NCBI GenBank assembly: GCA_032622095.1
Contig: CP136064.1
Location: 258,705,863-258,769,862 of the forward strand
Length of the DNA: 64,000 nt
Origin: Siphonodentalium dalli
Lineage: Eukaryota > Mollusca > Scaphopoda > Gadilida > Siphonodentaliidae
Direction: 5' to 3'
Program-made: the position numbers and the translations under genes
The notes under the pieces: generated by a model
Databases searched by the model: none
Seen by the model: only the letters and a program-made list of their open reading frames with translations
Told to the model about the DNA's origin: nothing
In this document: piece after piece, positions 1 through 64,000 of the stretch
Layout: each line of letters begins with the position of its first letter
How positions within the stretch are numbered: position 1 is the first letter of the stretch

Positions 1-361
1 AAAATAAAAATTCAAATGACGTAAGGTGACTATTTCCCTCATTCACATATCATTATAGCCTTCGATGTTTCAGCAGAACTATCTGTTTCGCAACTTTTAT
101 TAGATTCGACTCGTCAACGAAGCGACGACTATGTATGTCCAAGACGGTTTTCGGCCACATCGCGGACGAATTTTAGCCTCAGCTGGACACAATTCCGTTG
201 GTGAAACGTTTGACAGTGATCTAATTGAAACAAAAGTCGCGCTACAAACGAATTTATTTCAATATTGGGCACGGCATTAGATTTGCGTAAAATACATTGT
301 CTGTATTGGGCATATATTTGCTTTGAAACTAATTGACAACTAATTGACAACTTTCGCATAA
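1..361. other. Unassigned AT-rich DNA
   Basis: I see no repeat, RNA gene or convincing reading frame here. A 76-codon minus-strand frame (129-359) has no recognisable motif. The stretch ends at the TTAA that begins the next element. Confidence 0.5.
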
Positions 362-829
362 TTAAAGGTACTCAATCCAATTAAACACCCCCAAATTACT
401 ATTTCTTTTGCTTCGGTGGTAAAAACATATTTGAATCGAGTCGAGGAACCAACCCATCAAAGCTCAGAGTGTTCAGATATCGATTTTTGAAGTTTGTTAT
501 TTGAATTGTTTGTGGCCCAGAAACACGCCGTCAAATGGTTGGTCTCGGTCAAAATTACGCATGAAGATGGATAACTCTAAAAACAAGTGATAAGCCGTCT
601 AGATTTCGTGAATACTCAAGTGATAATACGGCCATATTTCGTTGAACAAAATGCTGATAAATAACACGTTTTGTGAAATTTGATACCATAGGTGACAGTG
701 GTTTATTAATAGCATTATTTCGCTGCAATTAATCGATTCTGATAATTAAAGCGTATTTTGAAGAAATGTTGTTGTTGTTGTTGTATCTTGATGACATGGG
801 GACCCTCTGATCTGATTGAGTACCTTTAA
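362..829. mobile_element. TTAA-flanked MITE with 12-bp terminal inverted repeats
   Basis: The left end reads TTAA-AGGTACTCAATC (362-377) and the right end reads GATTGAGTACCT-TTAA (814-829), an exact inverted match. TTAA at both borders is the target duplication of piggyBac-type transposons. The 468-bp interior has no coding capacity and holds a short (TTG)n run near 764-783. Class assignment rests on the TTAA duplication only; the terminus differs from families A and C. Confidence 0.6.
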
Positions 830-1039
830 CTAATACTGATAAGAATTATACAAATTACAAGCAAATGCTTGACTTCTAGAAACCGTAATCGTAACTACGG
901 CTATGGCAAAACGATAGAAAGAATAAAAATTCTAGTGACTTACATTATTTAAAAACCCAATTGCGCGTCTACCTATTGTTGTTGCTTGAGTATTTCCCCG
1001 ACGAATGTCTTCCACCGAAGACGCTGAGGTGTTAGCTCG

Positions 1040-1124
1040 CCGAGGTGGTAATTATTTTGCAAATCATTATTAGCTCAACTGTGCATTATCTAAATAATGA
1101 CCGGTAAAATAATGACCACCTCGG
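1040..1124. repeat. Short inverted repeat (hairpin)
   Basis: About 20 bp beginning CCGAGGTGGTAATTATTTT is repeated inverted with one mismatch near 1101-1124, around a loop of roughly 45 bp. It may be a tiny MITE or the end of a larger element. No target duplication was resolved. Confidence 0.5.
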
Positions 1125-1452
1125 GAAGAGGAATAAACACTCTTGGTTAAGTGGTCCTGCTTTTATGCTGGTGGGTCCTGGTGAATTACTATGATGTTGG
1201 TAGAGCGAAGTGATGCTGATTTGAAAAATGTACCTTTATTTGTTAGTTGTCATTTTCACGACCTGTGGCTAATATGAACGAATGGAGAAAAGCCTTTATT
1301 TTTATGAAACATTGAAAAACATATACATGTATATTGTAAGAAATTTCAAGGGATGGGTGGTTTGAAGATCCAAATTATGCTCGAAGTTTATTACATCGCG
1401 GTCCGGTTCCAGGGATCAACATAGGTCGATAAATACGGTAAATTCTCTATTC

Positions 1453-1852
1453 TTAACCCTTTACCCAACAGAACGGCCCTGTGCCAATGCATTCTCTTAT
1501 ATATGCGAGTCGACCATAGGTCGCCTCGCATATATAAGAGAATGCATTGGCTTAACACATTAAAAATTATAAAATTGTTAAAGAATGTAAGAAAAAATGG
1601 TAAAAAGTGTTAAAAAAAGATTTATTTTAGGCCAATGCATTCTCTTATATATGCGAGGCGACCTATTGTCGACTCGCATATATAAGAGAATGCATTGGCA
1701 CAGGGCATAACTATAACCATCACAATGTGGTCAATGAGCCGGTTCCAATGATATCCATATGTGTATGGTTCTATTGAGACAGACCGAAGATATTTTAGGC
1801 TGTTGAAGCTTTATTTGGCCGGTTTTGGCCGGTTTGTTGGGTAAAGGGTTAA
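1453..1852 (+). mobile_element. Family A MITE, copy A1 (TTAA, piggyBac-like) with twin hairpins
   Basis: The element is 400 bp. It starts TTAA-CCCTTTACCCAACA and ends TGTTGGGTAAAGGG-TTAA, a perfect terminal inverted repeat with TTAA at both borders. Inside are two 67-nt near-perfect palindromes (1484-1550 and 1632-1698), each beginning CCAATGCATTCTC and ending GAGAATGCATTGG. An AT-rich spacer of about 80 bp separates them. A unique tail of about 150 bp follows the second hairpin. TTAA plus a CCC terminus fits piggyBac-type MITEs. There is no transposase frame, so it must be mobilised in trans. Confidence 0.85.
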
Positions 1853-3529
1853 TAATTATCAGTAGTAGTTCCTTATGCGAAAGTTGTCCAATGTTATGTC
1901 ATCCGTGAACTTTCCATCTGTTGACTATTTTGGCCAAATTTGAAGGATGAGACAACCCTGAAACCCCCGTTGTTGCCACGTCCCTGCCCCGAGTAACGCT
2001 GGCATCAAATCAATCAGATCGATACGTAACCAAATCAGAGTGGCTTCGTTTACTTCGATTGCAATTATTATTTCTCCCGAAATATGTGAACGATATTTGA
2101 CCCAGATTCCAAACTATTCTGATGCCGATTTCGTCCGAGTAATCCGACAGGCATTTGAATTGAAACAAATTACATGAGACGTAGGTATCTATATCTCTCA
2201 CATCCGACATGCTGAACGCGAGATGGACCAGCATGGGGCCTGCACACAGTAGTCACATACCAATAACGTGGTAATTACCAGGATTACTTGGTTGTAAACG
2301 ATAAGAACTCGGTAGGATCCTGGGAAGAGTCCACATATTAAACATGATCTTATTCAATAACGAACCCACTTAGTCAGTAGGAGAGTTTTCTTTTATTTGA
2401 TATGTGTTAAATTTGTTTACATGTCGATTGTTTACTCATTAAAACATTTAACTTGGCCTGACTAATTTTTTCTTGCAAATTAAATGCTTATAAGACTCAT
2501 GCAATGATAACTGCTGAGTAATGATATCGTCATAATCATCTCACAGATATGGGTGGGTGCAGGCATCAACAAAGTGGATAGGGGCTCAACTTTCAGAAAA
2601 GGGCACGTTTTGGAAACGCACGTTTTGCATAAATCCAGCCAAAATGGCAAGAGATTTTCAACAAAGAATTTCTCAAGATCTATCTGGCAAAAAAATCTTG
2701 AATTTCGCATATCATCATCTTCATTGTATGTGGAATCTGATCAATTACTAAGAGACAACAAAAAACAATGGATTTGAATACATTTGAGAGGTTGAACATA
2801 TATATTTTTTTTGCCCCTTTCGGTACCAAGAACTGCTAGAATAATTAATAATTTCACACAAAACTCCAATCACCAAATAGCATATTATCTCGGCTCTACG
2901 AGACGAGGCTTCATTTGTATCATAATGTTGAGTTAGATTTTTAATTGCGTAATATAACATCATACCCCAATACATTATAATGAAATATTCCAGCCCAATG
3001 CAAACAAATGTTGATATGCAGTCTGGTCCAGTCAAGCAGGGAGCAATCAACATACATTGTACATTAGGTCAAAGTGTTAAGAGATATGGTGGTCAGTTGC
3101 CTTTCTTAATGAAAATAATCATTAAATTTCACAAATAAAGAATAATTAAGTCTCCTCCCATGATCCTGAGATAAGATATCATGTATATATGAACTGCACT
3201 TTTTTATTTTTTTTATTTTACATAAGTACTTGGTACCTGAAAACAGTGAAATTTTAAATATATTTCTTGCCATAAAAGTAAAGTAAATGAGGTTATAATA
3301 TCCAATTGGTTGTTCTTGAATATTGTGTCACAATAATCGCTTGTTCCCAATTTCACAAGAAATTCCTAACCGATTTTGAGAAAATCCATTTTGAAATACC
3401 AGGATATTTTGGCAAAACTTTCGTCTGACTCTTAAAGCATTTTCCAAGACTAAGCGCATATCAAGCTACTAAAATTTATATGGTTCTCTCTTATGTGAAA
3501 ATGTAACAATGTGGTTTAAAGATACGGGC
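1853..3529. other. Unassigned region, no gene recognised
   Basis: There are several short frames on both strands. The longest (2748-3053, minus, 101 codons) is hydrophobic and cysteine-containing with no upstream or downstream exon support, so I treat it as unproven. I see no strong tandem or inverted repeat. Confidence 0.4.
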
Positions 3530-3715
3530 GGCCTTGATGGTGGGTATGCTGTTAAAATATTCAACTCCGTCAAAAACCTCCATAACAGAAAGAATAGTAA
3601 AATATAGACATACCTTGTTCTTACACCAATCAGAAATATGGCGTAAACAGTATGTTATTGTCAAATTTGTTTGCTTTGTTATGTAAACAAAAGCAAAAAA
3701 CGTTACGTTTCCTGA
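3530..3715 (+). repeat. Dispersed repeat family J, copy 1
   Basis: This stretch aligns with 41300-41468 in the same orientation. Shared blocks include the 'cataacagaaa' segment, 'tgttcttacaccaatca' versus 'tgttcttatatcaatca', 'atgttattgtca' and 'gttatgtaaacaa...aacgttacg'. It is probably a decayed transposon with no coding capacity. The element's full ends are not visible. Confidence 0.55.
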
Positions 3716-4384
3716 CTTTTGTTAAGATCCGGATATGGTAAACATAAAAAGCGTTATTTGTTACTGTTTACCTGATATGGAAATAATAAAGAGCTTTTAT
3801 ATAATTTGTGTGTGATTAACCAATAGAATTGCACTGTGTTATGTAAACAGAAGCACAGCTTATGTAACACGAGCAGGCTCTTGTTTACGTACACCACCGT
3901 ACATCTTGACGACAATATACTATTTAAGCGCTGATTATGTTTGGCATATCAAAACTATACGTATTTTAATATTCCTTCTGTTGATGGCGATTTGAACAAA
4001 TATGAATATTTCTGCAACGAAAACCGCCCGTGCCTTTAACACTTTATCTTCAAATGAGTACGTATTCCTTGCCATTCTGTGAAGACCGAAACTTCTAAAA
4101 GGGAATGCGCCCCCCCCCCTCGTGTATAAGTCTGGATGAGGCAGTTCTACCTCCCGGCTTCGGTGTCCCTATAGTTTCAGATGCCGATACCAACAGCGAT
4201 TTTTACGGTGGTATCTGATGCGGGCAAACGAAGTCTGCCCCAACACTGCCAGAATGTGCTGTGTTCGTTGCCAATAATTAAGATAAATAGAATCGAATTA
4301 TTCGTGACATTCCGACTGTGATAAAACAGTATTAGACATTTAGTAATTGTCGATTATTGTATAATTAATCTTGACGTTAACCCC

Positions 4385-4545
4385 TTTCTACGGTACATAC
4401 GGGTGAGATGTTTACGCATAACTGCCAACTGGCGAATTCTCGTTCGTACGATTTTCGTTCACCCCAATGTACTGCAACGATGTCAGCCGTACAATGGGTG
4501 CTGGAATACTGGGCCTAACATTTACTCTGTATTTCATAAAATGTC
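4385..4545 (+). repeat. Relic related to the segment that follows the 39-bp array
   Basis: The segment starting TTAACCCCTTTCTACGG and containing 'tactgcaacgatgt' resembles the sequence at 6270-6355 just beyond the 39-bp array, which has 'atactgcaacgatgttgg'. Its TTAACCCCTTTCT start also matches the beginning of the array unit. This suggests that array and flanks derive from one TTAA-type element family. Confidence 0.4.
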
Positions 4546-4689
4546 GAGAAAAACCTGTAATATCGAAAAACAATCTCGGCAATAAAGATGCCATCTCCGA
4601 TTTGACACCATAATTAATGTCGACGTTAAAGGTACACAACGCACTCGCATTGCGTGGGGTAAATGTGCAAAACATATACAACTCTGTAA

Positions 4690-4822
4690 AAACATGGAGA
4701 AATATATAAACGTTGTTCTTATATTCGTTATTGATAGTTCTCCAATAATGAAATTTCGCGAATTGAAACCATTGTTATGTAAACAAAACTGTTACAGTGA
4801 TTTGTCAACGAACATCGCTAAA
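4690..4822 (+). repeat. Dispersed repeat family K, copy 1
   Basis: The reverse complement of this stretch matches 23686-23770. Both contain the inverted forms of 'tgaaatttcgcg', 'ctgttacagtgatttgt' and 'acatcgctaa'. Likely a decayed non-autonomous element. Confidence 0.5.
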
Positions 4823-5142
4823 CATGTAGTAAGTTCAAATATTTTAGTCTGAATATGATTTCAGAATATTCTTCAATGTTTGACCATTTCCAGGTTCTGC
4901 CATCTATTTTGGATTAAACGTTTGTATTTTATTGGACCTGTATTGGTAATGCCACCGTAACAGCAATGTTTCCATAATACAGGTTACAATATGCGAAATA
5001 TCGTTATTGGATAGTAATTAACAGTCAAAACAAGAATACAGTCCTTCTATTTTACATGTATTTGTTAATGACAGTTGTTTTACAGACTATTATAAGATTT
5101 ATTATTTCGCATGAACACACTTTGAAGACCTTGAGTCCCTTT

Positions 5143-6285
5143 AACCCCTTTATGCGTGTGGTCCATGGGTATAAGATCTTTAACCCCCTTCTGCGTGTGG
5201 TCCATGGGGATAATATCTTTAACCCCTTTCTGCGTGTGGTCCATGGGGATAATATATTTAACCCCTTTCTGCGTGGGGTCCACCTGGGTGAGATCTTCAA
5301 CCCCTTTCTGTGTGTGGTCCACGTGGGTGAGATCATTAACCCCTTTATGTGTGCGGTCCATGGGGATGATCACTTTAACCCCTTTCTGCGTGTGGTCCAT
5401 GTGGGTGAGATCTTTAACCCCTTTCTACATTTGGTCCATGTGGATGATCCCTTTAACCCCTTTCTGTGTGTGGTCCACGTGGGTGTGAACATTAACCCCT
5501 TTCTGTGTGCGGTCTATGGGGATGATCCATTTAACCACTTTCTGTGTGTGGTCCACGTGGGTGAGATCATTAACCCCTTTATGTGTGCGGTCCATGGGGA
5601 TGATCACTTTAACCCCTTTCTGCGTGTGGTCCATGTGGGTGAGATCTTTAACCCCTTTCTACATTTGGTCCATGTGGATGATCCCTTTAACCCCTTTCTG
5701 TGTGTGGTCCACGTGGGTGAGAACATTAACCCCTTTCTGTGTGTGGTCTATGTGGATGATCCCTTTAACACCTTTGTGCGTGTGGTCCACGTGGGTGAGA
5801 TCTTTAACCCCTTTCTGTGTGTGGTCTATGGGATGATCCCTTTAACCCCTCTCTGTGTGTGGTCCATGGGGATGATCCATTTAACCCCTTTCTGTGTGTG
5901 GTCCACGTGGGTGAGATATTTAACCCCTTTCTGCGTGTGGTCAATGCGGGTGAGATCTTTAACCCCTCTCTGCGTGCGGTCCATGGGGATGATCCCTTTA
6001 ACCCCTTTATGTGTGTGGTCCACGTGGGTGAGATATTTAACCCCTTTATGTGTGTGGTCCATGGAGATGATTCATTTTACCCCTTTCTGCGTGTGGTCCA
6101 CGTGGGTGAAATATTTAACCCCTTTATTTGTGTGGTCCATGGAGATGATCCATTTAACCCCTTTCTGCGTGTGGTCCACGTGGTGAGATATTTAACCCCT
6201 TTCTGCGCGTGGTACATCGGGATGATTCCTGTAACGTAATCCCTTCCTGCGTTTGGTCCATGGGAATGATCCCCTTAACCCTGCA
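5143..6285. repeat. 39-bp minisatellite, about 28-29 units
   Basis: Each unit starts (T)TTAACCCCTTTCTG and continues with a GTGTGGTCCA core, then GGGGATGA or CACGTGGGTGAG variants. The start points 5143, 5182 and 5221 give the 39-bp period. Units alternate between a CCATGG and a CACGTG version, giving some higher-order order. Because 39 is a multiple of three and the unit lacks stops, long overlapping frames appear on both strands, such as a 376-codon plus-strand frame with a 13-residue repeat. I read these as a by-product of the unit, not as a gene. A 1-bp shift near 5830 moves the frame. Confidence 0.9.
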
Positions 6286-6599
6286 TTGTGTATACTGCAA
6301 CGATGTTGGCGGTGCCATGTTGTTGGAACAATGGGCATACAGTTTACTTGTATACATCATTCTACGGTGTTACGTGCGCTCGCGCAACAGTATGGCGATC
6401 AGTCAGATGCGTAGGTACGTACGTTGGTGTCACCCTACCGATTTCACCCCATGACGTCATCCTTACGCAGTACATGCCGGCGACGTTACGGAGTAGATTA
6501 TAGAGTTGACGCCCTTGGCACTGACTTCCGTTACTAGCTCGTTGCTATATAAACAAACCAGCGATGTGGCTTTTGTCGAAAATTGACAGTCAGTACATT

Positions 6600-6652
6600 C
6601 GCCCTGTATACATGTACTTTCAGAAAATACAAAACACCACAACGTTATACCC
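6600..6652. repeat. Solo terminus related to the 7.1-kb palindrome
   Basis: The segment with 'catgtactttcagaaaatac' and 'aaaacaccaca...gttataccccac' resembles the right arm of the palindrome at 7190-7243. It appears to be a half copy of the same element. Confidence 0.45.
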
Positions 6653-7075
6653 CACCAATGTCAGAGTCTCGATATCATTTGACCAAATTTCTTGACATGA
6701 AACCGCGACAGACACGGCGTGAAATACATCGCATTGAGTAAACAATTTCCCATTGTTTCAATTCAACTTCAAGATCGCGGTAAAATCAAAACCGCAATTT
6801 GTAAGTGGTAAACATCTGAAAAAGACATCAGGTACATGCAGAAACTAATTGTTGTGCATATTTATTTCTATTTGAGGTGGCAATTTTTCATGTTTGTCAG
6901 TATTTTTAACGATAAGAGCGATGGTAATTGGGGGACTATATTTTATCTAGCGCATTAAATTTAAAATAAAAAGTCGTGAATTGGCTGAGTGTTTTCTATG
7001 GCCGCACATTTCGTTGATAATTACGAGCCATTTGTTTGTCTAAATAACATTTTTAAGTTCGAAGAGCATTAGAAT

Positions 7076-7243
7076 GGGGATAACAGTGTGGTGTTTAGTG
7101 GTTTCGGAAAGGTACATGGCGAATATACTGTGGCAAATACCCGTTAATGGGCTCCGGCTCCGCCGTCACCCATTAACTAAATTTGCCTCACTATATTCGC
7201 CATGTACCTTTCCGAAATCACAAAACACCACACTGTTATCCCC
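7076..7243. mobile_element. Palindromic MITE, about 168 bp
   Basis: The left arm starts GGGGATAACAGTGTGGTGTT and the right arm ends with its reverse complement. Arms of about 75 bp pair with few mismatches around a short centre rich in GC ('ggctccggctccgcc'). It is non-coding. A related single terminus lies at 6600-6652. Superfamily is not determined, as no clear target duplication was found. Confidence 0.65.
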
Positions 7244-7803
7244 TAAATAAAATTATTGAAGATTGTAATTGTCTATTTTTGCTAACATTAAATTAAATTA
7301 AATTAAATAAATTAAGTAAAATTCAGTGAAATTATTTTTTATTACATTTTTGCGCACGTTGGCATCTCTCTGAGTGCATTCTAGTTGGAGTGGTGTTTAT
7401 TTCAGATGCTTTAACAGAGCGCTTGTGTCTGTTGTGTTATATTCCGTGTCGCAGTCTTCCACATAAAACTAATATGACATGATCGACATTGATCAATGGA
7501 CAATTGTAGCGTTTGTTTACATTTCGAGTAAGTCATCGGCTACCACAAATTCGGTCTGGAAGTTACATTTATTACACTCCAATCTGCTCCTATGCGCGAT
7601 TTCCATTGAAAACGACGTTAATTAAAAATGGTAATGTCTCTAGTGAATTATGTCATTTCACGTGACGTCATGGACCTTACGTCGCTTACTAATCTAGATT
7701 GAATTTTCGATGGTTGATCTGTCTCAGCATCGGGACTTTCTTGCATTAATTCTGGGTGTTTTAATCATATTTGGCGAACCAATTTGAATCAGAAGTGTAA
7801 TAA

Positions 7804-7919
7804 AGAGAGTGATCAATTACTTCCGAGAATTACGTTAAATAATTATCTCCAGGCGAGAGACGTCACTCGCCTCTCGTGAATTATTTAACGTCATTTTCGG
7901 AAGCAATTGATTACTCTCT
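7804..7919. mobile_element. Palindromic MITE-like hairpin, about 116 bp
   Basis: Arms of about 50 bp begin AGAGAGTGATCAATTACTTC on the left and end with the corresponding inverted sequence ATTGATTACTCTCT on the right. The central 10-15 bp contains GACGTC. Several mismatches suggest an old insertion. Confidence 0.55.
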
Positions 7920-8422
7920 ATATATTCAATCATAGAATAACACCAGGAATAGTTAATCTGTATACCTTGTGATGTGATGCTTTTATTTAATTCAAAATGA
8001 AATTGATAGACCCGTGTAGTAATATATCCACATCTAAGCTTTCGGGTAAAACAGTTCGCTCTATCGCGTTCGAATTTCGACATTTTCAAGCTCTCCACAA
8101 TCGCAGAATGGAATGTTATTCAAGTGATAGCAAAACACTTCTTGCCATTGATACACGATGCAATGACGCAACTGTTTATACCCGTATGCATTTCGGAATG
8201 GAACAATTTTGAAGTAATCTGCCACGAACTTGGAGCACCTGACGTTTACCATCACGTGACCCATGGCATATAGCAGAATACAAACGCACCGCTTCCTCAA
8301 TGTGCAGCGCATTACCGAGCACTATTAGGTGGGTTCGTTTGATATTTGCTCGTATTGCGCAGAGCAGAAACTGTGTCATTGGAGCAGTACTACTGTTGCC
8401 CAAGGCATAGCTGATGAGAGCC

Positions 8423-9043
8423 GGTTCCAGCTCATCTCGGTGGATCGTAATAGTTCGAGGCATGTACAGCATGTGTCGGTATGAGAATCTAGATGCACCC
8501 GCCCATTGTTGTACACGTGAGCGAAATTCCACGACCCACATGCATGGATATACAGATTCGAAGAACATACCGAATGATGTGTTTACAATGGAAAACTATT
8601 TCGTTTAGACGAGGTGATGGTTATGCAGATCACGTCATGATTCTCTACTCTGGCTAGCGCCCGTAAACATCATATTCCACTAGTACAAATCCTTGGAACT
8701 TTTTAAAGTTTTGACAGGGAACCTTAAAAAGTCGAAAAAACTCGGGAAACATATTTCTTAGTTATTATCTATAATGTACTTCACTTTATGTGAAGGTCCC
8801 AACTTGAAACCTACAGTGAAATACATTATTAAAGAACAGATAATAATTAAGAAATATATTCCCTGCGTTATTTCTTTGACTTTATAAAGTTCCCTGTCAA
8901 AACTTCAAAAAGTTCCAAGGTTTTGTACTTGTGGAATAGGATCTCTACGGGCGTTAGCCAGAGTAGAGATTCGTGGCATGATCTGATGGTTATGAACCTT
9001 CTTGCAGGGGTGTGACTATGGGGTGTCTAACTTTGAATCTCCT
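8423..9043. repeat. Direct duplication copy 1, interrupted by a family E element
   Basis: Bases 8423-8625 plus 8986-9043 match 9403-9650 as a direct duplication of about 250 bp lying 1 kb apart. Shared blocks include 'ggttccagctcatct', 'gatgcacccgcccatt' and 'tttacaatggaaaactattt'. The copy is split by the 360-bp element at 8626-8985. Overlapping minus-strand frames share a WVVEFRSR stretch but differ by frameshifts elsewhere, so I do not call a gene. Confidence 0.75.
8626..8985. mobile_element. Family E MITE, copy E1 (Mutator-like: long TIRs, 9-bp target duplication)
   Basis: The element begins CAGATCACGTCATGATTCTC and ends with the imperfect inverted form, finishing CATGATCTG. Arms of about 175 bp pair along most of their length. 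It is flanked by an exact 9-bp direct repeat ATGGTTATG (8617-8625 and 8986-8994). The empty site is present in the second duplication copy at 9593-9601, which proves the borders. Long terminal repeats plus a 9-bp duplication are the hallmarks of Mutator-like elements, although the terminal sequence itself is not diagnostic. No transposase is encoded. Confidence 0.8.
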
Positions 9044-9402
9044 ATTGCACGGCCTCCAAAACAAACATTCCCAACTCTGTTAAAATTGATTTGCGCCTTC
9101 TTGAGTTGTTCATTATAAAACTTATCAACTCTCCACAAATTTAAATTAGACAGCCCCTATGGTTGTGAAATTCAAAATTGATGGCTATTTCAGTCTAAAA
9201 TTGACTGTAATTATAACAATTGTCGAGTTTGGGTCTACAAACGACATAGTTTACAGCAAATATTGGTTAGGAAATTGAACTATATGTATTAGAATTATCT
9301 TAACCTATTTGAGGTACAATTCAAAATTACATAACGTCTTGTGATTCAGAACTGAAATTTCAAACTGTTGAATATTCAATGTTGTATAAATATTAGATAA
9401 AA

Positions 9403-9650
9403 GGTTCCAGCTCATCTGGGTGGATCGTAAGAGTTCGAGGCATGCGCAGCATGTGTCGGTATGATAATCGAGATGCACCCGCCCATTCTTGCAACGCGAG
9501 CGGAATTCCACGACCCACAGGAATATACAGATTCGAAGAAACATACGAATTGATGTGTTTACAATGGAAAACTATTTGGTTAAGACGAGCTGATGGTTAT
9601 GAACCTGACTGCAGGGATGTGACTATGTGGGTGTCTAACTTTGAATCTCT
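9403..9650. repeat. Direct duplication copy 2 (empty site for family E)
   Basis: Uninterrupted counterpart of 8423-9043. The stretch reads continuously through ATGGTTATG (9593-9601), where copy 1 carries the 360-bp insertion. Divergence between copies suggests the duplication is old. Confidence 0.75.
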
Positions 9651-10231
9651 ATACACCTGCTCAGATGCTTCCCATAGACAAAATCAAATTTATATGAAGT
9701 TCTCATTTCTATTTTTGTTTTTATTGAAACGTGTAGAAAGAAACTGCTTGCACGTTTGTTGCAAAAGAGACATGGCCAGCACACGAAAGGATAGTACAGA
9801 TGCAAAAGAATTCATATTCTTTGGTGGGAAATGTTCAGATTATATGTTCAACAAACGTTGAATTTATTATCCGAGCATTTCCTATAAGGGAACTATACTC
9901 GTCAATATCAATTTATATGAGACCTTTCGCAAAAATCACTATTATGATTACGGATAGGATATATTGTCCTAGTAAGGTTGACACCATCACAATTTACATA
10001 CGGTGGCTAATTAGTGAAACGGCATATGCCCCACTATATTCAGTTACACATACATTTGATGGAAAAAATAATGTGTGTCTCTTTCAGATCCCATGTTCTT
10101 AGCCGTGTGTTATACACCACACGGATAATGTTAGAGCGTCCCCAAGCAGGACCGGTGGCATATTCTTGACACGTCTGCACATAATTACACTGCTTGGGGT
10201 ATATTTAGTCTAACATAAGAACCTCCGTGAG
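9651..10231. other. Unassigned region with a short imperfect inverted repeat
   Basis: Near 10129-10210 the blocks 'gttaga..ccccaagcag' and 'ctgcttgggg...tctaac' are inverted relative to each other. Otherwise I see no gene or repeat. Two overlapping frames (9442-9861 and 9800-10102) have no recognisable motif. Confidence 0.4.
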
Positions 10232-10405
10232 CACCCCATGCATCGGACATGCTCGTAGCGGAAGACATGCTCGTAGCGGAATAACCACATGGCCCGCGAT
10301 TTGCACATCGTCTTTAGTTGTCATAAGTTATTTCATAAAAAACACGGTTTATTTTACCGCTACGAGCATGTCTTCCGCTACGAGCATATCCGGATGCATG
10401 GGGTG
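10232..10405. repeat. Inverted repeat with internal direct repeats
   Basis: The arms begin CACCCCATGCATC and each holds two copies of ATGCTCGTAGCGG. Arms of about 48 bp are nearly identical when inverted and enclose a loop of about 85 bp. This is MITE-like or a foldback remnant. Confidence 0.65.
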
Positions 10406-10999
10406 GTGAGTGAAGAACGAATTTTGGCCGTATATTGGCAGGATAATTGCATATCTGTAATCGTATTCGTGATTTTGCGAAAGTTCTATATTGTAGAAAG
10501 TGTTAAATATTTAGAATTGACACGTTTAGCGGGTCTAATTATAGGGGTTGAGTCATTTCGTTAATTGTTTTTAAGCTGCTGAAATAAGAAATAGATATAC
10601 ATGAAGCATAAATGACCCCGCCCTATAGAAAATCCAAGTCTCTTCAACTCCCACAACGTGACTTACGTCACATGCCAACTTAGATTCAGCACCATGTGGA
10701 TATTGAAGGCTAACACCCCACAAACTGAAACGTTCAGACTTTGTTGCTTAGAAACATGTCGAGAGTGTTCTTTTTTTGCAAAAAAGACTCCAGCGGTGAA
10801 AGTGAAACAATGTTGCAAATTAGCAGCACGATCCCACTGTAGTGAGGATATTGTATAGGTGCATCTTATAGTATCCCTGCACTAAACAAGATAACAATGC
10901 ACCAATGAAGACACACGTGAGCTCATCCTATGTTTCTGGCAACGATGTATTGCGTGACCTTCTGTTGTCATAACGAGACCCTCACATCGTTATTTCCGG

Positions 11000-12310
11000 G
11001 CGTTGTCGATTTATTTCCTGTATTCATGGCAATCTCACCCGAAATCTCAAGAGCATCATTTGAGTCATATGCATGTGGCGATATCAACCCACAGCGGCCA
11101 CACACCGTACGTATGTAATGAACAGAATATAATATATTTATGTGGGTCGACTAATTTCCTGTATTCATGACAATCTCACCCAAAATCTCGAGAGCATCAT
11201 TTGAGTCACATGCATGTGGTAATATCAACCCACAGCGGCCGTACAACGTACGTATGTACTGAAAACAATATATGTGTGTGGTGTTGAAGTATGCCATTTA
11301 TTCCCCTACACGCCTTTAGTATTAATGGTGCATACAGTAACTGAACAACTTATGTCTGTATTAATGGCAATCTGACCCAATATATCAAGAGCATCATTTG
11401 AGTCACCGTGACATGATTGTGATGATAACAACCCACATCGGCCGTATGCATGCAATGGGGAAGTTGTCATTAATTTTTATTCGCCTACACACACATATAT
11501 TATGTATAATTGTGCATGCAGAAACGATGCATGCCACAAACTCAAATGACCTCGATGAAACGATATGCATCGACTCGACGGATGGAAATATAGAAACTGT
11601 ACGACTTATTTCCTATATTGCTGGCAATCTGACCCGAAATCTCAAGAGCATTATCCTTTCTTACATGCATGTGAAGATATCAACCCATGGCGGTTATACA
11701 ATGCTGTATATGCACAAAACAGTATATGTCACAAACTCAACTTATCTTGATGAAACTATATGTATCGACTCGACTAATGGAAATATCGTAACTGCACGAC
11801 TTTATTCCCATATTGGTGGCAACCTGACCCGAAATATCAAGAGAATCATCTGACTTACACATGCATGTTACTACATTTTTCCTTATACATGCATGTGACG
11901 AGATCAACCCAAAACGGCTGTACACTGTACGTATATTTGCACTGAAAAGAATATGTGTGTGGTGAGGAAGTATGTCATTTATTCGCCTATACACACATCT
12001 GTGGGCAATGGTGCAGAGACGATGAATGTCACAAACATAACTTATCTCGACGAAACAACATGCATCGACTCGACGGATTGAAATACAGAAACTGTACGAC
12101 TTATTTCCTATATTGATGACAATCTACTCCAAACTCTGAACAGCATCATCTGTCTAAGATGCACGTGATGAGATCAACCCAAGGCGGCCATACACTGTAA
12201 GTATATGTACTGAACAGAATATCTGTGTGGTGGGGAGGTATGCCATTTATTCGCCTGGACGCCCTTGTGTATAATGGTGCAGAAACGTCACAAACTTAAC
12301 TTATTTTGAT
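11000..12310. repeat. Degraded satellite, irregular unit of about 140-300 bp
   Basis: About six divergent copies carry the same blocks in the same order: 'tatttcctgtattcatggc', 'aatctcacccgaaatctcaa', 'gagcatcatttgagtc', 'catgcatgtg' and 'atcaaccca...cggc'. They start near 11018, 11157, 11352, 11610, 11805 and 12100. Unequal spacing indicates insertions and deletions inside units. The 151-codon frame at 11398-11853 reads across two units and shows the same duplication, so it is not counted as a gene. Confidence 0.75.
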
Positions 12311-12403
12311 GACATGTGAAGTTTTTTGAAAATATGCCAATTCTTGATAGAACTATATTTCAGATTCAAACATAGAAATTTTAAATAAAATAAAGATATA
12401 TAG

Positions 12404-12886
12404 ACCACCACTGGATTCTTAATAAAGATATACCACTACTGGATTCGTAATAAATATATACCACTACTGGATTCGTAATAAAGATATACCACTACTGGAT
12501 TCGTAATAAAGATATACCACTACTGGATTCGTAATAAAGATATACCACTACTGGATTCGTAATTTAGATATATTTAAATATCATATATGTAAGGACAATA
12601 TTGTTGAATCCGTTAAATCATATTTGTATTTATATGTCAAAGGGAAATAATCTGTAACTTATACGTTGGTGACATTGTTTTGAACATTACGCTTTAAGGG
12701 ATTCGACGCCATATACTTACATAAATGATATTTACATATATCTAAATTACCTTTACAGTAGTGATGTAATACAGTTTTATAAATTACAATTACAGTAGTG
12801 ATGTATATACTGTTTTATTAGGATTACAGTAGTGATGTATATACAGTTTTATTAGGATTACAGTAGTGATGTATATACAGTTTTAT
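12404..12886. mobile_element. Foldback-like element with inverted tandem arrays
   Basis: The left arm holds about six 28-bp units of the form CACTACTGGATTCGTAATAA (12404-12568). The right arm (12752-12886) holds about four 34-36-bp units containing CAGTAGTGATGTATATAC, the inverted counterpart of the left unit. Just inside, 12546-12593 and 12716-12763 form a 48-bp inverted match, with two mismatches over the inner 28 bp. The loop is about 120 bp and non-coding. Long inverted arms built from tandem units are typical of foldback transposons. Confidence 0.65.
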
Positions 12887-12899
12887 TTTCATCATATAT

Positions 12900-13496
12900 C
12901 TCTTCTATCTTATAAATTGTAGCTCATCCTGTTGCAAAGTTTTGCTATGAATCTAGATTTGGTACAGTTCTGATTAACATCAGACTCTAAAACAGCCACT
13001 CGTTACTGAGTCAAAAGAAATTATATGGATTTTCCATTACCACCAGCAAGCATTACGTCAGTGTCAGCCAATCGCAACATCCGCACATAAGTATAAAACG
13101 ATGCACACCAGTTTGAAGCCGCAAATAAACGCGAACCGAAAGTAGATCGTATTTGTGCGCTGTGACGTCATACTGAATGGATTGCATGCAGAAGTTATTT
13201 ATAGCCAAGGTAATTTGAACCCATCTAATCTCTTCAGACTCAGTAACGCGGAGCTGTCGGAATTTCATTAGAACTGGATTTGGTACTGTAAATGGTAGCT
13301 ATAATAATAATTTGAAAGCAGCACAGAACGCATAAAATTTAACCTATCTTTCAAAATTTTAAAATCAAATAATTCTAATGACTTATATAAGAGTTTGGCA
13401 CTGTGATGTCCCTTCACATGGAGTCCAAACTGTTCACAGAGAAATTTTACGTCAATTTGAATGCAAAATCCAGTCATGGTGTTCACTTTCCAAGTT
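12900..13496. other. Unassigned region
   Basis: No repeat or motif recognised. Short minus-strand frames (13053-13268 and 13268-13486) show no domain. Confidence 0.4.
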
Positions 13497-13960
13497 TTAA
13501 CCCTTTACCCAACAAAACGGCCAAAAATGCCCAAATAAAGCTTCAACAGCCTAAAATATCTTCGGTCTGTCTCAATAACACCATACAAATATGGATATCA
13601 TTGGAACCGGTTCATTGACCACATTGTGATGGTTACAATTATGCCCTGTGCCAATGCATTCTCTTATATTTGCGAGTCGATCATAGGTCGCCTCGCATAT
13701 ATAAGAGAATGCATTGGCCTAAACAAATTCTTTTTTAACACTTTTTACCATTTTTTCTTACATTCTTTAACAATTTTATAATTTTTTCTTACATTTTCAA
13801 ACAATTTTTATAATATTTTTCTACATTCTTTGACACTTTTATCATTTTTAATATGTGTTAAGCCAATGCATTCTCTTATATATGCGAGGCGACCTATGGT
13901 CGACTCGCATATATAAGAGAATGCATTGGCACAGGGCCGTTCTGTTGGGTAAAGGGTTAA
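13497..13960 (-). mobile_element. Family A MITE, copy A2, inverted and longer
   Basis: The element is 464 bp and bounded by TTAA-CCCTTTACCCAACA and TGTTGGGTAAAGGG-TTAA. The unique tail lies on the left, so it is reversed relative to A1. Hairpins are at 13651-13717 and 13863-13929. The spacer between them is about 145 bp, longer than in A1, A3 and A4, because an AT-rich 'tttaacaattttataatttt' type motif is repeated. Confidence 0.85.
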
Positions 13961-15353
13961 GAAAGTTTTTGCGAAGCCTGTGCATGTTTCCACTTTTTTT
14001 TCTGCTACTCAATTTTATTCTGGTCATCATATAGTGATATTACAGATTATATCAGAATCAGATACATAATATATATGCATCTACATGCGTTATAATATAT
14101 AGAGTATATATACGAAAATATAGTACTGTTTATGCTTGTTGTTTTCATAGATGGTAATAATAATAATAGTAATATATTTGTTCTATGTGGTCCAGTTAAT
14201 GAGGTTTGTGTTATGGATGCTACTTAGCCTCAAGAGAAAATAAACAAGTCTAAGACCTTTCCGACGAAAATCGACAGGTTCCTTGCGGTTTTTTTATTTC
14301 GGGAATTAAATAATTGCAGTAACTTATGTCAGTTTGGTATTCGAAAATATTAAGGGCGAATATATGTCAGTCTCAACTCGGGAATTTTGTGGGCACTTAA
14401 GTATAGTGTGGTATTCTTCGCCCAGTTCTAAATTATAGAAAGTGATCTAATCATCTTCAATATACACAAAAACTTGAACACGAATAGATATCTCCACCAA
14501 AGTAATGTAAGACAAACGAACTTTCGGGCATACGAATGGAGCTAGTGTGTATTATAGCTCAACATCTTTTTTTCAAGAGATGGGCATACAATCAGTGATG
14601 TATAAGTAATATTGTAGAGTGCAGAGTTCAGCAATGGCGGAACAAAAGAGCCGAAACTGACCCTGAGCAATTTTACGTCAATTTGATTGCGATATCAAAT
14701 ACTGTGTACCTTTTCATATTTTGCGAACAACCGAGTACCGTTTCCGGCTTTGTTCTGGTTAAAGTGACCTATTCAGCTTCAATATACCCCAAAAAATTGG
14801 TTACGAGAAGGGGGCATACTAACATTGTTTGTAAGTAAGACTGGAGAGCTGAGCTTCTACTCTTAGCATGTGTGAGAAATGACATAATGTACTTAACATA
14901 TGACCACATACTCAACCTTACTACTCCAAGTATTCACTAATTGGAGAACAACCTTTTCATCTTCGTTTAGGAATGCGCCCGTGATGAAGTTAACAGGAAT
15001 GGACGAACAGATGCAAAGAGACCGGTAATGTCGAAATTCTATATTGTACACATGTACAGGGAGACGATTCTCGCGTAATTCGAATATTGTTCTAAGTAAA
15101 GATTTATCTGTCTGGGCGATGCCTTGATGTAGCAATACACAATTTCCAGAAATTTTGGCCGACCTTGGAGGGGGTATGTACTGTACTTCAAATATATGCT
15201 GAACCATTATCTTTGACACAGGTCCCAAAGCATGTTTTATTTTCGACAGAAATTATAGGTGTAATCAAATGGTTGTACTATAGCTTTTTCGCACACAAAT
15301 TGTCACAAAGTTATGTCCCTTGGTTTGCACATTTTAAAATATTTTTTTAGAAA
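13961..15353. other. Unassigned region
   Basis: It contains a short (TAA)n run near 14156-14175. The minus-strand frame at 14893-15228 (111 codons) shows no motif I recognise. No RNA gene or clear repeat seen. Confidence 0.4.
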
Positions 15354-16500
15354 AAAAGTTATCGTAGCAATATAAAATAAAATATCTTGCAAGCGCAGAT
15401 GACAATTCAGTGCAGAGAAATCGGGCATATATTCTGTAACCAATAGCACAGAGTTGACCTTCACTGAATACGAAAATCATATTAGTCTTCTCGTACTAAA
15501 ACCAGCTAAGATATTGGGATGGAGATGCTGGTATTTAGTCCGAGATCGCGCCCATAGCCTTCTTATGCCACCAGTTAAGCGTTAATGACCCGCTCAAATA
15601 AAACCACAATTATATGAAATTAAATATCACAATTGCGACAATAAACGGGTAGTTTCCGCAGAAGACATGCTATTTGATCTGAAACCCACATCAGTTGTGA
15701 ATTGAAAGCGGTAATTTAATGTGAAAAGAGACATTTACCGCACTGTTTACAAATTTTTAAAAGTACGCGAACTCAGTTGACCTCGCGAATTATTTTATCA
15801 ACACAAAAGTAAAAACGCACATGGACGAAAATCACACGCATGGCAAGTCAGATACAAGAGTTCTAATTTGCTGCAATTTTGACGAGTTGCTTGCGAAAAT
15901 CGTCAACAAAACTACCGTTCTGATCCTCCATTATGTCATTAAGTTTTTAGTGCGGGAATTGTTCTCAAAGCACATATAGGAAATTTGACTTTGGGGCGAT
16001 CGGTTTTCGCCATTTTGTTCGGAAAACCCCGCGCTATATATAGAAACGGAAACTAGTATACCCAGAACAAACTCCGGACTATGCCGCAGTTCTTCGGACC
16101 ACTTCGGCTTTCAGTTAAAACGTAAACAAACAGAAAAAAAGCGATGTTTGTGGCAATCAACCGGAATATTCTATGTGTAATTTAACATTAAAGTTAGATT
16201 ATTATACACCATTATGACCATAAGATGTCTCTCTTTCCGATGTATATAGCATCATGTATTGATTTGTTAGGTAAATCGAGTAAAGTACACCACAGATTCC
16301 CGCCACAGATCCTGGGCGTAACTCGTGTCATAAGTAGGCTATGGGCGCGATCTCGGACTAAATACCAGCATCTCCATCCCAATATCTTAGCTGGTTTTAG
16401 TACGAGAAGACTTGGACTATTTTTTTTGGTGAACTTTCCCAGTTTTGTAAAACAATTAAACCTTCAAACCATTCAGTATTGTCACATTTAACACAGGCTA
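15354..16500 (+). mobile_element. Dispersed element family D, copy D1, with a 90-bp internal inverted repeat
   Basis: The left part (15354-15430, with 'cttgcaagcgcagatgac') matches the reverse complement of 21545-21620. The right part (16431-16500, with 'tttcccagttttgtaaa') matches the reverse complement of 21420-21480. Inside, 15486-15575 and 16326-16415 are near-perfect inverted copies beginning 'cttctcgtactaaaaccagc'. The internal stretch 15780-15970 also matches 35345-35540. No coding capacity was seen, and outer ends are approximate. Confidence 0.55.
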
Positions 16501-16736
16501 CATTGGCTGGTATGCCCCCATATACTTACTTTAAATTGTGTACTGTGACGGTCATCCTAACAGCTATACGTCTCTGATATCTGATTCACTTTGTCATTTT
16601 CTACGATGATGCGGCTTTCCCATGCAAGGTGAAGAAATAAATCGTTTTCAAATATTGAGTGCATGTCTGGCGTAGTAAACATTTGTGAGAATTGTTGTAT
16701 CTAGTAGTAATTATAAAAAAACAACAGAATAATCAG

Positions 16737-17291
16737 GGGGGGGGGGGGGGGGGGGGTCGGAAATTTTTTTCAGGCACGTATGGCATTTTTTCCCTTTCGA
16801 TCATTTTTTGTACCCACCCACCCCCACCGCCAAATTTTTTTCCGTTTTCGGCAGTTTTTTCCGACCATTTTTTGACAACCACCCCCCCTTTTAACACTAA
16901 AACAGAGATTTGCGGGGGGAAATTCACTGTAAACAGCTGTATATGAATTTCTGTGCATTCTATTTATCATGGATGTTAACATGGACATGTAAATAGGAAT
17001 GAGTCATTTTGAGGTCATTCGGCCAAAAAAACATGGCTGCCAGCGGCCATCTTGGATTTCAAAATTTGCAACAAAATACAACACGATAACTGCCTGCAGT
17101 CAGTTTACAGTTAGAATTACATTATTTCTCTCATTCAAAGTGGGTTTGAAGCCCAACTCATTGCCAAAACACTAAAAAACAAGCAGGAATTTTTTTTTTT
17201 AGTTGCGGAAAAAATTGCTTGTTGGTGGCTTTGACCACCCACCCACCCACCCTGGCATACGTACCGGAAATAAAAAATTCACCCCCCCCTG
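16737..17291. mobile_element. DNA element with G-run/C-run ends and direct flanking repeats
   Basis: The left end is a run of about 20 G and the right end is a C-run followed by TG. The 10-bp direct repeat GAATAATCAG flanks it exactly (16727-16736 and 17292-17301). Inside the runs, 'cacgtatggca' on the left and 'tggcatacgtac' on the right continue an imperfect inverted repeat. If the terminus is CAGGGG, the duplication is 7 bp and the ends resemble hAT transposons. The 555-bp interior is low-complexity and non-coding. Confidence 0.6.
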
Positions 17292-17752
17292 GAATAATCA
17301 GTAATAAACAGTCGAATTAAGATGAAGTCTATTAGATTGTGATGAGTAAAATGCATTATGAATTTGTCGCCTGTATTCTGCATTATAAGATTTGTTGTGT
17401 TTCGCTATGGTGGGAAAATTGTCAAAATATCATTGACATCCTATCTCGCAATTTAAATATAAGCAACCACGAAGCAGTGTGTGTCATTGCTGTCGGCTTC
17501 TGTCTTGAAACGTGATCTGTTAAGCCACTAACACATGAACTCGCACACACTCTGTGTCATAACTGATGGAATGGAGGGAATCCCAGAAAACTAGTGAATA
17601 GCAAATCTAGAGACGTAGATCTGTTAGGATTTCTGTCGGCGTTTCAAAGAGACAGGAATAGATGTATTCACCGCAAAAAATATGTTAACTCGAAGCGAAA
17701 TGCACTCCCATGTTCTTGAATATAGAGAACCCCACGCAGCACATACATGCAC

Positions 17753-17969
17753 TACAGTAATGCCCTAAATAATCGATTCCTTAACCACAGCAGAATTATG
17801 GGTAACTTTTCAGGATTTAGTTGGAAATATGGCTTGTTGCCATTCATGGGAAAGCTCTAAGTGAGAGCTTTTCGATGAATTGCAACAAGCCATATTTCCA
17901 ACTAAATCCTGAAAAGTTACACATAATTCTGCTGTGGTTAAGGAGTCGATTATTTAGAGCATTACTGTA
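17753..17969. mobile_element. Near-perfect palindromic MITE with TA borders (Tc1/mariner-like)
   Basis: Arms of about 90-100 bp read TA-CAGTAATGC on the left and end GCATTACTG-TA on the right. They match with only a few differences and have a very small central loop around 'agagcttt'. TA flanks plus a CAGT terminus are typical of Tc1/mariner MITEs. The low divergence between arms suggests a fairly recent insertion. Confidence 0.7.
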
Positions 17970-18675
17970 CTTACACACTTACATAATTGTATGAATGGAT
18001 ACGTTGGATGGATTGCACGAAGAAACCACCGACCCCATCGGGTGCATCGACGGACAAGTTGTGGCGCCCTAATACATTCGTGTTCACAAAGAACAGTCGG
18101 TGGGGTCATATGGGATATAGGTGCAAATTTATGTTGGGAATAGAATGGAACACACACATACTATCATGGTCGTTTAGCTTTAATGTATCGTGCACAGCAA
18201 CGTTTGTGGGCCGATGAACAGTTACTGAATTCCTTGAAGAAATAAGATGAATCAAAAGAGATGTTTCGGTCTACATGTACCTGGTTAAGAAGATGGTAAT
18301 GGTCCTCGTTTTCAGAAGGTTACATTGAGCGATAAATGAAATGAGAATGTTAAAAAAAAACTATAAACAACTGTGATCGCATTTTCTTTGATCCCTTAAT
18401 GTAACACATCGGTCAGTTCATGTCATGGCGACGAAAATGCCACACAACTTCCGAAGTACCATCAGCTACCAACAGACACTAACAACACTTCCGCATGTAG
18501 GACAGCATCAAAAGTTAAACACGGAAGTGGATTAAATGCGATTAGTCAAAATGCATTCCGGTAAATGACTGTTTATAATGGATTTGTTTGCGGCTACTAT
18601 TTGTTTATATCTTAGTTGATACTGGATTATTTACAGCATGTGTTCCATCCACCATTTGTTTATCAAATCTCGCAT

Positions 18676-18774
18676 GTGCTGATAATAACGTCTGATGCGA
18701 TGGACACACACACTATCGAGATGGGATGATAATAACGTCTGATGCGATGGACACACACACTATCGAGATGGGAT
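18676..18774. repeat. Tandem duplication of about 49 bp
   Basis: The block 'gataataacgtctgatgcga...cactatcgagatggga' occurs twice back to back (about 18677-18727 and 18728-18774) and is nearly identical. It is a local replication product in otherwise unassigned sequence. Confidence 0.75.
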
Positions 18775-19237
18775 GAGATCGACGTCGCTGGAGAGAATGT
18801 TTTCGTCTGGATAAAAAAAAGTTACGGAGAACACAAATGCATGGAAAACAGGTTTATGTTGGCATTAGATGTGATATATGTGTTAACACTTCATGTGAGA
18901 AAACATTATGTTTTGTCGGTGTAGATACTTGTATTTATGCATGTTCGACGCACACCAGACACGTCATAATCCATGTCAGCAAAGTAGATCAGCTATACTA
19001 CGCTGATTACTGATACGTGTACATGTATGCGTACATTATCCTATTTAGAGGCTGATCATATCACGCACTTTAGCATATATGAGGGGAGAAGACACCAAAA
19101 TTTAATCGAATGCTGCTCATTTGAAACCCCAAATTATGTCTACGTGTATCATTTGAACAGAGAGCTAAGATAGATCGATGGATACCCGAAATATCGATAG
19201 ATCGATGGATACCAGAAATATCGATCTTCATGCAATA

Positions 19238-19696
19238 TGTGACCCGCCATATCAAATCCAGTCGGAAGTCGGGATTTTTTTACCCTGTGCCAATGCATTC
19301 TCTTATATATGCGAGTCGACCATAGGTCGCCTCGCATATATAAGAGAATGCATTGGCGTAACAATTTTTTTACAATTTTAATAATTTGTTCTTGTATTCT
19401 TTAACAATTTTATAATTTCACCCGTACAGAGCCCCAGGCAAACATGAGCAAACGACACTCTTATGTATGCTTCTATATATGTGTGGGGCTCCCTGCAGGG
19501 TAATGGATGTTTTTTATTTGATGTCCTAAAAATTGTAAGAAACATTTATTTAAAAAACATGATAAAAAATTGTTAGGCCGATGCATTCTCTTATATATGC
19601 GAGGCGACCTATGGTGGACTCGCATATATAAGAGAATGCATTGGCACAGGGTAAAAAAATCCCGACTTCTGACTGGATTTGATATGGCGGGTCACA
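19238..19696. mobile_element. Family B element, copy B1, with the family A hairpin module
   Basis: The 459-bp element begins TGTGACCCGCCATATCAAAT and ends with its inverted form ATTTGATATGGCGGGTCACA. Inverted repeats run about 40 bp before the hairpin module. Two palindromes like those of family A lie at 19290-19356 and 19578-19644. The spacer of about 220 bp holds a small inverted repeat ('gagcccca'/'tggggctc'). The terminus is unrelated to family A and no TTAA is present. The target duplication is uncertain. Confidence 0.8.
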
Positions 19697-19879
19697 TATA
19701 CACTTTAAAAAACATGCCAAGATCATAGAAATGTTACAACTATTTTAAAATTTTCGCATATTATTTAGGATGACACCCATGGAGAATTAATTCCCCTTGA
19801 CGACTTTAAGCCTTAAATTTGCTCACTGGTTATATAATTATACCATAACTCAGCCCCTAGCTGATGAAGCTGGTATGTT

Positions 19880-20835
19880 GTGTTGCACACGACACCATGG
19901 GTATTCCGCAATGTATTCAGAAAAAGTCTCATCCGACTGAACAACACAGAAAGCCCCTGCTGATGTCAGCGTATTTAGGGGGTGGGGGTTGTACACGGAT
20001 ATTGAACAACCATTACTCCCCCACTGGACAACATAATCCAGCCCCCCGCTGATGCCAGTGTATATATTTAGGAGGTTGGTTTGCACACGAAGAGTATTAC
20101 CTCCACCCCGTGGAGATGCCACAATGTATTTAGGAAAACTCTCAACCCACTGGACAACATAGCTCAGCCCCTGATGATGTCAGTGTGTATAGTTAGGGGT
20201 GGGGTTGCGCACGAAGAGTTAACAGACATTACCTCGACCTAATGGACATGCCACAATGTATTTAGAAAGAAGAATCTCACCCCACTAGACAACATAACCA
20301 AGCCCCCTGCTGATGACAGTATATATATATTTAGGAGGTTGGTTTGCACAGGAAGAGTTAACAAATCCCTTGACCCATGGATATGACACAATATATTTAG
20401 AAAACAAATCTCAACCCACTGAACAACATTAGCCCCGCCCCTGCTGGACTGCTGATGCCAATGTATATATTTAGGAGGTTGGTTTCCTGATTTGCACACG
20501 AAGAGTTAACAGACTTTAGCTCGACCCCATGGAAATGCCACAATGTATTTAGAAAAACTCTCATCCCACTGGACAACATAACTCAGCCACTGATGATGCC
20601 AGTGTATATAGTTAGGGTGGGGTTGCACACGAAGAATTAACAGACATTATAAACTAGACCCCGTGGACATGCCACAATGTTTTTGGGAAAACTCTCAACC
20701 CGCTGGACAACATAGCCCAGTCCCCGCTGCCCCTGTTGATGCCAGTGTATACATTTAGGAAGTTGTGTTGCACACGAAGAGTTAACATACAATACCTCGA
20801 CCCCATGGAAATGCCACAATGTATTTAGGAAAACC
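19880..20835. repeat. Satellite of about 132-152 bp, seven divergent copies
   Basis: Repeated blocks in order are 'atgccacaatgtattta', 'cactggacaacata', 'cagcccctg.tgatg', 'ccagtgtatata', 'ttaggaggttggtttgcaca' and 'cgaagagttaacagac'. The 'acaatgtattt' block starts at 20121, 20253, 20388, 20540, 20674 and 20816. Spacing varies because of small indels. Frames within it on the minus strand repeat the same peptide and are by-products. Confidence 0.85.
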
Positions 20836-21414
20836 GCAGAGAATGAAGCGTCGAACAGTTGTCGGAACTATAACAACAACAATCAAGGAACAGTTCTGCC
20901 AACAAATTCGCCAGATCTTTTCAATTTCTGAATAATATGGCGGTCAGTTGTCAATACCGGCTAATAAAGGCGTTATGACTGACAGATTTCCGTTAGCATT
21001 GTTCCAGTCTACGGCTATTCTACTTAACGCCCGAGTGAAAATGCTATTTACTGGTAAATACTCTAACGAGCAGGAATTTGCAGACCTGGGATATATGCTG
21101 CCCGCACACGCCTTCTGATCGTATAATTCCTAACTTTATTGTGGCGGTATCTAGATTGGCCGGGTAAAATGTTCGCCCTGTGCACTGAACCCACAACTGC
21201 GGGGCAGTACACGCACAGATTAAAAAATTATCAGGATCTGTTTTTTACTTTTAGGCTCGATCAGTCATCCCGAGTATCAACCGCAGGGTTTAAACATGTT
21301 TTTTCAGTAATTTATCACAATGAGAATGTGAAAAATCTTACTGTCGATTTTCGTTCCGCAAATCACTATTTCTAAGATCACTGGGCATAACAGCCAGTGT
21401 TTCCCGTATTAAAT

Positions 21415-21713
21415 GTGACATTACTGGTTTGAAGGTTTAATTACTTTACACAACTGGGAAAGTTCACAAAAAAGTGAAAAATTTGGATACATAACATATT
21501 TTTCGTATTAAGTTAAGACCAGCTCTGTGCAGACAATAGCCCGATTTATCTCCCCTGAATTCTGTCATCTGCGCTTGCAAGACATTGTTTTTGAAATTGC
21601 TACGATAATTTTATTTCTATTTCAAATATTTCGGTCGACTCGCATATATAAGAGAATGCATTGGCACATGGTTTTCGTAAAAAATTAGGAAACTCCCGCC
21701 ATGAAAGGGTTAA
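21415..21713 (-). mobile_element. Family D, copy D2, ending in half a hairpin module and TTAA
   Basis: Bases 21415-21620 are an internally deleted, inverted counterpart of D1. They continue into one half of the family A/B hairpin (21633-21669, 'gactcgcatatataagagaa'). The element then ends 'cccgccatgaaaggg-ttaa' at 21713. A similar end occurs after the hairpin at 33820-33831. This links family D to the same hairpin module. Confidence 0.5.
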
Positions 21714-21719
21714 TCTAAT

Positions 21720-22360
21720 AGCTAACTGATATCTTTGGAAAATATAGACAAAAATTATGTTTTTATACTATAATGAGTTATCCCAACAACTCATCTCGGA
21801 TACTTTAAAACGGATATCTTAACGCAATTTTTCGAACAAATTATGACGCAGCTTCATCTGTCTGAATAAGCGCACAATATGCCTTTAACATTTGGTCGAG
21901 ATCAAATCGATTTGGCTTCAATTCAATTAAGCAACACACTGCTATAACACACGGACAGGTGTTTTATAGAAGGGTACACAACCAAGGCCGTTAGCATGCA
22001 CGCTCTTCACCGCGAGCAAGTAAATTGTTGGCACTATTCAGCTCGGCTTGTGTTTCAACTCTTGGTTTATATTTCTTGGCACAGTACGAAGATGCGGCTG
22101 CAAATAACACTGTTATGCTATGTGTGCATTGTTTCATAATCGGGCTTTGATTACAATTGCAGTTCTACGTCGATGTCAATCGAAGTCAGTGTTATATCGA
22201 CGGGTAGAGATAGCGTCGATAAACGTCGGGTGTGAAAAAACAAACTCGATCATATCGCACAATCTAATGGAGGAGCGGCATCGTGATTTTCGTGATGATG
22301 AACATCTGGCTCACATATATGTCCGATGATACACCGAAGAAGACAAATGAGTTGATGCAA
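21720..22360. other. Unassigned region
   Basis: Ordinary AT-rich sequence. Near 22265-22320 there is weak similarity to repeat N ('gtgatgatgaacatctgg'). Confidence 0.35.
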
Positions 22361-22362
22361 AA

Positions 22363-22557
22363 AGAGCATATATCATATTTTAAGAGGGACGCTTTCGACG
22401 ACAAATAGTCAGACAAGAACAGATTAAGAACATATCGATTATTCAAAGAAAACTATACAATGGAAACATAACTATAGTGAATGTAAAGAATTTTGAAACC
22501 AGCATATATCATATTTTAACGTCTTCGATGACGACAAAGTCAGGCAAGAACAAATTA
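22363..22557. repeat. Direct repeat of about 60-70 bp, two copies
   Basis: The block 'gcatatatcatatttta' followed by 'ttcgacgacaaa.agtcagacaagaacaga' occurs at about 22365-22425 and 22502-22557, separated by roughly 75 bp. Confidence 0.6.
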
Positions 22558-23499
22558 TTTTTTCAGACTTTAAATTTCCAACTGTTTGAGGGGGTGAGAT
22601 ACCCCAAATCAACGCCCCTGCCTCCTTAACTCATACAGTGTTGGAATGTTAAATCGATGTTGTTACCAGAAATTATCGTTATGTTTCAGTTTCATTTTAG
22701 AGGTCATTGGTGAACTTTGAATAATTGAACAGGGACTAATTTAGACCATGTATTCTCGATCCAAGTTAGAAGAGTAACGGGATGGGACTCGGTCCAAAAG
22801 AGCATCAACCAAAAAAAGTGTCGTTGTTTTTAAAAATTGTCCTCTCTTTTTGACAAATTGGAATTGTACAGGAAGAGAATGTACAATATATCTGAAAATA
22901 GTTCAAGAATGAACCCAATGGTGAGATGAGTTATTCGATTAGTTTTCAACAAACAACACAGCCATTATTAATCAAAGTCTTCCTCATGATATGATAAAAC
23001 TATATTTCACAATACACATATATATCTTGGGAACAGACAATATTTTGTTTCTAGAATTCCTCAGGAAAAAATAATCTAAAAAATGTAAAATCAGTTTCTT
23101 TAGAAAATGTGTCTCATTCATTTACTTACGCGTAGAAAAAACAATCTGGGAAAATTACTTACTTTTACATCATCTTTTTCTCAAAATAAGAAAATCCTTT
23201 TTGGCAGTGGAATTACAAATTCTATAACAACATATAGTTTATGTTATGTTTAAGTATTGTGTTGGAGTGTCGTGGCCAATGACGGCCATCTTCTCGGCAA
23301 CCCTGTCAGAAAATTCAAATTATTTAACATGGCTGAATACGCTGTTTAAATAACTATTTAAACTTTATTGAATATATGCAACAGCAGTTTATTTCAGCGG
23401 ATGCATTAACATGTTCTATCTGGCTAGAAATGTGGCCTCATATCTACAATATTGAAGAAAAAAATATACAGAAAACGTCGATGATAAAAAAATCCCATT

Positions 23500-23610
23500 T
23501 CGCCCGATCTAATGACAAGCGACATCTTGAATTGATATCATAATTCACGTGATGATGAACACCTGGTTGCAGGCAACGTTTTACATAAGACTTCTGGGAA
23601 AGTCGGCACC
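23500..23610 (+). repeat. Dispersed repeat N, copy 1
   Basis: The blocks 'cgacatcttgaattgatatca', 'acgtgatgatgaacacctggt' and 'ttgcaggca' match 24320-24425. A weaker third copy lies near 22260-22330. The nature of the parent element is unknown. Confidence 0.5.
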
Positions 23611-23685
23611 TCGGTTATACACATTATAAAGTTCCAACCCCGATCAACGGCTATAATGTTGCTAGGATAAATCATGTTAAAGGGG

Positions 23686-23780
23686 CACAGTTAGCGATGT
23701 TTGTAGACAAATCACTGTAACAGTTTTGTACACGCGAAATTTCGTTATTGGGGAACTGTCCAAAATTAATATAAAAAGAA
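23686..23780 (-). repeat. Dispersed repeat family K, copy 2
   Basis: Reverse complement of the 4690-4822 repeat, with 'gttagcgatgtttgt' and 'aaatcactgtaacagtttt' conserved. Confidence 0.5.
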
Positions 23781-24004
23781 TGCTTATCTATATCTTTTAA
23801 TTTTTTTTGCAATCATTTTATCCTATTTTTGAATGTCATTTTCGAGGTCATTGGCAAACTTAAAGAATTCATTCAACAAACGCAATTTGAGACATAAATA
23901 TCTAAATAATTCAATAACTGCTGCGCAGTTTATTGAAAGGGATGCAATCAATTTGTATCTTCCAAGTTGCAATCGTTTTGAGGAACCAAGATGTCCGTTA
24001 ACCA

Positions 24005-24275
24005 TTTCTATACTAAATACTCATTGACGAGTAGTTAATTTATATGAAATGTTCATATAATAAGTTCAATAAATGTGTTGAACTTATTATCAGAACATTA
24101 CCCACCAATGAATATGAATCATTTTTCTCTTCTATAATATTATCTGATTTTCTGTCTGTCGATGTTTTATTACCTGAACACCCTCCAAATGCATACTAAA
24201 CAGTTCCATTACGTGTATAGCTTGATGGGAGAATCCATTTAGTACAGAAAGTGTTAATGGAAGTCAGTTCAGAGA
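24005..24275 (+). mobile_element. Family C element relic, copy C1 (single-copy counterpart of the 68-bp satellite)
   Basis: Near 24005 it reads 'tttctatactaaatactcat', then 'tgacgagtagtta' and a 'gaaatgttcatataataag' segment, one degenerate copy of the 68-bp unit of the 58-61 kb array. A hairpin of AATAAGTTCAA type follows (24058-24090). The right end carries 'gagaatccatttagtacaga' near 24231. Copies at 55.6 and 61.0 kb share the right part. Confidence 0.65.
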
Positions 24276-24304
24276 ACCAGAGAGACCGATGAAAATAAAA
24301 CTCC

Positions 24305-24425
24305 CCATCTCGCGCGGTGTTCGCGTGGGGCGCCATCTTGAATTTATATCAGAGTCTACGTGATGACGAACACCTGGTCCTGGTTGCAGACAGCCTTTTT
24401 ACAACGATTTCTGAAAAAAGTGAGG
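24305..24425 (+). repeat. Dispersed repeat N, copy 2
   Basis: Matches 23500-23610, with 'cgccatcttgaatttatatca', 'acgtgatgacgaacacctgg' and 'ggttgcagac' conserved. Confidence 0.5.
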
Positions 24426-24627
24426 ATTGTATTCTTGAATACAATAACATGCTAACATATTATCTAGCACGAAGAAGACACGTGGGTACGTGGGTATATG
24501 TTTCCGTTGGGGGGGGGGGGTGTTAAGTGCCCACCTAGAAATTTGCAACTGCACCCACTTAAACCAGATGTTAACTCCCGAGTCGCACCCCCTCCCAATT
24601 TTCGAACTGGTACTTAAGCTTATCAAC

Positions 24628-25143
24628 TGTTGGAAAATTCCAACCTGACACCTCCCTAACGTTGGAAGTTTCCAATCTCACACCACCCTAACGTTGGAAG
24701 TTTCCAAGGTGACACCCCCCTCCTGACGTTGAAAGTTTCCAATCTGACACCCCTAACTTTGGAAGTTTCCAATGTGATACCCGATAACTTTGGAAGTTTC
24801 CAATCTGATACTCCTAACATTGGAAATTTTTAATCTGACCCCCATATCTTTGGCAGTTTCCAATCTGACACCTCCCTAACGTTGGAAGTTTCCAAGCTGA
24901 CACCCCTAACTTGGAAGTTTCCAATCTCATACCCCCTAACTTTGGAAGTTTCCAATCTGATACTCCTAAGGTTGGAAATTTCCATTCTGACACCCCCTAA
25001 CTTTGGAAGTTTCCAATCTGACACCCCAGATGTTGGAAGTTGGAAGTTTCCAATCTGACACCCCTAACTTTGTAAGTTTCCAATCTGTTACCCCCTAATG
25101 TTGGAAATTTCCAATCTGACACTCCCTAACGTTGGAAGTTTCC
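24628..25143. repeat. 31-bp minisatellite, about 16 units
   Basis: Units follow the pattern GTTGGAAGTTTCCAATCTGA followed by CACCCCCTAAC, with length variation in the C-run. GGAAGTTTCC is itself a short palindrome in each unit. No protein is expected. Confidence 0.9.
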
Positions 25144-26687
25144 GGCCAACTGATTTCCATTTCAATCCAAAATTTTGACCAGAAGTAAGCAAAAATGCGA
25201 CTGTTGGTCTAAAAAAATAAAAAATTCTCCCATGCACTAACAACTGATTCGAAATTCAAGCTATGAGAAAAATATCAACCTATTTTGGTGTGAAATTTCC
25301 AACTGATGTGATCTCAGGCATGAAATTTTGTTGAAAATTGTGACCACCCCACGTCGCATATCGCCACGCCCCTGACATACTTGACTCAGGGATGTCACTA
25401 GAAGTTCTTTCGTCGGAAGATATCCAAATTCGATTATCCAACTGCTCCCACCACGTTTGTTCAGACTAAATTCACAATTATGGGAAATTTCATTTGACGC
25501 GTCGGCATATAGGTTATAATTTAGCACGTCAAGCTCTCCAACTGTTCTCAGACATATCTAACAACGTATTGGGTGAATTTCATACCCAACCTCGGCACCT
25601 ATTGGAGTGGTATATCCATCGGTGACATCATGATATTTAGATAAACCGCGGAGTGCATTTAGTCACCCCACACCCACGCTACGCACCAGACGCTTAACGA
25701 CGGTATACTGCATATAAGCACGTGTATACGTATACACAATGACTTTAGTTAATGAATATATTAGAGAATAAAACATTTTTAAAAAAATCAAAAAAATCAC
25801 AGACTGTTCTAGAAAAAGTAATTGTTGTCCCACGGTCGTTACAATAATACAAAATTATACACACCACAGCCCGGCAACATGTGGAAAGCATACATATCAA
25901 CTGATATGCCATATGATGAAATCGAGCATACTACATTTCAACATCATTATTCTCCATCTTGAAAAAATGCCAGAACGGTGAAAAAACTTTACATAACCAA
26001 TACCTCACGCAAACCAAAGAAGCATTGCACCGTTGGTTTATAAACGGCATGTCGGAATGCACACAATGTACATTGGCTCATCTTGAATAAATTCGAGAGG
26101 AATCGTAAATTTGCAAATAAATCATTCTATAACGACAGGCACGTCTCTATGCTCTTTGTGTGTTTTTCTGGTTTATAATGTCGAGGCACCAATTGAGGAA
26201 TAATTGCTGGTGCTGACGAATGGAAATATAATTTTATCTGGAATATAGTCATGCATGAGCCCAACACCCACAAATCCGGCTTTCTTTAAAGGACATGCAA
26301 CCCAGGATCCAGTTGAAGGATCTAAATGTATATATATACGAGACTGTTGTGGAGAACAAACATTGTAGGCAGTAACTTTAAACCAATAAAGGTATATTTT
26401 CCCAAATAATATAATTCACACATAACATGTTAGTGATGGCACAGTGTGACATGAATTAATGGAGGCAAGCATCTTATCGTTCGGGTGGTCGTATATATAA
26501 TGTAAATCACAATGTACTTTGGGAATGCATTGCGCTATTTAATGGGCTTATAGAGTCGTATATGTGTATTTGCATACATGATACGCGTGAAATTGTACAA
26601 AATAGGACAATAAAACCAACATAATTGTAAAATTCTACTTGAAAAGGGGTCGTGTAGAGTATAGTCGATATCCGGGGTACGATAAAG
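25144..26687. other. Unassigned region
   Basis: No clear repeat, RNA gene or protein motif. The minus-strand frame 25261-25527 (88 codons) is not recognisable. Confidence 0.4.
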
Positions 26688-27030
26688 TCACTATCCGGCG
26701 AACGATACAGTCGCAATCCGGCGTTCGATACAGTTAGAATCCGGCGAACGATACAGTCGCAATCCGGCGTTCGATACAGTTAGAATTCGGCGTACGATAC
26801 AGTTATAATCCGGCGCCCGATACAGTCGGAATCCGGCGAACAATACAGTCGGAATTCGGCGTACGATACAGTCGGAATCCGGCGTACGATACAGTCGCAA
26901 TCCGGCGCACGATACAGTCGGAATCCGGAATACGATACAGTCGCAATCTGGCGCACGATATATACAGTCGGAATCCGGCGTACGATACAGTCGAAATCCG
27001 GCGTACGATACAGTCGAAATCTGGCGCACG
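26688..27030. repeat. 23-bp minisatellite, about 15 units
   Basis: Units of the form GATACAGTCGGAATCCGGCG plus 2-3 variable bases, with variants GTCGCAATC and GTTAGAATC. Three units make 69 bp, so the minus strand stays open for up to 121 codons. This is a period effect. The unit is CpG-rich compared with its surroundings. Confidence 0.9.
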
Positions 27031-27419
27031 GCTCCAAGCACGAGTCTAGAATCCAAGATATTCTAAAATGTATAGGGCGGTCTCAGACTTGTATAATTGT
27101 ACGGTGCCCGATAAACGACAAGGTCAATACACTTTTTTCGATATATTTTCTAAAGTTCTTGAGTTATTATTTCGTGATCCGTACGTCGAGATCTTGAGAT
27201 ATCATTTCTAGATCTCGAGACACTTAAGCCGAGATCTGGGAATATTATGTCGAGAGATTGACATTGCCGTACACCAGACACCGTAGCACAAACTGCACGT
27301 CAAAGTTCAGCCGCCTGGTACGCTGGCCTGACCACCAAATCAACGTACCCTGGTATCCCGGTCAACGTTCTTAGAGATGTTGGGTGCCCATGCAAATGAA
27401 CGATCGGGTACCATGGTAA

Positions 27420-28528
27420 ACATTTGGAGTGTATTCAAATCGACGACGTGGAGATCCATGGTAACCTCCTTGGTAAGCGATTGGAGTGAATTCAAATCAA
27501 CGACTTGCAGATCCATGGTATAACCTCCTTGGTAAGCGATTCGGGTGAATTCAAATCAACGACTTGGGGATCAATGGTAACCTCCATGGTAAGCGATTGG
27601 AGAGTAATCAAATCAACGACTTGGAGATCCATGGTATAACCTCCTTGGTAAGCGATTCGGGTGAATTCAAATCAACGACTTGGGGATCAATGGTAACATC
27701 CATGGTAAGCGATTGGAGAGTAATCAAATCAACGACTTGGAGATCCATGGTATAACCTCATTGGTAAGCGATTGGAGAGTAATCAAATCAACGACTTGCA
27801 GATCCATGGTATAACCTCCTTGGTAAGCGATTCGGGTGAATTCAAATCAACGACTTGGGGATCAATGGTAACCTCCATGGTAAGCGATTGGAGAGTAATC
27901 AAATCAACGACTTGGAGATCCATGGTATAACCTCCTTGGTAAGCGATTCGGATGAATTCAAATCAACGACTTGGGGATCAATGGTAACCTCCATGGTAAG
28001 CGATTTGAGAGTAATCAAATCAACGACTTGGAGATCCATGGTATAACCTCCTTGGTAAGCGATTGGGGAATAATCAAATCAACCACTTGCAGATCCATGG
28101 TAACATCCATGGTAAGCGATTGGAGAGTAATCAAATCAACGACTTGGAGATCCATGGTATAACCTCCTTGGTAAGCGATTGGGGTGAATTCAAATCAACG
28201 ACTTGGGGATCAATGGTAACATCCATGGTAAGCGATTGGAGAGTATTCAAATCAACGACTTGGAGATCCATGGTATAACCTCCTTGGTAAGCGATTTGGG
28301 GAATAATCAAATCAACCACTTGCAGATCAATGGTAACCTCCATGGTAAGCGATTGGAGAGTAATCAAATCAACGACTTGGAGATCCATGGTAACCTCCTT
28401 GGTAAGCGATTGGGGAATAATCAAATCAACCACTTACAGATCCATGGTATCATCCATGGTAAGCGATTGGAGAGTAATCAAATCAACGACTTGGACATCC
28501 GTGGCAACCTCCGCGGTAAACATTTTTT
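27420..28528. repeat. 58-bp minisatellite, about 19 units with alternating types
   Basis: Units carry GGTAAGCGATTGG, AATCAAATCAACGACTTG and GATCCATGGTATAACCTCC blocks. Two unit types (AGAGTAATC and GTGAATTC versions) alternate, giving a 116-bp higher-order repeat, as at 27855 and 27971. More diverged units flank it from about 27330 and to 28580. Short frames on both strands are by-products. Confidence 0.9.
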
Positions 28529-28589
28529 TTAGATCTTGGGTACCCAAAAATCAACAATTGGGAGCCCCACGGCACCTTGATTAAGGTTT

Positions 28590-29552
28590 TTTGGTATATT
28601 TGATACTCAATGTGAGAAAACCTCATATTTATTTAAGACTTTGGTTTGTTTAGCATTATTCTGAGACACCGAACTGTCCATTTAATTTGAAAATGTGCTA
28701 GATCAAGCCAGAATTAATTTTAACCTATCAAAACTAACTAAACTAAATAAAAAGTGTTAGATTGAATTACGAAAATATACGTCCTGGCAGTGGTTAGACC
28801 AACGAAGCAAGTGGAATGAACTCTGCATGGCAGTTCGATGGTATATATTGCAAGCAACAACGCAACGCCTACAGCTTCCGCACTGATTCATATTAGATGA
28901 CTGCATGTTGTGGAATTCGAGCATATAATTTTCTCTGACACGGCCGCATTTGCCTGGCCACGATTAATCTCTCACGTACCATGTGATAGTGAGATAGTGA
29001 GATATCAGCGATTGCAATGTTACCATGACATTTAGAGATATTTATGTTGGGAGCACCAGCACCAACCATTGCATAAAAGCTATATATAGGGTAGCTATAC
29101 CATGCGTAATAAACGAATATATTTATTATACGGATGCGAGTACATGAGTAAACTTCACAAGAGGGTGACTGTATATTTTTCGTCACATGACTGTTGCTCG
29201 GTGTACCATGCACATGCAATCTACAAAATCGTTCACCAGGATACCCCGAATTTCCAACATCGTTCATGCGGGTACCAGAGATCTCCATAACGCTGGTCAT
29301 GGTTCCGTGGATCTCTGCAAACTTTAAGGACATCAAAGCATGATGGAGCGCAAAATTCGTTGATTATATGTATAGGATTATAGGATACTCAGGATCTCAC
29401 AAAATATGATCAGAGTTATCCGGGTTTACAAACAAATCTTGATTATTGTCCCCCTCTGCACGTCTCATTTCTCCATATCACGAAAATGCATATCACTCTG
29501 AAAACGAATCGCACGAGGTTCTCATTTTGCATGGGTGTCTCCATGGCCATGG
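28590..29552. other. Unassigned region
   Basis: Contains a 147-codon minus-strand frame (28893-29336) with no recognisable domain and a dense set of short overlapping frames. No RNA gene or strong repeat seen. Confidence 0.4.
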
Positions 29553-30099
29553 ATCTACGTCACCAATCAAGTATATAACCCAAAAGCGGGACCTACGTCA
29601 CAAATCAAGTATCTAACCCAAAGCGGAACCTACGTCATCAATCAAGTCTCTAACCCAAAGCGGAACCAACGTCACCAATCAAGTCTCTAACCCAAAGCGG
29701 AACCTACGTCACCAATCAAATCTCTAACCCAAAGCGGAACCAACGTCACCAATCAAGTCTCTAACCCAAAGCAGAACCAACTTCACCAATCAAGTGTCTA
29801 ACCCAAAGCAGAACCCACGTCACCAATCGAGTCTCTAACCCAAAGCGGAACCTACGTCACCAATCAAGTCTCTAACCCAAAGCGGGACCTACGTCACAAT
29901 AAAGTCTCTAACCCAAAGCGGAACCTACGTCACCAATCAAGTCTCTAACCCAAAGCGGGACCTACGTCACCAATCAAGTCTCTAACCCAAAGCAGAACTT
30001 ACATCACCAATCAAGTCTCTAACCCAAAGCGGAACCTACGTCACCAATCAAGTCTCTAACCCAAAGCGGAACCTACGTCCTCAATCAAGTCTCTAACCA
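29553..30099. repeat. 37-bp minisatellite, about 14-15 units
   Basis: Units repeat CAATCAAGTCTCTAACCCAA followed by AGCGGAACCTACGTCAC. The period measured between 29644 and 29681 is 37 bp. Divergence is low, with units differing mostly by single bases. Confidence 0.9.
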
Positions 30100-32164
30100 A
30101 ATCGGTTCTGACGAGATCATTCACAAATCACATTCAAAAATCAGTAATCGTTAAAAATTATATTTATAACTGATATTTACAATAAAAATGAGTATCGATT
30201 GTACCCCGACTTTGAACATCAAACACACTTCAACCATTTGCTATCGATGTTCGTCAAATGCAGTAAATGAAAATAACTCATGTAACAAATATCTAGTTCA
30301 TCCATGCGCTGTATGAGTTCCAGATAGCAGCTATCCGAACGTCTGAAACGACGCTTATATAGATTACATTAGCGTCGAATAGGTTCCTGGGATGTAACTC
30401 GATTAAAGTAGATCCATCTTTTCCCGGTACATTTTCCAACAATAAAATGTTTTACAAAACTTATTTTCAAGGTACATTTTCTGTCCCGGTTCGTGAAAAA
30501 AAAATCGAAATATATTTCCGAGTGACAAAAGCTTTTGTTTACGGCGCGTCCACGTGTACCTGCACTAATATATCTGCAAGAAAATATCAGGTACAATTGT
30601 ACCCTGATATTTTCTTGCTGCAAAGATTACGTCCGCGAGAACGCGGTGGTTTTGTTGGCGTCGATTGAGCTCAATCAGAACTGTCGTGCTGGTTCAAGTG
30701 AATTGCGTCCGGTAAACAACCTATAGGATCCTATAGTCCATACTGGCAATTCATAACGTTAGGAAATTTCTGACTGTTGGCATGAATTACCGCAGACAGG
30801 CGGGTGAGACACCAACCGACCTGTAGCCACTCTCATGCACAAAGACCTTCTATATAATGAGAGAGTGGTCACGTTATTTGGAAATAGGTACACGCCTATG
30901 TTATATAATCATAGTACATGCATATGTGGGGTAACAATAGTCATTATGGTTTTGTGGGAAATCGGATGATCCCATCCCCATGAAGTTTTCTAGAATTGTG
31001 GATTTGGCTTGGTTCGTTGGATTACATATTGTGTATGTTACGTTACGAAACATACTGGGTGCATGTGGGGACATGCCCCCCCCCCAAATATGGTCAAAGT
31101 TTTCACAAGTTGGAAATGTCATACCTGACACAATATTAGTTGAAATTGTTCTGGTAGTCTGATTTTCTAACCAGTAGTGTATGTGGAATTTGTTATTTTA
31201 GATCGACATTTGCATTTCTTCCTACCTTTGGTCAAAATATTGGTTTGATATTTCCTCTATGTCCCTCCCTACCCGGTGTCCAGTCAAAAATTAAGTTAAA
31301 AAAAAGTCACGTGAGCTACCAAAGGCGAGGGGAGGGGTGCAAATTGATTTATGTGATCTTGGGAGTTTGGCCTGGTTCAAGGGGCGGGGTGAAGTTGGAA
31401 ATCCGATATGTACATCTCCGTCAACGGAAACCCTCTATAGATATACGTCCCTACACACATATCCATATAATTCTTCAGCGATTCTGTCAACCCATCTGAA
31501 ATGGAATTACGAAGTCAGTTGTGGAAACAGGCGATAATATTGATTGATCACAACTGGAGTGCGTGGACGGTTACCAGTGTATATCTTAGAGATTATTTAA
31601 CGGATACCGATGACCACCAATCGATGTGAACATGCACATATCACCCACATGCGACAACATACCAGTGCACTGCCTCCATCGGAAATTTTCCTGTATTTTT
31701 TTTTCATTGGTGTCAGCCCTTTCCTACAACCCACTTTTGGATGCTGTAATTCCGATGAAGAGCGTTTGTAGGGTTTGTGAGTTTGTAAGTAGATTACTAT
31801 CTGCCCATGCACAGTAGCTGTTTGCCTACGGTGCACGGGGTGGATACCACCACAGCAAGAAGCAAAGCCCCCATTTCAGGTCTCTCTATCTGAATCAGAG
31901 TTATTGTTTTTTTTAACTCGTTAATGTATCCATACATCGGTGGGAAGATGCACCCTTTTAATTTATTTGTAATTTGGCAGCGGACTGATATAATGGTGAT
32001 ACGAGTCTTGACATTTCTCATCAGGATTTGTCGTGAATCGGATAGCAAGAGAAACAAACAGCTATCGACTCAAGAGTATTTACTCTGTAAGGCAGCAGCA
32101 AATTAATGTCTGGTTTACGCAGCCCTCTTACAACTTATCCCTCAATACTGAAAAAAAAAACTTT
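30100..32164. other. Mostly unassigned region with a zero-loop palindrome
   Basis: Apart from the palindrome at 30576-30618 I see only short frames on both strands and C- or G-rich tracts such as 31078-31085. No gene could be supported. Confidence 0.4.
30576..30618. repeat. Near-perfect 43-bp palindrome
   Basis: GCAAGAAAATATCAGGTACA meets its inverted copy at a central CAATTG, with a single 1-base indel. There is no loop. It could be the core of a small element or a cruciform-prone site. Confidence 0.7.
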
Positions 32165-32760
32165 TTATACGAGAGAGAGATCTAATTTATTTACGTGACA
32201 GGTGTATGCATAATACAAAATAATGAGAACAATACAATAAATACCCGGCCTATAAGGCCTATATGTCACGCGTATTATGCTATTTTCGCATACGGATAAG
32301 GAATCTTTTTCGTATCGATTCCTGCAAAATAAAATTAAAACATACATTCTGATTTGTTGTATATATGTGTTAACCGTTACTATAGCAAGCATTTTAGTAT
32401 CTATACAACAAGTTCTTTCTTGTCTTGAAAGCGTCGGAGATGTATTCATATATTTGTAGTGGGTAATATATTTGTTCAATTAGTGCTTCATCAAACTTTC
32501 CTTCGGATACCAATTCAGAAATTCTATCAGGTAGAGATTTTAAGAGGGATACTCTGAGATCACGATAATAAGGGCAATGCGAGAGGAAGTGAGTCTCATC
32601 TTCGATATCTTTCAAGCTACATCTATAACACAAATGCGATTGGTTTGTGTTCGCGCTGGTTGAAAAGCCAACGAAAAACCCATCAGACGTTTTCATCCGA
32701 TCAGATTTCTGACTGCTTTTCAAATAAATTGTGGTGCTTGCTAAGCTATTTGTCAATTGT
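32165..32760 (-). mobile_element. 5'-truncated non-LTR retrotransposon (LINE) 3' end
   Basis: Read on the minus strand, the coding end (32394-32756) is followed by an untranslated tail with 'ggccttatag' and 'gggtatttattgtattgttc', resembling CR1/L2-type LINE 3' ends. The upstream part of the element is missing. Its broken 5' edge runs directly into the 47-bp array at 32760-33262. The clade assignment is from memory of such tails and is tentative. Confidence 0.65.
32394..32756 (-). pseudogene. C-terminal fragment of a LINE reverse-transcriptase polyprotein
   Basis: This 120-codon frame contains CYRCSLKDIEDETHFLSHC followed by PYYRDLR at about residues 43-68. The C-x2-C...H-x3-C pattern with E-T-HFL and P-x-Y-x-x-x-R is the usual C-terminal zinc-binding motif of many CR1, L2 and related LINE ORF2 proteins. 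The endonuclease and reverse transcriptase domains are absent, so it is a truncated, non-functional copy. The first ATG is arbitrary. In-frame sequence continues upstream as HTPEQLTNS, which is the part amplified into the adjacent array. Confidence 0.7.
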
Positions 32761-33262
32761 TCTGGCGTGTGTGATGCGTGTGTGGTGCTAAGCTATTTGT
32801 CAATTGTTCTGGCGTGTGTGATGCGTGTGTGGTGCTAAGCTATTTGTCAATTGTTCTTGCGTGTGTGGTGCAAAGCTATTTTCAATTGTTCTGGCGTGTG
32901 TGGTGCTAAGATATTTGTCAATTGTTCTGGCGTGTGTGATGCGTGTGTGGTGCTAAGATATTTGTCAATTTGTTCTGGCGTGCGTGATGCGTGTGTGGTG
33001 CTAAGATATTTGACAATTGTTCTGGCGTGTGTGATGCGTGTGTGGTGCTAAACTATTTGTCAATTGTTCTGGCGTGTGTGATGCGTGTGTGGTGTTAAGC
33101 GATCTTCAATTGTTCTGGCGTGTGTGATGCTAAGCTATTTGTCAATTGTTCTGGCGTGTGTGATGCGTGTGTGATGCGTGTGTGGTGCTAAGCTATTTTC
33201 AATTGTTCTGGCGTGTGTGATGCGTGTGTGGTTCTAATCTATTTGTCAATTGTTCTGACGGT
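32748..33262. repeat. 47-bp minisatellite, about 10-11 units, seeded by the LINE
   Basis: Units contain GCTAAGCTATTTGTCAATTG, TTCTGGCGTGTGTGATGCG and TGTGTGGTG. The first unit overlaps LINE coding sequence: the minus strand of the unit translates as HTPEQLTNSLA, continuous with the LINE frame. Some units are shortened and lack the second half. The array therefore probably arose by slippage at the truncated LINE's 5' edge. Confidence 0.85.
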
Positions 33263-33266
33263 GGTG

Positions 33267-33391
33267 CATAATTTTTAATTTTTATTTATTTCCCCTCCCA
33301 TAGCTACTTTTTTCCAACCCAAATTTTCGTAAACCAGACTATTTTATTGTTATGGCCTAAGTTCATTATATCAAATTGACTACTGAAAAAA
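33267..33391. repeat. Direct repeat flank, left copy
   Basis: Matches 34019-34135 in the same orientation. Shared blocks are 'tagctacttttttccaaccc', 'cgtaaaccag.ctatttt' and 'tggcctaagttcattatat'. The pair flanks a 630-bp segment holding AT-rich repeats and a hairpin module. Confidence 0.7.
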
Positions 33392-33394
33392 GAA

Positions 33395-33710
33395 TATGTT
33401 TTATAATTGTTAAAAAATGTAAGAAAAAATTATAAAAAGTTGTTAAAGAATGTAAGAAATCATGATAAATAAAATGATAAACATTGTTAAAGAATGTAAG
33501 AACAAATGATAAATCAAATGATAAAATTGTTAAAGAATGTAAGAACAAATGATAAAAATGACAAAATTGTTGAAGAATGTAAGAAATAATTAAGACAAAA
33601 TGATAAAAATTATTATAGAATGTAAGAAAAAATTCTAAAAATTATTTTTAAAAATGATAACAAATGTAAGAACGTAAGAAAAATTGATAAAAAAAATATA
33701 ACATATTGTT
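33395..33710. repeat. AT-rich irregular tandem repeat related to the family A spacer
   Basis: Repeats of 'aaattgttaaagaatgtaag' with variable 'aacaaatgataaa' linkers occur about eight times. The same motif is single-copy in the spacer between the two hairpins of family A. Here the spacer has been expanded and the left hairpin is missing. Confidence 0.7.
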
Positions 33711-33713
33711 AGG

Positions 33714-33831
33714 CCATTGCATTTTCTGATATATGCGAGGCGACCTAAGGTCGACTCCCATATATAAGAGAATGCATTGGCATAGGGACTTCAATGTTGC
33801 GCCAGCGTACCTCCCGCCTTGAAAGGATTAA
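33714..33831 (+). mobile_element. Solo hairpin of the A/B module with an alternative TTAA-type end
   Basis: A single degenerate hairpin lies at 33714-33781 and is followed by about 50 bp ending 'ctcccgccttgaaaggattaa'. The end resembles that of D2 at 21713, not family A. It is a truncated member of a third context for the hairpin module. Confidence 0.6.
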
Positions 33832-34018
33832 AGTATGAAGCATGTGGTCACAGCGGTGAAGAGTCTCTTTTTTGCTTTCACCTTAATATCTATTATTTAT
33901 TCATTTTTGTAGGAAGAAATACCTCAATTTATTTTTATAATTTGAGTTTGACTTTTTGTATTAAAAAATCATGTGAAATTCATGCACATTACTGCTATGT
34001 GTCAATGGATGCGATGGT

Positions 34019-34135
34019 GATGTATATATTTTTATTTTTTCCTTCCTATAACTACTTTTTCCAACCCAAATATTCGTAAACCAGGCTATTTTTTGTTGTG
34101 GCCTAAGTTCATTATATAAAATTGACTCAAAAAAG
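34019..34135. repeat. Direct repeat flank, right copy
   Basis: Counterpart of 33267-33391. The two copies could be duplicated host DNA or ends of a composite element. They lack LTR hallmarks such as TG...CA ends and a primer-binding site. Confidence 0.65.
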
Positions 34136-35340
34136 ATTATTTACTGCATAGAGTTTACGACTGGAATCATCAGCTCACAGACCATTCTATTTTACCGTGT
34201 GGCTAACATATGGCCACGGAAGTGCACATGGCAGCACAGGAATGTAGGTCAAAGTTACACTCATACAAAAAATCTCAACACAATACTGGAGCGTGAGTGA
34301 GAAAACACCGATATGATAATAGGATAAACCGGAGATGAGGCGGTAACCTTGGTCCCGCGCATGTGCCGTTTACGATACTCGTTTATATATCACACAAACT
34401 GGTATATAACCTGAGAGAAACAACGGTATATCTGTTGAAGATCATCCTTCCGATATGACAACATTTAAATTTATTAACGAAAGAGTTGAAAATGTCAACC
34501 ATTAAATCTAAGCTTTATTGAAATTCGATTCATAATTTTTTAATTTAAAAAAAAAATATTCTACCACTTTAATTTTTTTGGTCGGGTGGAAAAGTTTACA
34601 GGTTTCTCGCTGAAAATATACGGAAATGTCGTTGGAAAATATCGAGAGGTCATACCAGGTCACGCTCAGCTGTGGCCCCGACGATCGATAACTGATATTC
34701 GGGATGAGAGAATCGGCATTCAATTGGCATAATCTTGTATATTGTGTGCGCATACATTCTATTTTCTATTTCGCAACATGTGTAATATATACTGCTTTTG
34801 TTTATTGAAATAGAACATTGCTACAGCTATAGAACTTGCCGATAATCAGGGTACATGTGCATTTAGATGTTTCAACTGCATGTAATTGGTGCCATATCCC
34901 AGAGTGACCATATACATTCTAATGCTCATATTTAGTAGGATTATATAGTCACAGTATGGAAAATTCAAATGTTTGAAAAATTCGAGGCGACACATGTTGG
35001 GAATTCCCAGATCGAATACGGACAACCAATATTTTGGACTTTATAATTTCAACCATTAGGTTTTAGATAAGTAGTGTTGTTATTGTGAGTGGATGATACG
35101 GTGACACAAACTCCATGCAGTGTTTACCTCCCTTGATGACTCGATAAGATAAGACCGCTGTTACCGGTGACGCTTTACTCACATTTGGTGGACTTCCACG
35201 ATATTCATATATACCAAGCGAACAGAGCCACGTGTTGCCCCAAATCAAGCGCACAAAATATCTAATACAGTTTGTGTAATTTCGTTCATTAAGTTTGGAA
35301 AGTCCCCACCAAAGAACTATTTCGCGCAATGCAGTGCTTT
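34136..35340. other. Unassigned region
   Basis: No repeat or gene recognised. The minus-strand frames 34508-34753 and 35063-35329 show no motif. Confidence 0.4.
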
Positions 35341-35344
35341 GGTT

Positions 35345-35540
35345 CTCCGGTTATTTTATCAAAACAAATGTCTAAACGCACATGGTAAACCTCAGTCAAA
35401 TAATAAGTCAAAGAAGTTCTAATTGGCTATCATTTTGCTGAGCAGCATGCAAACATCGCCGACAAGACCTATACCGCTATTAGTATCCGTTATGTAAGTA
35501 CTTGTTAGCGAGGGAAATCTTCTCGGTTACAATGTTTCGG
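35345..35540 (+). repeat. Repeat related to the interior of family D
   Basis: Matches 15780-15970 in the same orientation: 'ttattttatcaa.acaaa', 'taaacgcacatgg', 'aagtcaaa.aagttctaatt' and 'atcgccgacaa'. Probably a relic of an element that also contributed to D1. Confidence 0.5.
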
Positions 35541-36414
35541 AGTGACATCTAGCGGATGCTAGATATAGGAGAGAATAACATAGACACTGGGCCCTGATTG
35601 GTCAATAGCCTTGTGTGTTTTTTGCATAACAAAATCATCACACCTTTTCCCTATGGTTTTCCATAGGTAAAATAGCCACTCACAGGAATTAACCCTTTGT
35701 AGTGAAGTTTGAATTTGTGGAGTGGTCTAAAATATGACATTATTTTTTTAGTGCGGTTCTGACACTAGTTATGGAAACACAAGATTAAAAGGCGAATTCC
35801 CTGCTAGACGGACATGATTTGTTTGCATAAAAAGTTTCTGCTAATGTCAATCTTTCAGATTTAAAGAAAATTTTGGACCTAGGATTTATATTGTAAACAG
35901 TATACGCTAATACGTTTGCACTGAAGCCTATGGAAAACATTTACATCAGTGTAACCTTATCAAAGAACATATATATTACATTATAATTTGGATATACAGC
36001 CCCAGTGCTTCCCTCCCTTCAAGATCGACCACGTTGATGTCTATTATTCACAGACATAACCCACTGTATGTTTGGACTATAACACTGGACTTCGCCCCTA
36101 TCATATGATTCATATCCTATATCTGCATAATCTCCAAACCGCAAATTAACCCAGTATGTAATATATCACGTTCGGCAACCTCTGGGATAAATAGGTCGAT
36201 AAATAAGTGAAAAATGTCCGGTCCCGATATTACCGGAGAAATCGAAATTCACTGACTGCTTCAACATTCTCCGCTTCAGAGAGTATGGTGCTCTGTATTT
36301 TATGACGAATGACCGGCGATTTTTATTAGCGCGCGCCGCGTGTATACTGTTCTGCAAATTCTTGATAGATGTGGTCCGATGGGCATTTTATTTATAGATA
36401 ATTGTTTTTTTCAG
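35541..36414. other. Unassigned region
   Basis: No clear repeat or coding motif. The minus-strand frame at 36166-36357 is unrecognised. Confidence 0.35.
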
Positions 36415-36840
36415 GTTTAAAAGTCGAACTGCGCGACCAGGAGGCCGAGTCCGGTAAAAGGTGTAGTTGGGGATTTCAATTTCGTTTATTGTCCTTTACA
36501 TTCATTAAGTCAATAATGTTGATTTTTGGTTTGTGACAAGCTATGTCAATTACCAATAAAAGAAATTTAAAAGATAATTTGTAAGTCTTATATTTCAACT
36601 TTTATAGATATGTTTCGTTCTGCAGCCCACTGATAGTTGTTGTCGGAGTCGGCCGCCGGTTCGTTAATTATAGGTGCTGGTTGTTATTGTTATTTTAACG
36701 GAATTCTGAGTTGGTCATTCGCGAAACCAATATAATTTATATTCTATAATTACAAGCATGGGTATATAATATATGATCTTGAGCGCGTTACCATTTCTGA
36801 CTATGGTTTTCTTGTTGTTACATGTTTCTGATTAGCTTGG
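36415..36840 (-). repeat. Dispersed element family I, copy I1
   Basis: Read in reverse, it matches 44930-45115 ('ggtttcgcgaatgacca', 'cagaattccgttaaaataac', 'ggtcgcg.agttc.gactttta'). Its inner end ('accatagtcagaaatggtaa') matches 43655-43685. The element is non-coding. The copies at 43.7 and 45.0 kb flank a separate long inverted repeat. Confidence 0.6.
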
Positions 36841-37229
36841 TCAGGTGTATCTTCTAAGCGACAATTTCTATCACTGCAATGTGTTTGTAAGGCACATGCA
36901 TCCGGCAGATAAGTGTTATTGAAAGTGTGAGTTACTACGAGCCGGTGGCTTGTCCAACGGGTGAGGCGGGAAATTCGACAATAACTGTCTTTGTGTGTAC
37001 TTCGCACAAGTAAAAAGTATATACATTTGAATAACGACCTTTCATCTCAAAGTAGATGCAGGTGCATAGTGAATGATGTCAAATTGTACAACGAGATAAT
37101 AGAGATTACTGTTTAAGTACTGCCCTACACAACTGTACAATTTATAATCAGAGACTTTAGATACAGACTGAAAGGTGCACAAAATATTGATATACCGGCT
37201 TCATATGCTCTGAAAAATACTGTCCATGG

Positions 37230-37700
37230 TTACAGCCAATTTTCAGCTGTTTTAAAATTTTCGAACAGAAGTGAAACAAACGCTCTTTATTTGTACCATA
37301 TCAGGAATAGATTAACACGGAACGCTCTATTCTTTTCGATGCCGTGCACATGGCTATTGCTTGATGTGGGCACACACACCGCGTTCTTGATGTGGGCACA
37401 CACACCGCGTTCTAAGTTGTATTGCTTGATGTGGGCACACACACCGCGTTCTAAGTTGTATTTCTATTGCTTGATGTGGGCACACACACCGCCTTGATGT
37501 GGACACACACACCGCGTTCTAAGTTGTATTTCTATGAGTTCGGTGCGTCTTTCTGTGATATATAATGCCAATAGAAAGGTAGATGAAATATTCATTGACC
37601 TATTTCGATACCGGGAAAAATTAAAAAGCGAATATTATTAGGTGTATTTTGGAGCGCAAATCGCCATGTGGTTTTAACATATTTGCCTTTAGGAAAAAAA
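37230..37700 (+). mobile_element. Family F element, copy F1, with an internal tandem array
   Basis: Flanks match F2 (46505-46835): 'aaacgctctttatttgtacc', 'catatcaggaatagattaac' on the left and 'aaaaagcgaatattatta', 'ttttggagcgcaaa' on the right. In the middle (37366-37540) a segment with CTTGATGTGGGCACACACAC and CGCGTTCTAAGTTGTATT is repeated about five times. F2 and F3 have that segment once. F ends carry AAACGCTCTTTAT and an inverted form AATAAAGAGCGTTT. Confidence 0.65.
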
Positions 37701-37780
37701 ACATATATCGGACAAATCATGCGCTGTTTTGTTCTCCATATCGAAATACCATTCCTGATGCAATATTAGTTTTATATTAC

Positions 37781-40188
37781 ACTAGCAGGGTTACCCGGCG
37801 TTGCCCAGGTTAAAGTGATGTGAAGCACTCTGCATATTGTGGATATATGATGGGAATAGAGGATACTCTTGTTCAAAGCGTTACACATATTCTCATAAAT
37901 TATATATCCAAATAGCGTCACAAAACATTATTCTTACACATGGAATATAAGTAATAGCTCACCTTGTCGGATCGGAGCGATTGTCATTTTGTTTATCGCG
38001 AATAATCCGTCCCACCAATAAAGAACTATTTATTTATTTACAACTGCGTATACTTCAGACGTTATAACATGAACATCATAAACACGTTAGATCGCAAAAA
38101 TAAAAGACGACAATTGGGTTTTACATAGAGATGTATCAATCAATCTAGTGGGTTTGACTAAGATTTTGAGGACACCTGGTTATCATATCTCCATGAAGAT
38201 ACAGATATTTTGAAGAAATGTCCAGGTGCTCATCTGTTCATTTTGCTATATATACTGGCTAATTATTCTCAGTTTAAAAGAAATGTTGCCAATCACATCT
38301 ATCAGCTACATGTGCCCGACACAGAGCGAGATTTTGAGTTGTTTATGTTAGGCGATGAGTCTGTTCTAAAACATAAAATATATCCTCTGAATATTGGGGA
38401 GATATAACCTTGTCAGATGTCAGTATTGGAGGATCCTGAAAAGGCATGTGCCACTGACTCCGTTTTCTTTTATCTCAGAAGAAATTATATTTGACGGCAC
38501 ACTGTGACCACTATTGTTGCACAGGCCTTCTATACATTTCCATTTCTCTTGTAACTTTTTTGTGGAAACTATATTGAATGTGGCAGACTCAATTGTGTTA
38601 TAATATTAACATGAGCTAGTCTAATATCTTAACATGCACCATTACCTTCTTCTTAAAAAGTTACCACAGTTTGAACGACTTGGTGTCACCTCGATTGTAC
38701 CCCGTGAAGTTATATATAGAACACATACAGACAGACATATAATTGCAAATATATCTAGGCACCAAATGTGACATTTTACGTACGATTTGATTCCTCGTAT
38801 TATTTGAGAAGAACGTGTATGAATTTGATGTTAATTGGCACTAAACATATTTATATCAGTTGTGGTGACCCACCCGTCCCTATTTCGGACCCAAGCGCGC
38901 AACATTGACATCATTAAATCACAAACTTAGACTCATGCATTATGGAGATGAATATATATAAAATTGTTTAAAATTGGCGAGTATACAAATTCGTATAAGA
39001 TTTAAGGCCCCACATCTCTCACCCAAACTGTACTAATTTGGCGTAGTTAAACCACATGATTAGATTCCTCGTAGCACGGAGAATATGTACCAATCTGGTG
39101 GAAATCGGCGCTAAATATATTGTTTATCTATTCGTGTGTCTCTCTCGCCCTCTGTGGACCCACTAACCCCCATCTCTCACCCAAAAAACAGCACCAACAT
39201 GGCGTCTTTAAATTACACGATCAGACTCCTCGTATTTTGGATGAGAATGCGTATCACTTTGGTAGAAATTGGTGCTAAACGTATTACGTATCAATTTTGG
39301 TGCCCCTCTGCCTTTCAGTTCAACCCTGACTCGAATGACACCACTTTTGACATATTTAAGCCACACCATTAGACTCCTCATACCATGGGGATGATAGTGT
39401 ATAATTGTGGTGGCAATCGGCGACTAAACCCATTCTTATCTAATTGATTGAGTGCCCCTCCCACAATATTTCATCAAAACGACAGCAATTTGGAGTCTTT
39501 AAATCGCACAATTAGATTCCTTGTATCATGGGGAAGAATATTTATCAATTTGGTGGAAATCGGCGCTAAAATTCGTTTTATAAATTTTGGCGCCCCTCTC
39601 CCCTTCCGTGCACCCCTGACGCGAATGGCGCCACGTTTGACATATTTAAACAACACCATTAGATTCCTCATATCATGGGCATGATTATATAAAAGTTTTA
39701 TGGCAATCGGCGGCAAATATTTTTTTTTACCCCTCCCCTGTTCTGCCCCTGACAACGGCGTCACTTTAGAAAATTCTAACCCACACCATTATCTTTCTAG
39801 TAAAAAGTTACCCCTAGTAGACCGTTTGGTGCCATCTAGATGGTCCCTCGGCGCTAAACTTAGTTTATAAATTTTGGTGCCCCTCTCCCCTTCCGTGCAT
39901 ACACTCTTGATATATTTAAACCACACCATCAGATTCCTTATATCATGGTGATGATTATATATAAGTTTCGTGGCAATCGGCGACAAATTATTTTTTCTGC
40001 CCCTCCCCCTTTGCTGCCCCTGACAACAACGGCCTCATTTTAGAAAATCCTAACCCTCACCATTATCATTCTCGTAAACAGTTACCCCTGGTAGACCCCT
40101 TTGGTGTCGTCTAGATGGTCCCCTGTGAATTTCTATAGAACACAGACAGACAGACAGACAGACATTCGCAAATATAGATATAGATATC
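37781..40188 (+). mobile_element. RTE-like non-autonomous retroelement region with ~147-bp internal repeats (family M)
   Basis: The head 'actagcagggttacccggcg' followed by 'ttgcccagg' and the tails 'acagacagacagacagaca' plus 'ttcgcaaatata' resemble ends of RTE-type elements and derived SINEs. Tail modules end at about 38765 and 40188, with a partial tail near 39780-39850. Between them are six or more copies of a ~147-bp module with 'attagattcctcgta', 'caatttggtggaaatcggcg' and 'gcccctctccccttccgtgc', starting near 38788, 39058, 39215, 39362, 39508, 39656 and 39925. No reverse transcriptase is visible. Confidence 0.6.
38158..38407 (+). CDS. Unidentified open frame, possible coding remnant
   Basis: The frame runs from after a TAA (38155-38157) to a TAA at 38405-38407, about 82 residues without a clear ATG at the start. 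It reads DFEDTWLSYLHED near the beginning and LFILLYILANYSQFKRNVAN in the middle, with a charged C-terminus. The composition looks more protein-like than other frames here. It lies inside the RTE-like region, so it may be a fragment of an autonomous element's protein or chance. I recognise no domain. Confidence 0.2.
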
Positions 40189-41299
40189 AATTAAGGGTTA
40201 ACTTTGTTCTTTTAGTTTAGTTTTCCAAGAAGTATTTAGTGTGCAATTGGTTGTCTGCAGGCCAAAGGTCGAATATGTTTATACTTTGGGTAAAATGTTT
40301 TGACTGAAATGGCAATCTGTTGGAAAACGTCCAACCGTGGGGGTTGTTAAGTTTGAAATATATAACAGTTGGAGAGCTTGATGAATATTCCAACACAAAA
40401 GGGTCGTGCAGAGGGGATTTCCCCCGATTGGGGAATTTCGTTCTGGTTCGAATGTGCGCAATATAGAAAATTCCAAGTTTGACACCCCATACCCAACGGA
40501 GACCTCTAGACACATCCCTGGCTTTTTAATGCTGTTTGCTATATAAAGTCCGAAGTGATTGGATTTCCGTGTCTACCGACTAACCTCACCAGAGAAATCA
40601 AGCATCTGGTTTAATGAACAGCCGCATGTTTTGTTATATTATTCCTTCAATAAATAAGCGTGGTCGAACGCGGCCTGCTCTAGACTAAATGCCGATAATC
40701 TACCAAAAATCTCGTTTTTTGCTATAGAATAAACACATCACACACAGAAAGCACTTGCCTTCCAGAGTAATGTTATTTGTGTAAAGAATTTACAAAGACA
40801 TGCAGAACCTATATATTCTAACAGTAGTGCGTGTATCGACAACATGGGATTCTGAAATCGAGATGAAAACAAGATAAAGATTAGCATATCTTTTTTAAAG
40901 AAAAAAAAACTAAACTTACCAGAAATGAATCAATATCACTGAAAAAATGTTGGATTCATTGTAATAATGATAGATTCAATGTAAAACAAATATCCTTGCA
41001 AACATTGTTTAAAGTTTTGGGACAGGACACCGATGGACCCATTTTTCAAGAGAATATAAAGCGATTTTTCCTAGTATAAATTATGCTGGAAAAAATTAAG
41101 GGCTGGCTTGCCCATATAGACATATCATTATGAATAGAACTGAGATTGGTAAAATTTGTATTATTTCTTAGCCAATATGACAATATTCTGGTGTAATTCA
41201 GTCTCAGTTATGGGCCTTACTTTAGCAAATGTGTCACATTTATAGTGTGAAATAACCATGACTTGTATTATGTATTTAAGATACGGGAGGTATTCCTTG
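40189..41299. other. Unassigned region
   Basis: No repeat or gene supported. The minus-strand frames at 40217-40515 overlap in two registers and lack motifs. Confidence 0.4.
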
Positions 41300-41468
41300 T
41301 GGGTAAAGGTGTTAACATAGTCACATCCACTAAAATCGCCATAAACAGAAAAAATATTATATAATAGACAGATATTGTTCTTATATCAATCATACCTATC
41401 GCGTACAATGCATGTTATTGTCACGTTTGCACACTTGGTTATGTAAACAACAACAAAACGTTACGGAA
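41300..41468 (+). repeat. Dispersed repeat family J, copy 2
   Basis: Matches 3530-3715 in the same orientation, with 'gttatgtaaacaacaacaaa' and 'acgttacgg' at the right edge. Confidence 0.55.
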
Positions 41469-41761
41469 CCGATTGTTTATAGACAAACACTTGGAACTAC
41501 CGTATCGTCCAATGAAATTGTTCCGTTGCGCTGTGGAATGCGTAGATAAAATTATTGGCGCAATCAACAATTGAATTCAAATCACACCAAATTTTATTTA
41601 AAAACCCATTCTACCCGCTTTCAGTCAAAAACAAGCTAACCACTTTACTTCATGATTGCGAAATGATCAGACAGAAAACGTGTACATAATATAATTGTTC
41701 TCGCAAAGAGGTGGATATTTTTCAACCCAATTAGTATGTTCTCCTATAACCTATAGGTTAT

Positions 41762-42450
41762 ACACTCTAAATAGTGTTGGGTAAAATTTTACCCAACACA
41801 ATGGTGAATATAGAACTATGCGAACGAAAATTTTACCCAATGTTGGGCAATGTTTTTACTCAACGCAGGGTAACAATTCACCCAATATTAATTTACGGGT
41901 ACATACAATCACCCAACCCAGAAGAGAAATTAATATTGGGTAAATTGTTACCCTGTGGTGAGTTAACCCTTTACCCAACAGAAGGGCCCTGTGCCAATGC
42001 ATTCTCTTATATATGCGAGTCGACCATAGGTCGCCTCGCATATATAAGAGAATGCATTGGCTTAACACATTAAAAATTATAAAATTGTTAAAAAATGTAA
42101 GAAAAAATGGTAAAAAGTGTTAAAAAAAAGATTTTTTGTAGGCCAATGCATTCTCTTATATATGCGAGGCGACCTATGGTCGACTCGCATATATAAGAGA
42201 ATGCATTGGCACAGGGCTAACTGTAACTATCACAATGTGGTCAAGGAGCCGGTTCCAATGATATCCATATTTGTATGGTTCTATTGAGACAGACCGAATA
42301 TATTTTAGGCTGTTGAAGCTTTATTTGGCCGGTTTTGGCCGGTTTGTTGGGTAAAGGGTTAAAACATTGGGTATTATTTACTCAACGTTCGCGTGGTGCT
42401 ATATGCACCATTGTGTTTTAGGTAATTTTACCCAACGCGATTTGGAGTGT
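41762..42450. mobile_element. TIR element (family O) interrupted by a family A MITE
   Basis: The left end ACACTCTAAATAGTGTTGGG and the right end pair as imperfect inverted repeats of about 45 bp (right end finishes 'cgcgatttggagtgt'). Both also carry ACACAATGGTG internally. A second inner inverted repeat of about 29 bp ('cagggtaacaatt' with 'aattgttaccctg') spans 41868-41954. Removing the inserted A3 copy (41963-42362, one TTAA kept) restores a 290-bp hairpin-rich MITE. The target duplication of the outer element is not clear. Confidence 0.65.
41963..42362 (+). mobile_element. Family A MITE, copy A3, nested
   Basis: Bounded by TTAA-CCCTTTACCCAACA and TGTTGGGTAAAGGG-TTAA, length 400 bp as in A1. 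Hairpins lie at 41994-42060 and 42143-42209. Sequence is very close to A1 by eye, and more than 20-bp identical runs occur throughout. It sits inside the older family O element. Confidence 0.85.
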
Positions 42451-42462
42451 TGAAAGGGTTAA

Positions 42463-43225
42463 TTTTATCAAACAGGAGGATCACTAACTTTTTCGATATG
42501 CGGATGAGATACGTCAATATAGACCAATGATAGGCTTGTAAATTAGGTTGCGTGTATACCGCGCGCGCATTAGAAGTCCCACGGAGAATAAAGTGGATAC
42601 ATGCAGCACACCACGGCGTACAAACTTTTCTAATTTGAAATTGGATCGAATGGCCAGACGGTAAATTTATACGCTAATCAAACCGTCACGGGGTCGATAA
42701 TGATGCCATTTGTGAAATAAGTTTTTTGTGACCATATAATTAACAGAAACCCATCAGATCGGCAGATGTACAGTCGTGTTATCATCTAGCCGAGCTTCGA
42801 AACCGAGATCAGTCTGTTGGTTCTGGCAATATCTCGGACAATCCGACCACCAGATGTACCGTGGCTATTTCATCAAACTTCGGTCAGAAACCAGATGGCT
42901 GGTTCTGGCGCAGAGTCCAGTTCACACAGAACACCATACTCCTGATATTAACTTAATAATATATTTACGCTCTTATTTGCATTCGATATTTCGCTGTATG
43001 AGGGAACTTGAATGTTGAACGTCGGTTGGTTGAAATCGCGTAATGTGACGTCATTTGCGAGACCAAACTTGTTTCCGCAATGCACAAATGCCACTTATAA
43101 CACTATCAGAATACCTGTGTAAATGCGTGCTAAATGCTCTTTTAATCTGATACATGTAGCTCGTGCACTGGCAGTGGAAATATAAGTAATGGATGTTGAT
43201 AGTGTTGTGTTCCATGGAGTGTATA
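42463..43225. other. Unassigned region
   Basis: No gene supported. Near 42790-42905 a phrase 'accgagatcagtctgttggt' recurs weakly as 'ggtcagaaaccagatggctg'. No other structure noted. Confidence 0.35.
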
Positions 43226-43302
43226 TGGATGCAAAAAGTTGGTCTGACATTTTTTGAGAAGTGTTTTCGCGTTCCACACAAAATGTCAGACCAACTTGAA
43301 TT
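43226..43302. repeat. Hairpin with 18-bp perfect stem
   Basis: AAGTTGGTCTGACATTTT (about 43236-43253) pairs with AAAATGTCAGACCAACTT (about 43280-43297), with a loop of roughly 27 bp. Possibly a short MITE. Confidence 0.6.
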
Positions 43303-43649
43303 CTTAAATGACGTTATCATAACGTTAAATATATAAATACTGCCAATGTTTGTGTAATTTGGGGTCCCAAAACGGTGTGTGTATCTCATGTTTTTGGTTT
43401 AATGAGAATAAAGCATTTAATTTAACTGGGTTTATGGTAGTTTCAGAGGTTATTTATAACAAGCCACATCACGACGCTGACAGTTTAATTGTTGGAGGGC
43501 CTATACGGCCTCGACCATCTAGTTTACGAATGTCCAGTCGCCGATAGAGTTCTGTTGACTAATTGGTGGTTCAGCGAACCTTCGTTTTGACACATGCCAC
43601 GATGTACTCTACATTGCAGACAGCTTGAAACTTCACATCCTCACATAGA

Positions 43650-43790
43650 TACAAGAAAACCATAGTCAGAAATGGTAACGCCACTAAGATCATATTATTA
43701 GCCATAAATATAAATAATAATATAAAATATATTGGTTACATGAATGGACCGCCTCAGAATTCCGTTAAGAAAAGTAATTCTTCAAATTAT
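43650..43790 (+). repeat. Family I, copy I2
   Basis: Contains 'accatagtcagaaatggtaa', 'atataaaatatattggtt' and 'ctcagaattccgttaa', matching I1 (reversed) and I3. Confidence 0.55.
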
Positions 43791-44147
43791 TACAATGAAC
43801 TACGGCTTATAAATTACTGCAGGTTTCTCAGTCGCCACACCAGAATGCTTCTAAATGCGGATCAAAGCTAAGAGTGCATGGCACAGCCATTGTTCATAGA
43901 CATTTTACAGATAGCGAGAATGATGCATGCTGGGAACGAAAGTATCCACAGCAAAGCCATGTGCTTACGGCCGCATGCGTTTATTATAGGGGATTTATGG
44001 TGGGCCTATAAAACTAATTATAACTTTGTTATCTGTCATAGTTTATGCGTGAAATTTTAAACATATATACCATGGACATATACCCCTTCCAGAATGTTGA
44101 AAAACATTTTCAGTTGCTCATCGTATTTTTATAGACGAAATAGTCCG

Positions 44148-44880
44148 AAATTTCAGAAAATTGCGCTAACTGCTAAATGTTTTAATGTGTTACAAAACGT
44201 CTGATAAAAAGAGTTCTATCGGGAATATTCACACCATTTTTTTTTCAGAGAACATAAAGTAAACATAGTCCTATCGGGATATCGTAAAGGAGATTAATTA
44301 AAACCCTCAGACTGCCGAAACTGACGACATTAAATTCGCTTTTTCGTGTCCCACGGAAATGAAACTTGTCTGTCCATTGATCACGTTATTTATTTGACAT
44401 AGTATTTTTTTTTCTGTTGTATTTGAACACTTGTTGCACGTGCAGGCTGCACGATTATAATAACTTCAACCGATAAGCGCCGACTGATACCCGCGCAACA
44501 GTTTGTCTCAAATAAATTGTTATCAAAACGCAGGTTTATGGCCGCGGACATAAGCCGATTAAGTGTAATGTAATTTATCCATGAACTTGACTGAAAAATT
44601 GTGATTCTATCACCATTAGCCACGAAAATGGGACCTCTAAACAGGCAAGTTTGATTTTCGAGGGACATGAACAAGCGAATTTATTGTCGGCAGTTTCGGC
44701 AGTCTGAGGGTTAATTAATCCCGAATTAAACGGAACTACTTTACGATAGTCCGATAGGACTATGTTTACTCTATGCATGTTCTCTGAAAAAATAGTGTGA
44801 ATATTCCAGATAGAACTCTTTTTATCAGACGTTGTGTAACACCTTAAAACATTGAGCGTTATAGCGCAAACCGAAATGTG
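44148..44880. mobile_element. Long inverted-repeat element of about 730 bp
   Basis: Left arm 44148-44356 and right arm 44664-44880 are inverted copies of about 200 bp. Shared blocks include 'cgtctgataaaaagagttct', 'aacatagtcctatcggg' and 'ccctcagactgccgaaact'. The central 300 bp is unique and has no transposase motif. The structure fits a foldback or long-TIR (Mutator-like) non-autonomous element. Outer borders are approximate. Confidence 0.65.
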
Positions 44881-44929
44881 TTGTCTTGCAAGATATCCCA
44901 CCGCTTTAGCTAAATTTACCTTCCTACAA

Positions 44930-45115
44930 TATCCATAAAGAGGATCATATATTATATACCCACGGTTTTAATTATAGAATATAAAATATATTGGTTTCGC
45001 GAATGACCAACTCAGAATTCCGTTAAAATAACAATAACAACCAGCACCTATAACGAACCGTTTTACTGGACTTGGCCTACTGGTCGCGTAGTTCCGACTT
45101 TTAAATAAACGGAAT
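44930..45115 (+). repeat. Family I, copy I3
   Basis: Matches I1 (36415-36840) in reverse orientation, including 'ggtttcgcgaatgaccaact', 'caataacaaccagcacctat' and 'ggtcgcgtagttccgac'. Confidence 0.6.
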
Positions 45116-45619
45116 TTCCAACTCTATAAATAAAAGCCCCACAAGAATCCTGTCCACCACGCAATATCAAAATATCAGCAGCTAGATACACCACAGGTGG
45201 CGTAATAACACAGGTTCAGTTTTGTTTCCGTATGAGTGATGGAGTTAATTTTTAGGTGGCTCTTATGCTTTTATGGAATCTATTAAAACAAAGTCAAGAC
45301 CCAAACTGCTGAAACAAGAAGTTTCACCTCGGATGGTGGTATACTCCAACGGTGAAACATGGACAGTGCGGAACTCAAATTAAAAAACAAGCAAAGAAGG
45401 ATAACTCTAGAACGGAAAATGTAAGAAACGTCATTGGGCACGTCATAATGGCGACCGGAACATCCATACTCATATGTACACTGAATGAGCTTGACTTCAG
45501 CAAGAAAAGCTTCAGTTTCTCAAGTATTTACAAACAAGTATAGCCTATCGACAGAAATTGGAGGTATGAGCCAATATCTCAATAAACATGGACTTTATTA
45601 CCTGGGAGAAATCGCTCAC
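45116..45619. other. Unassigned region
   Basis: Short frames only. A 129-codon frame at 45485-45874 runs into family E sequence and is not counted as a gene. Confidence 0.35.
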
Positions 45620-45908
45620 AGAAGTCACCTAAATAATGCATCATCGAGCAGGGACCGTAACCTCAGTATTATGAAATACATTATCAAACAGGTATTATCT
45701 ACGAAATTTATACTGTATTTTCGATGTTATAACCTTCCCTGTCACGACATCAAAAAGTTTCAAGGCTTTGAGCTGGTGGAGTATGATACATACGGGCGTA
45801 TACCGTATACGTATAGAAGGAATAGAGATTCATCACATGATCAAGTAACCATAGAGATTCGTCACATGATCTAGCAACCATAGAGATTCATCACATGATC
45901 AAGTAACC
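45620..45908. mobile_element. Family E element, copy E2, with a triplicated terminus
   Basis: The arm 'gtaacc..agtattatgaaata', 'cattatcaaacaggtattat' and 'ttccctgtcacgacatcaaa' matches the right arm of E1 and E3. The end segment ATAGAGATTCATCACATGAT-CAAGTAACC is repeated three times (about 45829-45908, 29 bp each). The single-copy terminus in E1 reads 'gagattcgtggcatgatctg'. The left arm is absent or unrecognisable. Confidence 0.6.
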
Positions 45909-45929
45909 TATACATAGATATAATTAAAG

Positions 45930-46500
45930 TGGATGCTCGAATGGGCAATGTCCGTTCACATGTCTGCGAGACAAAACTAGTCACAGCACTAAAATAACAT
46001 ATATACTGACTGATGATTTATTCTCGATGGCCAGATTGGGACACAACATGTATGATGTAGACAGCTGCTATCGTCAACGCCAGATGCAGCATCTAGAACT
46101 GCGTAATATTTTCGACCTGTCCGTAATGACCAGATTGTCATAACGGAAATCTGTTGAAATGCAACAGGAATCATGCTGGGGGGAAATGTCTACATTTTGC
46201 GGTTTCCACCACCCACTAATCCCCGTGTGTCGAACTGACATATACATGATGAACAATAAGATAAGATAAGTTTATTGACAATTACACCCACACGGGGCCG
46301 ATGTCACAACATAAATAACAATAAATATATATATGATACAATAATTATACATAAATGTAATCATAATTAAAATGAAAAACATTTCATGTTTGTTATATAT
46401 ATATCATAGTTCTCCCAAACCCTATAAGTTCTATATGACCACCATTTTCACGGACATGGTTCATTCGAGCTTCCAAATGTTTTTCACATAATTTGATAGG
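45930..46500 (+). repeat. Dispersed element family G, copy G1, split by a LINE tail
   Basis: Matches G2 and G3. Shared blocks are 'gggcaatgtccgttcacatg', 'ggccagattgggaca', 'ccaccacccactaatccccg', 'gtgtcgaactgaca' and 'agttctcccaaaccctata'. Between 'gatgaacaata' and 'agttctccc' lies a foreign insert of about 150 bp (46258-46405). Confidence 0.65.
46258..46405 (-). mobile_element. Short 5'-truncated LINE tail inserted in G1
   Basis: On the minus strand it ends 'gtaattgtcaataaacttat' followed by 'cttatctt', after 'acatcggccccgtgtggg'. This resembles the 3' end of CR1/L2-like LINEs with a short terminal repeat. G3 (48499-48530) shows the uninterrupted 'gaacaatatatagttctccc', which defines the insertion point. 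No coding part remains. Confidence 0.65.
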
Positions 46501-46504
46501 ATGG

Positions 46505-46835
46505 ATAAGGTTGACTATTTTCCAGCCGTTTTAATTATTTCGCACAGAAGTGAACCAAACGCTCTTTATTTATACCACATCAGGAATCGACTAACACAAA
46601 ACGCTCTTTTTGTCCCATGCAGTGCGAATGTCTGTTTTGTTTGTGACACAAACACCGTGTCCAATGTTGTATTCAATATGACTTCATTTTGTCTTTCATG
46701 GACATTTAATGCTCGTAGAAAGGTAGTTCAAGTATGTTTAGACCTATTTCGTTACGGGACAAATTCAAAAAGTGAATATTATTATGTGTGTTTTTGGAGC
46801 ACAAGCCGCAAAGTGGCTTTAAATAAATGATAAAT
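46505..46835 (+). mobile_element. Family F element, copy F2
   Basis: Begins near 'cagccgttttaattatttcg' with 'ccaaacgctctttatttata' and runs to 'gcaaagtggctttaaataaa'. It contains the middle segment 'tttgtgacacaaacaccgtg' once. A 109-codon frame covers it, but F1 and F3 do not keep that frame, so it is not called coding. Confidence 0.65.
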
Positions 46836-46980
46836 GCAATTGACTGAGAAATCGCCTTCAAGTGCACGGAAACATAAAGAGTCTAATCCTGATTAAAAAG
46901 CGTTTTTATTATTTCTGAAAATGAAAAAAATTAATATAGCCTGAGAATTGCTAATACTTTGGCAAGGTTTCTCAGAGCAT
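46836..46980 (+). repeat. F-associated end segment
   Basis: Contains 'aaatcgccttcaagtgcacg', 'ttaaaaagcgtttttatta' and 'actttggcaaggtttctc', matching 47830-47985. It belongs to the F/G composite block. Confidence 0.5.
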
Positions 46981-46984
46981 AGAA

Positions 46985-47215
46985 AACCTGTATATTTACA
47001 TCGGTATTTCATGTGCGTATATTTAAAACCTGTATACTGACATCGGTATGTTATTGATACCTGTATATAGATACCGGTATTTCGTGTACGTAGATATACA
47101 ACCTGTATATTGATATCGGTATTTCGTGTACGTATATAGATATAAAACCTGTATATTGATACCGGTATTTCGTGTACGTAGATATAAAACCTGTATATTG
47201 ATACCGGTATTTGAA
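46985..47215. repeat. Tandem repeat of about 41-47 bp, five to six units
   Basis: Units follow AAACCTGTATATTGATACCG then GTATTTCGTGTACGTAGATAT. The array lies between F2 and G2. A related single phrase 'gggatatttcgtgtatatag' is present at 48230-48250 beside F3, suggesting origin within the composite block. Confidence 0.8.
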
Positions 47216-47229
47216 AATGTTTGTATATA

Positions 47230-47530
47230 AATGTTTAAATTGTTTTAGGCCAGATTGTGACACATCTGATATAGTCACAATGAGAAGCACCAACAAGACC
47301 AAACATAGTATTCTCGATCTATCGACAATAGGCCAACACCAGCTTGTCACCGTATTCCTATCTACATATTGCGAAAGATGGAAAATGTGGGCCCGCTGTA
47401 TTTGCGTTTCTATTACCATTCACTGATCCCCGTATTCTGGTGTCGAACTGACAAATATACGATGAACAATATAGTTCTCCAAAATCCTACAAGGTTGATC
47501 TTGTTCATGTATTCCAGTTGAATCCATTTC
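47230..47530 (+). repeat. Family G, copy G2
   Basis: Contains 'ggccagattgtgacacatct', 'cattcactgatccccgtatt', 'ctggtgtcgaactgacaaat' and 'agttctccaaaatcctacaa', matching G1 and G3 in order. Confidence 0.6.
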
Positions 47531-47824
47531 ATGTATATACATAAATGGAGATTATCACCACATAAGGATGGATAAACGTGAACAACGGTGATCAGTTTCA
47601 AATTTAATGAAAGAATCGCCACAATTTCAAGAATAAATGTCGACGTCAGTCGGAAAATAGTTCCGGAGCCTCATTCTGATTCAGGGGCGCTTGGTATGGA
47701 ATCGAATCACAAAACCATCATCGAACAATAGTGGTATTTAGTGAAAATAATGACAGTCATATAATAATATATTAGTATTGCCCCTCTCCCTTGTTGGCCT
47801 ATACGTTGACAATGCTATATAGAT

Positions 47825-48170
47825 GGAATACTGCGAGAAAACGCCGCCAAGTGCACTGAACAATAAAGAGCGTTTATTGTTAGTCTGAACCTGATATGGC
47901 AAAAATAAAGAGCGTTTGTCTTACTCAGAGGGAAACATGGAAAACATTTGGAAATTGCTATGACTTTGGCAAGGCTTTCTTTTCATAGCATCTTTGTTTG
48001 TGACCTAAACATGATGTTCAACTTTGTATTTTTGGGACATACAATGCTCGTAGAACGGTTGTTAAAATATATTCATCTACCTATATCGATACCGGAAAAT
48101 TTTAAAGCGAATATTATTAAGATTTTGGAGCGCAAACCGCAATTTGGCTTTAAAGAGCGATTGTCTTATA
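47825..48170 (+). mobile_element. Family F, copy F3, with associated end segment
   Basis: Contains 'cctgatatggcaaaaataaa', 'gagcgtttg', 'aatgctcgtagaacggttgt', 'tatcgataccggaaaatttt' and 'ttttggagcgcaaaccgcaa', matching F1 and F2. Confidence 0.6.
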
Positions 48171-48289
48171 CGTCAGAAAACACGCAAACAGCTGGAAAAT
48201 TGTTGTCACTTTGGCAATGTTCCTTTCTGGGATATTTCGTGTATATAGTTTGTAGTAGCATATATACGTAGACATAATTAATGTGGACG

Positions 48290-48540
48290 TGCAAATGAGC
48301 AATGTCCGTTCACATGACCGTGAGACAAAATTAGTCAACACTAAAATAACCTGTACTGACCAGATTGGGACAAGCTGTTGAAATTCTATAGGAAACATAA
48401 CAAAATTATCCACATCTTGTGACAAGACGCCGTTCCCGCTGTGAAGTGTTTCCACCACCCACTGATCTCCGTGTTCTGGTGTCGAACTGACAAATACATG
48501 ATGAACAATATATAGTTCTCCCAAATCCTATAAGGTTGCA
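48290..48540 (+). repeat. Family G, copy G3 (empty site for the LINE tail)
   Basis: Contains 'gagcaatgtccgttcacatg', 'gaccagattgggacaagctg', 'ccaccacccactgatctccg' and 'gaacaatatatagttctccc'. It is uninterrupted where G1 carries the LINE tail. Confidence 0.65.
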
Positions 48541-48715
48541 AATATGCAAATCAATGCCAGATGGGATAGATCTGTAAAAACGCCGCCAAATGGGTGAAGG
48601 TAATTGTGAGTATGCGTTCGGCGGCGACTATTAGAATGATTGAGTTACTACCATCTAGCGTTGTGATAATCGCTTGATTCGCCACACGGGATGTAACGGA
48701 CTTACTGCACAAATC

Positions 48716-48770
48716 ATGGATGCCCGGGTTTTATGTTGTGTCTTCCTTCTTTCGGTTCTTTATCAAAAAG
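48716..48770 (+). CDS. Candidate first coding exon encoding a signal peptide
   Basis: ATG at 48716 in the context AAATCATGG opens 18 codons, MDARVLCCVFLLSVLYQK: one basic residue, then a hydrophobic core, a typical secretion signal. The exon ends AAAAAG before GTGAGT, a consensus splice donor, giving a phase-1 intron. Phase-1 introns just after the signal peptide are common in genes of modular extracellular proteins. Translation beyond the donor in genomic sequence soon stops. The next phase-compatible exon may be 49081-49215. No promoter motif was identified. It is the best hint of a host gene in the window but rests on short motifs. Confidence 0.35.
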
Positions 48771-49080
48771 GTGAGTTTGAAACTTTCTGGAAATTCGTGG
48801 ATTACTTGGATATTCATTATTAGAGTGTATATACTTTATTTCCGTTTGTTTGCGGCTAAAACTCGTGGAATAGTATAAGGATTTCCACTCTCGCTGACTT
48901 CTCGATTGCACGAAACGTGATTTCGTTGATATTGACAGATGTGAAGCCACCAGTGGATGTATTTCGGCTTAGTTAGATCGGTTTATAAATGCCTCCCGTC
49001 GAATAATATTCATAAGAGTTATTTTGTATGATAATATTTGTTTATTTTCTGATGTTTGGACCGTTTTTTCTTGAAAATAG

Positions 49081-49215
49081 GATCGTTTGAATTGTGTTGT
49101 AATTCCGTTTGTATCGGTTATGATGTGTATAATAATACCATGACCAATACAAGCGACAATATACAATGCATCTATTATGCTCTAAGCGTACATAAGTTTA
49201 TAAAAACTCCTGAAG
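49081..49215 (+). CDS. Candidate internal exon, cysteine-containing, PAN/apple-like
   Basis: A pyrimidine-rich tract and AAATAG acceptor precede 49081; GAAG before GTGGGC at 49215 can act as donor. Both borders are phase 1, so the exon (135 nt) is symmetric and compatible with the exon at 48716. It encodes SFELCCNSVCIGYDVYNN and, after a threonine-rich linker, QCIYYAL. The C-x(3)-C-x-G-Y-x-x-Y-N-N...C-x-Y pattern resembles the middle of PAN/apple domains, though the usual N-terminal half is missing. If unspliced at 49215 the frame ends at a TAA at 49254. A third possible exon is 49922-50024 (phase-1 acceptor after CTCCTCAG). All tentative. Confidence 0.25.
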
Positions 49216-49256
49216 GTGGGCGAACTTTATGCTTATCCCAAATTAACCAGTTTTAA

Positions 49257-50400
49257 CCATTGATAGTTAGTTATGTTACTGTCGTTGTTATTGGTATTGT
49301 ACCGATACTAGATAACATGGTCACACTTTGCAGGGGGTACATGTACTATGTGCTGCTCTGAACATAAATAGCTCGTTGCACTTCGTTATTTCGAACATTT
49401 TCACCATCTCTGCGACGCCCGTTATAATAAATTCACCGTTCGATATTTCGAAGCAACATGCATGCCTAAACCGAAAAAGAAAAAAAATATTGGACGACTA
49501 GATCCGAAAAACAAGGATCGAAGATAGAATATTGTCAATCATGGACATCATCTGGGATATACAAAGCATTTTCAAAAGGGGTTTTCTAAAGAGGGGCGCG
49601 TTACGAAATCGGGGGTTCGGGACCAAAAGTGGAAAATGTGTTCGGAAAAACAATAATCGCTCCTTGTATGATTATATGTACCGAATTCTGGTGACAAAGA
49701 AGGGTATGTTCTCCCCTACCCAGGTTGAGGAATTTAGTGATAGTACTATAGTATTCTTCCAGTACATATGTACCTGCCGTGTCATAATATTCAGTTTTCG
49801 TTAGCAAGTTTGTGCCATATTTTGAACTGTTATATACCAATCAATTTGAAAACTTAGCCATTTTCGTTAAGGAAGTCAAGTCACCAATTTTGAATGGGAA
49901 TTTCCATGAAAATCTCCTCAGAAAAAGTTACAGAGTGGCAAATATTTCTGGGTGTGACTTTGTACAGCATTGAAAATAATACATATTTATCTGGCGGTCG
50001 GCTTGCAATTTGTTCCATTAGAAGGTTGGTGTATTTATTTTTGAATTTTATATTGATTTTTCCAAAGTGGGTCAAGTGTTGTAATTCCAGAAACAATAAA
50101 CAAAAATTGACAATTGTCCATCCAAGCCAAGCCGCCAGATAAATGCTATGTTTGATTAATAATATGGCTGCTTTAGTTTTAAAAAAACCTGCTTCATATG
50201 TAACGTTTGCTGTGGAGATTTACAAGGAAAGCCCGATTCAAAATTGATCACTTGACCTCCTCCTTAAACTTGAAATCATCCAGCTCCCCAAAAATATAAC
50301 CACGACGACGATGTCAATTGGTCGATGTTTTTAATGATGATGGTGATGATTATCGAGATAATTGATTGGGACCCGATTTTTATTCAACTCGAAAGCATTA
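49257..50400. other. Unassigned region, possible intron or further exon
   Basis: Apart from the possible exon at 49922-50024 I recognise nothing. Frames at 49532-49804 and 49894-50142 lack motifs. Confidence 0.35.
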
Positions 50401-50530
50401 AGAGCGTTTCATTATAATATATTCCTGATAAAAATAAAGAGCGTTTGCTTCTGTGACTTTGACTATAACACATTACGCAGATACCATTTGTTGAGATTCA
50501 AAGAGGCAATGTCCGTTTAATTATAATGAT
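50400..50530. repeat. Relic of family F/G termini
   Basis: Contains 'aagagcgtttcatt', 'cctgataaaaataaagagcg' and 'ggcaatgtccgttt', the same blocks found at family F and G borders. Confidence 0.5.
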
Positions 50531-50708
50531 AAAACCATCATCGCAGTCTGGGCTAGACGAAGTTAGCGCGGGTTCTAACCCCAACATTAGAGAAAATTTC
50601 GGTTTTCAAGCGGGGACATCTCATTCCGATCATAACAAGATTTGTTCGCCGTTTCTTGCACATGTGAAGCAACTGTATAGCGATCGCCGTGTAAATATAG
50701 AAGGTCGA

Positions 50709-50841
50709 TGACGTCTCTAAACGAGATGTCTTTATCTCTTGGTCACAGTCGTTAGACGCTTTGTGTGATTGTCGACATTAAGCAACGTCGAACTCGGATA
50801 TTCCTGGGATGGGTGACCGGCTGGGGATTGCGGGTGTTGCC
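50709..50841 (+). ncRNA. 5S-rRNA-like unit 1 (chimeric 5S-derived sequence)
   Basis: The 3' half (from about 50788) reads AAGCAACGTCGAACTCGG, then TGGGATGGGTGACCGGCTGG and GGATTGCGGGTGTTGCC. This follows the 5S rRNA internal promoter order (A box, intermediate element, C box) with TGGATGGG-GACCG largely kept. The 5' half ('acgagatgtc..ttggtcacagtcgttagacgc') does not resemble 5S helix I or III but is shared with unit 2, so it is a real part of the unit. It could be a SINE3-type head, a 5S pseudogene or an uncharacterised RNA polymerase III transcript. No clear T-run terminator follows directly. Confidence 0.55.
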
Positions 50842-51019
50842 AAATTTCGATGCGACTTCCGCATTTCTCTCAGTCTCTCGCTCGGTTCTGTTACACCGGG
50901 GCTCGTCCGGCCCTCAAAGACGGTGTCATGATGCGAGGAGGACTCTGGTGAGATTAGGTGAATCTCAAAAAAGAACGGGGGGGGGGGGGTGTAGCAGTCG
51001 CGGTGGAATCACAAAAGGC

Positions 51020-51151
51020 TGACGACTTCTCTGAACGAGATGTCTAGATATCTTGGTCACAGTCGTTAGACGCTTTGTGTGATCAAGTCAAGCAACGTCG
51101 AGCTCGGTTAGCCCTTGGATGGGTGACCGACTGGGGATTGCGGGTGCTGCC
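51020..51151 (+). ncRNA. 5S-rRNA-like unit 2 (better preserved)
   Basis: Same layout as unit 1, 311 bp downstream in direct orientation. The internal promoter region is closer to canonical 5S: CAAGCAACGTCGAGCTCGGT, TAGCCCTTGGATGGGTGACC, GACTGGGGATTGCGGGTGCT. The 5' half differs from 5S but matches unit 1 ('ctgaacgagatgtct', 'tcttggtcacagtcgttaga', 'cgctttgtgtgat'). It is followed by a CT-rich microsatellite. The intact control region suggests it was transcribed recently by polymerase III. Confidence 0.6.
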
Positions 51152-51164
51152 GATGAGACAGACA

Positions 51165-51228
51165 CATCTCTCCCCTCTCTCTCTATCTATCTATCTCACA
51201 CCCTCTCTCTCTTTCTGGTACACAATTA
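51165..51228. repeat. CT-rich microsatellite
   Basis: (CTCT)n with interspersed 'ctatctatctatct' directly after the second 5S-like unit, possibly its degenerate tail. Confidence 0.8.
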
Positions 51229-52556
51229 ACAGACCAACCTGAGTCATCGTCTCCACAAATTCTGATAGTAATTATAAAATATAATATACTTAGGCATTCC
51301 AACACTATGTGTGGCTTTAACCTAATTTATAATAACACTTAATCATTGCCTGACAAGGACGAGCACTCCCACCCATCATTGTGTACTTTAAATCGAAAAA
51401 AAAACTCTGCAAGACTTTCCTTCCATCTGCGAAAGTTTTCAGCAGCTATATAAGAGATATTGGCTTGTCATTAGGGCAAGCTCCGGCGAGAGTTGATAAC
51501 ACAGCTGTTAAATCTTCCCTTGTTTTCTCACGCAGACTGTAATTTATAGGAGAAAGGTTTTTTTCTTCTTAGCTATGTTGGTCACCCATCTTGAAGGATC
51601 GTACTATTAATGACGTTAGCACGTGAACGCTATCTCATCTTGTGTGTGAACACGAGGTGCCTGTTAACTGTGGTACACACACGTGTGCTGTATATTTAGA
51701 TTAGCGTAAAATCATAGCGAAGGTTACCTTTGGTCTGTTTTCGACCTGATTAACCTCGACAGTTTTTTTTAAACGCTCTGCCGCTGTCTGGAATTGGGCG
51801 TTCGATTGAAAAATAGAGCCACCGCACGAAAACCACTTCTTTTCAACTTATCGCTTGGTGTGTGCTATGAAGGTTTTTCTGTTGAACCTAACAATTAAGA
51901 TTATTGCCCCACCGCCCCACGATATGACTAGTTCCACTAAAGCGACAATTGCACAGTCTAACCACATGCGTGTGATATAGCATCATTTCACAGTTGTACT
52001 GAGGTAAAGTGTACTCTAACCACTTACATGTGATATAGCATCAAACCACAGCAAAATCATGGCATATAGTTTCAGTTTCTCTGCCTCATGCACTATCTGA
52101 ATTATATTTCATTCTCAAAATTGACTTATGAACAATTTACGTATCTCATACCTTATACACTAAGGTATTATCTGCGGGCTATTGTGTCTGCTTATTGTTT
52201 TTGTTTTTTGTTTTTGTGTTTTTGTTTTTCTCTTATCTTTAATTTTGTTCTCTTATTATTGTTTTATTTTGTCTGTGGGTTTTATTTTTAGGAGCTTTAT
52301 CTGTGTCTCCTCTTTTCATGTAAATACCAGAACAGCTGTATATATACTCTCCTATGATGGAGGTCAATAAAACATCATATCGATAGGACTATAGTTTCAA
52401 GGACAAATTAAACATATCATGCATGTGTTCGCTTTACTGGTGATGGTCTATCGGGGTCGCTATCCTCGTGGACTTCTGTGAGCAGATTGGAACCTCTGGA
52501 AGTGATTGATTGCGAATGGGCGGATATTACATTTGTGTATGTTTCTGAAGGTATGT
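51229..52556. other. Mostly unassigned; small direct repeat and T-rich tract
   Basis: The phrase 'tctaaccac...tgtgatatagcatca' is duplicated at about 51957-51987 and 52014-52043. A pyrimidine-rich 'tttttgttttt' tract lies at 52190-52290. No gene recognised. Confidence 0.45.
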
Positions 52557-52560
52557 GCGA

Positions 52561-52622
52561 TAGAGAGAGAGAGGGAGAGAGAGGGAGAGAGAGAGAGAGA
52601 AAGAGAACGAGAGATATAGAGC
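52561..52622. repeat. (GA)n microsatellite
   Basis: Runs of 'gagagagagggagagaga'. Frames on both strands across it (RERER and SLSLS) are low-complexity artefacts. Confidence 0.9.
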
Positions 52623-54177
52623 AATATGTAGCAGAGATATATGGACAAAGATACGTATACATCAGAATTTATGGATGAACTCTTACAGTATAATGCACAG
52701 AAGCTGGAATCACTAAATCATGATATATGACTACTCGGGATAATCTCTACTCTAAAAAGGGCATAACAGTCAGTGATTCGAGCTTCTGTGGTATGATGTG
52801 TTCGTTGCTTCATACATGCATGAATAAATTATCTTTTCTTATCGAAATAGCCATGTTAAGATTGGCACACTCAGATGTCGCTCAACTCAGTCTAGATCAA
52901 GATTGAAAATCGGTCCCGATTTTTAAGCATACTGGGGATCGGACGCGCGCAAACCTCGTCTAGCTCAGACTGCGACGGTGGTATCTCCGACCTTTATTAA
53001 CCAGCACAGATACGAGGACATGGGATTTAAAAAGAAAGTCCTCTCATTGAGAGCTAAGCTACTTATCAGCATGGGTTCGAAGTGTGACACAGAACGGATC
53101 TACCGTTATTCCGAAATGTTGTATTAAACTATTCAGGTGCCAGAGAAAAGTCCAGAGAGGGGTATTTAATTTGATTTGGGTCAGTTAACAAAAGCATTAT
53201 ACAAGGAATCAGACCCTGAGTTAAAAAAATTACATACAATCCTTTATAAGATATAATGTTACATACATATGTAATTGATACCATATGAGAAACATTGTGT
53301 CACATACATGTATGAAACATTATGTAAGTATAAGATACAATCATATTTGATAGCTATAATGGATTTATCATTAATATGCCCCTACTGGTCACCAATGGCT
53401 AAGCATTTTTGTGATTTAAAAACATCCCAGAATATGATACATACACTAATTACATATATAAGCGATGCATACCATTGGAAGAACAACAAGGATGGGGACA
53501 TAAGTAATCACAGACATGGCATTTTCTGCTGTTGAAACTTTTGACCAATAAATTATGCTGGGATAACTATCAGAACAATTAGAACCTGTTTGGTCTGAAA
53601 TGTTTAACAGATGCTGTGCAAGGAACGAATCTTCTAACTGTTCAAATTTTGAACAACGTCGGGCTCCACGCCCCTGGTTGTTCAATAAGACACATATAGC
53701 ATCGAATCAAAGATACACAATTTTGACGAAAGTTGAGAGAGGGGTGAAACACCTCCAAACCTGTCCCCAGGAGATGGATCCCTCAGCGTATTAAGGATTG
53801 CAAGCAACTAAATAAATTATGCCCTTGGAATTTGTATAGGGAAACTCGAATCAGCATACAAAAATATGATAGCTGAATTGTGTATAATATCTTCGGTTTT
53901 TTATATGAACGAAAAAAGGACTTCATGGGCTATGTTAATTAAAAAGGACTTCATGGGCTATGTTAATTCCTCGACCATTTGTGTGGTTTTGTTCGTCAAG
54001 CGTCTACGTCGGTCGCCAAATTGTGTAGTGGGTGGGTGGGGTATTTTCGATTTATCTCCAGGAATAAGAATGGTTTGGCACCGTTTCTTTTTTGACAACT
54101 TATTTCCGATGTGGAGTTCAAAACTGTACAATATCTCAAGTTTTGGCTCAGTACCCTAATGAATCGTGGACATAGCT
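52623..54177. other. Unassigned region with one 27-bp tandem duplication
   Basis: 'aggacttcatgggctatgtt' plus 'aatt' occurs twice in tandem near 53917-53970. Otherwise no repeat or gene supported. Frames at 53275-53535 and 53866-54159 have no motif. Confidence 0.4.
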
Positions 54178-54285
54178 TAACGTGATGTGAAACACTCCGG
54201 TAGAGTGATCAAATAGAAATGGATAATAATCTTGCTCAAAGTAGTTATTTTTTTTACGAATATTAATCTAAATTGACAACACACA
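54178..54285 (+). repeat. Relic of the family M head
   Basis: 'taacgtgatgtgaaacactc' and the following 'ctcaaagtagtta' resemble 37810-37890 ('taaagtgatgtgaagcactc', 'ttcaaagcgttac'). Confidence 0.45.
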
Positions 54286-54301
54286 CCGTCATTCTTCTAT
54301 A

Positions 54302-54633
54302 TTAACCCTTTACCCAACAGAATGACCCTGTGCCAATGCATTCTCTTATATATGCGAGTCGACCATAGGTCGCCTCGCATATATAAGAGAATGCATTGGC
54401 TTAACACATTAAAAATTATAAAATTGTTAAAGAATGTAAGAAAAAATGGTAAAAAGTGTTAAAAAAAGATTTTTTTTAGGCCAATGCATTCTCTTATATA
54501 TGCGAGGCGACCTATGGTCGACTCGCATATACAAGAGAATGCATTGGCACAGGGCATAACTGTAACCATCACAATGTGGTCAATGAGCCGGTTCCAATGA
54601 TATCCATATTTGTATGGTTTTATTGAGACAGAC
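54302..54633 (+). mobile_element. Family A MITE, copy A4, right end truncated
   Basis: Starts TTAA-CCCTTTACCCAACA, with hairpins at 54333-54399 and 54481-54547. It follows A1 and A3 until 'tattgagacagacc', then diverges, so the last ~75 bp with the right terminus is missing. The second hairpin carries one 'atacaag' substitution. Confidence 0.8.
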
Positions 54634-54639
54634 CCAATT

Positions 54640-55280
54640 AGTTTATCGCAGATAGTTCAGTTCAGACGATGTTTTCCATGGAGTGGGACGGTCGATTTGC
54701 TTGATATTTTCGGCGATGTTAGTAGAACGTTACATTCCCCCAATTGGCATAGTGTCTGAATACTAACTTATCAGTTTAACGCACCCGAACAAGTCCTTTA
54801 TATGTCTTTAACCCTAATACAGAGACTGTCGTCTATGGGAAGCTATTTAGTTGATTGTAACTTATGTCGACACAAGGGCTATGGGCCATGCAGCATCTCA
54901 CCCTCTTGAGATGGAGCCCCGAAATTCCCGCACATCAATGTTTATGTCGACATCACGGATACCAGCGGGGTAGTCTAATTGATCGTTAGTCGGTCTGTAT
55001 ACACCGTTAAATCAAAGGTAATGAAATAACGCGCAGTGCCATAAAATCTGGATCTCAAACGGAGAAGACTAAACGCTTTCTCATCTTATTGTATGCGGTA
55101 TGCCACAGCTTGAAGAGGTCTGGCGCTGGAATGCAAGGGTTTCACCCACGCACGTGCGGTGGGGTAGAAGGATCAGATCCATGTGACCCGAGTTCGGCAG
55201 AATCTGAATAGATACCACCTATTTTGAGACATTTCATAGGGCTAAATACACACAAAGGCAAATATTTACCAGGCAAATTG
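54640..55280. other. Unassigned region
   Basis: No gene. Near 55150-55215 'gtggggtagaaggatcagat' and 'gacccgagttcggcagaatc' may be part of an older SINE. Confidence 0.35.
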
Positions 55281-55286
55281 GTCCCC

Positions 55287-55560
55287 CAGTGGCTCAGTTG
55301 GTAAGATGTATAGTGCATTGGCCAATATAAGTCGTTCAGGAATGGCGAAGCTTGTTTGGTGCTTACCGATAGGTGCGGGTAAGTGATCCACGCACATGTA
55401 GGGTAATCTGATTCGTGTATCTGGACGAGTTTGTCAGTTGCTTTCCGGGTGTCGGTGGTTTCAACATGCAGTGATGTGAGTTACCAGTGAAATTAATCCG
55501 TTGTGCGGTCTTTCGTCCACCCGTAAAACCGACAACGTCATTGTATGGCTAAGCGGCTGT
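55287..55560 (+). mobile_element. tRNA-derived SINE-like element
   Basis: 'CCAGTGGCTCAGTTGGTAAG' near 55288 contains a perfect polymerase III A box (TGGCTCAGTTGG) as in tRNA-derived SINE heads. A weak B-box-like 'cgttcaggaat' lies about 30 bp downstream. Further on, 'ttccgggtgtcggtggttt' and 'cccgtaaaaccgacaacgtc' resemble the conserved internal domain I recall from molluscan SINEs. The B box is poor, so it is probably inactive. It abuts family C copy C2. Confidence 0.45.
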
Positions 55561-55850
55561 ATCTGTCGGTTGTTTTTAATCACCTTAACATCACTCCAAG
55601 TTAATAATAGATCATTCCAATGTACACATTTCAAGTTAACTGACTGTGAGAATCAATTTAGCGTAGAAAGGGTCAATCAATACAGTACTGGGTGGATTTC
55701 TGTTTCGCCCCAAACAGTGCATTGGAATGGTCTAAATAATACTATAGGAAGCCGACCCATGCGCAGCCTAGCGCAGGGTCATCTTTGTTTTACCATTCAT
55801 TTAACTGTATATTCATATTACGCGGCTAAAAATTACGAAAACCATACCAA
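55561..55850 (+). mobile_element. Family C element relic, copy C2
   Basis: Matches 61080-61330: 'ttgtttttaatcaccttaac', 'aataatagatcattccaatg', 'gagaatcaatttagcgtaga', 'aagggtcaatcaatacagt' and 'gttttaccattcattt'. The left part with the 68-bp unit is missing. Confidence 0.65.
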
Positions 55851-55919
55851 AACAATCAATGGCAATTCGTCTTGGTGGTCCATCGTGTGCTAGAATATGA
55901 ACGACAAACTAGACTTAAT

Positions 55920-56035
55920 ATATATGTACAGCTCCATTTACTACATATATACATATGTAGTGAGTTATATTACACTCTGTGGGTGATATAACTCTATGTA
56001 GTGAGTCATATGTCACTTTGTGGGTGATATATAGT
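55920..56035. repeat. Imperfect tandem duplication
   Basis: 'atgtagtgagt.atat..cac' followed by 'tctgtgggtgatata' occurs twice at about 55955-55991 and 55997-56032. Confidence 0.6.
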
Positions 56036-56829
56036 GCAATCTTCCGCAAGATAACCTTCAACCTTACGGGAAGGATAATTCAAGCAAATACGCCAGGGCA
56101 ACCCATGGGCCCTGGTCACAAGTTCGGAGTCACTACAACTGTGGAACGCAGAGACATTTACTACATATAAGCCCAATGGCCAATACATCTAAATGTTGCT
56201 GTTGAGCGTGCACATTTCTCTGGCTTTTCATTATAACTGTATCTCTGATATTTCACCTCTTACGTACCGGGATCATCCAGTTTATGCACAATTACTCGGA
56301 ATTGCGCATCAAATATCTCATTTCTCCGCTTAGAGAAGAACGATGCCAGAAAATTCACCCATTTGCCTTTTGCTAAAGCTAAGGATATCCGGTTCTTGTG
56401 TCTGCATTACGACTGACGCGTAAACTGGGTCAGAAATGATTATTTATGGTTTATTTGGACCGTCGCTATCTTAGATTAACTCCGTGAAAGTTATATTCAA
56501 TTGGGCAATGTAAACAATCAAATAACGATTCTAAAGTAATTCTAGCTTCTTCCGGAATCACGAATCGGATCTGACCGACCTCACTTTATATTATTACTAT
56601 CGATCTGAGTGCAGCATCGATGTGAGCTTTGATTAATTCCCACCGATTTATCTTACATTATCACGGTAATCCACTTCGTGACTTTTCGTTTGGTGGATAA
56701 TCTGCATATCCATTGAATCTGAATCCCTTGCTGGACATCTGTATACGCGGCAGAGTCGAATTCTGACATGAATGCAACAGGACATATAGATCATGCCATA
56801 AATTTATACTTTAGCTATATGTAAGGGTT
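56036..56829. other. Unassigned region
   Basis: No repeat or gene recognised. Confidence 0.4.
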
Positions 56830-56914
56830 AGAGCACAATAATTGTTCTTTACCAGAAGCAATCGAGTCGAAGACGAGATTTATTCTGGTAAAGAACTATT
56901 CGCGTGCTCTTGAT
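56830..56914. repeat. Imperfect inverted repeat
   Basis: 'agagcacaataattgttctt' with 'taccagaa' pairs with 'ttctggtaaagaac...cgtgctct' around a loop of about 28 bp. Confidence 0.6.
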
Positions 56915-57224
56915 CGACTTAGAGCACAATTTATCCCACATAATGCAATCAACTGGAAATGTGCCGTTGAGCTTGTTTTGACCACGACGCACAATCCGTG
57001 CGCTGGCCGCCATTGGACACAATAGCCGGTTAGCCACGCCCAACAACGTGAGTAACATGAACTGATCGCCGTTGAATGTGAATAGATATGTCCGAAACAA
57101 CACGGACTGCATGGTCCCACTTTGAAGCGCCCGTGCGATTTGTCTGTTATGAGTTGCGTGTGCCCAACAATGGGATAATCACTTAACTATTCCTTCGCCA
57201 GCCTTGGGAATTGGTGTGCTTTAC

Positions 57225-57755
57225 CAAAAATCAGGGAACGATTGTAACAATGGGATTGTGCTCTTACCTTAGATATCATATTTCCACCAGTTCAAAACCT
57301 GGAAACTTTTTGATATTTCTGACCCGTTCTGACAGGGAATTTTATAACATTGAACAAACAAGTCAGGGAATATATATCTTTGTTAATACTTGCTCCTCAA
57401 TAATGAACTTCACAGAAGGGTTGTCCGAGGCCGAGAATGCATGATTTTTGTGACTTTTGTGAGCTAATATCGCAATAACCATTAAATTAATTACACGGGA
57501 GAATTTCCATAACTAAAAGCGACGCGAAGCAAAATCGCTCACAAAGTCACTTAAATCGTACAATTTCGAGTTGGGACCTTCATCTACATTGAAGTACATT
57601 ATTAAGGAACAGGTATTAACTAAGAGATATATTACCTGCGATGGTTCAATGTTATACTCTTTCCTGTCACAATATCAATACCTTCCCAGGTTTTGTATCG
57701 GTGGGAATTGATATCTACTGGGGTAGCTAGAACAGAGATTCATGACATGATATAT
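57225..57755. mobile_element. Family E element, copy E3, both arms
   Basis: The left arm (57275-57420: 'gttcaaaacctggaaacttt', 'ctgacagggaatttta', 'cagggaatatatatctttgt') and the right arm (57555-57755: 'gagttgggaccttcatctac', 'tacattattaaggaacaggt', 'cccaggttttgtatcggtgg', 'agagattcatgacatgat') are inverted relative to each other, as in E1. The centre is longer than in E1 by roughly 120 bp. Borders are approximate and no target duplication was resolved. Confidence 0.65.
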
Positions 57756-57989
57756 ACAGGACAGAGGTCTCGGTTTTCTACATTTTGGGACAAGAAGTTT
57801 GTTGCAAATAACCATGTTCTATATCATCGACAGTGATTCACACAACTCTTGTCAAAGTTCCAATGCAGTTAAGGACACAAACACATTCATTACTAGTATA
57901 TCACATCCACCTTTTTCGGATGCTATAAACTAATATCGATATTCAGTCAAGACATTTTTGCGAGTAACTTACACATTGAAGATCAATAC

Positions 57990-60900
57990 AGGTTAACCCT
58001 TTCTAGGCTAAAGCATCATTGACGAGTAGTTATCCCATAGGAAATGTTAAGATAATAAGTTTTACCCTTTCTATACTAAAGCATCATTGATGAGTAGTTA
58101 TCCCATAGGAAATGTTAAGATAATAAGTTTAACCCTTTCTATACTAAAGCATCATTGACGAGTAGTTATCCCATAGGAAATGTTCAGATAATAAGTTTAA
58201 CCCTTTCTATACTAAAGCCTCATTGATGAGTAGTTATCCCATAGGAAATGTTAAGATAATAAGTTTAACCCTTTCTATATTAAAGCATCATTGATGAGTA
58301 GTTATCCCGTAGGAAATGTTAAGATAATAAGTTTAACCATTTCTATACTAAAGCATCATTGACGAGTAGTTATCCCATAGGAAATGTTAAGATAATAATT
58401 TTAACCCTTTCTATACTAAAGCATCATTGATGAGTAGTTATCCCATAGGAAATGTTAAGATAATAAGTTTAACCCTTTCTATACTAAAGCATCATTGACG
58501 AGCAGGAAAAGTTCAGATAACAAGTTTAACCCTTTCTAGGCTAAAACATCATTGACGAGTAGTTATCCCATAGGAAATGTTAAGATAATAAGTTTTACCC
58601 TTTCTATACTAAAGCATCATTGATGAGTAGTTATCCCATAGGAAATGTTAAGATAATAAGTTTAACCCTTTCTATACTAAAGCATCATTGACGAGTAGTT
58701 ATCCCATAGGAAATGTTAAGATAATAAGTTTAACCCTTTCTATACTAAAGCATCATTGACGAGTAGTTATCCCATAGGAAATGTTAAGATAACAAGTTTA
58801 ACCATTTCTATACTAAAGCATCATTGACGAGTAGTTATCCCATAGGAAATGTTAAGATAATAAGTTTTACCCTTTCTATACTAAAGCCTCATTGATGAGT
58901 AGTTATCCCATAGGAAATGTTAAGATAATAAGTTTAACCCTTTCTATATTAAAGCATCATTGATGAGTAGTTATCCCGTAGGAAATGTTAAGATAATAAG
59001 TTTAACCCTTTCTATACTAAAGCATCATTGACGAGTAGTTATCCCATAGGAAATGTTAAGATAATAATTTTAACCCTTTCTATACTAAAGCATCATTGAT
59101 GAGTAGTTATCCCATAGGAAATGTTAAGATAATAAGTTTATCCCTTTCTATACTAAAGCATCATTGACGAGTAGGAAAAGTTCAGATAACAAGTTTAACC
59201 CTTTCTAGGCTAAAGCATCATTGATGAGTAGTTATCCCATAGGAAATGTTAAGATAATAAGTTTAACCCTTTCTATACTAAAGCATCATTGACGAGTAGT
59301 TATCCCATAGGAAATGTTCAGATAATAAGTTTAACCCTTTCTATACTAAAGCCTCATTGATGAGTAGTTATCCCATAGGAAATGTTAAGATAATAAGTTT
59401 AACCCTTTCTATATTAAAGCATCATTGATGAGTAGTTATCCCGTAGGAAATGTTAAGATAATAAGTTTAACCCTTTCTATACTAAAGCACCATTGACGAG
59501 TAGGAAAAGTTCAGATAACAAGTTTAACCCTTTCTATACTAAAGCATCATTGACGAGTAGTTATCCCATAGGAAATGTTCAGATAATAAGTTTAACCCTT
59601 TCTATACTAAAGCCTCATTGATGAGTAGTTATCCCATAGGAAATGTTAAGATAATAAGTTTAACTCTTTCTATATTAAAGCCTCATTGGTGAGTAGTTAT
59701 CCCATAGGAAATGTTAAGATAATAAGTTTAACCCTTTCTATACCAAAGCATCATTGATGAGTAGTTATCCCATAGGAAATGTTAAGATAATAAGTTTAAC
59801 CCTTTCTATACTAAAGCATCATTGATGAGTAGTTATCCAATATGAAATGTTAAGATAATAAGTTTAACCCTTTCTATACTGAAGCATCATTGATGAGTAG
59901 ATATCCCTTAGGAAATGTTCAGATAATAAGTTTAACCATTCCTATACTAAAGCATCATTGACGAGTAGTTATCACATAGGAAATGTTAAGATAAGTTTGA
60001 CCCTTTCTATACTAAAGCATCATTGGTGAGTAGTTATCCCATAGGAAATGTTAAGATAATAAGTTTAACCCTTTCTATACTAAAGCATCATTGACGAGTA
60101 GTTATCCCATAGGAAATGTTAAGATAACAAGTTTAACCCTTTCTATACTAAAGCATCATTGACGAGTAGTTATCCCATAGGAAATGTTAAGATAATAATT
60201 TTAACCCTTTCTATACTAAAGCATCATTGATGAGTAGTTATCCCATAGGAAATGTTAAGATAATAAGTTTAACCCTTTCTATACTAAAGCATCATTGACG
60301 AGTAGGAAAAGTTCAGATAACAAGTTTAACCCTTTCTAGGCTAAAGCATCATTGACGAGTAGTTATCCCATAGGAAATGTTAAGATAATAAGTTTAACCC
60401 TTTCTATACCAAAGCATCATTGATGAGTAGTTATCCCATAGGAAATGTTAAGATAATAAGTTTAACCCTTTCTATACTAAAGCATCATTGATGAGTAGTT
60501 ATCCAATATGAAATGTTAAGATAATAAGTTTAACCCTTTCTATACTGAAGCATCATTGATGAGGAGATATCCCTTAGGAAATGTTCAGATAATAAGTTTA
60601 ACCATTCCTATACTAAAGCATCATTGACGAGTAGTTATCACATAGGAAATGTTCAGATAAGTTTGACCCTTTCTATACTAAAGCATCATTGGTGAGTAGT
60701 TATCCCATAGGAAATGTTCAGATAATAAGTTTAACCCTTTCTATACTAAAGCATCATTGACGAGTAGTTATCACATAGGAAATGTTAAGATAATAAGTTT
60801 AACCCTTTCTATACCAAAGCATCATTGATGAGTAGTTATCCCATAGGAAATGTTAAGATAATAAGTTTAACCCTTTCTATACTAAAGCATCATTGATGAG

Positions 60901-61015
60901 TAGTTATCCAATATGAAATGTTCAGATAATAAGTTTAACCATTCCTATACTAAAGCATCATTAATGAGTAGTTATCCCATAGGAAATGTCCAGATAATAA
61001 GTTCAACAAACGACC
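57990..61015 (+). repeat. 68-bp satellite, about 44 units, derived from family C
   Basis: The consensus unit starts TTTAACCCTTTCTATACTAA, continues AGCATCATTGACGAGTAGTT and ATCCCATAGGAAATGTTAAG, and ends ATAATAAG; the period 58013 to 58081 is 68 bp. Shortened units lacking about 16 bp ('gagtaggaaaagttcag') occur near 58500, 59170, 59500 and 60300. Marked variants recur at a spacing near 666 bp (59901 and 60567), showing block duplication. The unit equals the left part of family C, and the array runs directly into the single-copy rest of C at its right edge. No protein is expected. Confidence 0.95.
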
Positions 61016-61330
61016 GTTGAACTTATTATCTAAATATTTCCCGCCAATAAATAGGACTCCTTCTGCACGTTTAGTTATTTGTCGTCTGCTTTTATCACCC
61101 TAACATCCCTCCATATCAATAATAGATCATTCAAATGTAAAATGTTTAAATGACTGGGAGAATCCATTTAGTATAGAAGGGGTAAAATCAATGCAGTTCT
61201 GAATGGATTCTCTGTTTCTCTTCAGTGCGTCCAGTGCATTTGGGCTGGTCTAATAATTGCTATGAAGCTGGCAACATGTGTATGGTCACCATATGTTTTA
61301 CCATTCTTTTGAATGTTTAATCATATAGAC
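60996..61330 (+). mobile_element. Family C element, copy C3, right part
   Basis: Begins with the hairpin AATAAGTTCAAC...GTTGAACTTATT (about 60996-61030). It continues through 'aataatagatcattcaaatg' to 'gagaatccatttagtataga' with 'aggggtaaa' (61170-61193). That end is the inverted form of the unit start TTTA(A)CCC.TTCTATACTAAA, so the satellite unit contains the element's left terminus. Confidence 0.7.
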
Positions 61331-61749
61331 TCAACACACATATCCACCTTCTTCAACTAGAAAAGTGGTATCTACGTTTTCTCTGACGATTCTCTCCTGA
61401 ACATTTGCGTTTGGAAAGGGAATGTTATGATTAGTATATACCGACACGTTTATTACAAGTATAGTCGGTCGCCCCAAGACCATCTTCCTGACAGAGACCA
61501 CTCAGACAGAAATGTCAATTATGAGCATCCATGTTTCCAAGGTTCTTGCAGAAACAAAGCTGATATCTTTGGTGTATTTGTATTTGAAACAAATATATCA
61601 CTGTGCATATACATGTGATACACAGTCATTGACCACATCTTCATTAACTGTATTACAAGCTTTATGATATCGATACTATGCGGCAAAACGCTGCGGCTTA
61701 GCACCTCTCAGGCAAAACAACATCAACTATAGCCATGTGTCCCACGGTG

Positions 61750-61810
61750 TTGCAAAAAAAAAAAAAAAAACAAAAACAAAAAAAAAACAAAAAAAAAACA
61801 AAAAAAACAA
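61750..61810. repeat. A-rich simple repeat
   Basis: A run of 18 A followed by (CAAAAAAA)n. A similar A-run at 63648-63667 occupies the same place in another unit of the tandem repeat. Confidence 0.9.
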
Positions 61811-62108
61811 CCATCACATTAGGTGTGTTTGAACTTGAAACAAAGGAATCAGTGTGTGCAGTAACCAGTAAATGTCATTATGCGCATGTAATTCACAGTC
61901 CTTGACCAGAACTATTATAAGCTTTCTATATGCTATCTTGAGCGCGCCACTTTAACAAACGTATCGCAATTGGTACAATATACGTTACAAGATAGTTCAC
62001 TATTTATAGCACCTCATCACTTCTAACGATCATAATTCACTAACGCCTGAACCGGTTTATAAACTCCAACGCCAATCGATCGAATAAAAGCTTTATATAT
62101 TTCACAAA

Positions 62109-62561
62109 TGTGACCCGCCATATCAAATCCAGTCGGAAGTCGGGATTTGTTTACCCTTTGCCAATGCATTCTCTTATATATGCGAGTCGACCATAGGTCG
62201 CCTCGCATATATAAGAGAATGCATTGGCCTAACAATTTTTTACAATTTTAATAAATTTTTCTTGTATTCTTTAACAATTTTATAATTTTACCCATACAGA
62301 GCCCCAGACAAACATGAGCAGACGACACTCTTCTATATGCTTCTATATATGTGTGGGGCTCCCTGCAGGGTAATGGATGTTTTTTATTTTATGTCCTAAA
62401 AAATGTAAGAAACATTTATTTAAAAATAATGATAAAAAATTGTTAGTGCATTCTCTTATATATGCGAGGCGACCTATGGTCGACTCGCATATATAAGAGA
62501 ATGCATTGGCATAGGGTAAAAAAATCCCGACTTACGACTGGATTTGATATGACGGGTCACA
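62109..62561. mobile_element. Family B element, copy B2
   Basis: 453 bp, starting TGTGACCCGCCATATCAAAT and ending with the inverted form, ...GACGGGTCACA. The left hairpin is at 62160-62226. The right one (62451-62517) has lost its first ~9 bases. The spacer carries the same 'gagcccca'/'tggggctc' pair as B1. It is inserted within the 61.4-63.9 kb tandem repeat. Confidence 0.8.
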
Positions 62562-62980
62562 AATCTGCTACAACATTCTAGTGTAAACTGTTCTACACCT
62601 AATAAAACAGACGACGAAGAAACAAATCATGGAGAGCACCGGCTCGATGCCCACGCTTTATATACGAGAGGTGAAAAATATAGACAGTCGATTTCAAACT
62701 CAACATCTATCGATAAAAGCCCACCTTTTGTACAAAACTTCTACATGTATCGAGATATCTAATGTTAATCTGCTTATTAATCAATCGCATATTTGAATCC
62801 AATTCACTAATTTTCGATATTCAAGCAATAATTTCAAATGAACTCAATGATCTGCTTGGTGACCATGCACGAACTGAGTATTCTGATCGTTGATTGGTTA
62901 AACTGGCATCACGTGTATTGTTGTGTCTACTACGGAATCGCTTCGTTAGTATCTTTAAATATAGGAAAAGAGTGGAGAAT
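62562..62980. other. Unassigned region
   Basis: No repeat or gene recognised. Confidence 0.4.
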
Positions 62981-64000
62981 TTAATTAAAATATGCAATTG
63001 ATGCGTACGATGTTGTAAACACTTTGTGGCAGTTTCTTCTAGTTAACCAAAAAAAAAACAACAACAAACAAACAAACATTTGATTCCCGTTCATCTTTAT
63101 TGATGTTCATACAATATAACTTTCAGTTTCCCTCAAACAGCATGCATTAACTAGAGAAAATGGTTTATTTTTCTTGTCTATTCTCATGTTATATTGACAC
63201 CGTTCAGACAGACCATCGCTATATAAGCATCTATCGGTTTCCCAGCTCTTTGCTAAAAGTGAAAACAATGCTGTAATCTTATGTGTGTTAGAACACGAAA
63301 CAAGGGCGCCATTGTGTAGATAGATGCATGTAATACAAGTACTGTCCATGACCAAAGTCATTATATATACGCTCTGTGATATCGCGGCCTTGACGTATAC
63401 GCTGTAAACAATTTGCGGCAGTTTCTTACCGATAACAGAAATCCTGCTGTATACATTGGAACCGGTGATTCCCATTCAGCTGTGTACAGTGTTTATGCTA
63501 TGCGATGCAATAGCCACAAGCTGCATTAACTATAGCAAACGGGATCTATTTTCTCTGTCGATTCTATACGACAAAGTTTCGTATCATCTTCATTCCGCTC
63601 AGACAGAACATCACCGATCGCGACTATCCAGGTTTCCCAGGGTGTTGCAAAAAAAAAAAAAAAAAAACTGTCGCCATAGGTGTATTTGAACTTTAAACAA
63701 AGGCATCAGTGTCCTTGACCAGACATATTATAAGCTTTATGATATTTATACATCGACGCACAATGTTGTAAACACTTTGCGGCATTTCTTGTCGATAACC
63801 AAAACACCTGCCACGCAATAACTACTGATGCTGAGATTAGGAAATAGCAGCGACAAAAACCCAGTGTTATGATACATACAACTGATGTTGGCAGAGACGC
63901 AAGCGGTATTCATTTGTGGCCGACGTTAGTGAGCAGATCACATGATCCCGACGATACCTTGCTCTGAATATTACGCTCACAGCGGCATTTTCTTATTAGA

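Follow-up and report, generated by a model that had tools for sequence, protein, structure and literature searches.

The window analysed here, a stretch of 64,000 nucleotides on contig 4 (258,705,863-258,769,862) of the 2.23 Gb, 9-contig genome of Siphonodentalium dalli, carries towards its right end a tandem array of 68-bp units that is continuous with a short transposable element (Table 1). Tandem Repeats Finder reported the array at 57,979-61,007, with a period of 68, 45.2 copies and 90% matches. Splitting it at the terminus of the element yielded 45 units, with start positions running from 57,993 to 60,935. Most of the 44 spacings (38) measure 68 bp, and the other six are 57 bp (four) or 65 bp (two). 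A typical unit starts with TTAACCCTTTCTATACTAAA and ends in AATAAGT, and the 45 units comprise 30 distinct sequences, the order of which is partly repeated. The unit-start pattern had 12,454 matches genome-wide as compared to 0 for a reversed-pattern control, placing the array far beyond chance.

Table 1. The array element and related features in the window (positions are those of the window)
Feature	Position	Strand	Remarks
Whole element (left-end array and MITE body)	57993..61186	+	TTAA at 57,993-57,996; decayed TTAA (TAAA) at 61,183-61,186
Array of 45 tandem left ends (68-bp unit; four units measure 57 bp and two 65 bp)	57993..61002	+	
7-unit block present twice at a 10-unit lag	58129..59262	+	Units 2-8 and 12-18, numbered from 0
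Inverted repeat at the inner edge of the array	60982..61041	+	26-nt arms, 88% complementary; 8-nt loop
MITE body, single copy	61003..61186	+	Right terminal inverted repeat at 61,167-61,186
Related single-unit element ('family C')	23998..24257	+	TTAA on either side; 70.2% identity to window 60,935-61,202; not in the clade of the window element
Right half of a related element, with about 140 bp of the right flank of the array element	55560..55818	+	72.8% identity

Each unit in the window array represents the left end of a piggyBac-like MITE with TTAA on its flanks. It corresponds to the portion of the element that reaches from the left TTAA to a TTAA-like motif (TTCAAC) in the first arm of a hairpin, so that the unit boundary falls within that arm. 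The last unit continues through the inverted repeat (arms 60,982-61,007 and 61,016-61,041) into the body of the element, which ends at 61,186 in the inverted terminus TTTAGTATAGAAGGGGTAAA, with 18 of 20 letters as expected. The single-strand DNA fold of 60,935-61,064 had a z value of −6.7, as compared to −0.6 for 58,061-58,190 inside the array. A previous sequence-only reading of this locus had recognized the unit as the terminus of a TTAA-type MITE, with the array inside the element at one end and running straight into the remainder, and had described the other end of the element as the inverted form of the unit start; all of this was borne out. Its count of about 44 tandem copies becomes 45, and the rest of the element, which it had placed at 61.0-61.3 kb, is indeed joined to the array but ends at about 61.19 kb, not 61.33.

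The same reading had equated the unit with the left end of the 'family C' element at 24 kb, given as single-copy at 24005-24275. That copy spans 23,998-24,257, and the right half of the element recurs in the window, where it is found together with about 140 bp of right flank at both 55,560-55,818 and 61,076-61,326 (5.5 kb apart, 72.8% identity). The 24-kb copy is only a distant cousin of the window element, being 70.2% identical to it over 282 bp and lying outside its clade in the tree described below, and is therefore ruled out as its parent.

Several other repeats were observed in the window. A second array, led by a TTAACCC-type end, occupies 5,139-6,225, with about 28 copies of a 39-bp unit (TTTAACCCCTTTCTGYGTGTGGTCCA...); all 18 genome matches of a 26-mer from it (up to 1 mismatch) lie within the window, so it looks like a single-locus repeat. 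Just left of the MITE array, at 57,270-57,717, there is a diverged inverted repeat (66%) that forms a palindrome around its centre and is related to sequences at 8.6-9.0 kb and 45.6-45.8 kb. Altogether the window has 49 tandem-repeat rows, with further minisatellites at, for example, 24.6-25.1, 27.4-28.5, 29.6-30.1 and 32.7-33.3 kb.

Single-unit copies of the family measure about 250-260 bp (the 24-kb copy, at 260 bp, is short as in a MITE); they are bordered on both sides by TTAA and have terminal inverted repeats of 20 bp that start with CCCTTT. A TTAA target site duplication flanks the 24-kb copy on both sides, and likewise sampled copies (L020, L054, L061 and L071, for instance), and the right-hand TTAA of the window element reads TAAA. 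No open reading frame of at least 110 aa was found in 57,993-61,186. The account of piggyBac/TTAA-type MITEs in PMC2872659 gives their terminal inverted repeats as beginning with CC[C/T]T, which TTAA-CCCTTTCTATACTAAA and its inverse satisfy, and as judged from its ends the element fits this type. The T2/Kolobok type, to which Xmix has been assigned, also uses TTAA, but is described in PMC6004289 as having a terminal AGGRR after it; it was ruled out, since our element starts with CCCTTT at this position.

As for a possible source of transposase, the genome contains 128 matches to the piggyBac transposase domain PF13843, many of them with open frames. Among 17 piggyBac copies sampled with their surroundings, 6 had nearby a possible end, TTAACCCTTT; the 20-bp terminus of our element occurred at none of the 17, the best match having 4 mismatches out of 20. 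Many piggyBac copies show an open frame of 562 aa with one TGA inside the PF13843-matched domain, which may reflect an intron, a frameshift or a stop codon that has been inherited.

Arrays of this left end are widespread in the genome. A 40-mer spanning the unit-unit junction had 17,176 matches in the 2.23 Gb (up to 3 mismatches), a 40-mer from the body of the young subfamily had 1,318 (up to 3 mismatches), and the right end had 15,433 (up to 2 mismatches). The 100 exact junctions among the matches listed form 42 clusters within the first 34.4 Mb of contig 1. We sampled 30 loci by an exact right end and 12, drawn from these 42 clusters, by a junction match, all of them from contig 1 (among the matches listed, the first 100). 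Arrays were found in 2 of the 30 right-end loci (L013 with 5 units and L036 with 4) and in all 12 junction loci, the latter with 14, 6, 15, 16, at least 15, at least 25, 7, 3, at least 16, at least 15, 15 and 20 units. At L098, L099, L100, L103 and L104 the sampled stretch ends in or beside the array, so for L099, L100, L103 and L104 the unit numbers are minimum values. Overall, arrays sampled beyond the window have from 2 to at least 25 units, plus one of about 74 units without a body; the window array is thus long, yet not unique. The family resembles a MITE-derived satellite in having a tandem unit that is part of a MITE, arrays that lie inside elements, and one array without a body in its sampled flanks.

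That array, L077 on contig 5, extends over 5 kb, which makes it the longest we saw in stretches of up to 10 kb, and includes a repeated block of 1,877 bp; no body was present in its sampled flanks of about 0.4 and 0.9 kb. Across the sampled arrays, the unit-unit junction reads TTTAA in 115 and TTAAA in 25 of 155 junctions scored. More complex arrangements were also noted. In L098 (contig 1, 31,644,300-31,646,400, there at 554-2,101) the order is an inverted body, 16 units in tandem, and then at least 5 units in the inverted orientation. The family's hairpin also occurs three times in identical form on contig 1, at 89,876,218, 89,877,784 and 89,879,350; this spacing of exactly 1,566 bp suggests that the element is part of a larger tandem repeat. 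In L095 and L101 another TTAA-led repeat (TTAACCCTTTACCCAACAGAA...) cuts into the body of the array element and is accompanied by a long palindrome (CATTCTCTTATATATGC...), which was also seen in L011, L012, L017, L026 and L029.

The number of units was found to differ between duplicated copies of the same locus. We met five pairs of duplicate loci with shared flanks, and probably more exist; in four of the five the unit numbers differ (7/6, 11/15, 6/1 and 2/1), the exception being L057 and L059, both with 3 units. L004 (7 units) and L005 (6 units) have 200-bp flanks that are 100% (left) and 99.5% (right) identical, and are distinguished by one extra 69-bp unit in L004 and by clustered changes in the inner half. 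L001 and L097, with 11 and 15 units, share a left flank (98.3% over 582 bp) and match poorly on the right (69% over 243 bp); a two-unit block of which L001 has one copy occurs as a tandem pair in L097, with 100% identity. In the 2/1 pair, L074 and L108, the left flank is shared and the single unit of L108 is shortened. The remaining pair, L054 and L107, shares both flanks and has 6 units versus 1. The lone unit of L107 starts with the sequence markers of the outermost unit of L054 and continues with those of its innermost unit, so L107 most simply appears to be an array that collapsed by recombination between its first and last units; an in-register gain of inner units from elsewhere would be the less simple, though strictly conceivable, alternative. 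Given this likely collapse, single-unit copies need not be ancestral. L107 and L108 both came to light through a search for empty sites with joined flanks.

To place the window element among its relatives we built a tree of element bodies, from which 5 of 46 body matches were excluded, L006, L025, L037 and L050 as partial or doubtful and L098 as rearranged. The window element falls in a 20-member clade (support 100/98) that holds 10 of the 12 array elements in the tree, itself among the 10. Array and single-unit copies are intermixed on this tree, with 8 changes as compared to a mean of 10.8 after shuffling (16 of 500 shuffles were as low); for L061 and L095, where indels interrupt the chain of units, hand-set unit numbers of 11 and 14 were used. 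Such mixing fits collapse, which by leaving collapsed arrays among the single-unit copies helps to explain it, and also fits several origins. Among copies that had not been chosen for their arrays, arrays were present in 6 of 16 inside the clade versus 2 of 21 outside, a borderline difference (Fisher p = 0.055). This count was made by hand; it excludes the window element, L059 (as the duplicate of L057) and the array-chosen L095 and L106, and scores L073, in which the second unit is a piece, as an array.

Three lines of evidence, together with the block structure of the array, bear on how the window array itself became so long. First, six close relatives of its body (87-88% body identity; ranks 2, 3, 4, 6, 7 and 10 among the best 40 body matches) have one unit in four cases (one of them cut), one unit and a piece in another, and two units in the last; L034, at rank 5 of the 40, also has one unit. 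Second, the 57-bp unit variant has 4 matches in the genome at up to 2 mismatches, all 4 in the window. Third, for 43 of the 45 window units the closest unit occurs only in the same array, in a comparison into which 30 loci were entered and 28 yielded units long enough; in a second unit set with more arrays, the nearest unit was in the same array for 41.6 of 45 when ties were split. The order of the units repeats in a block at a lag of 10 units, and in 2000 shuffles of the order a run of 7 units was reached 9 times and the lag-10 likeness 7 times. The window array therefore appears, from these sequence comparisons, to have been lengthened on site, in blocks. It is not a very recent array, given that its units have diverged from each other by about 6-9%. 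Apart from this, some of the matches at ranks 8, 9 and 11-40 among the best 40 look like further duplicate sets.

These data also qualify the picture of a satellite growing by local expansion. The length of the window array does seem to be a local product, as the sequence-only reading had proposed, but 17,176 junctions and arrays at 12 of 12 junction loci do not describe one satellite at one place, and 'growing' is one-sided as a description of the family, the clearest duplicate pair being most simply a loss. That reading had also considered that the array might be an old built-in feature if copies elsewhere all carried long arrays; they do not all do so, yet many have arrays, and some of these look old. 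In 7 of 24 arrays (L004, L005, L054, L061, L074, L103 and L104) the units are no more alike than are units of different loci, with within- and between-locus identities of, for example, 0.862 and 0.876 for L004, 0.872 and 0.879 for L054, and 0.883 and 0.890 for L061. The duplications in these seven therefore look old, about the age of the spread of the subfamily, and the simplest reading of the sequences is that mobile copies already had even arrays, all units of which have decayed since; alternatively, exchange between loci may have made the units equally alike.

In the other 17 of the 24 arrays, within-array identity exceeds between-array identity, by 0.001 (L102) to 0.049 (L077), and in L077 the nearest unit is in the same array only for 70 of 74 units. 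Much array evolution is therefore local, and the case for travel of ready-made arrays comes from a minority of the arrays. A search for empty sites with the joined flanks of L054, L061, L036, L074 and the window element gave no match that crossed the join (40 of 168 candidates scored). Since exchange could mimic the equal likeness and no empty site was found among these, travel of arrays with the element is an inference. One specific form of such travel, in which an ancestral array reached all loci with its units kept in fixed positions, was rejected, as units in the same place are no more alike than random ones: body-adjacent units of 14 loci have an identity of 0.886, as compared to a mean of 0.889 (sd 0.016) for random choices. 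The outermost units are the most divergent (0.845, 14 loci), in part since some of them are cut.

Taken together, we consider it probable (about 0.75) that the left end of a piggyBac-like MITE of about 250 bp turns readily into a tandem unit, that units have since been added and lost by recombination or slippage, and that some arrays travelled with the element whereas the window copy grew on site. The unit spans the TTAA and the terminal inverted repeat up to the TTAA-like motif in the first arm of the hairpin, and since it runs from terminus to arm motif, joining the arm to a terminus would give every unit its own TTAA and an intact transposon end. The second unit may have arisen by slippage, either across this short stretch of homology or close to the loop of the hairpin; a same-orientation insertion at the TTAA in the arm would lead to the same structure. 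Once two units were present, recombination or slippage between units could add or remove units, singly or in blocks. Arrays would already have been present in some mobile copies and spread along with the element, the window copy would later have expanded on site to its 45 units, and long arrays may outlive the element as free satellites (compare L077) or take up inversions (as in L098).

The reading that comes closest to this one holds that all growth is local, each single-unit element expanding after its insertion and arrays never travelling. The same-array nearest units in the window and in L077, the higher identity within 17 of the 24 arrays and the changed unit numbers at duplicate loci all speak for it; in the seven arrays with units no closer within than between loci, however, the duplications seem about as old as the spread of the subfamily, and we regard purely local growth as unlikely, if still worth weighing.

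It is also conceivable that the array arose by self-insertion, with one MITE inserted in the same orientation at the hairpin-arm TTAA of another and the composite then moved by its outer left and inner right ends, which would yield two units at a single stroke. A TTAA lies at the unit boundary, as the junction motifs given above reflect, and some arrays mix unit types of different subfamilies (L036 and L007), but short homology at the same motif predicts the same boundary. At L076 (contig 2, 177,411,300-177,412,400) one element is in fact inserted at the arm TTAA of another, at the position of the unit boundary, but in inverted orientation. The right-hand scar expected from same-orientation nesting had 68 matches at up to 3 mismatches; a single one of these had no more than 2, and the majority of the rest resemble unit-unit junctions in inverted orientation. 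That single match, L075, is without the outer left half (2 of the 68, L075 and L076, were examined at the locus level). Self-insertion is thus rejected as the main origin, and we consider it improbable as a route to the first arrays.

Capture of a pre-existing satellite by the MITE, to which the body-less L077 array could point, is very improbable, as every unit has the element's own terminal inverted repeat and TTAA, and units match the lone left end found in one-unit copies, among them some that lie outside the young clade. An assembly artefact (a collapsed or falsely expanded repeat) is the least credible explanation: tandem arrays are error-prone and our data consist of the assembly sequence, yet the window array has many distinct units in partly repeated order and similar arrays, each with its own units, recur at other loci.

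The structure of the unit raises one further, rather speculative possibility, to which we attach a low probability. As a typical unit starts with TTAA and a whole terminal repeat, the array can be seen as a ladder of transposon ends, each an alternative to the others. A transposase that can use any unit as the left end would copy or trim any number of units with each jump, sowing satellite seeds of varied length while recombination resets them.

Conversion of a MITE into a satellite is already known, and the accounts cited here describe four comparable systems, in Xmix/Xstir, miDNA4, Tetris TIR-220 and the CMITEs. The Xmix MITE and Xstir repeats of Xenopus (Hikosaka and Kawahara 2004, as presented in PMC12628747, PMC9659126 and PMC6004289; Xstir is also listed in PMC6947457) resemble our family in being based on a TTAA-targeting MITE, with single elements, tandem arrays and composites in one genome and arrays borne by the MITE. 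PMC6004289, which places Xmix in T2/Kolobok with its AGGRR terminus, describes amplification of an internal segment, unlike the unit here, which holds the very end and the TTAA, with a CCCTTT terminus; a table in PMC9659126, however, names the TIR as the source of Xstir, which runs counter to this contrast. In miDNA4 of Xenopus tropicalis (Scalvenzi and Pollet 2014, through PMC12628747 and PMC9659126), a MITE likewise contains a single monomer or an array of variable number; these two sources report that short homologies were proposed for it and that arrays later lose their ends. That element is of the Tc1/mariner type and its tandem repeat is said to have been captured, whereas the unit here derives from the end of the element.

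In Tetris of Drosophila virilis (PMC4079207), tandem TIR-220 units also lie in the terminal part of a DNA transposon, with few units inside elements and contigs of units without the element; the longest arrays described there reach 66 copies, and two alleles that are nearly identical have 3 and 4 units. Tetris, as characterized in that paper, is a foldback element with the units inside its outermost flanking domain, unlike the 68-bp unit here, which includes the outermost end and is repeated on the left side only. The CMITEs of Acropora corals (PMC2872659) are likewise piggyBac-type TTAA MITEs with CCCTTT-like ends and tandem arrays, for which that study proposed slippage; in its description the whole MITE of about 100 bp is repeated, in contrast to the left end only here, in up to 45 units (about 74 without a body). 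Within the open-licence literature, the difference presented by our family is a modest one, namely that the repeated part is the outermost end, on one side only. Because it is the outermost end that is repeated, each unit is a potential transposon end.

The evidence for a changing number of units is unusually direct in this genome. Satellite birth from transposons is usually reconstructed from its end products; here, one genome holds a series with one, two, three and dozens of units and a long array without the element, as well as duplicate loci that differ by single steps. The series also calls for caution, since one-unit copies are easily taken as ancestral, and L107 is most simply a collapsed array. 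If the units do serve as transposon ends, transposition would be coupled to satellite birth through the end sequence itself, and the family would offer a simple system for measuring the effect of end choice on array length.
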